Shown: positions 1 through 64,000 of the stretch, in pieces
Numbering within the stretch: the stretch's first letter is position 1
Layout of the letters: every line of letters starts with the position of its first letter
Assembly: GCF_020480685.1 (NCBI RefSeq)
Contig: NZ_JAJAFU010000011.1
Coordinates: forward strand, 1 to 64,000
DNA: 64,000 nt
Reading direction: 5' to 3'
Source of the DNA: Deferrivibrio essentukiensis
GTDB lineage: Bacteria > Chrysiogenota > Deferribacteres > Deferribacterales > Deferrivibrionaceae
Notes under the pieces: model-generated
The model's database searches: none
What the model saw: the letters and a program-made list of their open reading frames with translations, nothing else
What the model was told of the DNA's origin: nothing
Made by a program: the position numbers and the translations under genes

Positions 1-114
1 ATTTTAACTAAATACAGTATGCTTGAATATTTGCTCATTTTTACTTAAAAATAGTAAGTATTATATTACCAATATGTTATAGGGCATTAACTTTAATCAA
101 TAATAAAAAAATGT

Positions 115-143
115 TTGACAAATAGAGTGGTTTAGAATAAAGT
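115..143 (+). promoter_or_regulatory. Probable sigma70 promoter of the liv operon
   Basis: A perfect -35 box TTGACA (115-120) is followed after 17 bases by TAAAGT (138-143), about 43 bases before the start codon of the binding-protein gene. Nothing else coding is visible in the first 186 bases. Box positions are seen; function is inferred. Confidence 0.5.
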
Positions 144-186
144 TAAAGTTCAGGATTTTAAACTAAAATTTCTACAAGGAGGATTT

Positions 187-1326
187 ATGAGAAAAATTGG
201 CTTACTTAGTTTAGCCGCAGTTTTTATGCTTGCAACTTTTGCTTTTGCAGCAGGGGAGCTTGTAATCGGTATTCAGGGACCTGAAACCGGAAACTTGGCA
301 GTTTATGGACAAAAAACTTTATCAGGGGCTAAACTTGCTGTTGATGAGATTAATGCAGCAGGTGGAGTTAATGGTAAGACTATTAAGTTAATCAATTATG
401 ATAGCCGTGGTGACAAGGCTGAAGCTGCAAATGCTACTCAGAGACTTATCAATAAAGATAAGGCATGTGGTATTATCGGTGAGCCTACTTCAGGGGCTAC
501 TTTTGTTATTGGACCAATTGCTGACAGAGCAAAAACTGTTTTAATTTCTGCAGGTGCTACTGCCAAAGGCGTAACTGACAACAAACCTTTCGTATTTAGA
601 GATACTCTTCTTGATAGCGACGGTGGACCTGCTACTATCAAGTTTATTATGGATAAATTTGGTTGGAAAAACTTTGCTTTAATCACTTCTGTAAACAATG
701 ATTACAGTGTAGGCCTTTCTGCAATTTTTAAGAAAGCTGTAAAAGATTTTGGCGGTAATATTGTTGTTGAACAGACAATATCTGATGGAGACACAGATTT
801 TTCTGCTCAGATTACAGCAATTAAACCACATAATCCACAGGCTATTATTTTCAGTGGTTACTATCCTGAAGGATCTTTAATCCTTCTTGAAGCAAGAAAA
901 CAAGGTCTTAACGCACCAATCGTTGGCGGTGATGGACTTCTTGCTCCTGACCTTTGGGATGTGGCTAAAGATGCTGCACTTGGCTCAATAGTCTATGCTG
1001 GATTCTCACCAGAGGCTAAAGCTCAGAAAGTACAGGAATTTGTTAAGAAGATGGAAACAAGAGGCGGAGCAGATATGTTCTCAGCTCAAGGTTATGACGC
1101 AGTTTATCTTCTTGCTAATGCAATGAAAGATGCAAAAGTTACTAATTGTGCTGATGCTAAACAAAGAACTGCTATGAGAGATGCTCTTGCAAATATTCCT
1201 GGTTTTGATGGTGTTAGTGGCCAGATGAAGTTTGATAAAGAAGGTAACGCTGTTAAGAAACCTTTTATCCAGGCTGTTGATAAGAAAGCTGACGGTAAAT
1301 ACTACTTCAAGCTTCTTAATGAATAA
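187..1326 (+). CDS. livJ: Branched-chain amino acid ABC transporter substrate-binding protein (LivJ/LivK type)
   Basis: Periplasmic binding protein that captures an amino acid, typically a branched-chain one, and delivers it to the LivHMGF importer. It is 379 residues long, the usual family length. Residues 1-21 form a signal peptide with a short basic start, a hydrophobic core and an Ala-rich cleavage site. The mature part has the type I periplasmic fold pattern (VIGIQGPETG near the start, EINAAGGVNGK around 53-63). The start ATG has an AAGGAGGA Shine-Dalgarno at 176-183. It opens the operon livJ-livH-livM-livG-livF, all on +. A hairpin after its stop probably sets a higher level for this gene than for the permease. 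Exact substrate cannot be read from sequence; proline genes lie just downstream. Confidence 0.93.
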   Translation: MRKIGLLSLAAVFMLATFAFAAGELVIGIQGPETGNLAVYGQKTLSGAKLAVDEINAAGGVNGKTIKLINYDSRGDKAEAANATQRLINKDKACGIIGEPTSGATFVIGPIADRAKTVLISAGATAKGVTDNKPFVFRDTLLDSDGGPATIKFIMDKFGWKNFALITSVNNDYSVGLSAIFKKAVKDFGGNIVVEQTISDGDTDFSAQITAIKPHNPQAIIFSGYYPEGSLILLEARKQGLNAPIVGGDGLLAPDLWDVAKDAALGSIVYAGFSPEAKAQKVQEFVKKMETRGGADMFSAQGYDAVYLLANAMKDAKVTNCADAKQRTAMRDALANIPGFDGVSGQMKFDKEGNAVKKPFIQAVDKKADGKYYFKLLNE

Positions 1327-1333
1327 TGATATA

Positions 1334-1355
1334 AGTGGTGGGGCTTCCCACCACT
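1334..1355 (+). terminator. Intergenic hairpin between livJ and livH (partial terminator or mRNA stabiliser)
   Basis: A perfect 9-bp stem, AGTGGTGGG at 1334-1342 against CCCACCACT at 1347-1355, encloses a 4-base loop and is followed by a weak T-rich tract. It lies directly after the livJ stop and before the livH ribosome site at 1371-1378. Such elements after binding-protein genes commonly allow partial read-through; that role is inferred here. Confidence 0.6.
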
Positions 1356-1382
1356 TTCTATTTACCCTATAAAGGAGGAATC

Positions 1383-2264
1383 GTGTTAGAAATAATACTC
1401 AAACAGCTCCTAAACGGAATCACGGTTGGGAGTATTTATTCTCTGATAGCCCTTGGATATACGATGGTTTATGGTATTATTAAACTTATTAACTTTGCTC
1501 ACGGCGATATTTATATGGTTGGGGCTTTTATCGGGCTTATTGTTGCTACTCATTTTACAAGTAATTTTATAGTGGTTATGGCTGTTGCTATGGCACTTAC
1601 TGCTGTGCTTGGGGTTTTAGTTGAAAAGATAGCTTACAAACCTGTAAGGAATTCTTCCAGAATTTCTGCTCTTATCAGTGCAATCGGTGCATCTATTTTC
1701 ATATCTAATTTGGTTGTTTTAATAAATGGGCCTCAAAGAGAGGCATATCCACAAATATTTCCTGAAATAAATTTTGTTATAGGCGGTATTACCATTTCTT
1801 TTTTACAGATTTTTATAATTTTGGTTTCAATTGCCCTTATGTTTGGGCTTTATTATATAGTTCATAACACAAAAATGGGCGTTGCGATGCGTGCTGTATC
1901 CCAAAATATGACAACTGCACGCCTAATGGGGATTAATTCCGACAAAGTAATCTCTTTTACTTTTGCAATTGGCTCATCCTTGGCAGCTGCTGCAGGAGTG
2001 CTTGTGGGTACATATTATAGGGCTGTCGATCCATTGATGGGTCTTTTGTTTGGTCTTAAGGCATTTGTTGCTGCGGTTTTGGGAGGTATCGGAAGTATTC
2101 CTGGGGCCATGGTGGGAGGTCTTGTTTTGGGACTTGCCGAAGTTATGGGGGTAGCATTTATCTCCCCTTCATTTAGAGATGCAATTGCTTTTGGAATATT
2201 GATTTTTATCCTTATTGTGAAGCCTTCCGGACTATTTGGTAAGGCAACTAAAGAAAAGGTATAG
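1383..2264 (+). CDS. livH: Branched-chain amino acid ABC transporter permease LivH
   Basis: First inner-membrane permease subunit of the amino-acid importer, about 293 residues and largely hydrophobic with about eight predicted membrane spans. The motif GYTMVYGIIKLINFAHGD near the N-terminus is the LivH hallmark, and the C-terminal AAVLGGIGSIPGAMVGG is the EAA-like loop that contacts the ATPases. An in-frame GTG at 1335 lies inside the intergenic hairpin; the GTG at 1383 is chosen because AAAGGAGG at 1371-1378 precedes it at correct spacing and the protein then begins in register with the family. livM follows after 8 bases. Confidence 0.93.
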   Translation: MLEIILKQLLNGITVGSIYSLIALGYTMVYGIIKLINFAHGDIYMVGAFIGLIVATHFTSNFIVVMAVAMALTAVLGVLVEKIAYKPVRNSSRISALISAIGASIFISNLVVLINGPQREAYPQIFPEINFVIGGITISFLQIFIILVSIALMFGLYYIVHNTKMGVAMRAVSQNMTTARLMGINSDKVISFTFAIGSSLAAAAGVLVGTYYRAVDPLMGLLFGLKAFVAAVLGGIGSIPGAMVGGLVLGLAEVMGVAFISPSFRDAIAFGILIFILIVKPSGLFGKATKEKV

Positions 2265-2272
2265 GTGAAACA

Positions 2273-3115
2273 ATGGACTCAATAATAAATTTTCTCTTTA
2301 ATGATTATATTATTCAAGTTGCCACAATTACTGGTATTAATATTATTATGGTGTTAGGACTTAACCTCATTACAGGTGTTACCGGTCAGCTTTCATTGGG
2401 GCATGCTGCATTTATGAGTATAGGTGCTTATTCATCCTCAATTATATCTATTAAACTTGGAGCCCCTTTTATAGTGTCACTAATTGCCGGCACAGGATTT
2501 GGAGCACTGTTTGGTGCTTTATTGGGTGTGCCTATTCTTAGACTTAGAGGTGACTATCTTGCAATTGCAACACTTGGTTTTGGTGAAATTGTTAGGGTTG
2601 TCATATTAAATACACCTTACCTTGGCGGAGCTCTTGGTATATATGGTATACCACCTTCAACAAACTTAGCGATTACAGCATTTTTTGTGGTATTTGCAAT
2701 ATTCTTTATGTACAGACTTGAAAAATCAAGACACGGTCTTGCTATTAGAAGTATTAGAGAGGATGAAATTGCTGCCGAAATGATGGGAGTAAATATTTCT
2801 AAATATAAAGTATTATCATTTACCATTGGCTCTGCTTTTGCAGGACTTGGTGGAGCGCTCTATGCTCACTTTCTGTCCTATATTAACCCGATAGATTTCG
2901 GTTTTATGAAATCGATAGAGCAACTTTGTATGCTAGTATTAGGTGGCATGGGCAGTATTACAGGGGCTGTTTTTGGAAGTATTGTTTTAAGTACAGTGCC
3001 TGAAATTTTAAGGTTTGCATCTGAATACAGAATGGTTACTTATGGTATTGTTTTGATACTTATGATGGTGTTTAGACCTCAAGGGCTTTTTGGTAAAATT
3101 AAGGTTAATGTGTAA
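2273..3115 (+). CDS. livM: Branched-chain amino acid ABC transporter permease LivM
   Basis: Second inner-membrane permease subunit, 280 residues, many hydrophobic spans. Family motifs are visible: GLNLITGVTGQLSLGHAAF near residues 29-47, RLRGDYLAIATLGFGEI around 89-105 and the C-terminal GGMGSITGAVFG loop. It is shorter than the E. coli LivM, which has an N-terminal extension, but matches most bacterial and archaeal homologues. It sits between livH and livG with 8- and 9-base gaps, so it is surely part of the same operon. Confidence 0.93.
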   Translation: MDSIINFLFNDYIIQVATITGINIIMVLGLNLITGVTGQLSLGHAAFMSIGAYSSSIISIKLGAPFIVSLIAGTGFGALFGALLGVPILRLRGDYLAIATLGFGEIVRVVILNTPYLGGALGIYGIPPSTNLAITAFFVVFAIFFMYRLEKSRHGLAIRSIREDEIAAEMMGVNISKYKVLSFTIGSAFAGLGGALYAHFLSYINPIDFGFMKSIEQLCMLVLGGMGSITGAVFGSIVLSTVPEILRFASEYRMVTYGIVLILMMVFRPQGLFGKIKVNV

Positions 3116-3124
3116 GGTGCTGAT

Positions 3125-3913
3125 ATGAGTGATGTTATTTTAAAAGTAGATAAAGTATCAATGCATTTTGGTGGTTTGAAAGCCGTAGATAATGTAAGTT
3201 TTGATATAAAGCAGGGGGAGATTCTAAGCTTGATTGGGCCTAATGGTGCTGGGAAAACAACTGTTTTTAATGTAATTACCGGTGTATACACTCCGACATT
3301 TGGCACTGTAACATTTAAAGGTGAAAATTTAAATGTATTAAAGCCTTATAAGGTTACTGCTTTAGGTATTGCAAGGACATTCCAAAATATCAGGCTTTTT
3401 GCACAGTTAACTGTTTTGGATAATATATTGCTTGCAATGCATTGTAGAAGAAAAACAAATTTACTGGAATCTGTATTTAAATTGCCAAGATACAGGTTTG
3501 AATCAAAGGCGTGTGTAAAAAAAGCTGAAGAGCTTTTAGATTATATGGGCTTACTTGGCGAGAAGAATGAACAAGCCCAAAATCTTCCATATGGTAAGCA
3601 GAGAAAGCTTGAGATAGCAAGGGCTATGGCAACTGATGCCGAGTTATTGCTTCTTGATGAGCCTGCTGCAGGAATGAATCCACAAGAAACAGAAGAATTA
3701 ATGAACTTAATAAGAAAAATTAGAAAAGATTTAAGCAAAACTATATTCTTAATTGAGCATGATATGAAGCTTGTTATGGGTATTTCTGACAGAATTATTG
3801 TTTTTGACCATGGTCAGCTTATTGCTGAAGGGTTGCCTGAAGAGATTAGAGCTAATAAAAGAGTAATTGAAGCATACTTAGGAAAAGAGGTTGATGATGC
3901 TGAAACTGCATAA
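3125..3913 (+). CDS. livG: Branched-chain amino acid ABC transporter ATP-binding protein LivG
   Basis: Cytoplasmic ATPase of the importer, 262 residues. Walker A GPNGAGKTT spans 38-46; Walker B LLLLDEP is followed by the LivG-typical AAGMNPQE stretch; a switch His lies in LIEHDMKLVM. The signature is YGKQRKLEIARAMA, the usual divergent LivG form rather than LSGGQ. The end overlaps the start of livF by 17 bases, which implies translational coupling. Confidence 0.94.
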   Translation: MSDVILKVDKVSMHFGGLKAVDNVSFDIKQGEILSLIGPNGAGKTTVFNVITGVYTPTFGTVTFKGENLNVLKPYKVTALGIARTFQNIRLFAQLTVLDNILLAMHCRRKTNLLESVFKLPRYRFESKACVKKAEELLDYMGLLGEKNEQAQNLPYGKQRKLEIARAMATDAELLLLDEPAAGMNPQETEELMNLIRKIRKDLSKTIFLIEHDMKLVMGISDRIIVFDHGQLIAEGLPEEIRANKRVIEAYLGKEVDDAETA

Positions 3914-4604
3914 AATACATACTAAATACGGACACATTGAAGCTTTGAAAGGTATCGATATTCATGTAAAAGAGGGCGAAATTGTCGCTATAATAGGTGC
4001 TAACGGCGCCGGAAAGACAACGACTCTTAATACCATTTCAGGTATATTAAAGCCTGTTGCAGGGACAATAGAATATATGAATCATGATATTACAAAGTGG
4101 CCCACCGACAAAATTGTCGCTGAAGGCTTGATACAGGTGCCTGAGGGGAGGCAGATATTCCCACTACTAACCGTAAAAGAAAATCTTATGATGGGCGCAT
4201 ACTTAAGGAAAGATAAGCTTGAAGTCGCTAATGATTTGGAAATGGTATATAACTTATTTCCAAGACTTAAAGAGCGTGAAAAGCAGTTGGGTGGGACTCT
4301 GTCTGGTGGCGAACAACAGATGCTTGCTATTGGAAGGGCATTGATGTCAAAACCAGCGCTGTTGCTTCTTGACGAACCTTCTCTTGGACTTGCTCCGATT
4401 ATTGTTCAAAATATTTTCAAGATTATTGTTGATATCAATAAAAAGGGCACCACAATAATGCTTGTGGAGCAAAATGCCCATATGGCTCTTTCAATTGCCC
4501 ATAGAGGCTACGTGATGGAGACAGGAAAGATTATATTGGAAGATGATGCGAAAGCATTATTGAACAACGATGAAGTAAAGAGTGCATATTTAGGCGGTCA
4601 CTAA
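3897..4604 (+). CDS. livF: Branched-chain amino acid ABC transporter ATP-binding protein LivF
   Basis: Second ATPase subunit of the importer, about 235 residues. Walker A GANGAGKTT is at 34-42, the signature is LSGGEQQMLAIGRAL, Walker B is LLLLDEPSLGLAP, and the switch His lies near the C-terminus. Start choice: TTG 3891, ATG 3894 and ATG 3897 are in frame; ATG 3897 has the best distance from GGAAAAGAGG at 3881-3890 and gives the usual short N-terminus. It overlaps livG and is followed by a strong terminator, so the operon ends here. Confidence 0.94.
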   Translation: MLKLHKIHTKYGHIEALKGIDIHVKEGEIVAIIGANGAGKTTTLNTISGILKPVAGTIEYMNHDITKWPTDKIVAEGLIQVPEGRQIFPLLTVKENLMMGAYLRKDKLEVANDLEMVYNLFPRLKEREKQLGGTLSGGEQQMLAIGRALMSKPALLLLDEPSLGLAPIIVQNIFKIIVDINKKGTTIMLVEQNAHMALSIAHRGYVMETGKIILEDDAKALLNNDEVKSAYLGGH

Positions 4605-4610
4605 TACACG

Positions 4611-4642
4611 GCAGGATACATTTTTGTATCCTGCATTTTTTT
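4611..4642 (+). terminator. Rho-independent terminator of the liv operon
   Basis: Perfect 10-bp stem GCAGGATACA (4611-4620) with TGTATCCTGC (4625-4634), a TTTT loop, then a run of seven T (4636-4642). It begins seven bases after the livF stop. Confidence 0.9.
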
Positions 4643-4645
4643 GTA

Positions 4646-4685
4646 TTGACTGTTCATTATTTTGAAATTAGTATTAAAATATAAT
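4646..4685 (+). promoter_or_regulatory. Probable promoter of the proline catabolic operon
   Basis: A perfect TATAAT lies at 4680-4685. TTGACT at 4646-4651 pairs at 17 bases with TAGTAT (4669-4674). Either set gives a start shortly before the ribosome site at 4699-4708. Assignment between the two is uncertain. Confidence 0.4.
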
Positions 4686-4714
4686 ACATTGAACAAAAAA
4701 AGGAGAGGTGCCTT

Positions 4715-6352
4715 ATGAATAACTATAACAATTCCATTGTAAACATCCCTTTTCCGGAAAATGAAAAGGTTTATGATTATGCTCCGGGAAGTCCCGAGAG
4801 AGAGAAGCTTATTCAAGCTATAAATGAACTTAGGTCACAGAAAATAGAAATACCCCTTTTAATTGGTGGTAAAGAAATAAAAACCGGTAAAACTGCAAAA
4901 GTTGTTTGTCCTCATGATCATCAGCATGTATTGGCTGAATATCATTTGGCTGGAGAAGAAGAGATAAAGCTTGCCATTGAAGAATCTCAGAAGGCATGGA
5001 AAAAGTGGCAAGAGATGGCCTGGCAGGATAGGGTGAGCATATTTTTAAAAGCAGCAGAGCTATTATCTACAAAATACAGATACATTATGAATGCTGCCAC
5101 AATGCTTTCTATTAGTAAAAATCCTTATCAGGCTGAAATCGACTCGGCTTGCGAGCTTATCGATTTTTTAAGATTTAATTGCTATTACGCTCAACAAATT
5201 TACAAAGACCAACCGATATACAGTCCGAAAGGGATATGGAATTATGTTCAGTATAGACCTCTTGAAGGCTTTATTTTTGCTGTTACACCTTTTAACTTTA
5301 CTGCTATCGGCGGTAATTTGCCTACTTCCCCTGCAATTATGGGTAATGTTGTGCTTTGGAAGCCTGCATCAAGCGCAGTTTACGCACCATATTTCTTTAT
5401 GAAGATTTTAAAGGAAGCGGGCTTACCGGACGGTGTGATTAACTTTATACCGGGCAGAGGTTCAATGATTGGTGATATTGTTTTAAAAAGTGAACATTTT
5501 GCAGGAGTTCATTTTACCGGAAGCACTGCGGTATTTCAGAATATGTGGAAGACTATCGGGGAAAATATCGCTAAATATAGATCATATCCGAGAATTGTTG
5601 GAGAGACCGGCGGTAAAGATTTTATTTTTGCTCACAACAGTGCCGATTTGAAAAAGCTTGTTACAGCTGCTATTAGAGGAGCTTACGAATATCAAGGTCA
5701 AAAATGTTCTGCAGCATCAAGAATATATATACCAAAGTCGATTTATAATGAATTTTTTGAGCTATTTAAAGCAGATGTCTCAAGGATTAAAATGGGCGGC
5801 GTAGAAGACTTCACTAATTTTTTCAATGCAGTTATTGATGAGTCAGCTTTTGATAATATTGTAGAATACATTGAGTATGCTAAGAAATCAAAAGATGCCG
5901 AAGTTTTGATTGGCGGTAATTATGACAAGTCAAAAGGTTACTTTATTGAACCTACATTTATCCTTGCAAAAGACCCAAAATTTAAGACTATGGAAGAAGA
6001 AATATTCGGACCTGTATTGACTGCATATGTTTATGAAGATGAAAAAGTTGATGAGGCATTGGAGCTTTGCGACACTACTTCTATGTACGGGCTTACAGGT
6101 GCCGTATTTGCAAATGACAGAGAGTTTGTTGCTAAAGCAATGAAAAAGCTTGAACATGCCGCAGGTAACTTCTATATCAATGACAAACCTACAGGTGCAG
6201 TTGTGGGTCAGCAGCCGTTTGGCGGCGGTAGAGCTTCCGGTACAAATGATAAAGCTGGAAGTTATTTAAACCTTATAAGATGGGTTTCAACAAGGGCTAT
6301 TAAAGAAACTTTTAATGCTCCTGAATCTTTCGAATATCCTTTTATGAAGTAG
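4715..6352 (+). CDS. pruA: L-glutamate gamma-semialdehyde dehydrogenase (1-pyrroline-5-carboxylate dehydrogenase)
   Basis: Oxidises glutamate semialdehyde, in equilibrium with P5C, to glutamate with NAD+, the second step of proline breakdown. At 545 residues it has the length of stand-alone P5C dehydrogenases. Aldehyde dehydrogenase landmarks are seen: FTGSTAVF (cofactor region, about 269-276), GETGGKD with the general-base Glu near 297, YQGQKCSAASRIY with the catalytic Cys near 330, and EEIFGPVL near 428. The ATG follows GGAGAGG at 4702-4708. It is 7 bases upstream of the proline dehydrogenase gene, so the two enzymes are co-expressed as separate chains rather than as fused PutA. Confidence 0.93.
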   Translation: MNNYNNSIVNIPFPENEKVYDYAPGSPEREKLIQAINELRSQKIEIPLLIGGKEIKTGKTAKVVCPHDHQHVLAEYHLAGEEEIKLAIEESQKAWKKWQEMAWQDRVSIFLKAAELLSTKYRYIMNAATMLSISKNPYQAEIDSACELIDFLRFNCYYAQQIYKDQPIYSPKGIWNYVQYRPLEGFIFAVTPFNFTAIGGNLPTSPAIMGNVVLWKPASSAVYAPYFFMKILKEAGLPDGVINFIPGRGSMIGDIVLKSEHFAGVHFTGSTAVFQNMWKTIGENIAKYRSYPRIVGETGGKDFIFAHNSADLKKLVTAAIRGAYEYQGQKCSAASRIYIPKSIYNEFFELFKADVSRIKMGGVEDFTNFFNAVIDESAFDNIVEYIEYAKKSKDAEVLIGGNYDKSKGYFIEPTFILAKDPKFKTMEEEIFGPVLTAYVYEDEKVDEALELCDTTSMYGLTGAVFANDREFVAKAMKKLEHAAGNFYINDKPTGAVVGQQPFGGGRASGTNDKAGSYLNLIRWVSTRAIKETFNAPESFEYPFMK

Positions 6353-6359
6353 GTGATAT

Positions 6360-7259
6360 ATGGGCATTTTTAACTTTTTAGTATCAAAGACAATAATGCA
6401 TATTCCTGCTCCAATTGTAAGTATCTTTGCAAAAAGCTATATTGCAGGGCCTACCCTTTACGATGCTGTTAAAGTTACTCACGACTTAAACAAAAAGGGT
6501 ATGATGGCAACAATTGATGTATTGGGTGAGTTTATAAGCACAAAAGAGGAAGCAATATTTTATAAAAATGAATGTATCAAAATACTTGATGTTATTGCAA
6601 AAGAAGGGCTTGATGCAAATTTGTCTCTTAAACCTACTCAAATGGGCTTGAATCTTGACAAAGAGTTTGCTTTTGAAAATATAAAAGAGATAGTGGCTCA
6701 TGCCAAGGAATTAAATAATTTCGTAAGAATAGATATGGAAGATACGCCTTGTACGGATGATACTTTGGAGTTTTTTAGAAGGTTAAGGGAAGAGTTTCCT
6801 GGTCATGTGGGGACAGTGTTGCAAGCTTATTTAAGAAGGACTCCTAAAGATATAGAAAATTTGTCTGACGGGCTTCTTAATTTCAGGCTTTGTAAAGGGA
6901 TTTACAATGAGCCGAGAAAACTTGCCTATAAAGATCCATATATAGTAAACCAAAATTATATTTACTCTCTTGAGAAGCTTTTTCAGAAAAAAGCTTATGT
7001 AGGTATTGCGACTCATGACGAGAAACTTGTGTTTGAGGCATTGAGGCTAATTGAAAAATATGGGTTAAAAAGGGAAGAGTATGAATTTCAGATGCTTCTT
7101 GGTGTGGATGAAGAGCTGAGAAATATTATTGTTTCCGGCGGGCACAGATTAAGGGTATATGTCCCATTTGGTAAGGATTGGCTACCATATTCAAGAAGAA
7201 GACTGAAAGAAAATCCAAATATAGCACGACACGCATTGAAGCAGTTTTTGGGGATGTAG
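6360..7259 (+). CDS. putA: Proline dehydrogenase (FAD-dependent, monofunctional)
   Basis: Oxidises proline to 1-pyrroline-5-carboxylate and passes electrons to quinone. 299 residues, the size of stand-alone bacterial PRODH beta/alpha barrels. Visible features include DVLGEFI near residue 53, LKPTQMG near 91, a conserved barrel strand VRIDMEDTP near 122-130, LQAYLRRT near 155 and the C-terminal RLRVYVPFGKDWLPYSRRRLKENP that carries the conserved RR pair binding the proline carboxylate. The preceding gene encodes the next pathway enzyme. A hairpin terminator-like element follows at once. Some annotators name monofunctional versions prodh rather than putA. Confidence 0.92.
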   Translation: MGIFNFLVSKTIMHIPAPIVSIFAKSYIAGPTLYDAVKVTHDLNKKGMMATIDVLGEFISTKEEAIFYKNECIKILDVIAKEGLDANLSLKPTQMGLNLDKEFAFENIKEIVAHAKELNNFVRIDMEDTPCTDDTLEFFRRLREEFPGHVGTVLQAYLRRTPKDIENLSDGLLNFRLCKGIYNEPRKLAYKDPYIVNQNYIYSLEKLFQKKAYVGIATHDEKLVFEALRLIEKYGLKREEYEFQMLLGVDEELRNIIVSGGHRLRVYVPFGKDWLPYSRRRLKENPNIARHALKQFLGM

Positions 7260-7266
7260 GTTTGGA

Positions 7267-7296
7267 AATAAGGGAGGGAATTATCCCTCCCTTATT
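7267..7296. terminator. Hairpin between convergent putA and pilX genes
   Basis: Perfect 13-bp stem: AATAAGGGAGGGA at 7267-7279 with its complement at 7284-7296, 4-base loop. It covers the stop codon of the convergent pilin gene. No long T run follows on either strand, so it may act as a bidirectional or 3'-end stabilising element. Confidence 0.65.
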
Positions 7297-7822
7297 AAAA
7301 AGTATATCTATAAAGAGCTTCTGCAGTTATTCTATTGCCAGAACTTGCTTCTTCTGCCTTAGATATGATTTTTAAGAGATATTGGTACTTTTGAACGTTT
7401 CCTCCGTAACTCGGAGGAAATGATGCAGCACCACCAGCGCCAGAGATGTGACTTTGATAAAGTTTAACTATATAAATTTTTAGATTAATACCGTTTTCAG
7501 TAATATCTATCCACGGTTTTGTTTCTGCTTCTTGTTTACAAGTTGAATTGTCTGGACTAGAAATTATATATTCTTCAAAAGTTCCACATGTTAGTGATTT
7601 TATTGTGTAATCAAGTAATTTGGAAGATCCTGGTTTATTAATCAACTCTATACCAATATTAATTCCAGTATCAGCGGCTTCTTTTAAAGAATTAAATTGC
7701 CTAAAAGCACCAGAAAATTTAGTTGAATTTGTAGTGGCAAAATACATTGCAATTGCTAATATCAAAGCTGCAGCAGAAAATATAATAACAGTTATTAATA
7801 TGAAACCTTTATTATTTTTCAT
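7295..7822 (-). CDS. Type IV minor pilin, PilX-like
   Basis: Membrane-anchored minor pilin candidate of 175 residues. The prepilin leader MKNNKG is followed by a hydrophobic helix starting FILITVIIF, so cleavage after Gly6 is expected. The usual Glu at mature position 5 is absent (Thr), as is common for PilX and GspK type subunits that cap the pilus tip. The Pro/Gly-rich segment around 130-145 has no recognised domain. It is the last gene of the pilW-pilX end of the operon; its start overlaps the stop of the PilW-like gene by 4 bases. Family assignment rests on leader, size and position. Confidence 0.72.
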   Translation of the reverse strand: MKNNKGFILITVIIFSAAALILAIAMYFATTNSTKFSGAFRQFNSLKEAADTGINIGIELINKPGSSKLLDYTIKSLTCGTFEEYIISSPDNSTCKQEAETKPWIDITENGINLKIYIVKLYQSHISGAGGAASFPPSYGGNVQKYQYLLKIISKAEEASSGNRITAEALYRYTF

Positions 7823-8598
7823 TTTATATTCTCCAGGTATATTATACTTTCAATAATTTTCCAGTCATATTTATTAGCATCAGTAATATGAGATAGAACA
7901 ATTGACTTATCAGAAAAATCAATATTATAAGTATATGTTTTATTTAATGTATTTTTTCTTTTTTTGTCAGATTGGGCAACTATACCAAGATAAAGAACAT
8001 TTTTATTACTATCATATTTAAATCTAAAGTCTGCAACACAGCTTAATATTTTTGTATTACCATCATTTAATAGCAAACTTTTTGTTCCTGGCGCACAGCT
8101 ACTTTCAGCAGTCCCACCTAAGTGAATATCCATTTCATAATAGTAGGGATTTCCACATGAATTACCATCATCTTTACACTTAAAAATTAAAGTACCCGGA
8201 ATACAATTAACTTCACCTGAGTCTAGTGCCCCTATTTTATTTTTTTTATCATCCAATACGACAGCAGGGTAGGTAGAATTTCTAACGCCATTACTTTGAC
8301 AAACTTCCCAGGAACCAGATTCTGTGTCATTTCCAAGAAGTGTTTTAAAAGTTAGGGAGTCGTTGTCTGTTGAAATTAACTTATTAATATTATTATCGAT
8401 TCCAAAACCAGTTGATCTAACCAGTTTGTCAATATTTAAAAAAGTGATATTGGTATCAATATTTGTTTTAGCATTTTCTAATTGATTAGATTCGTGAGTA
8501 AATAGGCTACTGATTGTTAAATAAACAGAAGAAGATATAATAGCTGTTAAAAGAATTGCTATTAATAGTTCAACGAGTGTAAAAGCTTTACCATTCAT
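7819..8598 (-). CDS. Type IV minor pilin, PilW-like
   Basis: 259-residue prepilin-like protein. The leader MNGKA is followed by FTLVELLIAILLTAI, a canonical N-methylation motif with Glu at mature position 5; the residue before the cleavage site is Ala rather than the usual Gly. The remainder has paired Cys residues (for example around 120-155) that could form disulfides in the periplasm. Order and size match pilW of minor pilin operons. It overlaps the following gene by 4 bases and lies one base after the preceding one. Confidence 0.78.
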   Translation of the reverse strand: MNGKAFTLVELLIAILLTAIISSSVYLTISSLFTHESNQLENAKTNIDTNITFLNIDKLVRSTGFGIDNNINKLISTDNDSLTFKTLLGNDTESGSWEVCQSNGVRNSTYPAVVLDDKKNKIGALDSGEVNCIPGTLIFKCKDDGNSCGNPYYYEMDIHLGGTAESSCAPGTKSLLLNDGNTKILSCVADFRFKYDSNKNVLYLGIVAQSDKKRKNTLNKTYTYNIDFSDKSIVLSHITDANKYDWKIIESIIYLENIK

Positions 8599-8599
8599 A

Positions 8600-8980
8600 T
8601 TATTTCCTTAAGTATATAATTGAAGTAATTGTTCTATTATCTTTAGAATATGGATCCTGATAGGTAAGATTTAAAATGGTTTTTTTTAAACTGGCAGACT
8701 CATTATCCACCCAATATGTATAAACAAATGTGTGGTTATCATAATTTATTGTTGCTGTAAAGTTATTAATACTACTAAAGTTATCAAATGATTGTTGATA
8801 CAATTCAGATTTTTTCTGAGACAATAATCTAGTGGCTTTGTCTCTTATTTCATTTTTTTTATTAATTTTTATTACATTGATAACTCCAGGTATTAGCCCT
8901 AACATAGCTATAGAAAAAATAACTAGTGCCACAAGTAACTCAATTATTGTAAATCCTTTATTATTAGCTACTTTATCCAT
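8600..8980 (-). CDS. Type IV minor pilin, PilV-like
   Basis: 126-residue prepilin. The leader MDKVANNKG precedes FTIIELLVALVIFSIAMLG, a textbook prepilin cleavage and helix signature with Glu5. The globular part is small. It overlaps the end of the FimT/GspH-like gene by 13 bases, so translation is coupled. Position between a FimT-like and a PilW-like gene supports PilV. Confidence 0.8.
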   Translation of the reverse strand: MDKVANNKGFTIIELLVALVIFSIAMLGLIPGVINVIKINKKNEIRDKATRLLSQKKSELYQQSFDNFSSINNFTATINYDNHTFVYTYWVDNESASLKKTILNLTYQDPYSKDNRTITSIIYLRK

Positions 8981-9438
8981 GGTTTACCTGCCAGACTTAG
9001 TCCAATTACTTTAGATTTATCTTTTAATTTTATTGTAATATCCCCAATGCTGTTTGGGAAGCCTTTTTTATTAAATATTACATAACCATTTATAAAACTA
9101 TTTGTTAGTTCGGATTTAAAGTTAGTTGTTGATAAAGTGGTGATGTTGTCTAGAGGATTAGGTGGAGGCCAATTCGATGAGTTATATTCAAAAAATTCTA
9201 TCTGCTTATTTGAAAATTTAAGACCATACAATAAGTAATTATCTATTCCGTTATATTCTACACCCTTTAAGATAGATTCTTGTCGAGCACTATTTAAGAG
9301 TGATACTACTTTGTTAGTTTCAGAACTTAAAACCTGTGCATTTATGTAACGAGAGGCTGACACAGAAGCAATACCAAGTAAAATAGCGAGTATGGAGATT
9401 GTTACCAGTAGCTCTATTACTGTGAATGCCTTTTTCAT
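8968..9438 (-). CDS. Type IV pilus minor pilin / pseudopilin, FimT-GspH-like
   Basis: 156-residue prepilin. The leader MKKA is followed by FTVIELLVTISILAILLGIA with Glu5; the -1 residue is Ala. The C-terminal part resembles the GspH/FimT beta-rich domain (conserved GxxxNSARQE-like helix region near residues 45-55 and a FNKKGFPN turn). Primes pilus assembly together with PilV, PilW and PilX. It lies two bases after the PilY1 gene stop. Confidence 0.8.
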   Translation of the reverse strand: MKKAFTVIELLVTISILAILLGIASVSASRYINAQVLSSETNKVVSLLNSARQESILKGVEYNGIDNYLLYGLKFSNKQIEFFEYNSSNWPPPNPLDNITTLSTTNFKSELTNSFINGYVIFNKKGFPNSIGDITIKLKDKSKVIGLSLAGKPWIK

Positions 9439-9440
9439 GG

Positions 9441-12400
9441 TTATCTCAATATTTTAAATATAAGTTTACTGTTTGTGTCATCAGCTTGCTGTTTTTGCTT
9501 TATTATAGCACCGACAGATGTTTGTATCAGTTTGGTAAACTTATCCTTATCCGAAGGTAAGGCCGTAATTCCTTGACCAATAGGAGGAGCTCCAGGACCT
9601 AACAACTTTCTACTTGCAATTCCTATAGTCGGATTATTGGGGTCATCAATTTTAAGTGTTGAGGTTTCAGATGAAGAGTCTAAAAACATCGGTTGATCAT
9701 ATGGTGTTCCAGTTTTATAATAAATTGCATTTAAGTAACTATCTCCACCATATGAACACAAATCTTCTTTTGGTTTAAAAGAGAGTACATCTAGTATACC
9801 GCCAGCTAAAAATGGCTCAGAGTAAGCTCTTTCACCATTATTTAACTCTCTAAACCATCCGTTTGTTATATTATAGGCACAGCTTGATATTGAAGTGTTA
9901 TTACATACTCCATTATTACTATCAGTTATTAAACCATTTGTAGTTTCTGTTACCACAGGATAACCCTTACTGCATGAATATTCTAAATTGGTAGTGTCAT
10001 AGGCAGCATCCCCACACTCAACTCCTAAACAGTAACACTTAACAGTTTTTATAGAAGACTCTACGTTAGTATCAGTACTATTGTATAAGTCGCTAGGAAA
10101 GGTTATAGTAAAAGTCTTTGTTGGATCCTTCCATTTATCATTTTTGTCTTTTATGCCTATGATATACTGAGTTGAATTATCTATTTTATCTTCATTCGTT
10201 AAAAAGCGCCCTGTATTTAAGTATAACCATAGCTTATAGTTTTCATCAATAGTATTTGCAGCTTTAGCAAATATAGGTCTTTCTACATCAATTATTTTTT
10301 CTATAGTTAATGCACTGTTAATAGCCTTGTACCCACCACTATTATCTTTTAAATATATTCCATACAAAGCTCCGATGTCTGCATCTGCAGAAGAATATGT
10401 GCCAAAAACTATAGCATCCGGTTGATAATCATGGTCAACATCTAGTGAATCTATATCACTAATGGCAATATTTTTTGCGACATTTAAATCTAAGACTTTT
10501 TCACCTGTTTTTAGGTTAATAAAGTATATTTTAGCACTGTTTGATGTACTAAGAAAATTTTTTCCATCAGGATCTAAAGGCCCGCTACCAACTACTAAAT
10601 ACCAGCTTCCTTTAGATGTTTTATCTCCCTGTCTAATTATTGAAGGGTAAGATAGTGTGAGTGTATTATCTGGTAGTTGGTATTCCCACAGTAATTTTGG
10701 CTGTTCAGGTGTTGTAACATCAATTGCAAATATAGAAGAGCTATACGTATTATCAGTAATTATTTTTTTACCACCGAACCCCATCATTCCGATTAAAACT
10801 GTCCTCCAAGAATCCTTTTTATCTTGTTCATCACCAATTGAAGCATCAATTAGCATAAACCTGTAATCAACCTTAGGTACGTGGCATGCTTTCCCTTCTT
10901 CAAAATACCATTGTAGATATGGTAACGCATTTTTAGGGATAAAAGCCCATAGCTCTTGGCCTAAGCTCGTGTTGTTGTCAGGGTAAACTTCAGCAACAGA
11001 ATTAGAATCACTACTATCTTTTATTTTACCACTAGCAAATGCGTGAACCATACCATCATTAGCACCGACAAATAAGACATTTTTTCTTTCTTTTACTATA
11101 TCGGTGTTAATAAACGTATGATAAGAACTATCGTTGTAAATCAGATCGTATGCATTGACTTGTTCATTCTTTAAAATAACTGGGGTGGAGTTAATAATAT
11201 CCCCCAATTTATATACACCGCTACCGGTGTTTCTACTTCTTACGTCAGAATAATCTATTCCCCTTATGAAGTTTATTAATTTTTCTGATGTTGAAGTGTT
11301 AAGACTCCAAATATTTGAGAGCAAATTAACCGTATCAGAGTCTGTGGTAACAAAGTTATTAGTTAATGTATATGCACAATTAGTTGTACAATTGTTATTA
11401 AATGCTATTTTTCTATTACTTGCATCTGTTGCTTTTAATACATTTGCAGCACTCCAGATTGGATTTAGATTTTTAAGGTTGTATCCATCTCCGCTTGGTA
11501 AATCACATGAATCAGGGATAAGATCAGAGTCACTGTCATCAATTTTAAATCCTCTCGTTTCTCCAAGTGTGTCTAAAAATTTAAAAATCAAAATACTATC
11601 AGTGGCTAACTCTAACTTATTATTTTCATTAGAATCCTCTCTTATATTATCCTTATCATCAATGAAGTAAGTTTTTATATCACCAATCCAATTTATTTGA
11701 GTATTATTATCTTCAAATTGTGGATAATAATAAGCTTGATAAAGCATCGAAGTTTCACGCTTTTCTGTAGAAACCGTTGCTATAGCAGTACCTGAATTTG
11801 CTCTTTTTAATATATCGTCAAATATTGCTATTAATTGTTCTTTTAATTCTAGAGCATTTTTTGCACTAAAAAAAGTATCTGGCAATCCATCTGGGCTTGA
11901 CGTCCTATTTAAATTATCTATTGCATCCCAGTCTGAGTGAGAAGAGGGCAAAGTTTCACATGCGCTACCTTTGCCATAACCAGCATCATCCATTTGGCAA
12001 CTATTATCTGGGTAGTCTGATGTTCCCCCTGGCCACTCGGAACCTGAAATATCTTTATCAAATGCACCATACATCGCCACATTTTGCAAAGAAGTTATAC
12101 CTGTACCTTCAAGAAACATTCCAAAAGAATATACTGCATCTATATTTACAAAAATATTATCCTTGTTTCTTATACCACCAAGATGCATCTTGTGTGCAGG
12201 AACAACTGGATCCGGTGAATTGCCATTAATATCAAGGTCATCAATATTATTTGAAGGAGTATTCCATTGTCCATCTGATGCAAGTATTACATAATTACTA
12301 GAACATGGTGCAAATTGACATTTCAATCCATTACCATCTCCATTATTGCATATCCACAAAGGATCTTTAAAATGATTTAAGTTATCAGATCCTTTATCAG

Positions 12401-13241
12401 GGTCTAATCCTCCATATTGAGCATCATTTTGTAAGTAATAATTCCAAACATCCCACATAGCAGGCCCTGAAGGGGTACTACCACTAACTGTAACGGTATT
12501 AATGGAAGTTATTAAATTTTTATAAGGATATGACGTATCAGTGCTATTTGCAGTCAAAAAATCACCAACATAAACGCTTCTTCCATTATTAGAAATACCA
12601 TTACCTGCGAAAAACATAATTCCTATTCTAGGTCTATTTTCTTTTTCTTTAAGCTGATATAGGACTGCATCCATAATGCCATGATGGCTTGTGTTATCAT
12701 ACAAAGGTAGTTCTATTTTAATACCATTATAACTTTCAATAGTACATGTGTTTCCTGTACAAGCTATTTCAGGATCACACTTTTGAGTATTACCAACTGC
12801 TCCTGGACATTCTGCAGGTACACCACCAGTCATTGCCCACTGAAAAATGTCAATACGTGTCATATAGTTCCAGTTTAAACAAGAACCGCTGGCAATTGTA
12901 TTTACACCAGGATTAGTATATTGCCATAAGTTCTCATCACAGCCAGAGTGAGTTACATTTGTTTCTATCCATTTATAACTATTATTAACTTTTACAAACT
13001 TGTAAACTTTTTTTGGGTCAAATAAACCTTCGTAATTTTTACTTGAGTCATAGTTTTCATAATATGCATACCAACTCATACTGCCGCTAATATCTAAAGC
13101 AATCATAACTGTTGGAGGAACAGACGCAGTAAATGTTGCCGGTATGTAAGAATAGTCTGTACAGCTATTTGCTGAGATTGCTTTTTGAGCTTGTATAAAG
13201 TATAAAGAGAACAATAAAATATAAAATATTACTTTTTTCAT
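9441..13241 (-). CDS. pilY1: PilY1/PilC-like type IV pilus tip adhesin with von Willebrand factor A domain
   Basis: Large secreted protein (1266 residues) expected at the pilus tip, where PilY1 family members promote adhesion, surface sensing and control of retraction. Residues 1-24 form a signal peptide. A VWA-type MIDAS motif DISGSMS lies near 49-55. The C-terminal half has PilY1 beta-propeller hallmarks, including VLFVGANDGMVHAFASG around 713-729, and an EF-hand-like calcium loop DVDHDYQPD around 930, matching the known PilY1 calcium site pattern. Further Asp-rich loops (DDSDSDLIPD, about 567-576) may also bind calcium. Several Cys pairs suggest disulfides. It precedes the four minor pilins in one operon, an order reversed from Pseudomonas. 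Confidence 0.9.
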   Translation of the reverse strand: MKKVIFYILLFSLYFIQAQKAISANSCTDYSYIPATFTASVPPTVMIALDISGSMSWYAYYENYDSSKNYEGLFDPKKVYKFVKVNNSYKWIETNVTHSGCDENLWQYTNPGVNTIASGSCLNWNYMTRIDIFQWAMTGGVPAECPGAVGNTQKCDPEIACTGNTCTIESYNGIKIELPLYDNTSHHGIMDAVLYQLKEKENRPRIGIMFFAGNGISNNGRSVYVGDFLTANSTDTSYPYKNLITSINTVTVSGSTPSGPAMWDVWNYYLQNDAQYGGLDPDKGSDNLNHFKDPLWICNNGDGNGLKCQFAPCSSNYVILASDGQWNTPSNNIDDLDINGNSPDPVVPAHKMHLGGIRNKDNIFVNIDAVYSFGMFLEGTGITSLQNVAMYGAFDKDISGSEWPGGTSDYPDNSCQMDDAGYGKGSACETLPSSHSDWDAIDNLNRTSSPDGLPDTFFSAKNALELKEQLIAIFDDILKRANSGTAIATVSTEKRETSMLYQAYYYPQFEDNNTQINWIGDIKTYFIDDKDNIREDSNENNKLELATDSILIFKFLDTLGETRGFKIDDSDSDLIPDSCDLPSGDGYNLKNLNPIWSAANVLKATDASNRKIAFNNNCTTNCAYTLTNNFVTTDSDTVNLLSNIWSLNTSTSEKLINFIRGIDYSDVRSRNTGSGVYKLGDIINSTPVILKNEQVNAYDLIYNDSSYHTFINTDIVKERKNVLFVGANDGMVHAFASGKIKDSSDSNSVAEVYPDNNTSLGQELWAFIPKNALPYLQWYFEEGKACHVPKVDYRFMLIDASIGDEQDKKDSWRTVLIGMMGFGGKKIITDNTYSSSIFAIDVTTPEQPKLLWEYQLPDNTLTLSYPSIIRQGDKTSKGSWYLVVGSGPLDPDGKNFLSTSNSAKIYFINLKTGEKVLDLNVAKNIAISDIDSLDVDHDYQPDAIVFGTYSSADADIGALYGIYLKDNSGGYKAINSALTIEKIIDVERPIFAKAANTIDENYKLWLYLNTGRFLTNEDKIDNSTQYIIGIKDKNDKWKDPTKTFTITFPSDLYNSTDTNVESSIKTVKCYCLGVECGDAAYDTTNLEYSCSKGYPVVTETTNGLITDSNNGVCNNTSISSCAYNITNGWFRELNNGERAYSEPFLAGGILDVLSFKPKEDLCSYGGDSYLNAIYYKTGTPYDQPMFLDSSSETSTLKIDDPNNPTIGIASRKLLGPGAPPIGQGITALPSDKDKFTKLIQTSVGAIIKQKQQADDTNSKLIFKILR

Positions 13242-13245
13242 TTAA

Positions 13246-13521
13246 TCACCTCAAAGGCATTGAATTTAAATGGTGTAAGACATCTTTGCATTGATTTTCT
13301 TCTACTAAAACAGATATACTATTGCCAGGTTGTAAGTTATTTATAAAATTTAAATCATTTGAATATATCTTTACTTGTTTGTTGCAATTTCTATTATTAG
13401 GTTGTACGACAATATATTTATTACCTTTTTCTATTACAGTTCCTCTAATGAGAAGATTATCAAATGCATTTAGATGTATAGAATAAAATAATGCAAAAAG
13501 AAATATCAGTATTCTTATCAT
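13246..13521 (-). CDS. Small secreted protein of the minor pilin operon, unknown function
   Basis: 91 residues. A hydrophobic N-terminus (about 1-19, ending ...IHLNA) looks like a signal peptide. The mature part carries two Cys (about residues 47 and 78) that could pair, and a short beta-rich pattern. I recognise no family. It is the first gene of the pilin operon, four bases before pilY1 and directly behind a TATAAT box. A role in pilus tip assembly or PilY1 export is only suggested by position. Confidence 0.7.
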   Translation of the reverse strand: MIRILIFLFALFYSIHLNAFDNLLIRGTVIEKGNKYIVVQPNNRNCNKQVKIYSNDLNFINNLQPGNSISVLVEENQCKDVLHHLNSMPLR

Positions 13522-13540
13522 AATTCACCTCTTTAATTCT

Positions 13541-13546
13541 ATTATA
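13541..13546 (-). promoter_or_regulatory. -10 box of the minor pilin operon
   Basis: A perfect TATAAT read on the minus strand lies about 20 bases before the first start codon, with AAAGAGGTG as ribosome site. No clear -35 box accompanies it, so an activator may be needed. Confidence 0.4.
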
Positions 13547-13558
13547 CAATCCTTCCAT

Positions 13559-13593
13559 AAAAAAATCGTGAAAATTTAAAATTTAATTTTCAC
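13559..13593 (-). terminator. Terminator after the two-component operon
   Basis: On the minus strand GTGAAAATT pairs with AATTTTCAC, followed by GA and seven T. The stem includes the last codons of the histidine kinase gene. It separates this operon from the pilin operon. Confidence 0.65.
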
Positions 13594-14541
13594 CCAAAAA
13601 TTTTTATTACCTTTCCAGCTTAATCTAAAGCCATTTTTTTGCATTAACTTTTCAGCTACAGTTAGGCCTACTCCAAGCCCGGCTGATTTTATGTCAGGGT
13701 TTATATCATTGACAATTATAACATACTTTTTTCCTTTAAACATGACAAATTTTATAGATATTTTTTTAAGCCCGTATCTTCTAATATTGTCAAATATAAG
13801 ATAAAGACTATTGTAGACATCATTTTTTATCCCTTTTACATAAAAATCTCTACCTCTTACTTTTACATCAAACTTGTCTGAAATTTGAAGCTCAAGGATA
13901 ATTGTTTCTATAATTTCTCTAATATTAAGATTTTGTTTTTGAAAAGATTTTGTATTTAATTTTTCAGTGATTTTTAATATGTTGTTGAGGTTATTTTCAA
14001 GCAAAAGGTGTGAGGTTATCAGCCTTTCAACAGGCTCATGTTTGCCTTTTTTTATCAGCTCAAGATTTATTTTGGCTGATGCAAGATAGTTTCTAAGCTT
14101 GTGAGAAAATACGAGGAAAGCTGTCTCTATAGTTTTCAGGTATTGTTTTTCCCTGTCAATAGCCCGGTAGATTGTGAGATAGTAGAGTAGGGCGACTGAT
14201 AATATTATTATCATGTCCCAATACAGCATCAAAAAAAGTTTATCTTTTACTAAATCTCTAATGTATGTGGATTTGACATAAAAATAATTAGGCTTATTAA
14301 TTTCAAATAGTATATACTTTTCTTGTCCAAAGCTTTTGTCAGTGATTCTCATATAATCGGGAAGGTTTACTTTTATTTTATTTTGAATCATTTTTTGGTA
14401 AAGGGTAATCTCTCTTTTAAGATTTTCCTCAGCTTGAGTCTTGAATGCCTGAATAAATATAATATTAATCATTGAAAGACCGATAGATATTACAATAATC
14501 AGGAAAATAAAAAATTTTAACTCAAATCTTAAATTTTTAAT
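13576..14541 (-). CDS. Sensor histidine kinase; probable ATT start codon
   Basis: Membrane sensor kinase partner of the adjacent response regulator. From the ATG at 14472 it has 298 residues but begins in the middle of a hydrophobic segment. The frame stays open upstream to 14541, adding 23 residues (starting IKNLRFELKFFIFLIIV) that complete a transmembrane helix; just before lies an in-frame stop, and the only codon available at ribosome-site distance is ATT at 14541, preceded by GGAAGGGG. With that start: TM1 about 10-30, a short periplasmic domain, TM2 about 106-126, phospho-acceptor His near 147 in FSHKLRNYLAS, then an ATPase domain with N-box FDNIRRYG and GLGVGLTVA. The ATPase domain is compact and the DHp region divergent. 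The start overlaps the regulator's stop. Confidence 0.8.
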   Translation of the reverse strand: MKNLRFELKFFIFLIIVISIGLSMINIIFIQAFKTQAEENLKREITLYQKMIQNKIKVNLPDYMRITDKSFGQEKYILFEINKPNYFYVKSTYIRDLVKDKLFLMLYWDMIIILSVALLYYLTIYRAIDREKQYLKTIETAFLVFSHKLRNYLASAKINLELIKKGKHEPVERLITSHLLLENNLNNILKITEKLNTKSFQKQNLNIREIIETIILELQISDKFDVKVRGRDFYVKGIKNDVYNSLYLIFDNIRRYGLKKISIKFVMFKGKKYVIIVNDINPDIKSAGLGVGLTVAEKLMQKNGFRLSWKGNKNFWVKIKF

Positions 14542-15170
14542 TTATAACCCCTTCCTTTATAAGTGATTATTGAATCTTCAGGTAGTATTTTTCTCAAATT
14601 TTTAATGTATGTCCTTACGGATTCTGTGCCCACAGGCTTATCTCCCCACACGTTTGCAAGAATTTTATCAAATTCTACAACTTCCCCTTTATATTTTAGC
14701 AAAAGGGATAAAAGCTCCCACTCTATTTTTGTTAAATTGATTTCTTTGCCATCATTATAGAGCGTTTTCTCTTTTAGATTTATTATGATATTACCAATAG
14801 TTACACAATCTTCGCAGTAAACCCTTTTAGCCAAAGCTTCAATCCTTAAAATCAGCTCTTTTGGGTCAAACGGCTTTACGATATAATCATCAGCACCCGT
14901 TTTAAAACATACCTCTTTTGAAGCTATGTCATCTTTTGCGGTAATTATTATTACGGGTATATTAATATTTTTCTTTCTGATATTTTTAAGGATATGCTCC
15001 CCTTTTTTATCTTTTAGCATCAAGTCAAGCAGAATTATGTCATATTTTTCCAGTTGATAGTACAAGCTTTCATCCACAGGAAAGCAGATATCGACACTAA
15101 AAAAATCTTGCAGATAATCCTTCAAAGACTCTGCTAATATAGTGTCGTCTTCGATAATTAATATTTTCAT
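14529..15170 (-). CDS. OmpR/PhoB-type response regulator
   Basis: 213-residue DNA-binding response regulator. Receiver domain residues are intact: acidic pocket Glu7/Asp8/Asp9, phospho-acceptor Asp49 in IILLDLML, Lys99 in IVKPFDP. The C-terminal winged helix (about 125-213) contains the family pattern LTKIEWELLSLLL and a terminal ITYKGRGYKL. The start overlaps the upstream gene's stop by 4 bases and the stop overlaps the kinase start, so the pair is produced together. Target genes are unknown; the minor pilin operon is the next transcription unit downstream. Confidence 0.93.
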   Translation of the reverse strand: MKILIIEDDTILAESLKDYLQDFFSVDICFPVDESLYYQLEKYDIILLDLMLKDKKGEHILKNIRKKNINIPVIIITAKDDIASKEVCFKTGADDYIVKPFDPKELILRIEALAKRVYCEDCVTIGNIIINLKEKTLYNDGKEINLTKIEWELLSLLLKYKGEVVEFDKILANVWGDKPVGTESVRTYIKNLRKILPEDSIITYKGRGYKLKI

Positions 15171-15460
15171 AATTTTTTCATTACGGAGTCAACTTTATCA
15201 GTCAATTTCCCCTCTCTGTTTTTTCTGTAATCAATTTTAATCGAAATAGAGATTCTGTTGCAATCTTCAAGTGCTTCAACAGCATCGTTGATTACATTAA
15301 GTACCTCTTTTGTGGTTTCCCCTGCCACAATGGTCCCCATAGGAGTAAGCTGCCACTCAAGCCCGCTCTCTTTTATCACTTTGACAGCTTTTGATACGTA
15401 TTGAGATACACTTTCGCCTTTATCAAGGGGGGTAATGCTTACATACGCCATCGCTTTCAT
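15167..15460 (-). CDS. MTH1187/YkoF-like thiamine-binding-fold protein
   Basis: 97 residues, beginning MKAMAYVSITPLDKGESVSQYV and containing WQLTPMGTIVAGE near residues 36-48, the signature of the MTH1187 family of small ferredoxin-like proteins, some of which bind thiamine or related pyrimidines. Cytoplasmic; precise role unknown. It overlaps both neighbours by 4 bases (ATGA type), so it belongs to the operon trmN6-like gene, this gene, response regulator, kinase. Confidence 0.8.
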   Translation of the reverse strand: MKAMAYVSITPLDKGESVSQYVSKAVKVIKESGLEWQLTPMGTIVAGETTKEVLNVINDAVEALEDCNRISISIKIDYRKNREGKLTDKVDSVMKKL

Positions 15461-16179
15461 ATTTTCGCCTCCTCTGTAAAAAGTATATCAAATTTATCAT
15501 TTTTTTGCCCGTTTATTTTTTGAAATATAGGCGGCTCTACAATCATTTCAACACTTGATGCCTTTTTAAATTCTATAAAGACAAGACGTGCAGGCTTATT
15601 TATGTCCGGGTGAAAAAAACGTAGTCTTTTTGGCTCTAAATTATATTTTCTTGAATTTCCCAAAAGCTCTTCTGTCAAATCAGCATCATAAGATATATAT
15701 AGGCTTCCCAAATTTTCAAGATAACTTTTGGCAAATTTAAAAATATCTATTATCCCAAGCTCATCATCAAATCTTGCAATATTTTCCTCATGTGCGTTGC
15801 ATACTCGCCCGCTGCTGCTTTTGCGGTATGGTGGATTTGATACCATAATGTTATATTTATTTTTAGGTTTATACTGTTTTAAGTCAATATTTATAGGTTG
15901 TATTATATTTTCGCATGAGTTTAGCTTTATCGTTTCATTGAGGCAATGATACATACTTTCCTGGTATTCAAGTGCATCAATATTTGTAAAATTGTAAAGC
16001 TTATGCAACAATAAGGCGATTACTCCGCTACCTGAGCCGATATCGATAATATATTTTGCTTTTTTCTTAGAAACAAATCTTGCAAGTAACACTGAATCAA
16101 GGGAAAATCTAAAGCCATTTTTGGGCTGACAAACTTTTATCTCTTTGCTCAAAATTGTATCTATTGTGGTTTCTAACAT
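15457..16179 (-). CDS. trmN6: tRNA1(Val) adenine-N6-methyltransferase-like (TrmN6/YfiC family)
   Basis: 240-residue SAM-dependent methyltransferase. The SAM-binding loop DIGSGSG lies at 46-52 and the amino-methylating motif NPPY at 115-118 in MVSNPPYRKSSSGR, typical for YfiC-type enzymes that methylate A37 of tRNA1(Val). The N-terminal QPKNGFRFSLDSVLLARF is the family's conserved opening. It heads a four-gene minus-strand operon. Substrate RNA is inferred from family membership only. Confidence 0.85.
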   Translation of the reverse strand: MLETTIDTILSKEIKVCQPKNGFRFSLDSVLLARFVSKKKAKYIIDIGSGSGVIALLLHKLYNFTNIDALEYQESMYHCLNETIKLNSCENIIQPINIDLKQYKPKNKYNIMVSNPPYRKSSSGRVCNAHEENIARFDDELGIIDIFKFAKSYLENLGSLYISYDADLTEELLGNSRKYNLEPKRLRFFHPDINKPARLVFIEFKKASSVEMIVEPPIFQKINGQKNDKFDILFTEEAKI

Positions 16180-16286
16180 ACTACATTTATTATATTATCA
16201 ACAAAAAATAACAAGGGGAATTTATATTAAACTGTTAAAAGTATTCAGATTAACTCACAGTTGATATAAAAAGGCTTGATATTTTA

Positions 16287-16320
16287 ATAGTATAGTATAT
16301 CGTACTATTAAAAGTACTTT
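16287..16320. promoter_or_regulatory. Palindromic operator of the toxin-antitoxin pair
   Basis: AATAGTA at the left and TACTATT further right form an inverted repeat spaced by ten bases, followed by the palindrome AAAAGTACTTTT. The elements lie about 30 to 60 bases upstream of the antitoxin start. Autoregulation by the antitoxin or the complex is usual for this family and is inferred here. Confidence 0.5.
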
Positions 16321-16344
16321 TTAAAGTATTAATGGGAGGCTGTT

Positions 16345-16590
16345 GTGATTATATCAGCAAATCAGTTGAAACAGAGAGGAATTAGCTTAATAAATGAGCT
16401 TGCTCAAAAGTTTGATGAAATTATTGTAAGCTTTAGAGGTAAAAATAAGTATGTAATTATGGATATCGAAAGATACGAAAAGCTTAGGGAAAGCGAGATA
16501 GAGCTTGCGTATCAAAAAGCTTTAAAAGATATTGAAAATAAAAAATTTCATTCTGATATTGAAAACCATCTGGAGAATATTTCCAAGTAA
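16345..16590 (+). CDS. Phd/YefM-type antitoxin
   Basis: 81 residues from a GTG start preceded by GGGAGG at 16332-16337. The N-terminal part (MIISANQLKQRGISLINELAQKF... VIMDIERYEKLRE) fits the Phd/YefM fold, which binds DNA, and the polar, Lys/Glu-rich C-terminus (about 50-81) would wrap the toxin. It overlaps the toxin start by one base, the classic antitoxin-first layout. Both genes sit alone between oppositely directed operons. Confidence 0.85.
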   Translation: MIISANQLKQRGISLINELAQKFDEIIVSFRGKNKYVIMDIERYEKLRESEIELAYQKALKDIENKKFHSDIENHLENISK

Positions 16591-16862
16591 TGTATGAAAT
16601 AATTTTTACAGAGTCTTACGAAAAGTGTGCAGTCAAGTTTTTTAAGAAACACCCAGAATTAGTAGATAGGTACAAAAAGATACTTTATCTTTTGAAGAGC
16701 AATCCATACCACCCATCTTTGAGACTTCATAAATTAAAAGGTAATCTGAAAGATTTTTATTCTGTTTCTATAAACTTGGAATATAGAATTATTTTACATT
16801 TTATTATTCAGGATAAGACAATTATCCCTATTGATATAGGAAAGCACGATGATGTTTATTGA
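16590..16862 (+). CDS. RelE/ParE-superfamily toxin (probable mRNA interferase)
   Basis: 90 residues. The pattern FTESYEKCAVKFFKKHPEL, PYHPSLRLHKLKGNLKDFYSVSINLEYRIILHF and IDIGKHDDVY is typical of the RelE/YafQ/HigB-like fold: LKG..., Y-R-I, and a terminal HDxVY. The conserved basic residues (Lys/Arg in the central strands and the C-terminal His) are present, so the toxin looks intact. It would cleave mRNA on the ribosome; this follows from family knowledge. Confidence 0.88.
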   Translation: MYEIIFTESYEKCAVKFFKKHPELVDRYKKILYLLKSNPYHPSLRLHKLKGNLKDFYSVSINLEYRIILHFIIQDKTIIPIDIGKHDDVY

Positions 16863-16938
16863 TATTAATTAGTTTCACAATTCTATTAGGTGTTATTTTT
16901 ATTCCTGTCTGTTTAATACTTTCAAAGGTTAACAAATA

Positions 16939-16967
16939 TTGACCTTGGGGTGTTTTTAATGTATAGT
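16939..16967 (+). promoter_or_regulatory. Promoter of the transketolase gene
   Basis: TTGACC (16939-16944), 17 bases, TATAGT (16962-16967). Transcription would begin around 16974, which excludes the in-frame start at 16950 and supports ATG 16992. Confidence 0.6.
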
Positions 16968-16991
16968 TCGCCAAAAAAACAAGGGGAAATT

Positions 16992-18911
16992 ATGAATAAT
17001 AAAGGTTTTGGTGGTAAATTAAGCGCAGAAGACAAGAAATATCTTGAAAGTTTGGCTACTACTTGCAGGGGCGATATTTTAAAAATGACAACACTTGCTG
17101 CAAGCGGCCACCCCGGCGGTTCAATGTCATCTATCGATTTGTATCTTACTGTTTACAAATTTGCCAATATTAGCCCTGATAATGTGAATTCTCTTGATAG
17201 GGATAGAGTTGTCGTATCTCACGGGCACACTTCTCCTGGTGTGTACTCTGCACTTGGTAGAAACGGTTTTTTTAATATTGATGATGCTATTGCTTATTTC
17301 AGGCTTGCAGGAAGTATTTATGAAGGGCATATTGAAAGGATGGTCAAAGGGGTTGAGTGGACTACAGGTAATTTAGGGCAAGGGCTTTCAGCTGCTTGCG
17401 GTATGGCTATTTCAGGAAGAGCAAATAATCTTGATTATAATATATACGTATTTATGGGGGATGGTGAGCAACAAAAAGGTCAAATCAGTGAGGCAAGAAG
17501 GTTTGCTGTCAAATACAATCTAAAAAATATTACAGCGGTTGTTGATTATAACAGGCTTCAGATTAGCGGTGATATTGGCAATGTAATGCCACAAAATATA
17601 AAAGATGAATATGTTGCTGATGGATGGGTAGTCCTTGAGATTGATGGGCATAATTTTGATGAAATTTACGATGCTTTTTCTAAGGCTCAAACTATAGACA
17701 GACCGGTTATGATTTTGGCAAATACAGTAATGGGCAAAGGTGTCTCTTTTATGGAAAATATTGCTGACTACCACGGTAAACCTTTGTCAAAAGAGCAGTT
17801 GTCCGATGCTTTAAAAGAGCTAGGTATTGAAAACGATATTGAAAAGTATGAAGAGAAAAGAAAAGGGTTTGTATATAATAAAGATGAACATAGTATCTTT
17901 AGAAACAGTGTAAAAGTAAGCAAGGGTATGCCGAAAGTGTATTCAGCGGATACTAAAACAGATAACAGATCAGCTTTTGGTAACGCTATTGCAGATTTAG
18001 TGCATCTTTCTGTTACAGATAAATCACTGACTCCGATAGTTACATTTGACTGTGATTTGGCTGGCTCAGTAAAGCTTGATAAAGTAATGAAAGAATTTCC
18101 CGAAAGATTTGTTCAATCCGGTATTCAAGAGCATCATACTGCTGTTGCTGCTGGTGCTGCAAGTGTTAATGGAGTTGTTTCTGTGTTTGCGGATTTTGGA
18201 GTTTTTGGCGTAGATGAAACTTATAATCAACAAAGACTTACAGATATAAATGATGGTAATTTAAAAGTAGTTACTACGCATGTTGGTATTGATGTTGGGG
18301 AAGATGGCAAAACTCATCAGTGTGTAGATTATGTAGGGGCTATGAGAAATATTCCTAATTTTAAGGTTTTGGTGCCTGCTGACCCTAATCAGACTGACAG
18401 GTTGGTAAGGTATGCTGTGGGTGAATACGGTAATTATCTTGTAGCTATGGGCAGGTCAAAGCTTCCGGTGATTACGAAAGAGGATGGTAGCGTATATTTT
18501 GATGAAGATTATGAATATAGTTATGGCAAAATAGATATTATAAGAGATGGTAAATATCCTCTCATTACATACGGTACAATGACATCTTATGCACTAAAAG
18601 TAAGAGAGCTGCTCTTGAAAGACGGAATTGAACTTGCAGTTATAAATATTGCTTCCCCTCTCAGTTTTGATATTTTTGAGATTAAAAAATATTTAGATAG
18701 TGGTTTTGCTTTTACTTATGAGGACCATTTGTCAAACAGTGGAATTGCAGCTACGTTGTCTTTATTAGCTATGGAAAGCGGTATATCATTTAAGTTGAAA
18801 ACTTTTGGACCTACAAATTATGCATACTCAGGCAAACCAGAAGAAATCTTTAAACTTCTCAAAATTGATCCTGAAAGTGTTGCAAAATCTATAAAAGAAT
18901 TACTGAAATAA
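16992..18911 (+). CDS. tkt: Transketolase
   Basis: Thiamine-diphosphate enzyme of the non-oxidative pentose phosphate pathway, transferring two-carbon units between sugar phosphates; cytoplasmic. About 639 residues, full single-chain length. Seen: GHPGGSMSSIDL near 37, SHGHTSPGVY near 75, the TPP motif MGDGEQQKGQISEA near 155, and the C-terminal pyrimidine-binding domain with FVQSGIQEHHTAVAAGAA including the catalytic Glu. ATG 16992 is chosen over 16950 because AAGGGG (16981-16986) precedes it and the promoter -10 box lies after 16950. The His-rich GxxxHQ motif (GKTHQCVDYVGAMR) supports transketolase rather than DXP synthase. A terminator follows. Confidence 0.93.
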   Translation: MNNKGFGGKLSAEDKKYLESLATTCRGDILKMTTLAASGHPGGSMSSIDLYLTVYKFANISPDNVNSLDRDRVVVSHGHTSPGVYSALGRNGFFNIDDAIAYFRLAGSIYEGHIERMVKGVEWTTGNLGQGLSAACGMAISGRANNLDYNIYVFMGDGEQQKGQISEARRFAVKYNLKNITAVVDYNRLQISGDIGNVMPQNIKDEYVADGWVVLEIDGHNFDEIYDAFSKAQTIDRPVMILANTVMGKGVSFMENIADYHGKPLSKEQLSDALKELGIENDIEKYEEKRKGFVYNKDEHSIFRNSVKVSKGMPKVYSADTKTDNRSAFGNAIADLVHLSVTDKSLTPIVTFDCDLAGSVKLDKVMKEFPERFVQSGIQEHHTAVAAGAASVNGVVSVFADFGVFGVDETYNQQRLTDINDGNLKVVTTHVGIDVGEDGKTHQCVDYVGAMRNIPNFKVLVPADPNQTDRLVRYAVGEYGNYLVAMGRSKLPVITKEDGSVYFDEDYEYSYGKIDIIRDGKYPLITYGTMTSYALKVRELLLKDGIELAVINIASPLSFDIFEIKKYLDSGFAFTYEDHLSNSGIAATLSLLAMESGISFKLKTFGPTNYAYSGKPEEIFKLLKIDPESVAKSIKELLK

Positions 18912-18914
18912 GAA

Positions 18915-18942
18915 AGGGGCAGTTTATCTGCCCCTACTTTTT
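18915..18942 (+). terminator. Terminator of the transketolase gene
   Basis: AGGGGCAG (18915-18922) pairs with CTGCCCCT (18928-18935), then ACTTTTTT. Confidence 0.88.
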
Positions 18943-18945
18943 TAC

Positions 18946-20244
18946 TTAATTTCCACCAAGGTATATAAATCTTAAAATGAATAGAATAGCCAATATCCAG
19001 ACAGGGATACTGACCTCCTTATGTCTTCCAGCAAGGAGTTTTATTATAGGGTAAAATATAAAGCCTAATGATATCCCCGTTGCAATACTGTAGGTGAAAG
19101 GCATTGATACTATCACTATAAATGCGGGGAGGCTTTCAGTGAAGTCATTCCAATCAATTGTAGTTACAGATTTTAACATTAACACACCCACAATTATAAG
19201 TGCAGGGGCTGTTGCAAATACAGGGATAGATTCGGCAAGAGGAGAGATAAACATTGACAGTAAAAATAATATTCCGGTAACCACGGCGGTAAGCCCCGTT
19301 TTACCCCCGGCGGCAATACCTGATGCACTTTCAATGTATGTTGTTACTGTTGATGTCCCTAACATACTTCCTGCGACTGTACCGATTGAATCGACAGTAA
19401 GAGCTCTGTTTACTCGTGGGAATTCATTATTTTCTTTTATAAAGCCACCTTGTTTTGCTATCCCAACGAGTGTCCCTGTAGTGTCAAAAAGGTCGACAAA
19501 TAAAAAAGCGAAGATTATTCCGAAAATGCCTATATCAAGAGCACCCCTTATGTCTAATTGAAGAAATACAGGAGAAATATCGGGAGGTGTGCCTACTATC
19601 CCTTTAAATGTGCTAAGTCCAAATATTAGCCCTATTACCCATATTATCAGCATACCTATCAAAATGGAGCCTTTTACTTTGCGTGCCATTAGTGCTCCTA
19701 TTATTATTACACCAAGAAGTGTCATAAGCGGCACAGGGCTCATAATGTCGCCTAATGAAACTAATGTAGCCGGATTGTCTATGATTATTTTAGACTCTTC
19801 CATTCCGATAAGTGTGATAAATAAGCCTATACCGCCTGCTGTTGCAATTTTAATGTTTTCAGGTATGGCATAAACGATTATCTGTCTTATCCTTGCAAAT
19901 GTTAGCGCTAAAAAGATTACCCCTGAAATAAATACAGCACCCAAAGCTGTTTGCCAAGGGTATCCCATTTGCATAACTACTGTGTAAGTAAAGTATGCAT
20001 TTAGTCCCATTCCGGGTGCAAGTGCAAAAGGATAATTTACCAAAAGCCCCATTAGGATGGAAGTAAATCCTGAAGCCAACACCGTTGCCATCATTACTGC
20101 ACCGAAATCCATTCCTGTTTTGGATAGTATAGCAGGGTTTACAAATATAATATAAGCCATAGTCATAAATGTTGTTATCCCTGCAATGATTTCAGTTTTA
20201 ACGTCAGTATTGTTTTCTTTTAATTTGAAAAACTTTTCCAACAT
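18946..20244 (-). CDS. NCS2-family purine permease (AzgA/PbuG guanine-hypoxanthine type)
   Basis: Inner-membrane proton symporter for purine bases, 432 residues with about 12-14 hydrophobic spans. The N-terminus FFKLKENNTDVKTEIIAGITTFMTMAYIIFVNP is the AzgA/PbuG hallmark, together with GMGLNAYFTYTVV near 79 and the motif TVTTYIESASGIAAGGKTGL around 300-320. The start ATG follows AAGGGGA. It is a single-gene unit; no purine riboswitch was recognised upstream. Specificity (guanine/hypoxanthine versus adenine) cannot be decided. Confidence 0.92.
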   Translation of the reverse strand: MLEKFFKLKENNTDVKTEIIAGITTFMTMAYIIFVNPAILSKTGMDFGAVMMATVLASGFTSILMGLLVNYPFALAPGMGLNAYFTYTVVMQMGYPWQTALGAVFISGVIFLALTFARIRQIIVYAIPENIKIATAGGIGLFITLIGMEESKIIIDNPATLVSLGDIMSPVPLMTLLGVIIIGALMARKVKGSILIGMLIIWVIGLIFGLSTFKGIVGTPPDISPVFLQLDIRGALDIGIFGIIFAFLFVDLFDTTGTLVGIAKQGGFIKENNEFPRVNRALTVDSIGTVAGSMLGTSTVTTYIESASGIAAGGKTGLTAVVTGILFLLSMFISPLAESIPVFATAPALIIVGVLMLKSVTTIDWNDFTESLPAFIVIVSMPFTYSIATGISLGFIFYPIIKLLAGRHKEVSIPVWILAILFILRFIYLGGN

Positions 20245-20526
20245 AGTTTCCCCTTAATTTTTTTAGGTGGAATGGTTAGCATAATTTTGCCTAAATTTAA
20301 ATATTAAAATGACATTTATAATTTATTAAATTTCTAGTGAATAGTTATTCATAGGTTTTTATCCTTTGGTTTTTGAAAAATTTAACTTTAAATAAAGTAA
20401 TGTTATTGGTTAAACTATGTTAAATTTGTTTTGATTTACAAAATTATACAGTTATTTTAAACAATGGTGGCCAAGAGTGTTAAATTATTGGTTTTTGATA
20501 GTAAAAATATATAAAAAATAAAAATG

Positions 20527-20555
20527 TTGAAAAATAAGCTTATTTTATTTTTCAA
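20527..20555. repeat. Inverted repeat upstream of the malic enzyme gene (A)
   Basis: TTGAAAAAT (20527-20535) pairs with ATTTTTCAA (20547-20555); inside lies the palindrome AATAAGCTTATT. Could be a regulator site or transcript hairpin. Confidence 0.5.
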
Positions 20556-20564
20556 TCCATATTA

Positions 20565-20587
20565 TGTTACATATATTTTATGTAACA
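20565..20587. promoter_or_regulatory. Inverted repeat TGTTACATA-N5-TATGTAACA, candidate operator (B)
   Basis: Perfect 9-bp half-sites at 20565-20573 and 20579-20587 separated by five bases, about 205 bases upstream of the maeB promoter. The symmetric spacing of about one and a half helical turns resembles a dimeric regulator site. No regulator gene lies beside it. Confidence 0.45.
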
Positions 20588-20771
20588 ATATAATTATTGT
20601 TTATAATAATTTAATGTATTAGTAAAACCTATTATACGTATTTTAATTGAAGTATTGGTTAAGTAATGAAAAGTATTAAATTTTATATTTTCAATAATAA
20701 AATGGTTTGTATAGATATTATCTATTCAATGTTTAATGAACTTACATTTTAGGTTTTGTTTATATTTTCTG

Positions 20772-20800
20772 TTTACATCAGATTAAAGTTGATTTATAGT
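20772..20800 (+). promoter_or_regulatory. Promoter of the malic enzyme gene
   Basis: TTTACA (20772-20777), 17 bases, TATAGT (20795-20800), about 35 bases upstream of the start codon, which has TGGAGGA as ribosome site at 20822-20828. Confidence 0.55.
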
Positions 20801-20834
20801 TTATTATCTTAATGCAAAAAAATGGAGGATAACA

Positions 20835-23129
20835 ATGTCAAACAAACCAAAACTTACTAAAGAGGATGCACTCTTATATCACTCAATGGGGCGAAAAGGT
20901 AAAATAGAAGTTGTAGCTACTAAACCTTGTTTTACCCAAAAAGATTTATCTTTGGCTTACAGTCCTGGCGTGGCTCACCCCTGTTTGGAAATAGAAAGAG
21001 ATCCTGACTTGGCTTTTGAGTATACTGCTAAAGGTAACCTGGTAGCAGTTGTGTCAAATGGTACTGCAGTATTAGGTCTCGGTAATATTGGACCTCTAGC
21101 TGGCAAACCGGTGATGGAGGGGAAAGGCGTACTTTTTAAGCGTTTTGCAGATGTGGATGTATTTGATATAGAGCTTAACTCTCAAAACCCTGATGATATT
21201 ATCAAAGCTTGTGAGCTTCTTGAACCAACTTTTGGCGGGATTAATCTAGAAGATATTAAGGCACCTGACTGTTTTTACATAGAGGAAACTTTGGTTGAAA
21301 GGCTTAATATTCCAGTATTTCATGACGACCAGCATGGTACGGCAATAATTGCTGCTGCCGCAATTCTTAATGCTCTTGAGTTGGTAGATAAAAAAATTGA
21401 TAAGGTAAAAGTTGTAATTAATGGTGCTGGTGCTTCAGGGATTGCTATTGGAAAGCTGATTGTCAGCTTAGGTGTAAAAAAAGAAAATTTAATTTTCTGT
21501 GATACCAAAGGTGTTATATACAAAGGTAGAACAGAAGGTATGAATAAGTATAAAGAGTATTTTGCTATAGATACGGATTTAAGGACCCTTGAAGAAGCTA
21601 TGGAAGGGGCAGATATATTTTTGGGCCTTTCTGTTAAGGGTGCAGTTACTAAAAAGATGGTCCAGTCTATGGCAAGAAACCCAATTATTTTAGCTATGGC
21701 AAACCCTGACCCAGAGATTACTCCTGAAGAGGTGGCTGAGGTGAGAGGGGATGCAATAATGGGTACAGGCCGCTCAGATTATCCAAATCAGGTTAACAAC
21801 GTTTTGGGATTCCCTTTTATTTTTAGAGGTGCACTTGATGTAAGGGCAAGGAAAATTAATGAAGAGATGAAAATTGCTGCGGTAAAAGCGTTGGATGATT
21901 TGGCTAAAGAAGAGGTGCCTGAGTCTGTATGTAAAGCCTATGGTTTGAAAAAAATAGAATTTGGAAAAGATTATATTATACCAAAGCCTTTTGATCCTAG
22001 AGCATTAACAAGAGTCGCACCTGCTGTTGCTAAGGCAGCAATTGATTCAGGTGTGGCAAGAATTACTATAACTGATTGGGATGCTTACAGATCTTATCTT
22101 GAATCAAGGCTTTCTGTTGCTAAAGAGTTTACAAGACAGATTATCAATAGGGCAAAAGAAACTCCAAAGAGAATTGTTATGCCTGAAGGGGAATATGATA
22201 AGGTGCTTATTGCCGCACAGAAAATTGTTGAAGAAGGTATCGGTACTCCTATACTTCTTGGAAATGAAGAAGTCATAAAAAGTAAGGCAGAAAAGCATAA
22301 TATCAACCTTGAAGGGATAGAAATAATTAATCCGGAGAAATCTAATAAACTATCTGAATATGCTGACTACTTATTTAAACTAAGACAAAGAAAAGGGATG
22401 ACATATATTGAGGCAGAAAGAAGGCTTGTTAAGATTTTTAATTATTATGGCTCTATGATGGTTCTTAATGGTGACGCAGATTGTCTTTTAACCGGCTACT
22501 CAAGAAGTTATGGGGATTCTGTCAAGCCGCTTCTTGAAACTGTTCCTCTTAAGAAAGGTTATAAAGTTCCTTCTGGTGCATACTTTATGGTATTTAAAGA
22601 TAGATTGGTTTTATGTGCCGACACTACGGTTAATATTGACCCTGATGCTGAGGCACTTTCACAGATTGCTATCCAATCTGCTGAAACTTGTAAAAAGTTT
22701 GATATTGAGCCTAAGATTGCAATGCTTTCATTTACAAACTTTGGTAGTGTTAAGATACCAAGGACAGTGAAAGTTGCTGAAGCAATGCAATTAGTTAAAG
22801 AGAAAAGGCCTGAACTGATTATAGATGGTGATATGCAAGCTGATACTGCAACATATCCACCTATAGCTGAAGAAGCATTTCCATTTTCTGCAATAAAAGG
22901 TGATGCTAATGTATTAGTGTTCCCAAACCTCGAGGCTGGTAATATTGCATACAAATTGCTTTATAGGTTAGGAAATGGTACAGCAATAGGGCCTATTTTA
23001 CAGGGTTTCTGTCACTCTGTTCATGTACTTCAAAGAGGCAGTGATGTAGATGAGATAGTAAATTTGGCTGCAATCGCTGTTGTAGATGCAGAATATAAGA
23101 AAGCTAATAGAGATAAGTTGTGTAACTAA
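20835..23129 (+). CDS. maeB: NADP-type malic enzyme with C-terminal phosphotransacetylase-like domain (MaeB type)
   Basis: Decarboxylates malate to pyruvate with reduction of NAD(P)+. 764 residues, the hybrid MaeB size. Residues 1-about 420 are the malic enzyme part: YSPGVAHPC near 41, the metal/substrate motif [10 protein letters not shown] near 160-169 and the nucleotide loop [12 protein letters not shown] near 197-208. From about 430 on, the protein is homologous to phosphotransacetylase ([13 protein letters not shown] near 448, [20 protein letters not shown] near 693), a domain that in MaeB proteins is thought to be regulatory, responding to acetyl-CoA, and not catalytic. A strong promoter and terminator make this a one-gene unit. 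It connects the C4 pool to pyruvate and fits an acetate-oxidising or organic-acid metabolism. Confidence 0.95.
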
Positions 23130-23153
23130 TTTATAGCTTGAAATAAATTGTTG

Positions 23154-23190
23154 GGAGTGCAGTTTCAATGAAAACTGCACTCCTTTTTTT
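23154..23190 (+). terminator. Terminator of the malic enzyme gene
   Basis: Perfect 12-bp stem GGAGTGCAGTTT with AAACTGCACTCC and seven T at 23184-23190. The T run overlaps the end of the convergent bioY gene. Confidence 0.92.
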
Positions 23191-23713
23191 ATCTATAAAA
23201 GTTAATTTTATTGCTTACTATACAAGCTATTATCAGTTTTATGAAATCAAATCCGAATGGCAAAATGAATCCGACTTTCAAAGCAGTAGACAGGGTAAAA
23301 GTTTTGTTTTGAATAAAATTTATATTGTAATATAAATATAATACTCCAAGGATATATATTAAAAGAAGACCGATAAGTCCACCGATAAATTTCCCCTTAA
23401 AGCCTTCAATCTTTTGTGCTAAAAGCCCAATAGGTATTGCCGCAAATAAAAAACCGACTAAATAGCCAAATGTCGGTTGCAAAAAGTATGACAAACCGCC
23501 TCCATTTGCAAATACAGGTAGCCCAAGCAAGCCTAAGATAAGGTATAAAAATATACCTATCACGGATATCTTTACTCCAAAAATCATTGGTATTAAAAGT
23601 ACGATAAAAGGCTGCAGTGTTATTGGCACTGGCTGAAACGGGATTTTTATAAATGTGCTGACAATCATTAGTGCGGTTGTTATCCCCGCATACGCAATCT
23701 TTTTGTTATCCAA
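23189..23713 (-). CDS. bioY: BioY biotin transporter (S component)
   Basis: 174-residue membrane protein with about six hydrophobic spans. The family pattern is clear: KIPFQPVPITLQPFIVLL near 23-40, then YLILGLLGLPVFANGGG near 57-73 and PTFGYLVGFLFAA near 79-91. BioY takes up biotin, with or without a shared ECF ATPase module; no bioM/bioN lies nearby. The start overlaps the end of the patatin-like gene by 8 bases, so the two are co-transcribed. Confidence 0.93.
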   Translation of the reverse strand: MDNKKIAYAGITTALMIVSTFIKIPFQPVPITLQPFIVLLIPMIFGVKISVIGIFLYLILGLLGLPVFANGGGLSYFLQPTFGYLVGFLFAAIPIGLLAQKIEGFKGKFIGGLIGLLLIYILGVLYLYYNINFIQNKTFTLSTALKVGFILPFGFDFIKLIIACIVSNKINFYR

Positions 23714-24584
23714 GTTTTACCTCCCTTAAAATTTTCTTTCCTTCGTTGTATCCTATTTCGAGGATTTCCTTAGCCTTAGTGAAGTCAGTTAGTTTGTAAT
23801 CGTCAAGGTCAGGTTTGACTTCGATTACGTTTTTTTGAGATTTAATTTTGTATTCATATATACTTTCTTGCATTATGGCAATTGTTTGTACCAAAGTTTC
23901 AAGCATTGAAGGATACTTTATAGTGTCATCATTGTTAAAATTAAATATTTGTTTTATTAATGTATTGAACGATTCATTGACACTTTTTTGTGGCTTGGTT
24001 TGATGGTTTTTAAAATATTTTTTTATAAGCTTGTCTTTTACTACAAATGGGCCTACATCTACCGCAATTTTTATATTGCATTCATCCGGTAATAGGTCAA
24101 CAGGTACGGGATTTTTTATACCACCGTCTATTAAAAACATCCCATCATAATATACTGGGATAAAAACTCCCGGAAATGATATGCTTGCCCTTATGGCTTT
24201 TATTATATCCCCTTTGTTAAAGATAACTTCAAGCCCTGTTAATGAGTCTGTAGCTACACATGCAAATTTTATCTTTAGATTACTAATCTCCTTTTCGTTT
24301 ACAACAGAATCTAAGAAATCTTCTATTTTCTTTCCGTCTACAATTCCTGCCCTTGACAATTTAAAATCTACAATGTTTTTAAAAACACCAAAATCAAGAT
24401 TTAGTATAAATTCCTCAATTTTTTCAATGGGATATCCTGAGGCATAAATACCGCCAATCAAGGCACCCATACTACTTCCTGTTATAGCGTAGGGTTTGAC
24501 CCCTTCCTCTTCGAATGCTTTTAGTATTCCTACGTGAGCAAGTCCCCTGGCAGCACCGCTGCCTAAAGCCAAACCTATTTTCAT
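23706..24584 (-). CDS. Patatin-like phospholipase (RssA/YchK type)
   Basis: 292-residue serine lipid hydrolase candidate. The oxyanion loop GSGAARG is at 8-14, the nucleophile elbow GSSMG at 36-40 (Ser38) and the catalytic Asp in LIDGGIKNPVP near 153, so the Ser-Asp dyad is complete. The C-terminal 80 residues are charged and less conserved. It lies upstream of bioY in one operon and divergent to endonuclease V with only 44 bases between start codons. Confidence 0.88.
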   Translation of the reverse strand: MKIGLALGSGAARGLAHVGILKAFEEEGVKPYAITGSSMGALIGGIYASGYPIEKIEEFILNLDFGVFKNIVDFKLSRAGIVDGKKIEDFLDSVVNEKEISNLKIKFACVATDSLTGLEVIFNKGDIIKAIRASISFPGVFIPVYYDGMFLIDGGIKNPVPVDLLPDECNIKIAVDVGPFVVKDKLIKKYFKNHQTKPQKSVNESFNTLIKQIFNFNNDDTIKYPSMLETLVQTIAIMQESIYEYKIKSQKNVIEVKPDLDDYKLTDFTKAKEILEIGYNEGKKILREVKLG

Positions 24585-24628
24585 ATAAAATCCTTACAAT
24601 TTTTTTGGTTTTAACATATAAAGCTTGT

Positions 24629-25270
24629 ATGTATGAACACTTAATTAAGCTACAGAAAAGATTAGCAGAAAAACTCGTTATTTGTCCATATGAAAATGAT
24701 ATTAAACTTGTTGCTGGGGTTGATGTTTCTTTTAATAAAAACTCTAACATAGGGTTTTGCTCCGTAGTTATTTTAGATAACAAGTTTAATATTATTGAGG
24801 TTGGATTTCATAAAATGGAGGTTAAACTACCTTATATCCCAGGGTTACTTTCATTTAGAGAATTGCCTTTGATTGTCAATACATTTAAAAAAATGAAAAA
24901 CATTCCGGATATTATTATTTGTGATGCTCAAGGGACTGCTCATCCCAGAGGGCTTGGACTTGCAAGTCATTTAGGAATAGTTTTAAAAATTCCTACAATT
25001 GGATGTGCTAAAAATAAACTTGTAGGTGACTTTGTGGCTCCTCCTGATAAAAAAGGGGGATATTCAATACTGCAATATAAAGGTAAAACTGTGGGCATTG
25101 TATTAAGGACAAAAGTAGGGTGCAATCCAGTTTTTGTGTCTCCCGGAAATTTAATCGATATAAATTCATCTTTGGCAGTTATTATGAAATACGTCGGCAA
25201 ATACAAGTTACCTGAGCCTACAAGGCTTGCACATATTTATTCTAATAAGCTCAGGCGCAATGAGATTTAA
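24629..25270 (+). CDS. nfi: Endonuclease V (deoxyinosine-specific repair nuclease)
   Basis: Cuts DNA near deoxyinosine, the product of adenine deamination. 213 residues from ATG 24629. Conserved metal-binding elements are seen: AGVDVSF with Asp near 33, ICDAQGTAHPRGLGLASHLGI near 97-117 (Asp and His) and CAKNKLVGD near 127. A longer frame starting at 24515 would run through the divergent patatin gene and adds 38 residues of no family character, so the internal ATG is preferred. The stop overlaps the convergent DUF169 gene by 4 bases. Confidence 0.92.
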   Translation: MYEHLIKLQKRLAEKLVICPYENDIKLVAGVDVSFNKNSNIGFCSVVILDNKFNIIEVGFHKMEVKLPYIPGLLSFRELPLIVNTFKKMKNIPDIIICDAQGTAHPRGLGLASHLGIVLKIPTIGCAKNKLVGDFVAPPDKKGGYSILQYKGKTVGIVLRTKVGCNPVFVSPGNLIDINSSLAVIMKYVGKYKLPEPTRLAHIYSNKLRRNEI

Positions 25271-26016
25271 TCTAAGTCCTCCGGTAGAGTGGTGTATGTT
25301 TTTGGTAAATCACATAAATCAGGTATCTGAAATGGTATAGGGTATCTTATTCCGGCTTTGTGTGTACTTTCGAGCCCTTTAATTACTTCATCTTTCATAC
25401 TGTATGGAAATCCCACAGCTACCTCAAAGTCTTGAGCCATAGCAAATCTTCTGTCGCCAAGGCAAGGGATTTCAATTACCGGTTTGCTTTTGATATAGCT
25501 TTCAGCAACTGCTCTTGAGCATACCCCTGCATCGCCTGAAGAATTAAAATTAAATTCTCCCCCTTTTTCATATAAAAATGCCTGCACCATTCTCATTGCT
25601 TGAGCGGTATTGCAATAAAAAACTACTACATCAGGTATAATACTTTCAATTGGTCTATTAATAGGGTAGGTTAGTACTGATTTTATATTTTCAGGAACAC
25701 GAGGCATACTTTCCTGCATCTTTTTTGCTGAGTCGATATTTTTTTGGTATATGTTGCAATTAACTTCTCCATCCAATACTCTTTTAGGAGGTTTTATCAA
25801 GCCTGTGCATGATGCTCCAAGGACACAAAAGCTATCTTCTTTTGTTATCATAGTTGACCATCCGTAATATCTTGAATATGCTATTTGTTGACAAACAGTT
25901 ATTTTTCTGTTTTTTAGCCTTACCTTTATTTCAGGAATATCTTTAAGTAAGTTTACTCCGACCGGTATGGTTTGAAGTTTTAAAAAATTATTAAGAGATT
26001 CGTAAAGATTTAGCAT
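25267..26016 (-). CDS. DUF169-family protein
   Basis: 249 residues, cytoplasmic, no signal or membrane span. The DUF169 pattern is visible: PVGVNLLKD near 17-25, a Cys-containing CQQIAYSRYYGW near 38-49, CVLGASCTGL near 63-72, and VVFYCNTAQAMRMVQAFLYEKGG near 130. Family function is not established; the conserved Cys and occurrence in anaerobes suggest redox or cofactor work, which is inference. It overlaps the upstream CBS gene by 7 bases and is probably co-translated with it. Confidence 0.8.
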   Translation of the reverse strand: MLNLYESLNNFLKLQTIPVGVNLLKDIPEIKVRLKNRKITVCQQIAYSRYYGWSTMITKEDSFCVLGASCTGLIKPPKRVLDGEVNCNIYQKNIDSAKKMQESMPRVPENIKSVLTYPINRPIESIIPDVVVFYCNTAQAMRMVQAFLYEKGGEFNFNSSGDAGVCSRAVAESYIKSKPVIEIPCLGDRRFAMAQDFEVAVGFPYSMKDEVIKGLESTHKAGIRYPIPFQIPDLCDLPKTYTTLPEDLD

Positions 26017-26429
26017 AATTTTACCTCACTAAAGGCCTTTAAAACATCGCCAAGAGAAATTATCCCCACAAGTTTACCATCATCAACAACAGGCACGCGG
26101 TGAATATATTTTTCCAGAAATATTTTTGCAACATTTCTAATATCTTCATCGCTGCTGACAACAATTGGTGGTTTCCCCATTACAGTGGAAACCGAGGGGG
26201 AAGTTAATTCTTGAACATCTATCATTGGTATCTTATCAGCTTCTTCCAGAATATCCGGAAGTTTGTCCAAAATATTTGACTCGCTAAAAACACCAACAAC
26301 ATTATCGTTTTCATTCAATACAGGAGCTCCTGATATTTTATTTCTCCTTAGAATAATAACGGCATCTTTAATTGGTAGGGTATCTCTGATTGAGATAACA
26401 TTCTTTGTCATAATCTCTTTTACTTTCAT
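26010..26429 (-). CDS. Two-CBS-domain protein
   Basis: 139 residues composed almost only of two CBS motifs (KVKEIMTKNVISIRDTLPIKDAV at the start; PPIVVSSDEDIRNVAKIF and a final VGIISLGDVLKAF). Pairs of CBS domains bind adenine nucleotides such as AMP or ATP and report energy state. No effector domain is fused, so it must act on another protein, possibly the DUF169 partner it overlaps or the nearby acetate transport system. Its own promoter seems to lie at 26470-26498. Confidence 0.88.
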   Translation of the reverse strand: MKVKEIMTKNVISIRDTLPIKDAVIILRRNKISGAPVLNENDNVVGVFSESNILDKLPDILEEADKIPMIDVQELTSPSVSTVMGKPPIVVSSDEDIRNVAKIFLEKYIHRVPVVDDGKLVGIISLGDVLKAFSEVKLC

Positions 26430-26469
26430 TTCTGTACTCCCTTCAATAAATAATGTTTATATTGTGTTT

Positions 26470-26498
26470 TAAATATAACAATATTTCAAAATTGTAAA
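26470..26498 (-). promoter_or_regulatory. Probable promoter of the CBS-DUF169 pair
   Basis: On the minus strand TTTACA (26498-26493) is followed after 17 bases by TATTTA (26475-26470), about 40 bases before the CBS gene start. This makes the pair separable from the upstream DUF294 gene. Confidence 0.45.
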
Positions 26499-26522
26499 GT
26501 ATTAGTTGTGATAAAATTGAGT

Positions 26523-28445
26523 TTATAGCCCGACAATTCTTGCAAAGTGTCTCCTTGTGCTATCTTGAAGTTTATCTGCTACTTTAAAAGCCTCTTTTAA
26601 CGCCTCCTGTTCGTCTTTAGGAAGAGTGTACGGGTCAAGGTAGTGGCTTGGTTTTTTGTTTTCACCAATAAGTATTAGCTCATTCTTTAATCTTATATAA
26701 GTAAAAAATTCAAAAGCAGCCTTAATGTGATCTACAGTAGTTGAGTTGAAAATATTTATTGCGTGAAGTTTATCAAGCCGTTCCATTGTGTTTTGTGATG
26801 GTATTCCATGTTCGAGGCAATACATCCTAATACAATCTACTATAAATATACTGCCATTCTCTTTAACAGAAAGTTCTCCTTTATGCTCTTCCTCACTTGA
26901 GGTTATAAATCTGTTTAGAAGGCCAAGGGGGACTTTGTGTTTATAGTCTAACTCCATCATTTGATATAGAAAAAGAAGATTACGCTTAATTTCAGAGAAA
27001 ATATGGTCTTTTAGTTCATTGCATAGTTTATTGTCACCAATTAACGAATAAAGGTCAAAGAAAATGGTAGAGAACCTTACCCTTTGAGGCTCAGGTACAT
27101 TTATCCATTTGCTGACACGCTTTTTCCAGTCAGACAGCTTACCTCTCCATATAGGATTATTTGCCATAACCTTTCCATTGCAAAGAGGATAGCCTACTTC
27201 ATCCAGAGCCTGAACTAATTTTTCAGTAAATGGAATAAAAAAATTACTTACTTCTGCCTCCATTTCATCCGGGTAGTCCTCAAAAATAATTCCATTATCC
27301 TGATCAGGGCCGAGAAGCATTTCACGTCTACCGCCGCTCCCCATAATTATAAATGAATATTTTATATCTGGAAGCTTGCACCCACTTTTAATTGACTCAT
27401 TTAAAATAATTTCAAAACATCTGCGTATAATGTTGTGGTGAATGTATGATATTATTTCCATTGTTTCAATATGAGACCTGTTTTCCATTAATAGCACTTT
27501 GGCAACGGTTGCTATTTCTGATTTAATTGCTTTTAGCTCATCAATTGATTCTGCTTCTTTAGTCTTGCCTATCAGTAGCACAGTTTTTTGACTTCTAAAG
27601 CGCATTAAATCTCTGATAGTTACAATTCCTGCGATACTGTTGTTATCTAATACAGGTAGATGTCTAATATTGTGGCTAAGCATAAAGCTTGCAGCTTCGT
27701 ACATATAAGTGTCAGGCGTTACGGAAAAAGGATTTGGAGTCATTATATCCTTGGCTTTTAAATCTCTTAAACATTGCCCAATGTCTCTTGCCAAGACTTT
27801 AGTTACAAGGTCTCTTTCTGTAATAATCCCTTTTAGGTTTTGAGTTTCATCACAGACCAAGACCGATCCTATCCCTTTTATAGTAAGTATTTTGGCAACT
27901 TCTCCAACTGAAATATTTTCTGGACATGTTTCGGCAGGAGATGACATGATTTCACTTACCTGCTTTTGAAAAGGGTATGCTTCGATTTGCAGAATAGGGT
28001 CAGTTGATTGGGATTTAACCACATCTTGGTACAGTTTTCTAATTTTAGAGAAAACAGCTTTGCTGAAAAATCTTGTTATTTCAGGATATGTTCTTGCTAA
28101 CTCAAGTATTAAATCTTTTGGGATTAAAAGACATTCTGTTTTTTCTGCAGTTCTGGCTCCGGCAGAATAACCGCCATCCGTAAAGATAGGTGTCCAGCCA
28201 AAAAAGTCACCGTTTCTTCTATAATCAACTGTTATCTCAACCCCTTCATCTGTTTCGGATATTATTTCAACAAGTCCATTATTTATGAAATACAGGTATC
28301 CGGTGGGTTTATCCTTTTGAGAAAAAATTAATGTATTCTCTTCGTAAGAGTGTATTAGACATTTATCATCAAGTAATTTATAATTTTCGTCTGATATTAC
28401 ATTAAAAGGCTCAACAGACCTAAGGTAATTAAGTATGTTTTTCAT
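26523..28445 (-). CDS. cNMP-binding / CBS / DUF294 nucleotidyltransferase-like signalling protein
   Basis: 640-residue cytoplasmic protein. Order: cyclic-nucleotide-binding fold (about 15-130, with NNGLVEI and RRNGDFFGW), two CBS domains (about 165-285), a GlnD-like nucleotidyltransferase core (DUF294) with GSGGRRE at 369-375 and GPDQDNG at 379-385, and a helical C-terminal substrate-binding-like domain (to 640). The nucleotidyltransferase metal-binding Asp pair (DQD) is intact. Proteins of this architecture are regularly encoded next to the DUF4212-SSS acetate symporter and are thought to regulate it. Here it follows the symporter and a small membrane protein with a 9-base gap. Confidence 0.9.
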   Translation of the reverse strand: MKNILNYLRSVEPFNVISDENYKLLDDKCLIHSYEENTLIFSQKDKPTGYLYFINNGLVEIISETDEGVEITVDYRRNGDFFGWTPIFTDGGYSAGARTAEKTECLLIPKDLILELARTYPEITRFFSKAVFSKIRKLYQDVVKSQSTDPILQIEAYPFQKQVSEIMSSPAETCPENISVGEVAKILTIKGIGSVLVCDETQNLKGIITERDLVTKVLARDIGQCLRDLKAKDIMTPNPFSVTPDTYMYEAASFMLSHNIRHLPVLDNNSIAGIVTIRDLMRFRSQKTVLLIGKTKEAESIDELKAIKSEIATVAKVLLMENRSHIETMEIISYIHHNIIRRCFEIILNESIKSGCKLPDIKYSFIIMGSGGRREMLLGPDQDNGIIFEDYPDEMEAEVSNFFIPFTEKLVQALDEVGYPLCNGKVMANNPIWRGKLSDWKKRVSKWINVPEPQRVRFSTIFFDLYSLIGDNKLCNELKDHIFSEIKRNLLFLYQMMELDYKHKVPLGLLNRFITSSEEEHKGELSVKENGSIFIVDCIRMYCLEHGIPSQNTMERLDKLHAINIFNSTTVDHIKAAFEFFTYIRLKNELILIGENKKPSHYLDPYTLPKDEQEALKEAFKVADKLQDSTRRHFARIVGL

Positions 28446-28454
28446 AGGGTTGCC

Positions 28455-28817
28455 CTAACTTTTTTTTGTTTTAAAAAATGGGTGTGCCTGCGTTTTGATA
28501 ATATATTCTCCAAATATTTTAAACCAAATAGTGACCCCTGCAATACCTGTCCACTGCTGATAAGGGTAGGCAAAGAATAAGACACCAGCAATTGCCCATA
28601 CGATTGCAATACCAGCGCATAAATTTAAAATTCCAACAAAAGGTGCCCACTTTTTAGGATTTTTTGGTGGCTCCCCGCGTTTAAGTGCAACTTTTGAATA
28701 ATCCTTTTTAATAAAGACAGTATAAGCATTTTTAAACCAAATAAATGCCAGAGGGAAAAGGGCAATAAATAAAATCCAAGTAACTGCAATGTTTGTATCG
28801 ATAATTAAGTTGTCCAT
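28455..28817 (-). CDS. Small membrane protein of the acetate permease operon, unknown family
   Basis: 120 residues from ATG 28817, which has GAGGTG at 28822-28827; a further upstream in-frame ATG at 28862 adds 15 residues without a ribosome site. Two or three hydrophobic segments: about 10-30 (VTWILFIALFPLAFIWF) and about 60-83, with perhaps a third near 85-102. A Lys/Pro-rich loop (RGEPPKNPKKW) separates them. I do not recognise the family. It lies between the symporter and the DUF294 regulator, so it may be a membrane partner linking the two. Confidence 0.75.
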   Translation of the reverse strand: MDNLIIDTNIAVTWILFIALFPLAFIWFKNAYTVFIKKDYSKVALKRGEPPKNPKKWAPFVGILNLCAGIAIVWAIAGVLFFAYPYQQWTGIAGVTIWFKIFGEYIIKTQAHPFFKTKKS

Positions 28818-28884
28818 ATACACCTCACATATGTTATTATAACAAAGATATTCTAAAATCAAACTAAAATAGCTATTTAAATTA

Positions 28885-28910
28885 TAAAAAAGGCCTCCTG
28901 TCGGAGGCCT
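28885..28910 (-). terminator. Terminator after the SSS symporter gene
   Basis: On the minus strand AGGCCTCC pairs with GGAGGCCT around a 4-base loop, then six T. It follows the symporter stop by 21 bases and should make transcription of the small membrane protein and DUF294 genes partly independent. Confidence 0.88.
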
Positions 28911-28930
28911 AAGGCAATGTAGTAAATATT

Positions 28931-30739
28931 TTAGTGATCTGCAGCTGCAGCACCGGCACCCTTTGGATAGCGAACGCTTTCTACCATTTCAGCTATATCG
29001 TGTGGAACAGGTGCAGTCATGTTTTTAACTGCAAAAGCTACTATAAAGTTAACTATTGCACCGATTGTTCCAAAAGCATTTGGCTCTATTCCGAAGAAGA
29101 AATTTTGTTTACCGCCGAAAAGCCCTAAAAATTCAGTTCCTTTGATAAAGAAGATACCTTTATGTGCAAAAACGTAGAGCATTGTAATACCAATACCTGC
29201 AATCATACCTGCGATAGCGCCTTGTCTGTTCATAGTTTTACTGAAAATTCCCATCATAAGAGCAGGAAAGATTGAGCTTGCTGCAAGACCAAAAGCTATT
29301 GCAACCGTACCTGCTGCAAAGTCAGGTGGGTTCATACCAAGATATCCTGCAACTACGATAGCACAGGCCATTGCTATTCTACCGGCCATAAGCTCACCTT
29401 TTTCAGACAGGTCTCTCATAAACATATTTTTCAAGAGGTCGTGTGAGATTGCTGACGATATAGCAAGTAGTAAACCAGCAGCTGTTGAAAGAGCAGCAGC
29501 AAGACCACCTGCAGCGACAAGTCCGATTACCCAGTTTGGAAGTTTTGCGATTTCAGGGTTTGCAAGAACCATAATATCGTTATTAACATATAATTCATTT
29601 CCTTTCCAACCTGCTGCCTCAGCTTTGGCTAAGAAATCTTTATTTTTAGATTTGTCATTGTAGTATTGAATACGGCCATCGCCATTTTTGTCATTAAATT
29701 TTAACAACCCTGTAACTTCCCAGCGCTGCATCCATTTTGGGCGCTCTTCAAATTTGATACTTGCTTCAGGTGCAAATACGTCACCACCTTTAAGTACTGC
29801 CTTGTTAACTGTTGCATGAAGATTTAATCTTGCCATAGCAGCAACTGAAGGGGCTGTAGTATAAACGATAGCGATGAATACAAGCGCCCAACCAGCTGAG
29901 CTTCTTGCATCTTTTACCTTTGGCACTGTAAAAAATCTAATAATAACGTGTGGAAGACCTGCTGTACCTATCATCAGTGATAATGTGTAAACAAACATAT
30001 TAAGTTTGCTTAATCTCGGAGTTGCGATATATGAAGCAAAACCAAGATCTTTTACAATGTGGTCAAGTTTTTCAAGGAGATACATGTCAGAACCTTGAAA
30101 GCCTGAGCTAAGACCAAATTGAGGAATAGGGTTACCTGTCAAATGTAAAGATATGAAAATTGCCGGAATAGTGTAAGCTAATGTTAAAACACAATACTGA
30201 GCAACCTGAGTATAAGTAATACCTTTCATTCCGCCAAAAACAGCATATACAAAAACTATAGCCATACCGATTAAAACACCAAGATTGTTGGAAACTCCCA
30301 AGAATCTTGAAAATGCAACACCAACACCGGTCATCTGACCAATAATGTAAGTAGTTGAAGCTATAAGAAGACATATAACAGCAACTATTGCCGCGCCGTC
30401 AGAATAATATCTTGTCTTAAAAAATTCAGGCACGGTATATTTACCAAACTTTCTTAAATAAGGAGCGAGTAAAAGAGCAAGTAAAACGTAACCGCCTGTC
30501 CAACCAAGCAAGAATACTGCACCGCCGTACCCCATGAAAGCGATAAGACCTGCCATAGATATGAAAGAGGCTGCTGACATCCAGTCTGCACCGGTTGCCA
30601 TACCGTTAAGTATTGGGTGAACTCCACCGCCTGCTACATAAAACTCTTTAGTGCTGCCTGCTCTTGACCAGATAGCAATACCGATGTAAAGTGCAAATGT
30701 TAAACCGACAATTATATACGTTGTAAGTTGTAAACTCAT
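28931..30739 (-). CDS. actP: Cation:acetate symporter (SSS family, VC_2705-type)
   Basis: Sodium:solute symporter of 602 residues with about 13 hydrophobic spans, partner of the DUF4212 protein encoded just upstream. Seen: MATGADWMSAASFISMAGLI near 48-67 and LGWTGGYVLLALLLAPYLRKFGKYTVPEFF near 78-107, typical of ActP-like carriers; Na+-site Ser/Thr region near TTAPSVAAMARL. A hydrophilic insert around residues 330-385 contains DKNGDGRIQYYN, an EF-hand-like loop. Such inserts occur in this subfamily. Probably imports acetate or a related short-chain acid. Operon partner with a 12-base gap. Confidence 0.9.
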   Translation of the reverse strand: MSLQLTTYIIVGLTFALYIGIAIWSRAGSTKEFYVAGGGVHPILNGMATGADWMSAASFISMAGLIAFMGYGGAVFLLGWTGGYVLLALLLAPYLRKFGKYTVPEFFKTRYYSDGAAIVAVICLLIASTTYIIGQMTGVGVAFSRFLGVSNNLGVLIGMAIVFVYAVFGGMKGITYTQVAQYCVLTLAYTIPAIFISLHLTGNPIPQFGLSSGFQGSDMYLLEKLDHIVKDLGFASYIATPRLSKLNMFVYTLSLMIGTAGLPHVIIRFFTVPKVKDARSSAGWALVFIAIVYTTAPSVAAMARLNLHATVNKAVLKGGDVFAPEASIKFEERPKWMQRWEVTGLLKFNDKNGDGRIQYYNDKSKNKDFLAKAEAAGWKGNELYVNNDIMVLANPEIAKLPNWVIGLVAAGGLAAALSTAAGLLLAISSAISHDLLKNMFMRDLSEKGELMAGRIAMACAIVVAGYLGMNPPDFAAGTVAIAFGLAASSIFPALMMGIFSKTMNRQGAIAGMIAGIGITMLYVFAHKGIFFIKGTEFLGLFGGKQNFFFGIEPNAFGTIGAIVNFIVAFAVKNMTAPVPHDIAEMVESVRYPKGAGAAAADH

Positions 30740-30751
30740 ATTGTCCCCTCC

Positions 30752-31012
30752 TTAATCTTCTTCTACGTCGAATTCTTTGTCAATTTTTCCAATAAGTTTT
30801 GCGTAGATAAAAATCAGTGCTACGAAAACATAAATTGAGCCTTGATGAGCAAACCAAAATCCAAGAGGGGTACCGCCTAACTTAATATTGTTCAGCGGTT
30901 CAACAAAAAGGATAGTTAAAACATATCCAAATATAAACCAGATGATTAAAATGTTTCGAATTAGACCTAAGTTTTTTTTCCAGTAGGCTTCGAGCCTTTC
31001 CTTATCGACCAT
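30752..31012 (-). CDS. DUF4212 small subunit of the SSS acetate symporter
   Basis: 86-residue membrane protein with two hydrophobic segments (about 18-38 and 58-78). The family pattern is LEAYWKKNLGLIRNILIIWFIFGY... plus GFWFAHQGSIYVFV near 51-64. DUF4212 proteins are obligate neighbours of VC_2705-type SSS carriers and probably form part of the transporter. It is the first gene of the operon, behind a long leader that may contain a structured RNA. Ribosome site GAGAGGTG at 31018-31025. Confidence 0.9.
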   Translation of the reverse strand: MVDKERLEAYWKKNLGLIRNILIIWFIFGYVLTILFVEPLNNIKLGGTPLGFWFAHQGSIYVFVALIFIYAKLIGKIDKEFDVEED

Positions 31013-31033
31013 AAAAACACCTCTCTAAAAATT

Positions 31034-31112
31034 ATTAAAAAAACAAACAAGTTACCTTAAAGCACCTGCCGACCTATTTGTTTTATCACCTCCTTACTTT
31101 TTGCTTCCAAGG
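31034..31112 (-). ncRNA. Candidate structured leader RNA upstream of the DUF4212-actP operon
   Basis: On the minus strand a TATAAT box at 31124-31119 predicts a transcript with a leader of about 100 bases. In it, AAAACAAA (31084-31077) can pair with TTTGTTTT (31047-31040), closing a purine-rich loop containing GGCAGGTGC and TTAAGGTAAC, and a T run follows. Upstream lies a full-length anti-16S match AAGGAGGTGAT (31096-31086 region) with no start codon at usable distance. The arrangement resembles a small transcription-controlling riboswitch before a sodium-coupled carrier, but I cannot match it to a known family from memory with certainty. Confidence 0.3.
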
Positions 31113-31118
31113 TGAAAA

Positions 31119-31124
31119 ATTATA
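31119..31124 (-). promoter_or_regulatory. -10 box of the DUF4212-actP operon
   Basis: Perfect TATAAT on the minus strand, without a good -35 partner at 17 bases, hinting at activator control. Confidence 0.4.
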
Positions 31125-31216
31125 TTTTAAACCCCCTGAGTTGTTTTATTAATATAATAATGTTTTATTGCTGTCAATAATTAAATTTTAATAAAATTGT
31201 AGTTTAGTAAACATAA

Positions 31217-31245
31217 AGTATACAGTGTACTGTATACAGTATACT
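31217..31245. promoter_or_regulatory. Palindromic operator-like repeat between actP operon and ACS-like gene
   Basis: Contains TATACAGT-GT-ACTGTATA (31219-31236) and the overlapping perfect palindrome ACTGTATACAGT (31229-31240), so GTATACAGT occurs twice as a direct repeat 14 bases apart, flanked by AGTATAC and GTATACT ends. It lies about 93 bases upstream of the symporter -10 box and about 168 bases before the ACS-like gene's -35 box. Confidence 0.55.
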
Positions 31246-31388
31246 AAAGTGAGTAACATATTGTTATAATAGTATTTTTTTTAGTATTTTTTCAATACAT
31301 TGTTATATAAATAGCTAAATAAAAAAATTAAAAGTATAACATTTTTTTATTATAATTTTGATTAATTTTAATTATGAAAATTTTTCTG

Positions 31389-31418
31389 TTGTTTTTTTAG
31401 CCTATGTGCTATTATAAA
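31389..31418 (+). promoter_or_regulatory. Probable promoter of the ACS-like gene
   Basis: TTGTTT (31389-31394), 18 bases, TATAAA (31413-31418). Transcription would start near 31425, before both candidate start codons. Confidence 0.4.
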
Positions 31419-31473
31419 TATGAATGATTAATACATTATGTTGCATCTGATAATTTCAAAAGAGGTATACGGT

Positions 31474-33348
31474 ATGATTTATGAAAGCATAACTAAGGCA
31501 AACAAAAACTATAAAAGAGATTTCTTACAACCGGAAGAGATTCAAGAATTAATGGAAAAGCCTTACATGGAAGTCGCTGACTATGTTGGTAAGAATTTTT
31601 TAGAGTGGATAGAGCCTTATAGAGAGGTGTTTGAATATACTAAGGTTCCAAGATATCAGTTTTTTAAGGGTGGAAAGTTTAATCCTTTTTATAATGTTAT
31701 TGAAAAACATTTAAATACTAAAAATAAAAATAAGGCAGCTATTATTTGGAGAGGGTCTGATTATACAGAGAAAATATATACATATCAATCTCTTTCATTT
31801 GAGGCATCTAAACTTGCATACGCATTTAAAAAACTTGGAGTAAAAAAAGGGGATAAAGTTTTAATATACATTCCGAATATTCCAGAGGCTATTATTGTTA
31901 TGCTTGCTTGCGTGAGAATAGGTGCAATACACGCTTTTTTTCATTTCAGTTATTCAGCCGATGCACTTGCTGAAAGGATAGATGACTGCAGAGCGAGCCT
32001 AATAGTAACAGCTAATTATAGCCTAACAGGCAATGAACTCGATATTAAAACTAAGGTCGATGCGGCGTTGAAAAAGTCTGAGCATCAGCCAAAACATGTG
32101 GTGGTTGTAGAGCGAATTCCAAAAAAGGTTCATATGAAGCCGTTGAGGGATATTTGGTATCATGATTTATTGAGTGATACTGACTTTAAGGAAGCTGTCA
32201 ACCTGGAATCGACTATTTTAAGTTTTGATGACCCATTATTTATTATGATTACTACCACTCATTTTCCTGAGCCAAAAGGATTAGTTTATAGTGCTGCAGG
32301 ATTTTTAGGCTGGGCTCACTACACATTTAAATTAATATTTGATCCTAAAGATGGTGATACTATTTGGAATACTACTGATATTGCATGGATGAATAGCCAC
32401 AATTATAAAATATACGGGCCATTAATGGCAGGTGCTACTTCAGTTATGTTTGAGGATTCGATTCAGATGCAAAATGCCAGACGTTTTTATGGTATTGTAG
32501 AAAGGTACAATATTAACAAGTGCTATATGTCTCCAAGAATTATTAAAGCACTCATGAATGCAGATATGAAAAAAAAGGTTTTTGAGCGTGTAGATAGTCT
32601 TGAGCTTTTTTTCCTCGGTGGCGAACCTATAGAAGAGGATGTGCTTTACTGGTTGTATAGAAAACTTGGTAAAGATAAGCTCCCGGTTTTGAATATTTAT
32701 TCAGTGACAGAGCTTGGCTCAGCAGTTGCAGCCCAATTGCCGGGTTTTTCAAAAGTTAAAAAAGATTCTGTAGGGCAGCCAATCCCCGGAGTAGACCTTG
32801 CAATTTATGACAGTATTACTAAAACGAAAATTAAATACCAAAATGAGAAAGGTTTGGTGTCTATAGAAAAACCTTTAATGTCTATGTGTACAAGTTTATG
32901 CCATGGAGAAGAATTATTTTACAAGACATTTTGGAAATATTTTGATGAAAAATATGTCTTTAGGGTAGGGGATGCAGGATGTTTTGATGAAGAAAGTCAT
33001 TTTTATCTGTCAGGAAGGGTTGATGATATTGTTCATGTTGCGGGGAAAAGAATAAACCTTCAGCAGATAGAAGAGACAATAAATAAGCATAAATTAATAA
33101 AAGAATCTGCAATAATAATATTAAACGATGAAAAGAAGGGTGACTCTTTGATAGCCTTTTGTGTTTTGAAAAAAAATGTTGATGAAAGTAACTATAGCCT
33201 GATTATTGATGAAATAAATGAAGTTATTATTGAGGAGTTGGGAGAGCCGGTTTTACCACAGTATATTAAATTTGTTAGAGTATTGCCTAAGGGTGCAGAC
33301 GGTGTAGTTTTAAGGGATTTATTAAAAGAGATTGCCATGCAGATGTAA
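31474..33348 (+). CDS. Acetyl-CoA synthetase-like protein with degenerate catalytic motifs (probable pseudoenzyme)
   Basis: 624 residues from ATG 31474, which has AGAGGT upstream; an ATG at 31438 lacks a ribosome site. Clear ACS relationship: FFHFSYSADALAERIDD near 156-172 and TTDIAWMNSHNYKIYGPL near 300-317 align to the ACS motifs. Yet the phosphate loop normally read as YTSGSTGKPKG is TTHFPEPKG (261-269), the acetate-pocket Trp region (YWQTETG in ACS) is YSVTELG (409-415) with Ser for Trp, and the C-terminal PKTRSGK catalytic Lys is replaced: LPKGADGVVLRD has Val at 611. The core SGRVDDIVHVAGKRIN (513-528) is kept. It probably cannot adenylate acetate and may be a sensor, regulator or an enzyme with a different reaction. 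Divergent to the acetate symporter operon. Confidence 0.85.
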   Translation: MIYESITKANKNYKRDFLQPEEIQELMEKPYMEVADYVGKNFLEWIEPYREVFEYTKVPRYQFFKGGKFNPFYNVIEKHLNTKNKNKAAIIWRGSDYTEKIYTYQSLSFEASKLAYAFKKLGVKKGDKVLIYIPNIPEAIIVMLACVRIGAIHAFFHFSYSADALAERIDDCRASLIVTANYSLTGNELDIKTKVDAALKKSEHQPKHVVVVERIPKKVHMKPLRDIWYHDLLSDTDFKEAVNLESTILSFDDPLFIMITTTHFPEPKGLVYSAAGFLGWAHYTFKLIFDPKDGDTIWNTTDIAWMNSHNYKIYGPLMAGATSVMFEDSIQMQNARRFYGIVERYNINKCYMSPRIIKALMNADMKKKVFERVDSLELFFLGGEPIEEDVLYWLYRKLGKDKLPVLNIYSVTELGSAVAAQLPGFSKVKKDSVGQPIPGVDLAIYDSITKTKIKYQNEKGLVSIEKPLMSMCTSLCHGEELFYKTFWKYFDEKYVFRVGDAGCFDEESHFYLSGRVDDIVHVAGKRINLQQIEETINKHKLIKESAIIILNDEKKGDSLIAFCVLKKNVDESNYSLIIDEINEVIIEELGEPVLPQYIKFVRVLPKGADGVVLRDLLKEIAMQM

Positions 33349-33353
33349 GTTAT

Positions 33354-34148
33354 TTAAGAAAATGGACATAAATTAGCAAATTCGCAGTTTATACATTTAC
33401 TTGAGTCTGAAGTGATACATTTATTGACAATACCCAATCTTGTGATAGGGAAGTCAAACTTTAAAGGGTCGTCCGGTGCAATATTTTTAAAAAAAGCAGT
33501 TATTGCCAAACTGTTTTTATGTGTGCCCGCTTCAGAGCTAATTATTTGCAGTTTATTTGAAAATTTTAGAATATGTGTATCAAGTGGGTATAATAATTCT
33601 GATTTGTTATATTTTTTCCATAAACCGAAATCTATATCTGTGTCCCTCACCATCCATCTAAGAAACATTCTCATCCTTTTTAAAGCTGACCTTCCATACG
33701 TCGGAAATAGAAAAAAATATCCTGTTCCGGCATTGTTTTCTTCACCAAAACTTTTTGCCAATAACATAAATCGACTGAGGCTTTCTTCAACATTATTAGA
33801 TAGGCTGTAAAAACAGCCCTCAATGCTGCCGTAATCTTTATATATTTTATTTAGAAATTTTACTAATAGGTAAATATCATTTTCAGTTTGAAATCTGTAA
33901 TAGATATTTTTTTTGAGCGGTAAGTTAGCCGTTACTTCAGTGCCATAAACATCAAAGTAATTTCTTAAAAAATTCTGAATAAGTTTAACCTGACCGTAAG
34001 CAAACAGTGAAGAAACAAAGGCTATGTATTCTGTGTTACCTTTGTATGTTTTTGGAAATATTATTGGGTCAGTGCCGAGATAGCTCTCAGCACTGTATTT
34101 TTTATAAATTTTTTCAAAGAATAGGTTTAGATTATTGTTTTTTGTCAA
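33354..34148 (-). CDS. TIGR02757 (DUF2400) family protein
   Basis: About 264 residues from a TTG at 34148; the frame is open to 34229 but that part overlaps the zinc-ribbon gene almost completely and has no family character. Family landmarks: SAESYLGTDPIIFP near 16-29, FVSSLFAYGQVKLIQNFLRNYF near 45-66, RMFLRWMVRDTDIDFGLW near 168-185, LYPLDTHILKFSNKLQ and a Cys-rich end (C-I-N-C-x6-C). The family is related to HhH-GPD/EndoIII-like folds and its role is unknown. Last gene of the mre-rod-per operon; converges on the ACS-like gene with 5 bases between stops. Confidence 0.75.
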   Translation of the reverse strand: MTKNNNLNLFFEKIYKKYSAESYLGTDPIIFPKTYKGNTEYIAFVSSLFAYGQVKLIQNFLRNYFDVYGTEVTANLPLKKNIYYRFQTENDIYLLVKFLNKIYKDYGSIEGCFYSLSNNVEESLSRFMLLAKSFGEENNAGTGYFFLFPTYGRSALKRMRMFLRWMVRDTDIDFGLWKKYNKSELLYPLDTHILKFSNKLQIISSEAGTHKNSLAITAFFKNIAPDDPLKFDFPITRLGIVNKCITSDSSKCINCEFANLCPFS

Positions 34149-34239
34149 ATGTACCAGTTTCTCCGCACTGAGGACACTTTTTTGGCTTACATCTACCTTC
34201 TTTTTCATATCCACACTTTGAGCATACAAATACTGCCAT
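34132..34239 (-). CDS. 35-residue zinc-ribbon / rubredoxin-like protein
   Basis: Short gene of 36 codons including stop. It starts MAVFVCSKCGYEKEG, then RCKPKKCPQCGE, and ends in a short polar tail: two CxxC pairs and the RCKP motif as in rubrerythrin-associated rubredoxin-like domains, which bind iron or zinc. Start ATG 34239 has GGAGGCAATTG just upstream, and TGATG overlaps the stop of the PerR gene. It overlaps the start of TIGR02757 by 17 bases. A metal-binding helper next to a peroxide-type regulator fits oxidative or metal stress. Confidence 0.8.
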   Translation of the reverse strand: MAVFVCSKCGYEKEGRCKPKKCPQCGETGTFDKKQ

Positions 34240-34646
34240 CAATTGCCTCCTTTTTTACATTTTTCACATGTACCAAAAAGATTTAACTGATATTCTTCTA
34301 CCTCTCCGTTTAAGCCGGAAAAACCGATATTTATGTCAAATATATCATGAACACTTCCACACTTTTTACAGTAAAAATGTGCATGGTTAGACAAATCCGG
34401 GTCAAATCTACTGCATTTTGGGTCAGTAGAGATTTGTCTTACTACCCCTGACTTTACCAAAACATCAAGAGTATTATATACCGTAGCAAATGAGAAACTT
34501 TTATCTTTTGATCTAAGTTGTTCATAAATTTCAACAGCTGAAGGGTGTGAAGTATTATTGTCAAGAAATTCAACAATCCACTGTCTTGGTTTCGTAATTT
34601 TAAAACCTTCTTTTTTAAGCGCCTCAATTGCTCTTTCTGTAAACAT
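34239..34646 (-). CDS. Fur-family transcriptional regulator (PerR-like)
   Basis: 135 residues. N-terminal winged helix (ITKPRQWIVEFLDNNTSHPSAVEIYEQL, about 16-43, then FSFATVYNTLDVLVKSGVV). The C-terminal part has HAHFYCKKCGSVHDI near 90-104 and GTCEKCKK at the end, the two CxxC pairs of the structural zinc site. Length and the pattern of His and Asp (SRFDPDLSNHAHFYC) fit PerR/Fur proteins that sense peroxide or iron; PerR versus Fur cannot be settled. The zinc-ribbon gene starts on its stop codon. Confidence 0.9.
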   Translation of the reverse strand: MFTERAIEALKKEGFKITKPRQWIVEFLDNNTSHPSAVEIYEQLRSKDKSFSFATVYNTLDVLVKSGVVRQISTDPKCSRFDPDLSNHAHFYCKKCGSVHDIFDINIGFSGLNGEVEEYQLNLFGTCEKCKKGGN

Positions 34647-34665
34647 AGCATTCTCCTGATTTTAT

Positions 34666-37044
34666 TTAAAGTAGCCCTTCAAAAGGTGTTAAACTTTTTC
34701 GCTTTATTTTAATTTTAGAAATATTATAGTTTAAAAACTTAAAAAATTCAACAAAATTAAATGTCCCGAGGTTGGAAACCCTCAACTTTAAATAATTTTT
34801 GCCAATTTCAATAAGATAATCTTTTAACTTAATCTCTTTTATATTTCCATTTTTACCCTTTTTCTGATAAAAGTCCTGGTTTAAATTTATGTGAGATTTT
34901 AGTATATCAAATGACGAATTGTCAAATTCATATTCAGCGATAAAGTCAGCACAAAGATTGATGGAGTCTGCATTATAATAGGTTTTAAAATATAATCCCT
35001 TTGGTAATATGCTGTTTAATTTGTGCAACTTCTCTTCTAAATTTTCTGGTATGATTTTAGTAAGTAAAATTTCATTTTCACCTTCAACTCCAACCGGTAG
35101 AGGATAAAGGTAACTGAGCTTTGGTTGTGGGTTAAAACCTTTTGAGTAGTCAAGCTCTATCGCTGCAATATTAAATGATTGAGATAGGACTCTATTTAAG
35201 TCTATTGCGGAAAAGAGTGAGCTAATATTTTTCTTGCTGAATACAAAAGCAATTTTCTCAAATACTTTTTCTTCTGTTAAGTTAGGTTTTGATATAAAAG
35301 AGGACTTAATGGCATCTATATTTTTTATTTCTTTGAAATCACAAATCCCGCAACCTTTACAGTTTGTTTCACGGCAATCATCTGTAGTCGTTTCAGATTT
35401 TGATTTTTCATATTCTTGCCACAAAAATTCTTTCGTAACTCCTGTATCAATATTATCCCACGGTAAAATATCATTTTTGTCAAAGGATTTCATCGCAGTC
35501 TCTTCAAACGTTAAACCGGCTTTTTCAAAACTTTTGAGCCAATTGTCAAAAATAAAATGCTCTGACCAACCGTCATAAATATTTCCCATACTTAAAGCAT
35601 TAATTAATACCTTACCCATCCTCCTGTCACCGCGGGATATTGCTCCTTCAAGGATACTTTGATAAGGGTCGTGAAATTTAAATCTAATTTTTGTACTTTT
35701 TAAAGTTTCACTTAGAATGGTTTGCTTTCTTTTAATTTCATCTATGCTGTTTTGAGGAAACCATTGAAAAGGTGTGAAAGGTTTTGGAACAAAATTGGAT
35801 ACAGATACGGTAATGTTAAAACTTTTTCTAACTTTTCTTTTTATTTTTACGGCTAGGTTTGCTATCTCCAAAACATCTTCATCGGTTTCAAATGGCAAAC
35901 CAATCATAAAGTATAGCTTTGCCCCGTTAAAACCGTTATTGGAGGCACAAACCACGGCATCAATAATCTCTTCTTCTGTCAAATTTTTATTTATGATATT
36001 TCGCATCCTTTGACTTCCTGCTTCGGGTGCAATTGTAAATCCAGATTTACGTACCTTTTTTAGCTCTTGAAAAATATAATCTTTTACTCTGTCTGCTCTT
36101 ATGGATGGAAGGCTCAGAGATACTTTGTTATCTGAGAGCGCTTCTGAAAGTTTTAGTAGGAGTTCTTCAAGGCATGAGTAGTCAGCTGCGGAAAGTGATA
36201 AAAGGGATACTTCCAAGTACCCTGTATTTTTAATTTGTTCAATTGCATTTTCAATAATATCCGAAACGTTTCTTTCCCTTGAAGGCCTGTAAATCATTCC
36301 TGCCTGACAAAACCTGCAACCTCTAGTGCAACCTCGTGAAATTTCAATTGTTACTCTGTCCTGAACAATCGGCATGAGGGGGACAACAGGTTTTGTGACA
36401 GTGTAATCATTATGAAAATTTTTATATATATTTTTTCGGACAATTTTATTTTTTTGAAGAGCAGGTATGTAGGTAAATTTATATTCATTAATCTTTTCAA
36501 GTTTTTCTCTTCTTGTAAGTTTTTTATCATTAATATCATTTAAAACTTTTATTAGCTCTTCTTCCATTTCACCTATGAAAAAAACATCTATAAAATCTTC
36601 AATAGGCGCAGGGTTGACCACACAAGGCCCGCCTGCGATAACTATAGGGGAATTTTCAACTCTATCTTCTGATAAAAGTGGTATACCACTTTCAGATATG
36701 ATTTTAAGCATATTTGTATAGGAAAGCTCGTACTGTAAAGAAAAACCAATAATGTCAAACTTTGATAAGGGTGTTTGGCTTTCAAGAGATACAAACAATT
36801 CTTTGCCAAATTCATCCAGAGCATCAACCCATGGCATAAAGAATCTTTCGCAAATAATATCTTTGTCCTGATTTAGGCGTTCATATAGTATTTTTATACC
36901 TAAGTGAGACATACCTACTTCGTAAACATCGGGGAAGATAAGGCAAAACTTAAGTGCATCTTCGTTATTTTTATGATATGAATTAAACTCATTGTTAATG
37001 TATCTCAGCGGCTTATTAACATTTAATAATTTTAAAAATTCCAT
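34666..37044 (-). CDS. TIGR03960 radical SAM protein fused to DUF2344 (TIGR03936) domain
   Basis: 792 residues. Order: an N-terminal B12-binding-like domain (about 1-200), radical SAM core with the cluster motif CTRGCRFC near 236-243 within ISRGCTRGCRFCQAGM, a Cys-rich linker CRETNCKGCGICDF near 556-570 that could hold another Fe-S cluster, and a C-terminal DUF2344 domain (from about 590). Genes of this type are frequently placed behind mre/rodA and beside ribonuclease G; here the ribonuclease gene is absent from the locus. Function is thought to concern RNA or rRNA/tRNA maturation but is unproven. Confidence 0.88.
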   Translation of the reverse strand: MEFLKLLNVNKPLRYINNEFNSYHKNNEDALKFCLIFPDVYEVGMSHLGIKILYERLNQDKDIICERFFMPWVDALDEFGKELFVSLESQTPLSKFDIIGFSLQYELSYTNMLKIISESGIPLLSEDRVENSPIVIAGGPCVVNPAPIEDFIDVFFIGEMEEELIKVLNDINDKKLTRREKLEKINEYKFTYIPALQKNKIVRKNIYKNFHNDYTVTKPVVPLMPIVQDRVTIEISRGCTRGCRFCQAGMIYRPSRERNVSDIIENAIEQIKNTGYLEVSLLSLSAADYSCLEELLLKLSEALSDNKVSLSLPSIRADRVKDYIFQELKKVRKSGFTIAPEAGSQRMRNIINKNLTEEEIIDAVVCASNNGFNGAKLYFMIGLPFETDEDVLEIANLAVKIKRKVRKSFNITVSVSNFVPKPFTPFQWFPQNSIDEIKRKQTILSETLKSTKIRFKFHDPYQSILEGAISRGDRRMGKVLINALSMGNIYDGWSEHFIFDNWLKSFEKAGLTFEETAMKSFDKNDILPWDNIDTGVTKEFLWQEYEKSKSETTTDDCRETNCKGCGICDFKEIKNIDAIKSSFISKPNLTEEKVFEKIAFVFSKKNISSLFSAIDLNRVLSQSFNIAAIELDYSKGFNPQPKLSYLYPLPVGVEGENEILLTKIIPENLEEKLHKLNSILPKGLYFKTYYNADSINLCADFIAEYEFDNSSFDILKSHINLNQDFYQKKGKNGNIKEIKLKDYLIEIGKNYLKLRVSNLGTFNFVEFFKFLNYNISKIKIKRKSLTPFEGLL

Positions 37045-37061
37045 ATTTATTCCTTGACTTT

Positions 37062-38177
37062 TTAATACTCCGAAGGGGAGTTAAATTTTCTCATTTTTGC
37101 TGAATTTACAAGTCCCATCATTGCCATAAAAGTTATCATTGAAGAACCTCCATAGCTTACAAAAGGCATAGGTATCCCAACTACGGGCATTAATGATACT
37201 GTCATTGCAGAATTAACAAAAACTTGAAAAAATGTAACAGAGGCAACAGCAATACAAAGAATTTTTGCTGTTGGTTCACTTGTTTCAATGGCATTTTGAA
37301 TAATTCTGTATATTAATAGAATGAACAGTAATAGTATAATACTGCCACCAATCAGGCCAAACTCTTCATTAATAAGTGAGAAGATAAAATCAGTATGTCT
37401 TTCCGGCAAAAATTTTAAGTGAGTTTGCGTTCCTTGAAGAAAGCCTTTTCCAAACATTCCTCCTGAGCCTATGGCGACTTTAGACTGTATTACATGGTAG
37501 CCACTTCCAAAAGGGTCTCTTTCAGGATTTAAAAAGGTGAGTACTCTGTTTTTTTGGTATTCTTTTAGGTTAAACCATAAGAATGGCATACTTAAAATAA
37601 ATGTAAATAGACTAATAATAAACGTCCATTTAGTTACCCCTCTGTATAGTAAAACCATACCCCATACAGCTAAAAATATTACTGCTGTGCCAAGGTCAGG
37701 CTGTAAGAAAATAAGCAAAAAAGGGGGAAGTAAAATTAAAGATTTTTTTATGATATCAATAATTGTCAGATTATTTTCAGACAAATCACGAAAGTTGTAA
37801 GCTAAAATTATGACAAATATTATTTTGAATATTTCTGAAGGCTGTAGTCTAAAACCGCCTATATTTATCCACCTTTGAGCACCCATACCTACGTGTCCTA
37901 TTATTAAAACGAGAATCAGAAGAATGATGCCTAACACATATAAAATATAAGCGTATTCTATCCATCTTTTATAGCTAACTGCAGAAAAAAATAAAAAAGC
38001 TAATATTCCAATACCAAACCACAATATCTGTTTTTTGTAATATGCGTCAAATGTCCCGTCTGACATGTCATAAGAAGCACTATAAATTGCCAAAATACCA
38101 CATATGTTAATTAAAAAGATTATTAAAAGGAGTATAAAGTCAAAGTTTTTAAGTTGTCTTTTGTCAATCTGAAACAT
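37062..38177 (-). CDS. rodA: Rod-shape peptidoglycan glycosyltransferase RodA
   Basis: SEDS-family polymerase of lateral-wall peptidoglycan, working with PBP2. 371 residues, about ten membrane spans. Seen: QRWINIGGFRLQPSEIFKI near 107-125, FLNPERDPFGSGYHVIQSKVAIGSGG near 205-230, HTDFIFSLINEEFG with the catalytic Asp region near 249-262, and MPFVSYGGSS near 346. Overlaps mrdA by 14 bases, so the two partners are coupled. Confidence 0.95.
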   Translation of the reverse strand: MFQIDKRQLKNFDFILLLIIFLINICGILAIYSASYDMSDGTFDAYYKKQILWFGIGILAFLFFSAVSYKRWIEYAYILYVLGIILLILVLIIGHVGMGAQRWINIGGFRLQPSEIFKIIFVIILAYNFRDLSENNLTIIDIIKKSLILLPPFLLIFLQPDLGTAVIFLAVWGMVLLYRGVTKWTFIISLFTFILSMPFLWFNLKEYQKNRVLTFLNPERDPFGSGYHVIQSKVAIGSGGMFGKGFLQGTQTHLKFLPERHTDFIFSLINEEFGLIGGSIILLLFILLIYRIIQNAIETSEPTAKILCIAVASVTFFQVFVNSAMTVSLMPVVGIPMPFVSYGGSSMITFMAMMGLVNSAKMRKFNSPSEY

Positions 38178-39978
38178 ATTTTAAATCCACCATTTTATTT
38201 ATTATTGCCCCGGCAAGAGCTGCTGCACTCTGGCTGCCCGAACCTCCGTGCTCAACCATTGCAATAAGGGCATATTGAGGTTGTTCAGCAGGGAAGACTG
38301 CTGCAAACCAAGAATGGTCCCTATATTTTTCAGGAATTTTATCATCATCGTATTTTTCAGTTTTTTTAAGGCTGACTACTTGTGCTGTTCCCGTTTTTCC
38401 TGCAACGGTAATTGACTCCACCCTTGCTCTATAAGATGTACCGTGCCTACCATAAACCGCTTCTGTCATCCCATCAAGAATAGATTTTTTTATCTTTTCC
38501 GGGATTGTGATATAGTCGTAAACTTCTGTTTTAGTTAAAATTTCTTCATTATCATCTATTATTGATTTTACAATGTGAGGTTTTAGTATTTTTCCTCCAT
38601 TAAAAATTCCTGCAAACATATTTACCAATTGAATAGGTGTTACACTAATATAACCTTGTCCAATTGATGCAATAATTGTTTCCCCCGGAAACCAAATCTG
38701 GTTAAAGGCATTTTTTTTCCAATCTCTATTTGGGAATACCCCCTTTTTTTCATTGGGAATATCTACGTTAGTGTATTCTCCCAATTTAAATCTCTTAGCA
38801 TATTCAGAAATTTTATCTATTCCTAACTGTAATCCTAAATTGTAAAAGTATACGTCGCATGACTCTGAAATCCCCTTTTTTAAGTCAACATCTCCATGCC
38901 CTGCAGTTTTCCAGCATTTGTATTCATAATTTCCAAACTCAAGTTTACCGTTACAAAAAAACTTGGAATCCGGAGTAATAGCTTTTTCCTTTAGCCCTAT
39001 TAGTGCCATAAGAATTTTAAAAATAGAGCCGGGTGGATAATGGCTTTCAATAGCTCTGTTCAGCAGAGGTTTTTTATTATCTTTAATAAGCTTGTCCCAG
39101 TTTTCTTCAGTGATATATGGAATAAACTCATTAAGGTCATATGTAGGGGATGAAAATAAAAGTATTAATTCTCCTGTTTGTATATCTTCAACTACAATAG
39201 AGCCGCGTTTGTTTCCAAAAAGTTTTTGGGCAAATTTTTGAAGCCTGTAGTCCACGGAAAGCCTGAGCGATTTTCCGTTTACAGGGGGCTGAAACTCTAT
39301 GGTATTTATCGTTTGACCTAAGCTGTCAACTTCAACAAATTTTTTGCCATCTTTACCTCTTAATATATCTTCATAAAAATATTCAACGCCTGTTTTCCCT
39401 ATTAAATCTCCGGCGAAGTAATTTTGTTTTGTTTTTAAATCTTGCTCTGTAGTTTCTCCAAGATATCCAATTATATGGCTCATTGAGGTGCTATCCAGAT
39501 AGTCTCTTACCGGGTCAAGTTTTATATTTACCCCCTGCAAATCTTCAATATTTTCACTGAAATATGACAACTCTTCAAAAGTTAATCCTCTGTATGCAAG
39601 AACTTCTTGGTAGTAGTATGCCTTTTTTAATCTTTTTTCTATTAATTCTTTATCGATGGGAATTTTTTGGTTTATTAAATTTAATAGATTATTTTTATCT
39701 TCAATATCTTCTCTTACGAGATAAAGGTTATAGCTTGGTTTATTTTTTACAATAATATTATCATTTCTGTCATAAATAAATCCGCGATCAGCTTTTACCC
39801 TTACAACTCTTATTCTGTTGTTATCTGCTATTTTTTTATATTTGTCATAGTTAATTATTTGCAGATAAAGCAGTCTGAGAAATATAATGAAAAAGCCGGC
39901 AAGTAAAAATGCAAAAAACACTACTGACTTTTTATTGTAAATCAAGTTAATCTTGTCTTCAAGCTTTCGAAATAACAA
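38164..39978 (-). CDS. mrdA: Penicillin-binding protein 2 (peptidoglycan D,D-transpeptidase MrdA)
   Basis: Inner-membrane bitopic transpeptidase of the elongasome, 604 residues. N-terminal anchor about 18-40; dimerisation domain with RGFIYDRND near 65; catalytic SxxK in YPPGSIFKILMA near 318-329; SESCDVYFYNLG as the second motif; KTGTAQV near 527. All three active-site boxes are intact. The start overlaps mreD by 20 bases and the end overlaps rodA. Confidence 0.94.
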   Translation of the reverse strand: MLFRKLEDKINLIYNKKSVVFFAFLLAGFFIIFLRLLYLQIINYDKYKKIADNNRIRVVRVKADRGFIYDRNDNIIVKNKPSYNLYLVREDIEDKNNLLNLINQKIPIDKELIEKRLKKAYYYQEVLAYRGLTFEELSYFSENIEDLQGVNIKLDPVRDYLDSTSMSHIIGYLGETTEQDLKTKQNYFAGDLIGKTGVEYFYEDILRGKDGKKFVEVDSLGQTINTIEFQPPVNGKSLRLSVDYRLQKFAQKLFGNKRGSIVVEDIQTGELILLFSSPTYDLNEFIPYITEENWDKLIKDNKKPLLNRAIESHYPPGSIFKILMALIGLKEKAITPDSKFFCNGKLEFGNYEYKCWKTAGHGDVDLKKGISESCDVYFYNLGLQLGIDKISEYAKRFKLGEYTNVDIPNEKKGVFPNRDWKKNAFNQIWFPGETIIASIGQGYISVTPIQLVNMFAGIFNGGKILKPHIVKSIIDDNEEILTKTEVYDYITIPEKIKKSILDGMTEAVYGRHGTSYRARVESITVAGKTGTAQVVSLKKTEKYDDDKIPEKYRDHSWFAAVFPAEQPQYALIAMVEHGGSGSQSAAALAGAIINKMVDLKYVSD

Positions 39979-40429
39979 CTTTGTGCCTCACTAAATAAAA
40001 GTTTATCAAATAATAGGTAATTAAATCTACGGCTGATGAAATTAAAAATTTAGTTATTTCCGTATCTTCAGCCTTCATAACTAAAAATACAAGTAAAAAT
40101 TTATAAAATAAAATTGAGGTGGTTATAAAAGGTAAGTAACTATGACTTTTTTCATTTGTGAAAAATTTATCGTAAAAGCTTTTAAATATAAATATTATAT
40201 AAAATATAAAAAATCCTACGCCAAAATAGCTTGGATATAGGTAGTCAAAAAGTAAACCGCCAATAAATATGTAAAAGATAAAGTCTTTAAACTTTTTCCC
40301 TGAGTTTAGATAAAGTAAGAAAAAAACAATTAAAAAATCAAAGTACTTAACAAAACGGTTATAAATTAAGAATACAACTGTTCCGATAAGGCATAATGTA
40401 GCATATTGTAAATATTTATTTTTTAACAT
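39959..40429 (-). CDS. mreD: Rod shape-determining protein MreD
   Basis: 156-residue hydrophobic protein with about five spans; little primary conservation, but GGLLFDYLYPSYFGVGFFIFYIIF near 57-80 resembles the MreD core and the position between mreC and mrdA is diagnostic. Overlaps mreC by 14 bases and mrdA by 20. Confidence 0.9.
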   Translation of the reverse strand: MLKNKYLQYATLCLIGTVVFLIYNRFVKYFDFLIVFFLLYLNSGKKFKDFIFYIFIGGLLFDYLYPSYFGVGFFIFYIIFIFKSFYDKFFTNEKSHSYLPFITTSILFYKFLLVFLVMKAEDTEITKFLISSAVDLITYYLINFYLVRHKVVISKA

Positions 40430-41219
40430 TTTTTATAATAAGAGCGTTTTCTATTTTATTAAAGTTTATGAGTGGCTTTAGTATAATTTTTTGAAACAAA
40501 TTACTTTCTGAATTTTCTATCTTAACTACTGTGCCAACAGGTATCCCTTTTGGGTAAACCCCACCTAACCCGGTTGTTATGAAAAGGTCGTTTATTTCAA
40601 CAGGTTCTAACTTATCATAGTAGTCTACAAAAATACCACCTTTGCCATCCCCTTTAAGTATACCGGTAGTCCGTGTTTCAAAATTCATAACACTTACATT
40701 ATTTGTTATGTCAAGTATGACTTTGACCAAAGACGAATTAATATATACATCGTCTACTTTGCCTACAAGCCCTGTGTGCCCCACAATCGTATCATTTACC
40801 TTGATATTATCTTTCATCCCTTTATCGATAATGAAATAACTGAGTGAATTGGTTAGGTTTTTTCCTATTATGTTACAGGCAACTGTATCAAAATTATACG
40901 CATCTTTAAACTCTAAAAGCTGTTTAAGCCTTTCGTAATCAGTTAGCTTTTCTTTCAATATACTTATTTCAAACTTGTAATTGTCCAGCTCTTTTTTTAA
41001 AAGTTCATTCTCTTTTTTTACATTTACGAGAAATATATAGTTGTTTACTAAGTTACCTATTGAGTTTGAGGTAATATAATAAGTATAGACAATCGGATTT
41101 AATATATTTCCCAAAATTCCCCTGAATGGTCCGGTAATCTTTGGGTTCTTAATTTGCACAACAATTAAGGCTGATACGAAAGCTAATATCAGAAAAAGGT
41201 ATCTTTTTTTTACCATCAA
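40416..41219 (-). CDS. mreC: Rod shape-determining protein MreC
   Basis: 267 residues: an N-terminal membrane anchor (about 7-24), a coiled coil (about 65-105, NVKKENELLKKELDNYKFEISILKEKL pattern) and periplasmic beta domains with VGHTGLVGKVDDVYINSSLVKVILD near 145-169 and ITTGLGGVYPKGIPVGTVV. Links MreB to PBP2/RodA. Four bases separate it from mreB. Confidence 0.94.
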   Translation of the reverse strand: MMVKKRYLFLILAFVSALIVVQIKNPKITGPFRGILGNILNPIVYTYYITSNSIGNLVNNYIFLVNVKKENELLKKELDNYKFEISILKEKLTDYERLKQLLEFKDAYNFDTVACNIIGKNLTNSLSYFIIDKGMKDNIKVNDTIVGHTGLVGKVDDVYINSSLVKVILDITNNVSVMNFETRTTGILKGDGKGGIFVDYYDKLEPVEINDLFITTGLGGVYPKGIPVGTVVKIENSESNLFQKIILKPLINFNKIENALIIKNVKK

Positions 41220-41223
41220 TTAT

Positions 41224-42305
<1,082 letters not shown>

Positions 42306-42330
42306 TGTATATTGTATAAAAATTGCTTTT

Positions 42331-42888
42331 TTATGACATAAGTATTTCTTCAATTTCAGCAAGTGAGTCTATAACAAACTTAATATGCTCATCTTTATCA
42401 ACACCAAGCTCTAAAATCCCTTTTTCAATATCGTCTCTGTTGACACCTTTTGCAAATGATTTGTCTTTTAGCTTTTTCTTAACACTTTTGACTTCCAGAT
42501 TTGATATTTTTTTGTCAGGCCTTACGTAACCGCAAGCCATTAAAAAACCACAAAGTTCATCAACTGCAAAAAGTGTTTTTGCCATAAGTGTTTTTCTGGG
42601 GGTATTGGTATATTCTGCATGCCCTAATATAGCTTGCAATATATCTTCATCTACCCCTTTATTTTTCAAAATTTCCACCCCTTTGTAAGGGTGTTCATCG
42701 ATGCTTGGATACATTTCATAGTCAAAATCGTGTAACAGTCCTGTAAATCCCCACTTTTCAGTATCTTCACCAAACTTTTTGGCATAAGATTTCATTGCTT
42801 GTTCAACTGCAAACGCATGCTTCAAAAGAGAATTGGATTTGGTATATTCTTGTAAAATTGACAGTGCGGTTTCTCTATCTGTTTTCAC
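42331..42888 (-). CDS. HD-domain hydrolase (HDIG type)
   Basis: 185-residue cytoplasmic protein. The metal-binding pattern H...HD is seen: an early His in LLKHAFAVEQAM near 22, GFTGLLHDFDYEMYP near 47-61, and a later HPYKGVEILKNKG plus HAEYTNTPRK. Members hydrolyse phosphate esters or nucleotides; substrate unknown. Overlaps the end of lgt by 14 bases, so it is co-translated with it. Confidence 0.85.
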   Translation of the reverse strand: MKTDRETALSILQEYTKSNSLLKHAFAVEQAMKSYAKKFGEDTEKWGFTGLLHDFDYEMYPSIDEHPYKGVEILKNKGVDEDILQAILGHAEYTNTPRKTLMAKTLFAVDELCGFLMACGYVRPDKKISNLEVKSVKKKLKDKSFAKGVNRDDIEKGILELGVDKDEHIKFVIDSLAEIEEILMS

Positions 42889-43828
42889 TTTTTCCCCTTT
42901 TGTATAAAATAATGGTTCCTATAATTATCATTGCCATACTTGCCAAATGAGGTGCTCTGAAGATTCCAATCATAAGGTCATCGGCTCTAAATGTAGTTAC
43001 AAAGCCTCTTATAATTCCATAAAATATGAGGTAAAGCCCTGTGATTTTACCAACTCCAAGATTTTTATCATTCTTCCACAACGTTATTAAAATAGCAGCA
43101 CCGATGAAATTAAGAATCATTTCATAAAAAAAGGTGGGGTGCACGGGAAGTGTCCCAAAATCTTGGTATGCGGGGGGGAAGTATTTTTTTGGAAAACTTA
43201 TCCCCCACGGCACATAATATTTTAATTCGTAAGCTTTGTTTTCAAATACTACAGTTATTTTTTTCCCGCTATCTATTAAATCTTTTATGGTGGAAATAGA
43301 TATAGGATTATTTTCTATTTTTAATGAGGTCAAAACAGTTGCCCAAAATTCAGGGAATTTGTTTTTTAATGAAAATATAATGGATAAAGGGGTGATTGTG
43401 GGGACTCCATGGGCTTCACCGTTTGCAAAATTGCCAAATCTTCCAATTCCTTGAGCTAAAAGTAAGAAAGGCAATATTAAATCCCCAAGAAATATTAATT
43501 TTATTTTTTTTAGTCTTGTTATTAGAAGTAGAGTAAAAAAACCACCTATTATTCCGCCGTGTATCGCAAGTCCACCGTGCCATACAGCAAATATTTCAAA
43601 AGGGGTATTCTTATAAAATTCCCACTTTAACAATACGTAATATATTCTTGCCCCTAATATCCCTCCCATGAATGTAAAAAGGATAATATTTTCTATTTCA
43701 TCAGGGTTGTATTTTAATTTCTTAGCCTTTTTTTTGGTAAAATAGATTGCCAATAATATCCCTATCAGATACATGAGGCTGTAATAACGGATTTCAAAGT
43801 TACCTATTTTAAAAATATACGGAAACAT
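42875..43828 (-). CDS. lgt: Phosphatidylglycerol-prolipoprotein diacylglyceryl transferase
   Basis: Attaches diacylglycerol to the lipobox Cys of prolipoproteins in the inner membrane; one client here is the CsgG-like lipoprotein at 55 kb. About 317 residues, roughly seven spans. Hallmarks: YYSLMYLIG near 15-23, WHGGLAIHGGIIGG near 83-96 and GRFGNFANGEAHG near 128-140. ATG 43828 is chosen for its AAGGAG site; an in-frame upstream codon at 43858 would overlap the previous gene. The loop around residues 145-205 is longer than in E. coli. Confidence 0.93.
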   Translation of the reverse strand: MFPYIFKIGNFEIRYYSLMYLIGILLAIYFTKKKAKKLKYNPDEIENIILFTFMGGILGARIYYVLLKWEFYKNTPFEIFAVWHGGLAIHGGIIGGFFTLLLITRLKKIKLIFLGDLILPFLLLAQGIGRFGNFANGEAHGVPTITPLSIIFSLKNKFPEFWATVLTSLKIENNPISISTIKDLIDSGKKITVVFENKAYELKYYVPWGISFPKKYFPPAYQDFGTLPVHPTFFYEMILNFIGAAILITLWKNDKNLGVGKITGLYLIFYGIIRGFVTTFRADDLMIGIFRAPHLASMAMIIIGTIILYKRGKSENR

Positions 43829-43844
43829 TACATAATCTCCTTGT

Positions 43845-44726
43845 TTACCTGGCTGCACTTTTAGATGCTATAAGTATTGCCATAAATATTAGAATTATTC
43901 CTACAAATTGATATTTGTCAATCCCTTCTCTAAAAAAAAGATAACCAAGTACTGCAGCACCAATGGGCTCACCTAAAGTGACAATTGCAACCATGCTGCT
44001 TTTAAGATGTTTTAATGCCCAATTTAACGATGTATGCCCAATTAACTGAGGGATAACAGCTAAAAGAAACATAAAAGTATATGAGGAAGGCTTATATCCA
44101 AGAAATGTTTGCCCGGATAAAAGGGAAATTAATAATAACGTTAAGGCACTGGCTGTATATGTTATTGTTATGTAAGGTATAATATCTAAGTTTTCCCTTA
44201 CTTTACTTCCAATCATCATATATATTGCTGCTGCAATAGCGCCTATTATTGCAAAAATATCTCCGATTAAAGCATTTTTATCAAAGTTTAATGCATCATT
44301 TATATTAATATCGCCCATTGTTAAAACTATACTGCCGATAATAGATAATGCTATCCCTATGATAATATTTAAGTTTTGTTTTTCTTTAAGTAAAAAAAAC
44401 GAGAGAATGCCGACAAAGATAGGGCTCGTTGTGACTAATACTACACTGCTTGCTATGGAGGTTAGTTTAATTGAAGTAAACCATGTATAAAAATGCACAG
44501 AAAGTATTGTCCCGGATATTATTGATAGTATAAAGTCTTTTCTGGTTATTGAGTGGATGGTATAGTGTTTAAACTTAAAAACAGATATAATTATTATACT
44601 TGCAAAAATGAGCCTATATGTTGCAATCATCAGTGGAGGTACATCGTCACAAAATCTTACAAAAATTGCTGCAAAGGATATTGAGATAACACCTGATAAT
44701 AATATGAAAAAGATTTTTAGTTTCAT
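43845..44726 (-). CDS. EamA/DMT-family permease (third of three)
   Basis: 293 residues, ten hydrophobic spans in two EamA repeats (about 3-138 and 150-287). Typical repeats: ISFAAIFVRFCDDVPPLMIATYRLIFA and LGEPIGAAVLGYLFFREGI near 250-268. Exports or imports small metabolites; substrate unknown. The start overlaps the preceding EamA gene by 4 bases. Confidence 0.88.
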   Translation of the reverse strand: MKLKIFFILLSGVISISFAAIFVRFCDDVPPLMIATYRLIFASIIIISVFKFKHYTIHSITRKDFILSIISGTILSVHFYTWFTSIKLTSIASSVVLVTTSPIFVGILSFFLLKEKQNLNIIIGIALSIIGSIVLTMGDININDALNFDKNALIGDIFAIIGAIAAAIYMMIGSKVRENLDIIPYITITYTASALTLLLISLLSGQTFLGYKPSSYTFMFLLAVIPQLIGHTSLNWALKHLKSSMVAIVTLGEPIGAAVLGYLFFREGIDKYQFVGIILIFMAILIASKSAAR

Positions 44727-45604
44727 CTCTTACTCCTTATTAATGCACTGCCTACTTCACTGACAAGCATAGCAATAATAATTATTGATGCACCAATATA
44801 TTGATTAAATGTCAGTACTTCTTTACCAATTAAATAACCAAAAAAAGCGGAGGAAACAGGCTCGAGCGTAAAAAGGATTGCTGCTTTTGTGGGTGTTGTA
44901 TATTTTTGCATGGCAGTTTGTATAAAGAAAGCTACTACTGTTGCTAAGAATCCGGTTAGTATTAGTGCAAAAATTGTATCTTTTTCAGGTTGTATTTTTA
45001 TATCGATACCTGATGCGAAGGTAAAGATAATTGATAAAAAAGCTACAACAATAATTTGTACGGATGTTAATATGATGGTATCGTATTTTTTTGAGTAATA
45101 ATCTGTGAGTATTATATGGATCGCAATTCCAAAAGCATTTATTATAGCAAATGACTCTCCAATTCCAAAAGTAAAATTACCCTGAAAGGAAATGAGGTAT
45201 AAACCTATTGTTGACAAAATGACAGCGGCAATTGAAGTGGGATAAGGTTTTTTATGTAAAAATACATATGATAGTATTGGGACAAATAGTGTATAGATGC
45301 CGGTCAAAAAACCGGTGACAGATGCTGTAATATATTTTAAAGCGAAGGTTTGGAAATAAAACACTGTGAATAATACCGAACCCATAGATAGCCCTGCTAA
45401 AACAGACTCTTTGTTGACTTTATTTCTTCTAATAATTAAAAAAGGGGAAAGGATTAATGATGCAATTAAAAATCTATAGCTTATGAATAAGGAAGGGTCT
45501 ACCTTTTCTATACTTTCCTTTACTATAATAAATGTACTACCCCATACTAAAGAAATAAATAAAAGGGATAGATCTGCCAAATACTCAAGAGCTTTTTTGT
45601 TCAT
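44723..45604 (-). CDS. EamA/DMT-family permease (second of three)
   Basis: 293 residues, ten spans. VWGSTFIIVKESIEKVDPSLFISYRFLIASLIL near 20-52 and LFTLEPVSSAFFGYLIGKEVL near 244-264 are the EamA signatures. It overlaps both neighbours (20 and 4 bases). Sequence divergence from the flanking paralogues is large, so they are not a recent duplication. Confidence 0.88.
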   Translation of the reverse strand: MNKKALEYLADLSLLFISLVWGSTFIIVKESIEKVDPSLFISYRFLIASLILSPFLIIRRNKVNKESVLAGLSMGSVLFTVFYFQTFALKYITASVTGFLTGIYTLFVPILSYVFLHKKPYPTSIAAVILSTIGLYLISFQGNFTFGIGESFAIINAFGIAIHIILTDYYSKKYDTIILTSVQIIVVAFLSIIFTFASGIDIKIQPEKDTIFALILTGFLATVVAFFIQTAMQKYTTPTKAAILFTLEPVSSAFFGYLIGKEVLTFNQYIGASIIIIAMLVSEVGSALIRSKR

Positions 45605-46514
45605 AAGCCATAAACCTTATCTTTTTTAATTGAGGCAGCAAGATTGATATCACTATTAGAATCATTCCAGCTACTTTTATATGGTTGACTTTTTCGGAAA
45701 GTATAAAAACGGATGCCAATACAGTAATAACAGGCTCTATAGATGAAAATATTGATGCATAAACAGCTCCGATGATTTCTACTGAAACATACAAAAGTGT
45801 TATTGCCAAAAAAGTTGACACTAAAGATAACCCTAAGATAAGCAAAAATGTGGTTTGGTTTATGGGTAATAAGTAGTCAGCTTTAAAAGCAAACGGTATG
45901 GAAGCAAAAAGTATTACATAATAACTAAATGTAAGTGGTTTTTGGGTTTTTAGAGAATATTGGATAAAAATAAGATAGAAGGAGAAAGTTATTGCTGCAC
46001 CTAATGCACACAAAATACCAAAAAGTGAATATTTGTTGGAAAATGCATCGTAAAATATTAAACAGCTTCCTAAGCTTATTAATCCTAATGATATCGATGT
46101 AACTACATTTAGTCTGTACTTAAAAATAATTATTGATAAAACAGTTACAAAAAGGGGATACATATATAAGATCAAAGCTGCACTTGAAACTGACGTGTAT
46201 TTAACAGCAAGGAAAAATAGACTACTTTGGGTAAAATAGAGTAAAGAACCGGCAAAAAATGCTTTTAGTAGATTTACTTTCTTTATGATAAACAGCTTAT
46301 AGTCCTTAATTATAAAATAAATCGTAAAAATTAAAACCCCCAACATAAATCTAAAGAAAAGCATATCGGATGTAGTTATTCCAAGTTCGTAACCAATCTT
46401 TGCAAAAATTGCTAAAAATGCAAAACAGACAGCCGATAAAATTGCGGCTATTGCCCCTTTAATCATTTTATTGTCCTTTAAAAAAGTTAATATGTAATAA
46501 TTTATTATTAACAC
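45585..46514 (-). CDS. EamA/DMT-family permease (first of three)
   Basis: 309 residues as drawn; an ATG about 16 codons in (MIKGAIAAILSAVCFAFLAIFAKIG) is the more usual family start and has AAAGGACAA upstream, so the true protein may be about 293 residues. Ten spans. The C-terminal SSIEPVITVLASVFILSEKVNHIKVAGM is typical. First gene of the EamA-EamA-EamA-lgt-HD run. Confidence 0.85.
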   Translation of the reverse strand: MLIINYYILTFLKDNKMIKGAIAAILSAVCFAFLAIFAKIGYELGITTSDMLFFRFMLGVLIFTIYFIIKDYKLFIIKKVNLLKAFFAGSLLYFTQSSLFFLAVKYTSVSSAALILYMYPLFVTVLSIIIFKYRLNVVTSISLGLISLGSCLIFYDAFSNKYSLFGILCALGAAITFSFYLIFIQYSLKTQKPLTFSYYVILFASIPFAFKADYLLPINQTTFLLILGLSLVSTFLAITLLYVSVEIIGAVYASIFSSIEPVITVLASVFILSEKVNHIKVAGMILIVISILLPQLKKIRFMAYEQKSS

Positions 46515-46697
46515 AAAATCAAATGTATTTTTTGGAGTGTTCTTATAATTTTAAAAGCCTCTTATCAGAAATTATATCAACAAATAACAAGAAGTTAAAA
46601 AAGTAGACTAATATTCTTAGTTTGGAAGTGAAAAAATAACTTTTCAAAATAATTCAAATGTATATTATTGAATATATATCTAAATAAGGAGGACGTA

Positions 46698-48020
46698 ATG
46701 GAAAAAGTTGTGATTGTGGGTGGTGGCCCTGCCGGTCGTGTATTTGTTCATGGATTGCATAGTTCAAACAAAAAGTTTGATGTTACGTTAATTAAAGATG
46801 AGCCAATAAATGTTAATAGGTGTGCTGTGCCTTATGGGATAGAGGATAGTAAGCCAGTTGAAAAGTATTGTATTCCAAATAGCTTAGTTACGGATTTTGG
46901 TGCTAAATTGGTTATAGATACAGCAGATTATATTGACACGAACAATCAAACAGTAAAAACTTTGAATAGTGGGTCTTTCAAATATGATTACCTGTTGCTT
47001 GCTACAGGTTCAAAGCCGATTATCCCAAATATCGAAGGTGTGAATTTGAAAAATATAATATCAGTAAGGTCAAAGTCCGACATGGAGATGTTGAGGCTTT
47101 ATTCGAAAGAATGTAAGAAGTGTGTGGTTATTGGTGGTGGGTATATTGGTGTTGAGGTTGCCGTTATTTTAAAGAAACTTGGACTTGATGTCACTATTGT
47201 TGAAATGCTTCCTCATATTCTGCTTTCGACTATTGATGATGATTTTGTTAATGAGATTGAGTCACATGTTAAGGAAAATGGTATAAACTTAATGACAAAC
47301 AGCAAGGCTGTGAGATTTGAAGGGGATAAAAAAGTAGAAAAGGTTGTTTTTGAGGATGGTACGAAGGTTGATACAGACTTTGTTGTAGTTTCGATAGGTG
47401 TTACTCCAAATACTGAATTGGCTGAAAAATCAGGCATTGTTGTCTCAAGGTATGGTATAGTTACAAATGAGTATCTTCAAACAAATGTTGAAAATATATA
47501 TTCAGCTGGAGATTGTGCTGAAAAGAAATCTTTTATTACTAAAAAACCTACTCGTGGAGAGTTTGGGACTAATGCAGTTTTCATGGGTAAAGTTGTTACC
47601 AAAAACATTATTGGAAAAAAAACCGTTTTCCCAGGTGTTATAAATGCTAACGCATCCACTGCGTTTTCTTACAGCTTTGGTTCGGCAGGGTTGATTTATA
47701 AGATAGCTAAGAGTGAGGGGATAGACGTAGTCGTTGGTGAATCGGAAGTGATGGATATGTATCCAATGATGGATGGTGTTAAGAGTATAAAAACAAAGCT
47801 TGTTTTCAATAAAGATAACGGTAAATTAATAGGTGGAGCTGTATTGAGACATGGGCACTGTACTGCTGGAAATGTTGATTTTATATCCTTTGGGATTCAG
47901 ATGGGTGCTACGGTTGACGACTTATTGAATTATCAGTATACTACACATCCTGAGCTTGCTGCAAAACCTTCGGATAATACCTATATGTTTGCAGCAAGAG
48001 ATGCACTGAAAAAGATGTAG
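46698..48020 (+). CDS. FAD-dependent pyridine nucleotide-disulfide oxidoreductase, CoA-disulfide reductase/NADH oxidase-like
   Basis: 440 residues from ATG 46698 (GGAGGAC upstream); the frame is open further upstream without a start context. FAD loop VIVGGGPAGRV at 5-15; NAD loop VIGGGYIGVEVAVILKK near 150; FAD C-motif NIYSAGDCAE near 270; redox Cys42 in NRCAVPYG, matching the single active Cys of CoA-disulfide reductases and NADH oxidases. The C-terminal domain ends with conserved TTHPELA. Likely keeps CoA thiols reduced or disposes of oxygen or persulfide; choice between these is open. Confidence 0.88.
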   Translation: MEKVVIVGGGPAGRVFVHGLHSSNKKFDVTLIKDEPINVNRCAVPYGIEDSKPVEKYCIPNSLVTDFGAKLVIDTADYIDTNNQTVKTLNSGSFKYDYLLLATGSKPIIPNIEGVNLKNIISVRSKSDMEMLRLYSKECKKCVVIGGGYIGVEVAVILKKLGLDVTIVEMLPHILLSTIDDDFVNEIESHVKENGINLMTNSKAVRFEGDKKVEKVVFEDGTKVDTDFVVVSIGVTPNTELAEKSGIVVSRYGIVTNEYLQTNVENIYSAGDCAEKKSFITKKPTRGEFGTNAVFMGKVVTKNIIGKKTVFPGVINANASTAFSYSFGSAGLIYKIAKSEGIDVVVGESEVMDMYPMMDGVKSIKTKLVFNKDNGKLIGGAVLRHGHCTAGNVDFISFGIQMGATVDDLLNYQYTTHPELAAKPSDNTYMFAARDALKKM

Positions 48021-48030
48021 GTATGTTTTC

Positions 48031-48068
48031 CTCTCTGGTGTGATTACGTACTGTACCACACCAGAGAG
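48031..48068 (+). terminator. Hairpin after the CoA-disulfide-reductase-like gene
   Basis: Perfect 12-bp stem CTCTCTGGTGTG (48031-48042) with CACACCAGAGAG (48057-48068), 14-base loop, no long T run. Probably a terminator or 3' stabiliser. The rest of the 300-base gap up to pta holds no gene, only the pta promoter. Confidence 0.65.
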
Positions 48069-48265
48069 TGTTTAGAAATTGGTAAAATGACTATTAAGCT
48101 TAAGTTTAAATAAATATAACTTAGATAGGGATAAAATTGTAATTTTATCTCTCAATGTGGTTGAGCTATTGATTTGATATTTGAGTAGAAAAAAGTTCTA
48201 TTGAGTAATTTAGCATAACTTGTTATAATAATGTTAAGTATTACTTTCAAAAAGTTAAAAATAAC

Positions 48266-48293
48266 TTGACAGAAAGTAATGTTTGATTAAAAT
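48266..48293 (+). promoter_or_regulatory. Promoter of pta-ackA
   Basis: TTGACA (48266-48271), 16 bases, TAAAAT (48288-48293), about 29 bases before the chosen start. This places transcription start after the alternative in-frame start at 48283 and supports ATG 48322. Confidence 0.55.
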
Positions 48294-48321
48294 AAAATAT
48301 AATTATATTTTGGAGGCCAAT

Positions 48322-49308
48322 ATGTCTTTAATGGAAAAGTTTTGGGAAATGGCGAAAGATAAGAAGGGAACAGTAGTGTTGCCTGAAGGGAATGATGAGC
48401 GAACAATTGATGCTGCTCATACTATTTCAAAAAATGGTTTGGCAAAAGTCATTGTCCTTGGTGAACAAGAAAAGGTTGAGCAAATTTTTAAATCTAAAGG
48501 TTATCCTGTTGATTGTGAAATAATTGAGCCAAAAAGTAGTAAATATTATAATGATTTTGTTAATGAGTATTATGAAAGAAGAAAGTCTAAAGGGATGACC
48601 CTTGAAGAGGCACAAGCTACTATGTGTGATGTCAACTATTTTGGTTGTATGCTTGTGGAGAAAGGGATTGCAAATGGTGCTGTTACCGGAGCTTGTCATA
48701 CTACTGCTGATGTCTTGAGGGCTGCTATAAGGGTTATTGGTACAAAGCCCGGCATGAAGACGGTTTCGAGTTGCTTTATTATGGTTACCCCTAAGAAAGA
48801 ATTTGGTAAAGATGGAGCGGTTATATTTGCCGACTGTGCAGTTAACCCTAATCCTGACGCAAGAACTTTGGCTGAAATAGCACTTGCAACTGCTGACAGT
48901 TGTAAGGCTTTTTTGGAAGTTGAGCCTAAGGTTGCAATGTTATCCTTTTCTACGAAGGGGAGTGCGAGTCATCCTGATGTGGATAAAGTTTTAGAGGCTT
49001 TAAAAATTGTTAAAGAGATGAATCCTGAACTTAAAGTTGATGGTGAATTGCAGGCTGATGCTGCACTAATCAAAAGCGTAGGGGAGAGAAAAGCACCTGG
49101 CAGTGATGTAGCCGGCAGTGCTAATGTCTTAATATTCCCTGATTTGGATTCAGGTAACATTGGATATAAATTGGTTGAAAGAGTGGCTTCTGCTGAGGCT
49201 ATAGGTCCTATTATTCAAGGTTTGAAAAAGCCTGTAAATGACTTGTCTCGCGGATGTAAATATATGGATATAGTAAATGTAGCAGCTATTACTATGGTTC
49301 AGTCATAG
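48322..49308 (+). CDS. pta: Phosphate acetyltransferase
   Basis: Converts acetyl-CoA and phosphate to acetyl phosphate and CoA, reversible. 328 residues, the short single-domain Pta class. Seen: [15 protein letters not shown] near 16-30, [19 protein letters not shown] near 116-134, [11 protein letters not shown] near 212, and [22 protein letters not shown] near 268-289. ATG 48322 is preceded by TTGGAGG. Six bases before ackA, so pathway partners are coupled. Confidence 0.95.
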
Positions 49309-49317
49309 GGGGTAATG

Positions 49318-50562
49318 ATGAAAATTCTTGCATTAAATTGTGGAAGCTCTTCCGTTAAATATCAGCTTTTTGATTGGGAAGCTAAGCAGGTAGTTGCAAA
49401 GGGGGTAGTTGAAAGGGTTGGTATTGGTGATTCATTTATAATACATGAGGTACCGGGTAGAGAAACTTACAGAAATGAGTATGAGTGTCATGACCATAAT
49501 ACAGCTATTAATCTAATTGTTAATACGCTTGAGAGTAAAGAGCATGGTGTTATTGAAAAGATAGTTGAGATTTCTGCGGTGGGACATAGGGTTGTACACG
49601 GTGGTGAAAGGTTCAAAAGTAGTGTTCTTATTGATGATGAGGTGATTAAGGCTATTGAAGATGTTCAACATCTTGCACCGCTTCATAATCCGCCAAACCT
49701 TGCGGGGATAAGAGCTGCTAAGGCCGTTTTACCTGATGTGCCCCATGTGGCTATTTTTGACACTGCGTTTCATCAATCAATGCCTGATTATGCTTATACC
49801 TATGCTGTCCCTTATGAGTGGTATAAAGATTTTGGGGTAAGAAGGTATGGTTTTCATGGGACAAGTCATTTGTATGTATCCAAAAGGGCTGCCGTACTTC
49901 TTGGCAAAGACCCAAAAGATTGCAACATTATAACGATGCATATTGGTAACGGGGTTTCCCATACTGCCATAAAAAAAGGAAAATCTGTTGATACATCAAT
50001 GGGCTTGACACCTCTTGAGGGCGCGGTTATGGGAACAAGATGTGGTGATTTAGACCCCGCAGTTCCTCTTTTTATGCAGCAGCAGTTGAATGTAAGTGCA
50101 AAAGATATGGATAACATACTGAATAAAAAATCTGGAATATTGGGCATTACTGGAAAATATACTGATAGACGTGATGTTCTGGAGCACATTGAAGATGAAG
50201 AAAGGTGCAGGCTTGCTATAGAAATAGAGGCTTATAGATTGAAAAAATATATTGGTGCCTATTATGCTGTATTAGGAAGGGTTGATGCTATAGTTTTTAC
50301 TGCAGGAGTCGGAGAAAATGCCGGTGTTATAAGACAAAAAGCTCTTGAAGGGTTGGAAGAATTAGGGATAAAGGTCGATAAAGAGAAAAACTTGAAAACA
50401 TTTAGTAAATCAGGTGAAACTGAGATTTCTACACCTGATTCAAAAGTAAAAGTATTTGTAATACCGACAAACGAAGAGTTAGTGTTTGTCGAAGATGTAG
50501 TAGCAATATTGCAAAATACCTATAAAGACCACACAGAATATCCTTACAGCTTTTTAAAATAG
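49318..50562 (+). CDS. ackA: Acetate kinase
   Basis: Interconverts acetyl phosphate plus ADP with acetate plus ATP. 414 residues from ATG 49318 (an adjacent ATG at 49315 is too close to GGGGG at 49308-49312). Signature 1 LALNCGSSSVKYQLFD at the start and signature 2 RRYGFHGTSHLYVSKRAA near 177-194, catalytic His within; MGLTPLEGAVMGTRCGDLDP near 224-243 and FTAGVGENAGVIRQ near 326. With pta it can yield ATP from acetyl-CoA or activate acetate, which matters since the ACS-like gene looks inactive. Confidence 0.96.
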   Translation: MKILALNCGSSSVKYQLFDWEAKQVVAKGVVERVGIGDSFIIHEVPGRETYRNEYECHDHNTAINLIVNTLESKEHGVIEKIVEISAVGHRVVHGGERFKSSVLIDDEVIKAIEDVQHLAPLHNPPNLAGIRAAKAVLPDVPHVAIFDTAFHQSMPDYAYTYAVPYEWYKDFGVRRYGFHGTSHLYVSKRAAVLLGKDPKDCNIITMHIGNGVSHTAIKKGKSVDTSMGLTPLEGAVMGTRCGDLDPAVPLFMQQQLNVSAKDMDNILNKKSGILGITGKYTDRRDVLEHIEDEERCRLAIEIEAYRLKKYIGAYYAVLGRVDAIVFTAGVGENAGVIRQKALEGLEELGIKVDKEKNLKTFSKSGETEISTPDSKVKVFVIPTNEELVFVEDVVAILQNTYKDHTEYPYSFLK

Positions 50563-50563
50563 C

Positions 50564-50589
50564 AGATAGCCGCTATTTAGCGGCTATCT
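50564..50589. terminator. Terminator of pta-ackA
   Basis: AGATAGCCGCTA pairs with TAGCGGCTATCT, loop of two bases in the fully paired form, followed by a T-rich run. It overlaps the end of the convergent stomatin-like gene. Confidence 0.8.
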
Positions 50590-51335
50590 TATTTGTCTTT
50601 TTTGATAAAATTATTTAATAATTCTACAGGTATTGGAAAAACTATAGTGGAGTTCTTCTCTGAAGCTATTTCGTTAAGTGTTTGTAAATATCTAAGTTGA
50701 ATTGTTATAGCATTCTTAGACATTATTTCACTTGCTTGTGAAAGTTTTTCTGCAGATTGTAGTTCACCTTCAGCATGTATAATTTTGGAACGTCTTTCCC
50801 TTTCAGCTTCAGCCTGCTTGGCCATAGCTCTTTGCATTTCTTGTGGCAGGTCGATATGTTTTATTTCAACAGCCGTTACTTTTACCCCCCATGGATCTGT
50901 CTGTTTGTCTATAACATCTTGCAGCTCAAGGTTTATCTTTTCTCTATTGGAAAGCAGGTCGTCAAGTTCGAATTGACCTAAAATACTTCTCAAGGTTGTT
51001 TGAGATATTTGACTGGTAGCATAATAAAAATCTTCCACTTCCAAAATTGCTTTTTCAGGGGATACGACTCTAAAATAAACAACTGCATTAACCTTAATTG
51101 AGACATTATCCTTTGTAATTACATCTTGCGGTGGTACATCCATTACAATTGTTCTTAAGTTTATTTTGAACATTTTTTCGATACCGGGGATAAGTATGAT
51201 AAGTCCTGGTCCTCTAACGGCAACATATCTACCAAGTCTAAATATTACACCTCTTTCATATTCTTTAAGTATTTTTACGGTATTGAATACAATGATCAAA
51301 AGTAGAATAAAAATGATTATAGGCAAACTAAACAT
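50589..51335 (-). CDS. Stomatin-like SPFH/band 7 protein (slipin)
   Basis: 248 residues from ATG 51335 (GGAGGT upstream; a TTG at 51347 is less likely). One N-terminal membrane segment (about 3-22), then the SPFH domain: [35 protein letters not shown] and [25 protein letters not shown]. The C-terminal third is a charged coiled coil ([25 protein letters not shown]). Usually partnered with an NfeD protein, which is not adjacent here. Membrane microdomain scaffold or protease regulator, by family. Confidence 0.92.
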
Positions 51336-51428
51336 ATTGACCTCCAAGATTTATTTATGTATTATTCGGTTCAATTTTATATTATACAAAATATTATACT
51401 ATTTTACATAAAGATAAAGAGGAATTTT

Positions 51429-52298
51429 ATGATTGTGAGTATGACCGGTTATGGGAGCATAACCAAGCATTTTGAACTGTTTGATATTACTGTTTCTGTA
51501 AAAGCCGTTAACAGTAAGTATTCCGATATAAAAATGAAATTACCCAAATTTTTATATTTGAAAGAGGTTGAATTAATAAATATTGTTAAGAATGAGCTTT
51601 TAAGGGGCAAAATAGATGTAATGATAGATGTTTTTCTCCGTAAACCTTTGAAGAAAGCAAAGCTCAGTACCGAATATTTTAATATGTACATGGATGTTTT
51701 AAGAGAGATACAGATAAAGAGTGAAATTTTAGATGATATAAAGATTGAGCATATTCTTAAGTTTGAAAATATTATTGATTATGTTGATGAGTCTGATGTT
51801 ACCGATTTTGTGGATAAAGAGGTAGTAGCCGTATTAATGGAAGCCCTTAATTCAGTAAAAGATATGAGAAATGCAGAAGGTAATAACTTACAGTTGGCAA
51901 TTGTAGATTCTTTAAATAAACTCGAGCAATTAAACAAATCAATCAGTACTTTTAGGGAAGATGTCTATAAAATTAATTTTGAAAAATACAAAAAGAGAAT
52001 CGAAGACTTGGTAACAAAAGTAAATGAAGACAGAATTGTTACTGAAGCAGGGATAATATCGGAGCGACTTGATATTTCAGAAGAGGTTGAAAGGATCAAT
52101 TCTCACTTGCAGCAGATGAAGAGTGTTATTGAAAATGAATTTCCCTGTGGCAAAAAGCTTGACTTTTTTTGCCAGGAATTGAACCGGGAGTTTAATACAA
52201 TCGGTTCTAAGTCATCTCAAATCGAAGTTATTAACAGTGTGGTAAATGCCAAAACTGAAATTGACAAAATAAGAGAACAGGTCCAAAATATAATATGA
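51429..52298 (+). CDS. yicC: YicC/YloC-family endoribonuclease
   Basis: 289 residues from ATG 51429, preceded by AGAGGAA; the frame open from 51357 has no ribosome site. The N-terminal SMTGYG is the family hallmark, followed by VKAVNSKYSDIKMKLP near 26-41. The end has DFFCQELNREFNTIGSKSSQIEVIN near 248-272, the most conserved segment of the family. YicC family members have RNase activity. It starts the run yicC-gmk-rpoZ-coaBC-udg, a common bacterial order; the stop overlaps gmk by 4 bases. Confidence 0.93.
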   Translation: MIVSMTGYGSITKHFELFDITVSVKAVNSKYSDIKMKLPKFLYLKEVELINIVKNELLRGKIDVMIDVFLRKPLKKAKLSTEYFNMYMDVLREIQIKSEILDDIKIEHILKFENIIDYVDESDVTDFVDKEVVAVLMEALNSVKDMRNAEGNNLQLAIVDSLNKLEQLNKSISTFREDVYKINFEKYKKRIEDLVTKVNEDRIVTEAGIISERLDISEEVERINSHLQQMKSVIENEFPCGKKLDFFCQELNREFNTIGSKSSQIEVINSVVNAKTEIDKIREQVQNII

Positions 52299-52906
52299 AT
52301 AATTTAGGTAAACTCTTTGTAATAAGTGCACCGAGCGGTGCAGGCAAGACCTCTTTATGCAATGAACTGTTAAAAACATATGACAATCTTGAGTACTCTA
52401 TTTCTGTAACAACAAGAAAACCAAGAGCAGATGAAATTGAAGGTAAAGATTATTTTTTTGTTGATGAGGATACTTTCAAAAAAATGATTCAAGATGATGA
52501 GTTTTTAGAGTGGGCAGAGGTGCATGGGAACCTTTACGGTACGCCTAAAAAATTTATAAATGAAAAATTGGAGTCAGGAGTTAATATTTTACTTGATATA
52601 GACCCTCAGGGGGCGAGACAGTTGAAAAGTAAATTGCATTTCGGAGTATATGTCTTTATAATTGCCCCAAGTTTAAAAGATTTGGAAGAGCGGCTTAGAA
52701 ATAGAAGAACTGAGTCAGAAGAAAAACTGAGATTAAGACTTGAAAATGCTAAAAAAGAGGTTAGATATTATAAGGATTATGACTATATTATAATAAATAA
52801 AAATTTTAAAAAGGCATTTAACGAGCTTAATGCAATTTATATCGCTGAACATTTAAGATCAAAAGATGTAAAAAAAATAGAAGATATAATGAACCTGGAG
52901 GTTTAA
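52295..52906 (+). CDS. gmk: Guanylate kinase
   Basis: Phosphorylates GMP to GDP. 203 residues. P-loop SAPSGAGKTSL at 10-20; GMP-binding SVTTRKPRADEIEGKDYFF near 37-55; LDIDPQGARQLK near 98-109; the lid Arg residues RLRNRRTES near 132. Overlaps yicC by 4 bases and is followed after one base by rpoZ. Confidence 0.95.
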   Translation: MNNLGKLFVISAPSGAGKTSLCNELLKTYDNLEYSISVTTRKPRADEIEGKDYFFVDEDTFKKMIQDDEFLEWAEVHGNLYGTPKKFINEKLESGVNILLDIDPQGARQLKSKLHFGVYVFIIAPSLKDLEERLRNRRTESEEKLRLRLENAKKEVRYYKDYDYIIINKNFKKAFNELNAIYIAEHLRSKDVKKIEDIMNLEV

Positions 52907-52907
52907 C

Positions 52908-53129
52908 GTGGCACTTATTAATATTGAGCAACTTATCGAAAGAGAAGATATCAAAGGGAAATATAGGCTTAACCGTATTTTAAGCCTGAGGGCAAGAGAA
53001 ATTATTGAGGCAAGAGAAGGTACTTTGCCACCACAGGTAGAATGTGGTACTAAGCCAACTACAAAAGCTATCTTTGAGTTAGTTGAAAATAAGGTAAAGA
53101 TAGAAAAGATTGAAGAGGCAGATGAGTAA
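52908..53129 (+). CDS. rpoZ: RNA polymerase omega subunit
   Basis: 73 residues from a GTG start with GGAGG at 52896-52900. The MPxR-like helix appears as NRILSLRAREIIEAREG near 24-40, then PTTKAIFELVENKV near 54. Stabilises RNA polymerase assembly. It lies between gmk and coaBC, its usual place, and overlaps coaBC by 8 bases. Confidence 0.92.
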   Translation: MALINIEQLIEREDIKGKYRLNRILSLRAREIIEAREGTLPPQVECGTKPTTKAIFELVENKVKIEKIEEADE

Positions 53130-54312
53130 TATTTTAATAGGGGTAACTGGTGGGATTGCCGCCTATAAAATTCCCCTTCTTTGCAGAAAATTTATCCAAA
53201 ATGGAGACAATGTTAAGGTTATTCTAACAGAGAATGCTGCAAAGTTTGTTACTCCACTTACGCTTGAAACTTTAACTAAAAATAGAGTTTATATTGACGA
53301 TTTTCAGCTTGATGTCAGCCCGAGAGACATCGAACACATAGATTTAGCTACTTGGGCTGATCTTTTTATTATTGCACCTGCAACTGCCAATACGATAGCT
53401 AAAATTACTTATGGTATTGCAGATAACTTGTTAACATCAACAATTTTAGCTTACGATAAAAACAAACCTGTGTATATTTGCCCTGCGATGAATACAAATA
53501 TGTACTTAAATCCTGCAACTACAGATAATATTGATAAGCTAAAGAATAGGGGATTTAAAATTATTCATCCTGTTGAGGGTGAGCTTGCTTGTAAAGATAT
53601 TGGTATAGGTAAGATGCAAGAGCCTGACAAAATTTATGAGATTGTATATTCTGACAAGGCTAAAGGTGATATTTTAAAAGGAAAGAGGATAATTGTAACT
53701 GCAGGGCCTACAGTTGAAGATATTGACCCTGTTAGGTATATTTCAAACAGAAGCAGTGGGAAAATGGGCTATTCATTGGCTGAAACAGCTAAGAAGTTTG
53801 GTGCTGATGTTTTGCTTGTTTCAGGCCCGGTTAGCATTAAGACCTCTCTCCCTTTGATAAGTGTAAAGAGTGCAGTTGAGATGTTGACTGTTTTAAAGGA
53901 TAAAATATCTGATTGCGATATTTTGATAATGGCTGCTGCTGTGGCTGACTATAGAGTTGAAAATGTTTCAGGTGAGAAAATAAAAAAGGATGGGGGTGAG
54001 CTGTTAATCAAATTAGTCAAAAATCCTGACATCCTTACCGAGCTGTCTAAATTTAAAAAAGAAGGGCAGGTATTTGTAGGGTTTGCAGCAGAATCGCATG
54101 ATTTGGAAAAATATGCCAAAGACAAGCTTGAAAGGAAAAAGCTTGATATGATTGTTGCAAACGATATTTCAAGAAAAGATATCGCTTTTGACTCTGACTT
54201 TAATGAGGTTTTTATTTTTAAAAAAGATGGCAGTAAAAAACATATATTAAAAGAAAGAAAAGAAAAAATATCTGAGATAATTCTATCTGAAATAGTAGAA
54301 TATATTCAATGA
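53122..54312 (+). CDS. coaBC: Bifunctional phosphopantothenoylcysteine decarboxylase / phosphopantothenate-cysteine ligase
   Basis: Two consecutive steps of CoA synthesis. 396 residues from ATG 53122 (GAGG upstream). CoaC half: GVTGGIAAYKIPLLCR near 6-21, ISPRD-like segment, PATANTIAKITYGIADNLLT near 88-107 and PAMNTNMYLNPAT near 118-130. CoaB half from about 190: TAGPTVEDIDPVRYISNRSSGKMGYSLA near 192-219 and AAAVADYR near 272. Stop overlaps the glycosylase gene by 4 bases. Confidence 0.94.
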   Translation: MSNILIGVTGGIAAYKIPLLCRKFIQNGDNVKVILTENAAKFVTPLTLETLTKNRVYIDDFQLDVSPRDIEHIDLATWADLFIIAPATANTIAKITYGIADNLLTSTILAYDKNKPVYICPAMNTNMYLNPATTDNIDKLKNRGFKIIHPVEGELACKDIGIGKMQEPDKIYEIVYSDKAKGDILKGKRIIVTAGPTVEDIDPVRYISNRSSGKMGYSLAETAKKFGADVLLVSGPVSIKTSLPLISVKSAVEMLTVLKDKISDCDILIMAAAVADYRVENVSGEKIKKDGGELLIKLVKNPDILTELSKFKKEGQVFVGFAAESHDLEKYAKDKLERKKLDMIVANDISRKDIAFDSDFNEVFIFKKDGSKKHILKERKEKISEIILSEIVEYIQ

Positions 54313-54944
54313 GCAAATTTATAAAAGAAAACTTTATAAAAGAAATTTATGGTGTAGAAGAGATTTTAATGGACAGATGTAGCAATATTGAATCCGGTCC
54401 TTTTGATGCTCTTGTTGAGAGAGTAAAAGTCTGTCGAAAATGCCAGTTGGCCAAATCTCGCCAAAACATTGTATTTGGTGAAGGAAATATAAACGCAGAT
54501 TTGATGTTTATAGGGGAAGGACCAGGAGCTGAGGAGGATAAACAAGGGCGACCGTTTGTTGGGAGAGCCGGTCAACTTCTAACAAAAATGATTCAGGCTA
54601 TGGGTTTAAAAAGGGAAGATGTCTATATCGCTAACATTGTTAAGTGCAGACCTCCGGATAATAGAAACCCTTTCAAGGAAGAAGCTCAGTCTTGTATTGA
54701 ATACCTGATGGAGCAGATAAAAATTGTAAAACCAAAAGTCATTATTTGCCTTGGCAGTGTTGCTGCTACTTATCTTTTAAACACTGAAAAACAGATTTCA
54801 AAACTTCGAGGCCAATTTACTAATTTTAATGATATTAAGGTCATGCCTACATTTCATCCTGCCTATTTATTAAGAAACCCTTCCAAAAAAAAGGAAACCT
54901 GGGAAGATTTAAAAAAAGTTATAAATTTTTTAAATTTGAAATGA
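54309..54944 (+). CDS. Type 4 uracil-DNA glycosylase (Fe-S)
   Basis: 211 residues. Removes uracil from DNA. Cys of the [4Fe-4S] site: [11 protein letters not shown] near 38-48, [10 protein letters not shown] near 115-124 and a further Cys nearby (SCIEYL, 131). Active-site motifs [22 protein letters not shown] near 71-92 and the C-terminal [11 protein letters not shown] near 186-196. The first 25 residues are less conserved; an internal ATG at residue 21 is an alternative start. Complements endonuclease V in repair of deaminated bases. Confidence 0.9.
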
Positions 54945-54959
54945 TTTATTTGAATTTAG

Positions 54960-54968
54960 TGGTATAAT
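54960..54968 (+). promoter_or_regulatory. Extended -10 promoter of the CsgG/FlgT-like pair
   Basis: TGGTATAAT fits the extended TGnTATAAT pattern, about 39 bases upstream of the lipoprotein start; no good -35 is needed. Ribosome site AGGGGG at 54996-55001. Confidence 0.55.
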
Positions 54969-55006
54969 ATTTTTAGGTCTTAAATAATTAACTTTAGGGG
55001 GTTTAG

Positions 55007-56194
55007 ATGAAATCTTTGAAATTATTGGCTTCAGTTCTTAGTTTGTCCTTGGTTCTTTTCGCCTGTGCTGCACCAAAAATTGACCCGATGAGTATGCAGG
55101 TTACGCCTGCCGATACTGAGCAGGTTAATATCCCTCAGATTTGTATGGCCCAATACGAAAGCAAAAAAATAAGTGTTGCTGTACTTCCTTTTACCAACAA
55201 TACTACTTTTGGAAAAATGGAAGGGGTTAATACAAATATTCAGGGTGAGGCTACCAGGACTCATACTTCTGCAGGTGTTGCAGGTGTTGTTGCTGCGCCG
55301 GGTGCAGTTGGAATAGGTTATGCAGGTGCCAGTAAAACAAATGTTAAGTACTCAAAAGATATTAACACTTTTTACAGACAGATTTCACCTCAGCTTGGTG
55401 AGTTTGCTCAGTCAGCAGTTGAGGATACTATTGTTAACATTGGTGGTGTGAATGTTTTTAGCCGAGCTCAAATGGAAAAAATACTCCAGGAGCAAGGATT
55501 TCAGATGAATGTGGCTGATCCTAATACTGTTGCTCAGTTTGGCAAAATTGCCGGTGTAAGTTATGTAATCACAGGTACTGTTGACAATATAAATGCAAAA
55601 TATGTTCCTAAATCAGATACCAATACAGGAAATGTCTGGGTCAACCTTGCCCTTGCTGTTGGAAAATCTATGGTTGAGGGATGGAATGTTACCACTGATA
55701 TGACAGTACAGCTTATTGATGTATCCACAGGACAGATTTTGCTTTCCAAAAAGGTAAGCGGACGTGAACTTGGGGGGACACAGCCAGGTTTTAACCCTGA
55801 GCTTGTAGTTACTGCTGCCAAGAAGGCTATGCAGGAGTCTGTTGATGATATAAAACCTGTTTTTTCAGAGCATTTTTCTGCAAAAGCGTATATCAATCAA
55901 CTTAGAGGAAATAAGTCTGCGGCAATGGTTTCCATGGGAAGAAAAGATGGAATAAAGCCAGGTGACAAGCTTGAAGCTTATGAATTTTTGGAAGTGCAGG
56001 ATTTTATGACAAAAAAATCAAATTGTACAAAATCCAAAATTCCTGTTGAGTTGATAGTAAGTGACCAGGTGGATGAATCAACTTCGTGGGTTGTAGTTGA
56101 GGGTGAGCCTAATTCAAAAATGAGACTTAAACTGGGTACTCTGGTCAAAAGGGCACCTTTGTCTGGGCAAAGTGTGATAAAAAAATTGTGGTAA
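55007..56194 (+). CDS. CsgG-family outer-membrane lipoprotein with FlgT-like C-terminal domain
   Basis: 395 residues. Signal with lipobox LFAC, lipidated Cys20. A CsgG-like domain follows: ISVAVLPFTNNTTF near 62-75, QFGKIAGVSYVITGTV near 173-188, and VQLIDVSTGQILLSKKVSG near 235-253. The last about 100 residues (AYINQLRGNKSAAMVSMGRKDGIKPGDKLEAYE..., from 290) resemble the FlgT C-terminal domain. Thus FlgT middle and C-terminal parts seem present here while the next gene holds an LPP20/FlgT N-terminal-like part. Likely periplasmic face of the outer membrane; secretion pore or flagellar-collar role is not decided. Confidence 0.8.
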   Translation: MKSLKLLASVLSLSLVLFACAAPKIDPMSMQVTPADTEQVNIPQICMAQYESKKISVAVLPFTNNTTFGKMEGVNTNIQGEATRTHTSAGVAGVVAAPGAVGIGYAGASKTNVKYSKDINTFYRQISPQLGEFAQSAVEDTIVNIGGVNVFSRAQMEKILQEQGFQMNVADPNTVAQFGKIAGVSYVITGTVDNINAKYVPKSDTNTGNVWVNLALAVGKSMVEGWNVTTDMTVQLIDVSTGQILLSKKVSGRELGGTQPGFNPELVVTAAKKAMQESVDDIKPVFSEHFSAKAYINQLRGNKSAAMVSMGRKDGIKPGDKLEAYEFLEVQDFMTKKSNCTKSKIPVELIVSDQVDESTSWVVVEGEPNSKMRLKLGTLVKRAPLSGQSVIKKLW

Positions 56195-56200
56195 CTGGTT

Positions 56201-57313
56201 ATGTGTAAAAAGATATTTATAACTGCTATTATACTGTTAGCGGCATTCTCTTTACATTTATATGCTGCATCTGTAGAGGCTGTCGGTGAAGCATTGATAG
56301 CAAACAACGATATTGGTGCTGCCAAAAATCAGGCGATAGTGCGGGCAAAATGGGCAGCTCTTGAAAAGGCCGCTCAGGTAAATGTGAAGGTTGAGACAAT
56401 TGTTCAAAATGCACTTTTGGTTGATGAATCTATTAAATCAGAAGTATCAGGAGCTATTAAGGATTTTTCGGTTATTGATGAAGGTAAAGATGGGGATACA
56501 TATTGGGTAAAGATTAAGGCCAATGTAGAGCAAAAAGATGCGGTTAAAACAGTAAGTCTTTTTGCAAAAAATACTTCAGTATCTGTGCTTCTACCTGTAG
56601 TATTTCCTGATGGAAGAGTGCTTGAAACATCTCCATTGTCTGAAAAAATCATTAATGAACTTTTGCTGCAAAATTTTGAGGTTGTGGATGTTGCTTCGCT
56701 TGGCAACCCCTATTCAATTGAACAGCTCAGCAATGCTATGCAGAATAATGATTTTTTGCTTCTTAGAAGTCTGGCTTACAGGTCTCTTTCAGGGGTATTG
56801 CTTGTTGGTAAAGTTGAAAGCATTGCCACTGCAAAAGAGGGTAAAAATATTGGATATGGGATTAATCTCCCTTTTAATATTGTAAATGGTAAACTGACTT
56901 ATAGACTTATAGGAAGTAAAGACGGACAGAAAATTATTCTTGATAGTGGCTATGTTTCGGCAAGAGGTCAGGCTGCTTCTGTTGATGATGCAGTTTATAA
57001 TATGCTTGAAAACCTCAGCTATGAAGTAACAAACAGAATTATATCAAAAATCTCTGAAAAGATCAGGGGGATTGAAAACAGAAAGGTGGAAATTGTTTTG
57101 GCGGGAAATACCGACGTAAACAAGCTGTTGCAGTTAAAGGGTGACCTTCAGTATATTGCCTGGGTACTAAATATTGAAACTCAAGGTACTGACAAACTTG
57201 TCCTTGATTATCCGGAAAAAGTAATTTATCTTGCCAATGCTATTGAGCAGAAGAGGATATACAGTATCAAAAAGATTGATGACAGACGAATAGTCCTTGA
57301 GTCAAACAGATAA
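56201..57313 (+). CDS. Secreted LPP20/FlgT-N-like protein
   Basis: 370 residues with a signal peptide (about 1-22, ending SLHLYA). The N-terminal mature part (VEAVGEALIANNDIGAAKNQAIVRAKWAALEKAAQV, about 25-60) has the LPP20/FlgT_N pattern, and SVLLPVVFPDGRVLETSPLSEKIINELLLQNFEVVD near 127-162 is a TolB-N/CsgG-like beta-alpha element. The C-terminal 90 residues are not recognised. Seven bases after the lipoprotein gene and before a terminator, so the two form a two-gene operon and probably one complex. Confidence 0.72.
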   Translation: MCKKIFITAIILLAAFSLHLYAASVEAVGEALIANNDIGAAKNQAIVRAKWAALEKAAQVNVKVETIVQNALLVDESIKSEVSGAIKDFSVIDEGKDGDTYWVKIKANVEQKDAVKTVSLFAKNTSVSVLLPVVFPDGRVLETSPLSEKIINELLLQNFEVVDVASLGNPYSIEQLSNAMQNNDFLLLRSLAYRSLSGVLLVGKVESIATAKEGKNIGYGINLPFNIVNGKLTYRLIGSKDGQKIILDSGYVSARGQAASVDDAVYNMLENLSYEVTNRIISKISEKIRGIENRKVEIVLAGNTDVNKLLQLKGDLQYIAWVLNIETQGTDKLVLDYPEKVIYLANAIEQKRIYSIKKIDDRRIVLESNR

Positions 57314-57317
57314 TCAG

Positions 57318-57352
57318 AAGAGCCGCATAATTTAAGCGGCTCTTTTATTTTA
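57318..57352 (+). terminator. Terminator of the CsgG/FlgT-like pair
   Basis: AAGAGCCGC (57318-57326) pairs with GCGGCTCTT (57336-57344), then TTATTTTA. Confidence 0.85.
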
Positions 57353-57393
57353 CCATTTGAAATATATCTGATTTAAATAAAATCATACCTCTA

Positions 57394-57422
57394 TTGACAT
57401 TTGGTTTAAATAAGACTAATAT
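57394..57422 (+). promoter_or_regulatory. Promoter and possible autoregulatory site of the Rrf2 gene
   Basis: TTGACA (57394-57399), 17 bases, TAATAT (57417-57422). The -10 is framed by the short inverted repeat AGAC-N7-GTCT, and the sequence TTTAAATAA occurs twice (near 57371 and 57403). Autoregulation is inferred. Confidence 0.6.
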
Positions 57423-57454
57423 TGTCTAAATTAAGTTTGCAAGAGGTATTAGTT

Positions 57455-57856
57455 ATGAAAATAACCAGAGCAGGGGATTATGCTTTAAAAGTTATGGCTT
57501 ATATTGGTTCGCAGGATAAAAATAAGTTATTTATGCGTAATGAGTTATCGGAAATTTGTGGCATTCCTGATAGTTTTTTGGGCAAAATTTTACAGTCCCT
57601 TGCAAGAAACAATATTTTGTATTCCGAGAGGGGTAAAAACGGTGGTTTTAAGTTTGTTAAAGAGCCTCAGGAGATAACATTGTACGACATAATAAAGGCT
57701 GTTGAGGGGGAAATAAAGATAAATGATTGTCTTGTTGACCCGGATTTTTGTTCAGGTCTGACTTCTTGCAATATCCATAATGTGCTTGGTAAAATCAGGG
57801 AATCATTTATAGATGAGCTCAAAAAATATACCCTTGAAAATATTATCCAAGGTTAA
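57455..57856 (+). CDS. Rrf2-family transcriptional regulator with three-Cys cluster motif
   Basis: 133 residues from ATG 57455 with AGAGGT upstream; the -10 box at 57417-57422 rules out the upstream in-frame start. The winged helix opens with MKITRAGDYALKVMAYI, contains a recognition helix ELSEICGIPDSFLGKILQSLARNNIL and the wing SERGKNGGF. Cys92, Cys99 and Cys105 are spaced as in IscR/NsrR Fe-S sensors (C-x6-C-x5-C). It may sense iron-sulfur, NO or redox state. Next gene on the same strand is class II RNR. Confidence 0.9.
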   Translation: MKITRAGDYALKVMAYIGSQDKNKLFMRNELSEICGIPDSFLGKILQSLARNNILYSERGKNGGFKFVKEPQEITLYDIIKAVEGEIKINDCLVDPDFCSGLTSCNIHNVLGKIRESFIDELKKYTLENIIQG

Positions 57857-58024
57857 AGTAGTTTACATATTATTAAATGTAACTTATTGATAGTAAATGT
57901 AAAAATATATTGTTTTTATTACCATAAGGTTATAGGTTTTTAGATTATTTGCTATTGAAATTAAAAAAATATAGGTTAAAATCCTACAGCTAATTTTCAA
58001 ATAAGTTATCCTGGAGGAATTTTA

Positions 58025-60334
58025 ATGATTAAAACAGATTTATTAGAAAAACTAAATAAAGAGCCAAAACTTTCAGCTAATGCTGTCACGGTTTTAAAGA
58101 AAAGGTATCTCAAGAAAGATGAGGATGGAAATGTAGTTGAGACACCTCAGGGTATGTTTCAAAGAGTAGCTTTGAATATTGCAAATGCTGAATTAAAATA
58201 TGGCTCTGAATCAAAATACGAAGAATACGCCGTGAAGTTTTATGATATGATGGTAGACTTAAAATTTCTTCCAAATTCGCCCACACTTATGAATGCTGGT
58301 AAGGAGCTGCAGCAGCTTTCAGCCTGTTTTGTGCTTCCTGTTGAGGATTCTCTGGAAAAAATATTTGAGGCTGTAAAACATACTGCTCTTATTCACAAGT
58401 CGGGTGGCGGGACAGGGTTTTCATTTTCAAGGTTAAGACCTAAAGATGATGTTGTTAAGACTACTAAAGGGGTATCAAGTGGCCCTGTTTCATTTATGAG
58501 TGTTTTTGATTCTGCAACAGAAACTATAAAGCAAGGTGGGACAAGAAGAGGAGCCAATATGGGTATCCTTAGAGTTGACCATCCGGATATTATGGAATTT
58601 ATTTACGCTAAACAGGATAAAAGCAAACTTACAAATTTTAACCTTTCAGTTGCTATCACTGAAGAGTTTATGGAAAAAGCTCTTAAAAATGAAGAATATG
58701 AGTTGAAAAATCCTAAGACTGGTAAAACAGTAAAGAAGTTGAATGCAAAAGATGTCTTTGATCAAATGGTGAAACTTGCGTGGGAAGGTGGAGATCCTGG
58801 TATTATTTTTATTGACAGAATAAATAAGTTTAACCCTACACCAAAAGAAGGTGAGATGGAGAGTACTAACCCTTGTGGTGAGCAACCTCTTTTACCGTAT
58901 GAGTCATGCAATTTGGGTTCAATTAATCTTGGTCGATTTGTGAAAGGAAATGATATCGATTGGGATGATTTGAGATATGTTGTTCAAACGGGTGTAAGGT
59001 TTTTAGATGATGTAATTGATATGAATTCTTACCCTATTAAAGAAATTGAACAAATGACTAAAAAGAATAGAAAAATAGGTCTTGGTGTTATGGGCTTTGC
59101 AGATATGTTGGCAATGCTTGATATCCCTTATAACAGTGAAGAAGCGATTGAGATGGCTGAAAAAGTTATGAAATTTATACAGGAAGAAGGGAGAATAGCT
59201 TCAAGTGAACTTGCCAAAGAAAGAGGCAATTTTCCTAACTTTGATGACAGTATTTATCCCGGTATGGGATTTTCAAATATGAGAAATGCCACTGTCACAA
59301 CTATTGCACCTACCGGCACAATTTCAATTATTGGTGGTTGTTCAAGCGGTGTTGAGCCATACTTTGCCATAGCTTTTTACAGAAATGTAATGGATAACAA
59401 CAAACTTGTGGAAGTTAATCCTATATTTAAAGAAAGGGCAAAGAAAGAGGGCTTTTTTTCTAAAGAGTTAATGGATAAAATAGCGGAACAGGGCACTCTT
59501 CATGATATAGAAGAAGTCCCTTCTCACATTAAAAAAGTTTTTGTTACTGCACATGAGATTTCTCCTATCTGGCATGTTAGAATGCAGGCTGCATTTCAAA
59601 AATATACTGACAATGCCGTTAGCAAGACTGTTAATTTTCCTAATGACGCAACTGTTGATGATGTTAGGGAAGTTTATGTATTGGCATACAAGCAAGGTTG
59701 TAAAGGTATTACTATTTATCGTGATGGCAGTCGTGATGCACAGGTGATTAACTTAGGTACAAAAGAGAAGTCACCTAAAGAAGAGATTGCTCAGGAATAT
59801 CATGGAGTTTTTAGGCCTAGACCAAGACCAAAGGTACTGTTTGGTAAGACACTGGAAATGATGACAGGATGTGGAAAGCTTTATGTGACAATTAATTTTG
59901 ATGAAAATAACGAGCCTTTTGAAGTATTTACAAGTATGGGTAAGGCTGGTGGTTGTGCTCAGAGTCAGTGTGAGGCAATAGGTAGATTAATATCTCTTGT
60001 TTTCAGAAGTGGTGGTGACTATGATATTGTGGTCAAACAGCTTAAAGGTATTTCTTGCCATATGAGATATGGTTTTGGACAAAATCAGATATTAAGCTGT
60101 GCTGATGCAGTTGGAAAAGCCATTGAAAAAGCAATAATGATGGGCTCTGAGTTTAAGGTAATCAATCAGGAAAAATTAACTGTTGATAAACTACTTGCTG
60201 AAGCAGAAAAAAAAGTTGCAAGCACTACTGAACAGCAAATTAGAAATGGTGCATGCCCTGAGTGTGGGGGTCCTATCCAATATGTAGAAGGGTGTGACGT
60301 TTGTCATTCTTGCGGATATTCTCATTGTAGTTAA
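58025..60334 (+). CDS. nrdJ: Adenosylcobalamin-dependent (class II) ribonucleoside-diphosphate reductase
   Basis: Makes deoxyribonucleotides using a B12-derived radical and works with or without oxygen. 769 residues. Seen: FLPNSPTLMNAGKELQQLSACFVLPVEDS near 80-108 with a redox Cys, TGFSFSRLRP near 130-139, NPCGEQPLLPYESCNLGSINL near 282-302 (radical and redox Cys region), and ATVTTIAPTGTISIIGGCSSGVEP near 424-447. The C-terminus has CPECGG and a final CHSCGYSHC zinc/redox tail (about 745-769). No ATP-cone or NrdB partner and no cobalamin riboswitch in the 168-base leader. Ribosome site TGGAGG at 58013-58018. Confidence 0.94.
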   Translation: MIKTDLLEKLNKEPKLSANAVTVLKKRYLKKDEDGNVVETPQGMFQRVALNIANAELKYGSESKYEEYAVKFYDMMVDLKFLPNSPTLMNAGKELQQLSACFVLPVEDSLEKIFEAVKHTALIHKSGGGTGFSFSRLRPKDDVVKTTKGVSSGPVSFMSVFDSATETIKQGGTRRGANMGILRVDHPDIMEFIYAKQDKSKLTNFNLSVAITEEFMEKALKNEEYELKNPKTGKTVKKLNAKDVFDQMVKLAWEGGDPGIIFIDRINKFNPTPKEGEMESTNPCGEQPLLPYESCNLGSINLGRFVKGNDIDWDDLRYVVQTGVRFLDDVIDMNSYPIKEIEQMTKKNRKIGLGVMGFADMLAMLDIPYNSEEAIEMAEKVMKFIQEEGRIASSELAKERGNFPNFDDSIYPGMGFSNMRNATVTTIAPTGTISIIGGCSSGVEPYFAIAFYRNVMDNNKLVEVNPIFKERAKKEGFFSKELMDKIAEQGTLHDIEEVPSHIKKVFVTAHEISPIWHVRMQAAFQKYTDNAVSKTVNFPNDATVDDVREVYVLAYKQGCKGITIYRDGSRDAQVINLGTKEKSPKEEIAQEYHGVFRPRPRPKVLFGKTLEMMTGCGKLYVTINFDENNEPFEVFTSMGKAGGCAQSQCEAIGRLISLVFRSGGDYDIVVKQLKGISCHMRYGFGQNQILSCADAVGKAIEKAIMMGSEFKVINQEKLTVDKLLAEAEKKVASTTEQQIRNGACPECGGPIQYVEGCDVCHSCGYSHCS

Positions 60335-60345
60335 TGAAATTATAT

Positions 60346-60373
60346 ATAAGGGCGTAATAAGTTACGCCCTTAT
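60346..60373. terminator. Bidirectional hairpin between convergent nrdJ and SSS genes
   Basis: Perfect 12-bp stem ATAAGGGCGTAA (60346-60357) with TTACGCCCTTAT (60362-60373). It overlaps the stop region of the convergent symporter gene. Confidence 0.75.
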
Positions 60374-61632
60374 ATCATGTAGTATATTATTACGATAAAT
60401 AATATGTAGTAAAGTAGCTCAAATTTTTTAAAATCTATTTTATGTCCAAAGTACAATATTGACAATAGAGGTAGGAAGATAATTGAACCTCTAATCCCCA
60501 TAGATAAGTAACTCCACTTCAAAATTTTTGACTGCATACCCAATAATACTATTAAAAATGAGGTAAAAACTACGATGGTGTTTACAAGGCGAATTACATT
60601 TATCTCATTTTTAAAATTAAATTTTGATAGAAAATCTTTAAAGATATTAGTTGTAACACCTACAACAAGTCCAGATGCTGTTCCTAAGATTATGAACAAA
60701 ATAAAAGATAGTATTATAGAACTGAATACGGATGGGAAGTGAGTGCTTATAAAATATGGGAGGACTTCTGCTCCACTTTGAGTGGCAAAGCCATTTGCTC
60801 TTACATACATACCTACATAAACACCGAGAAAGCCTATAGGTGGAATCAATACAGCACTTAATAAACTTCCTAATATGGCATCTTTTTTACTTTTGGCTGA
60901 GAAGATTGCCTGTAAATATACTTGCGTAGAAAGAACACCAATTATCATAAATACAATATCAAATATGGCTTTCTTTTTTCCGTAACTGAATAAGCTAAAC
61001 CAATTAATATTTTTAGGCAGCTTATCAAAAATTTCCAATCCGCTATGTCTAAATGCTTCTACGAAGCTTACGGTCATAACAATGTAGATTACAAATATTT
61101 TTATTTTTCCAATTACTGACGAGCCTTTTACTCCGCCATATACCGAATAAGTTAAGATTAACAAGGAAGAGATAAATGAGCCTATCACTATGTTAGTATT
61201 GAAAAAAAATGAAACTATTGCTCCTGATGCAATTATTTGAGCAATAATGTGAATGTATATGCCGAGAGTGCTAAAAAAACTGCTGATTTTTTTAAATCTA
61301 TCTCCAAAATAGTTGCCAATAAATTCTGTGACAGTTGTTATTTTATTGTCATATAGTTTATTAGTAAAAAAAAGTCCCAAAATAAAGCACGCAATTCCTG
61401 AACCGAGTGTAAAAATTACCCCGGCAATTCCGTAATAATAGGCCATTTGAACGGTTCCGATTGTGGATGCACCGCCGACAAGTGTTCCTATAATAACGCC
61501 GGCTACCCCGAAATAGCTTAGATTTCTTCCTGCCAACATAAAATCATTACTGTTGTTAGCTTTGTGTTTTGAACTAAAAACCTGAAGACTTAATATTATA
61601 GTAAATATTACAAATATAGATTTTTGTATCAT
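60370..61632 (-). CDS. Sodium:solute symporter family protein (substrate unknown)
   Basis: 420 residues and about eleven to twelve hydrophobic spans, shorter than typical SSS carriers of 480-600. FMLAGRNLSYFGVAGVIIGTLVGGASTIGTVQMAYYYGIAGVIFTLGSGI near 31-80 is the SSS core with the conserved GG-S-T. It lacks a clear substrate hint. Start overlaps the macrodomain gene's stop by 4 bases, which ties the two functionally, perhaps to uptake of nucleosides or other ADP-ribose related compounds (speculative). Confidence 0.85.
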   Translation of the reverse strand: MIQKSIFVIFTIILSLQVFSSKHKANNSNDFMLAGRNLSYFGVAGVIIGTLVGGASTIGTVQMAYYYGIAGVIFTLGSGIACFILGLFFTNKLYDNKITTVTEFIGNYFGDRFKKISSFFSTLGIYIHIIAQIIASGAIVSFFFNTNIVIGSFISSLLILTYSVYGGVKGSSVIGKIKIFVIYIVMTVSFVEAFRHSGLEIFDKLPKNINWFSLFSYGKKKAIFDIVFMIIGVLSTQVYLQAIFSAKSKKDAILGSLLSAVLIPPIGFLGVYVGMYVRANGFATQSGAEVLPYFISTHFPSVFSSIILSFILFIILGTASGLVVGVTTNIFKDFLSKFNFKNEINVIRLVNTIVVFTSFLIVLLGMQSKILKWSYLSMGIRGSIIFLPLLSILYFGHKIDFKKFELLYYILFIVIIYYMI

Positions 61633-62150
61633 TTGAATTTACTACTAATAGTTCCATATATATTTTGAAATGTGTTAAAATCTTCTTCAGAAAAAAGGCA
61701 TATATAACAATATTTGATTTTATTATCATTTATTTTTTTGAAGTCAAACATTGAAGTTAATATAATATGCGCAGCCTCTTTGATTGGGTAACCAAATATT
61801 CCTGTAGATATGGCCGGGAATGCTATGGAAGATATACCGTATCTGTTGGCAAGTTTTAGTGCATTATATACGGCGTTGTAAAGCTTTTTCTCCGGTTGTT
61901 TATCTATGGAATATCTGGGGCCAACGGCATGAATTACATAATTTGCTTTTAGACTACCACCTGTAGTTATGACCGCATCTCCGACTTCACAATGACCTAT
62001 TTTATTGCATTCTAATTGGATTTTTTCTCCACCTTTTTGTCTGATAGCACCAGCAACTCCGCTTCCGAGTATCAATTTACTGTTAGCCGGATTCACAATA
62101 CATTCAATGTCAAGTTCAGTAATATCACCTTTTATTAATATTATTTCCAT
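61629..62150 (-). CDS. Macrodomain protein (O-acetyl-ADP-ribose deacetylase YmdB-like)
   Basis: 173-residue stand-alone macrodomain. IVNPANSKLILGSGVAGAIRQKGG near 18-41 forms the ADP-ribose-binding loop with Asn and GSGVAGAI; VIHAVGPRY near 72-80; IAFPAISTGIFGYPIKEAA near 108-126 is the second phosphate loop. Hydrolyses ADP-ribosyl or O-acetyl-ADP-ribose esters. First gene of a two-gene operon with the SSS carrier. Confidence 0.92.
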   Translation of the reverse strand: MEIILIKGDITELDIECIVNPANSKLILGSGVAGAIRQKGGEKIQLECNKIGHCEVGDAVITTGGSLKANYVIHAVGPRYSIDKQPEKKLYNAVYNALKLANRYGISSIAFPAISTGIFGYPIKEAAHIILTSMFDFKKINDNKIKYCYICLFSEEDFNTFQNIYGTISSKFK

Positions 62151-62294
62151 AACTTATATTATCATTAAAAATTAAAATTTTACTACAAAAAATTTTAATT
62201 TAACTTATAGGAAATTTATATATACCTGTATTTAAATATAAATCTTGACAATTTAGAGATAATGTTTTAAAAAAGGAAAACAAAAGGAATGGTT

Positions 62295-63101
62295 ATGAAA
62301 ATAGGGTGTTCACAGAGAATAATTAAAACAGGGCATGTTGAGGATAACTTGGCTCATTTTGTTAATGACTTATCGTTTTATAGCGATGAGGGTGTGAGTC
62401 TTGTTGTTTTTCCTGAAATGTGGGCAACCGGGTTTGATTATAAGAATATTGTAACTCATGCAGAAGCTACAGAAAATATAGTTGAGCAAATTTCTAAAAA
62501 ACTTGGTCACAATCAGTTGGCAATACTATCATTGCCTGAAAAATCTGTAGATAAAGTTTACAATACTATCTTTGCAGTTACAAATAATGGAGTCGTTGTC
62601 AAATATAGAAAAACATTTCTTTTCTCCCCTTTAAAAGAGGATATCTATTTTGCAAGGGGTGATATGGACATCCCCGTGTTTAATTTCAATGATTTTAATA
62701 TATCGTTACATACATGCTATGAAATAAGATTTCCTGAAGTTTTTAGAATTGCTGCGTATAATGGCTCTGATTTAATGATAGTTCCTGCCATATGGCCAGA
62801 GTTTAAAAAATATCACTGGTTAACACTTTTAAGGGCAAGAGCTATTGAAAATCAAGCATATGTTGTAGGATGTAATGCTGCTGAAGTTATCAATGATACG
62901 AAAACGATTATATGCGGTAACTCTGCAGTATTTGATTCTTGGGGTGAGTCAGTAGGATATACTGAAAAAGGCTCAAATAGGTTGATAGTGGAAATTACAA
63001 AAGAAAAAGTAACTGAAGTAAGACAGGCTATTCCAAGCCTTAAAGATGCGAAAGATTTCTTTAAAATAAATAAAGCAAAGATGTCCATTAGTGGCAAATA
63101 A
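62295..63101 (+). CDS. Carbon-nitrogen hydrolase (nitrilase superfamily, omega-amidase-like)
   Basis: 268 residues from ATG 62295 (AAAGGA at six bases; ATG 62289 is too close). The catalytic triad is present: Glu41 in VFPEMWATG, Lys106 in KYRKTFLF, Cys141 in [11 protein letters not shown]. The size and pattern match the Nit2/YafV omega-amidase branch, which deamidates 2-oxoglutaramate and similar acids; substrate uncertain. Ten bases before the CoA-transferase gene, so probably co-transcribed with it. Confidence 0.88.
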
Positions 63102-63111
63102 GGAGGAATGT

Positions 63112-64000
63112 ATGTCAGAATTAGAAAAGCGTATTAGAAAGAAAAGTCTTTTATCCAAAGTAATGAAACCGGAAGATATTGTTAAGCTTTTTGCTGAGGC
63201 TGGTGCTGGTAAAAAAGTTTTAAACCTTGGTTGGTCAGGTTTTACCCCTGTTGGTTATCCGAAAGTAGTTCCAATAGCTTTGGCTGATTATGTGGAGCAA
63301 AACGGTTTGCAGGGGAAATGGAAATTCAATCTATTCATAGGTGCATCTGTTGGTGTAGAAACTGAAGACAGATGGGCTACTCTTGATATGATTGATAGAA
63401 GATGGCCATATCAAACTGGTAAGAATATACAGAAATCTATTAACTCTGGTAAAATTAGGTTTGGTGATAAACACTTATCAATGTTTGCTCAGGATTTAAA
63501 ATACGGTTTTTATACAAAAGATGAGGGTGGGAAGCTTGATTTTGCTTTGATAGAAGCTTCTGCTATTACTGAAGATGGTGGGATAGTTCTTGCTGGATCT
63601 ATCGGAGCTGCTCCTGAAATTATTGATGTTGCTGATAAAATAATAGTTGAAATAAATACTGGTGTGCCATCTTTTGAAGGTATTCACGATATAGTTTCTA
63701 CTGATTTGCCGCCTAACAGAAAGCCTTACCTAATTACTAAGGTTACTGACAGGATTGGTACAACATATGTTCCTGTTGATGATAAGAAAATAGTTGCAAT
63801 TATAGAATCAAAAATGCCTGATAATGGTAGAGCTCTTACTGAACCTGATGACCTGTCCAACACTATTGCTGGTCATATTATGGAATTCTTTAAGCATGAA
63901 ATCAAAATGGGAAGATTACCAGAAAACCTTTTACCACTCCAATCGGGGGTTGGTAATATTGCAAATGCAGTTGTTGGTGGACTTGTTAATGGTGACTTTA
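63112..64000 (+). CDS. Acetyl-CoA hydrolase/CoA-transferase family protein (succinyl-CoA:acetate CoA-transferase-like), cut by window end
   Basis: Open from ATG 63112 (AGGAGG at 63101-63106) to the last base, 296 codons, no stop inside the window. The translation has the family N-terminus ([18 protein letters not shown] near 37-54) and ends in [15 protein letters not shown] (about 278-292), the CoA-binding region typical of AarC/Cat1-type acetate CoA-transferases. The catalytic Glu lies near [12 protein letters not shown], about 178-189. Could move CoA from succinyl-CoA to acetate or hydrolyse acetyl-CoA. Together with Pta-AckA it offers routes for acetate activation without a working ACS. 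Confidence 0.88.

Follow-up and report, generated by a model that had tools for sequence, protein, structure and literature searches.

A conserved, putatively non-initiating Shine-Dalgarno sequence in the leader of a DUF4212-actP symporter operon of Deferribacterales and Desulfuromonadia

The window analysed here, a 64,000-nucleotide stretch of DNA from Deferrivibrio essentukiensis, carries on its minus strand the genes of a DUF4212 small membrane subunit (86 aa, a 258-nt gene, 30752-31012; Pfam PF13937, E 2.5e-31) and of an SSF-family, actP-like sodium/solute symporter (602 aa, 28931-30739; PF00474, E 4.1e-53), and Pfam agrees in this respect with the earlier note, which had placed such a pair downstream of an unusual leader. 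A hypothetical protein and a cNMP-binding/CBS/DUF294 protein are encoded together with these two genes on the same strand. On the plus strand, a divergent AMP-binding acyl-CoA synthetase-like gene (31438-33348) starts at 31438 or slightly downstream. The AMP-binding loop of its product, ITTTHFPEPKGLV, looks degenerate when set beside the usual TSGTTGKPKG-type motif.

The region common to the divergent genes contains a tandem GTATAC palindrome, GTATACTGTATACAGTACACTGTATAC (31218-31244), which is likely to be the operator of a regulator, and GTATAC sites are found upstream in 12 of the 16 Deferribacterales leaders that were aligned. A promoter is predicted on the minus strand at 31149-31177 (TTGACA-17-TATTAA, with the spacer motif TAAAACA), and 26 of its 29 columns are identical between two species of the genus (L001 and L003). 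The 16 aligned leaders share at this position a TTGAC or TTATC box and a TATTAT-like box, with AAAAC or GAACA in the spacer that separates them; the conservation of the spacer motif TAAAACA throughout the order is unusual. Since these conserved boxes align upstream, transcription is predicted to start near 31142, ahead of the whole element described below, which would give a 5' leader of about 130 nt (31013-31142, minus strand) between the predicted start and the DUF4212 start codon.

Within this leader, and on the same strand, the most prominent element is an orphan Shine-Dalgarno sequence, AAGGAGGTGAT (31085-31095), which is complementary to the tail of the 16S rRNA, lies 73-83 nt ahead of the DUF4212 start codon and has no usable start codon behind it. 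It is followed by an AU-rich stem, AAAACAAA (31077-31084) and TTTGTTTT (31040-31047), which together with its loop spans 31040-31084 and encloses the loop sequence GGTCGGCAGGTGC (31062-31074), by a run of seven T residues (31037-31043), the like of which is also present in the f1, f3 and f8 family leaders, and finally by the real Shine-Dalgarno sequence of the DUF4212 gene, GAGAGGTG (31018-31025). In the predicted leader fold, a TCACCTT upstream (31109-31115) is able to pair with the orphan site. The observation from which the analysis set out stood in part: the stem halves, the loop sequence, the T run and the anti-16S match all lie where the earlier note had placed them, on the minus strand, whereas the stem folds no better than shuffled sequences.

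The orphan site forms a predicted 16S-tail duplex of -17.6 kcal/mol, as compared to -10.3 kcal/mol for the real Shine-Dalgarno sequence, and none of 200 shuffles was as good; these energies assume for the window genome the same 16S tail that was checked in one relative (G011). The 2.36 Mb assembly contains a single copy of AAGGAGGTGAT and two of its reversed control pattern, with about one copy estimated by chance, and the single genomic copy is by itself not remarkable. What makes the match significant is that it is conserved and keeps a fixed distance to the gene. A related form, AAGGAGGTG, has ten copies in the assembly as against fourteen of its reversed control, therefore such sequences are not favoured genome-wide. 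One AAGGAGGTG copy lies in a unit of a CRISPR-like array elsewhere in the genome (L122, 1217-1838, contig C16, near 2919), which consists of nine CCCTTCAAGTCAGGTCAATGATTCCAAT copies spaced by 73-76 nt. Between the two species of the genus (L001 and L003) the orphan site is identical in 11 of 11 positions, the real Shine-Dalgarno region in 13 of 15, the A-rich stretch with the loop in 24 of 42, the segment from the predicted start to the orphan site in 18 of 46 and the far-upstream stretch in 76 of 137.

The DUF4212 gene is present in 23 of 50 genomes of the phylum, 20 of them in Deferribacterales. The count for this order is made up of the 16 leaders that have a promoter of their own; four leaders of family f2 were left out because there the gene closely follows another gene and has no such leader. 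When positions -125 to -28 from the start codon were searched, the best 16S-tail match was found at -67 to -89 in all 16. Because the leaders share common descent, neither this count nor those given below consist of independent observations. In families f1, f3 and f8 the duplex reaches -17.6 to -20.3 kcal/mol and 0 of 200 shuffles were as good in each of the seven leaders. The nine f6 leaders range from -9.8 to -15.2 kcal/mol; between 3 and 59 of 200 shuffles equal them, and taken singly their sites are weak. Across the Deferribacterales and Desulfuromonadia leaders, pairing with the 16S rRNA is maintained through two registers (GAAAGGAGG and AAGGAGGTG) and through changes that G-U pairs tolerate (e.g., GGAGGTGG and GGGGGTGAC); it is the pairing with rRNA that is conserved. 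One f8 leader (L011, 2718-2772) contains a second, hairpin-like upstream site, AGAAAGGAGGTGGG...CCCACCT.

The same arrangement recurs in a second phylum. Of the 70 Desulfuromonadia loci sampled (30 + 40), 64 were counted, near-duplicates such as L152 and L153 included, and six were dropped because their start could not be located or was at an edge (L170, L182, L185, L198, L207 and L217). In 50 of these 64 leaders the site reaches -15 kcal/mol or lower, in 60 it reaches -12 kcal/mol or lower, and for 58 of the 64 at most 5 of 100 shuffles were as good. The sites fall in two main registers, AAGGAGGTGGT at about -71 to -80 and GAAAGGAGG at about -101 to -138. The alignments A2 and A3 were picked by the presence of the site, and its conservation within them is not evidence; the counts over the 64 leaders were not selected in that manner. 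A start codon 3-12 nt behind the core was found in 2 of the 16 Deferribacterales leaders and 14 of the 64 Desulfuromonadia leaders, which is fewer than the 38% or so expected by chance on a rough estimate; ATG, GTG and TTG were all sought at this distance in the window leader, and none was found. On these comparisons the conservation of the orphan site is well supported.

Baseline searches bear on how far the site is tied to this operon. In 400 kb of a neighbouring species (G001), a single leader out of 107 reached -11.5 kcal/mol, and this was the actP leader itself; an earlier pass, which added the window to this sample and required genes of at least 300 nt, found no site as low as -13.5 kcal/mol among 122 leaders, but that filter left out the 258-nt DUF4212 gene and hence the actP leader. 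In the baseline of a further genome (G113), 3 of 130 leaders lay at or below -15 kcal/mol, and the actP leader itself was not recovered in that genome. Across 80 DUF4212 loci from other groups an orphan Shine-Dalgarno sequence is nearly absent, with a median of -6.7 and three loci that reach -14 or lower, two of them in Desulfuromonadales (L054 and L063) and one in Gammaproteobacteria (L042); in the order of L063, the DUF4212 gene is present in 93 of 136 genomes. By these counts the orphan site is specific to the DUF4212-actP operon, and the leader element is best described, from its sequence, as a conserved, putatively non-initiating Shine-Dalgarno leader. The suggestion in the earlier note of a ribosome-trapping leader with an unused anti-16S match holds up to this extent, namely as an anatomical description of a site that is conserved, operon-specific and devoid of a usable start codon.

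The reading that is tentatively preferred, and that may well be right, is that the site acts in a manner similar to the STAB-SD sequences of Bacillus, and that a non-initiating 30S subunit shields the transporter mRNA. The leader would be transcribed from the predicted promoter, and a 30S subunit would bind the orphan site by pairing of its 16S tail but would not initiate translation there. The bound subunit would then block 5'-to-3' degradation by RNase J, as at the Bacillus sites, and the shielded transporter mRNA would be long-lived and abundant. RNase J-like proteins are encoded in 10 of 10 genomes, in eight of them with scores over the curated cut-off, and the own genome has a TIGR00649 match of 419.5 bits (cut-off 400). 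Against this reading stand the weakness of the single f6 sites, the start codons behind the site in some relatives (L209, L212, L214, L215 and family f10), the absence of the leader from family f2 and the predicted accessibility of the orphan site, which in 12 Deferribacterales and 60 Desulfuromonadia leaders (mean unpaired values of 0.32 and 0.44, respectively) was no greater than that of other G-rich stretches; in the window the site can pair with TCACCTT. A further reading, which we regard as a rather doubtful possibility, is that the leaders form a dedicated class in which the non-initiating 30S subunit is itself regulatory and couples acetate-transporter output to free 30S subunits or RNase J. 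This would amount to an undescribed class of cis-regulatory RNA, linked to a single gene family and shared by two anaerobic phyla, to which the Desulfuromonadia add hairpins and a U-rich stretch. Literature searches returned no paper on the DUF4212-actP leader, and none for the term 'DUF4212'.

Alternatively, the orphan site could serve as a standby or loading site, where the 30S subunit docks before it moves to the real Shine-Dalgarno sequence, in which case initiation and not mRNA stability would be raised. In all seven f1, f3 and f8 leaders the orphan site exceeds the real one in strength, and an AU-rich stretch separates the two, as would suit such a transfer; however, the distance ranges over some 67-140 nt and hairpins intervene in part of the Desulfuromonadia. 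On balance a standby function is unlikely.

It is distinctly unlikely that the orphan site serves to initiate a short leader peptide, either one that begins with a non-standard start codon or one whose upstream reading frame has decayed in most lineages. Four Desulfuromonadia leaders (L209, 462-585; L212, 464-586; L214, 384-514; L215, 414-533) have a GTG 5 nt behind the core that opens a reading frame of 12 codons, and the products, translated by eye, are similar peptides of the MAQNNVYQGPGT type, which are perhaps leader peptides. Three family f10 leaders of the window's own phylum (L021-L023), which were read but stand outside the counts, have AAGGAGGTG-like sites followed by open reading frames of 15-21 codons, also translated by eye and located far from DUF4212. 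Against this, no start codon stands at a usable distance in 14 of the 16 Deferribacterales leaders, that of the window included, or in 50 of the 64 Desulfuromonadia leaders, and indels between L001 and L003 leave no reading frame conserved. A usable start codon together with a conserved frame, which would mark a leader peptide, was not found in the window.

A ligand-sensing riboswitch or attenuator, responding to sodium or acetate and using the orphan site as part of its expression platform, is improbable, and the more specific proposal of the earlier note, a ligand-controlled RNA of the Na+-I (DUF1646) type, is not supported. The Rfam search that it had called for gave nothing above the gathering threshold for the window and, for 30700-31500 up to E = 10, only unrelated matches at chance level; in the leaders of relatives it detected no family, the single match being a tRNA in L009. 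The stem is not set apart as a signal by its stability, because folding of 31034-31112 gives z = -0.89 with 36 of 200 shuffles as good, and that of the longer leader z = -1.31 with 20 of 200. Covariation among orthologous leaders had also been proposed as a check, and a consensus structure sought across the order in five Deferribacterales leaders contained 0 consensus pairs. Within the genus, a related AU-rich stem is kept in two species, and in 3 of its 12 pairs both partners differ, which is a hint in favour of a structured RNA, drawn from two sequences and a U-rich alignment, and no proof. The loop is kept only at this level, where GGTC(G)GGCAGGTGC within the loop stretch is also shared by L001 and L003, and the sequences leave room for a genus-level role of the loop. 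Pairing of TCACCTT with AAGGAGGTGA, considered as a switch that sequesters the orphan site, was rejected, as it is present in L001 and L002 only.

Hairpins in one group of Desulfuromonadia speak for a structured, ligand-sensing RNA. A covariance model built from 16 leaders of the GAAAGGAGG-register type matches 42 of 134 genomes, one match apiece, 15 of the 42 having been used in its construction, and 41 of the matches (G109 included) lie ahead of DUF4212, the exception in G168 being marginal and located elsewhere. The two hairpins of this group show 13 compensatory cells versus 5.7 in shuffles, and 1 of 500 shuffles was as high, with relatedness uncontrolled. However, in the other hairpin group (group A) covariation does not exceed that of shuffles, and the score of the window leader against the model is low (10.8 bits, E 0.59) and comes almost entirely from the two Shine-Dalgarno sequences. 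An aptamer supported by covariation was not found among the five orthologous Deferribacterales leaders, and the hint within the genus is weak. Purine-rich leaders such as these can mislead riboswitch scans.

Binding of CsrA to the overlapping GGA motif is highly improbable. Most sites do contain GGA and CsrA was found in 18 of the 21 phylum genomes searched, the own genome included, but it is not present wherever the site is conserved, being undetected in G016, G011 and G004 (99% complete), whose sites are strong (-20.3, -17.6 and -17.6) and for which this explanation is rejected if CsrA is truly absent there, and L009 and L020 retain the 16S pairing without GGA.

Returning to mRNA stabilisation by a non-initiating 30S subunit, this preferred reading would, if true, extend such stabilisation to other phyla that possess RNase J, with Deferribacterota and Desulfuromonadia as examples. 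According to two reports, Geobacter sulfurreducens has three such acetate symporters and transcribes them strongly under acetate limitation (PMC7894505; PMC13194489). Geobacter relatives are workable, and the idea is testable there.

Among the known systems, leaders under leader-peptide control similarly contain a good ribosome-binding site, and a start codon follows it in a minority of the relatives, although not at a usable distance in the window leader. The Na+-I (DUF1646) riboswitch likewise precedes a sodium-coupled carrier, but the window leader lacks the match to the Rfam covariance model that would identify this class, even up to E = 10. CsrA-regulated leaders share a GGA-containing site, whereas here strong sites persist in three genomes without detected CsrA. 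The closest parallel is the STAB-SD of Bacillus thuringiensis cry3A. STAB-SD is described as a Shine-Dalgarno-like sequence that does not start translation and binds 16S rRNA, where the 30S subunit blocks RNase J1 (PMC4113751), and in cry3A it is located near -129 (PMC4113751; PMC3997798). Two features expected of such a site are present here, a Shine-Dalgarno-like sequence in the 5' leader complementary to the 16S tail (31085-31095) and an RNase J-like gene in the same organism, and the putatively non-initiating sequence similarly stands about 70-140 nt before the gene. The two systems differ in that non-initiating stabilisers of this kind are placed in Gram-positives by a review (PMC4113751), while the present sites belong to Deferribacterota and Desulfuromonadia, where stabilisation is inferred, are tied to one transporter operon and, in Desulfuromonadia, are accompanied by hairpins.
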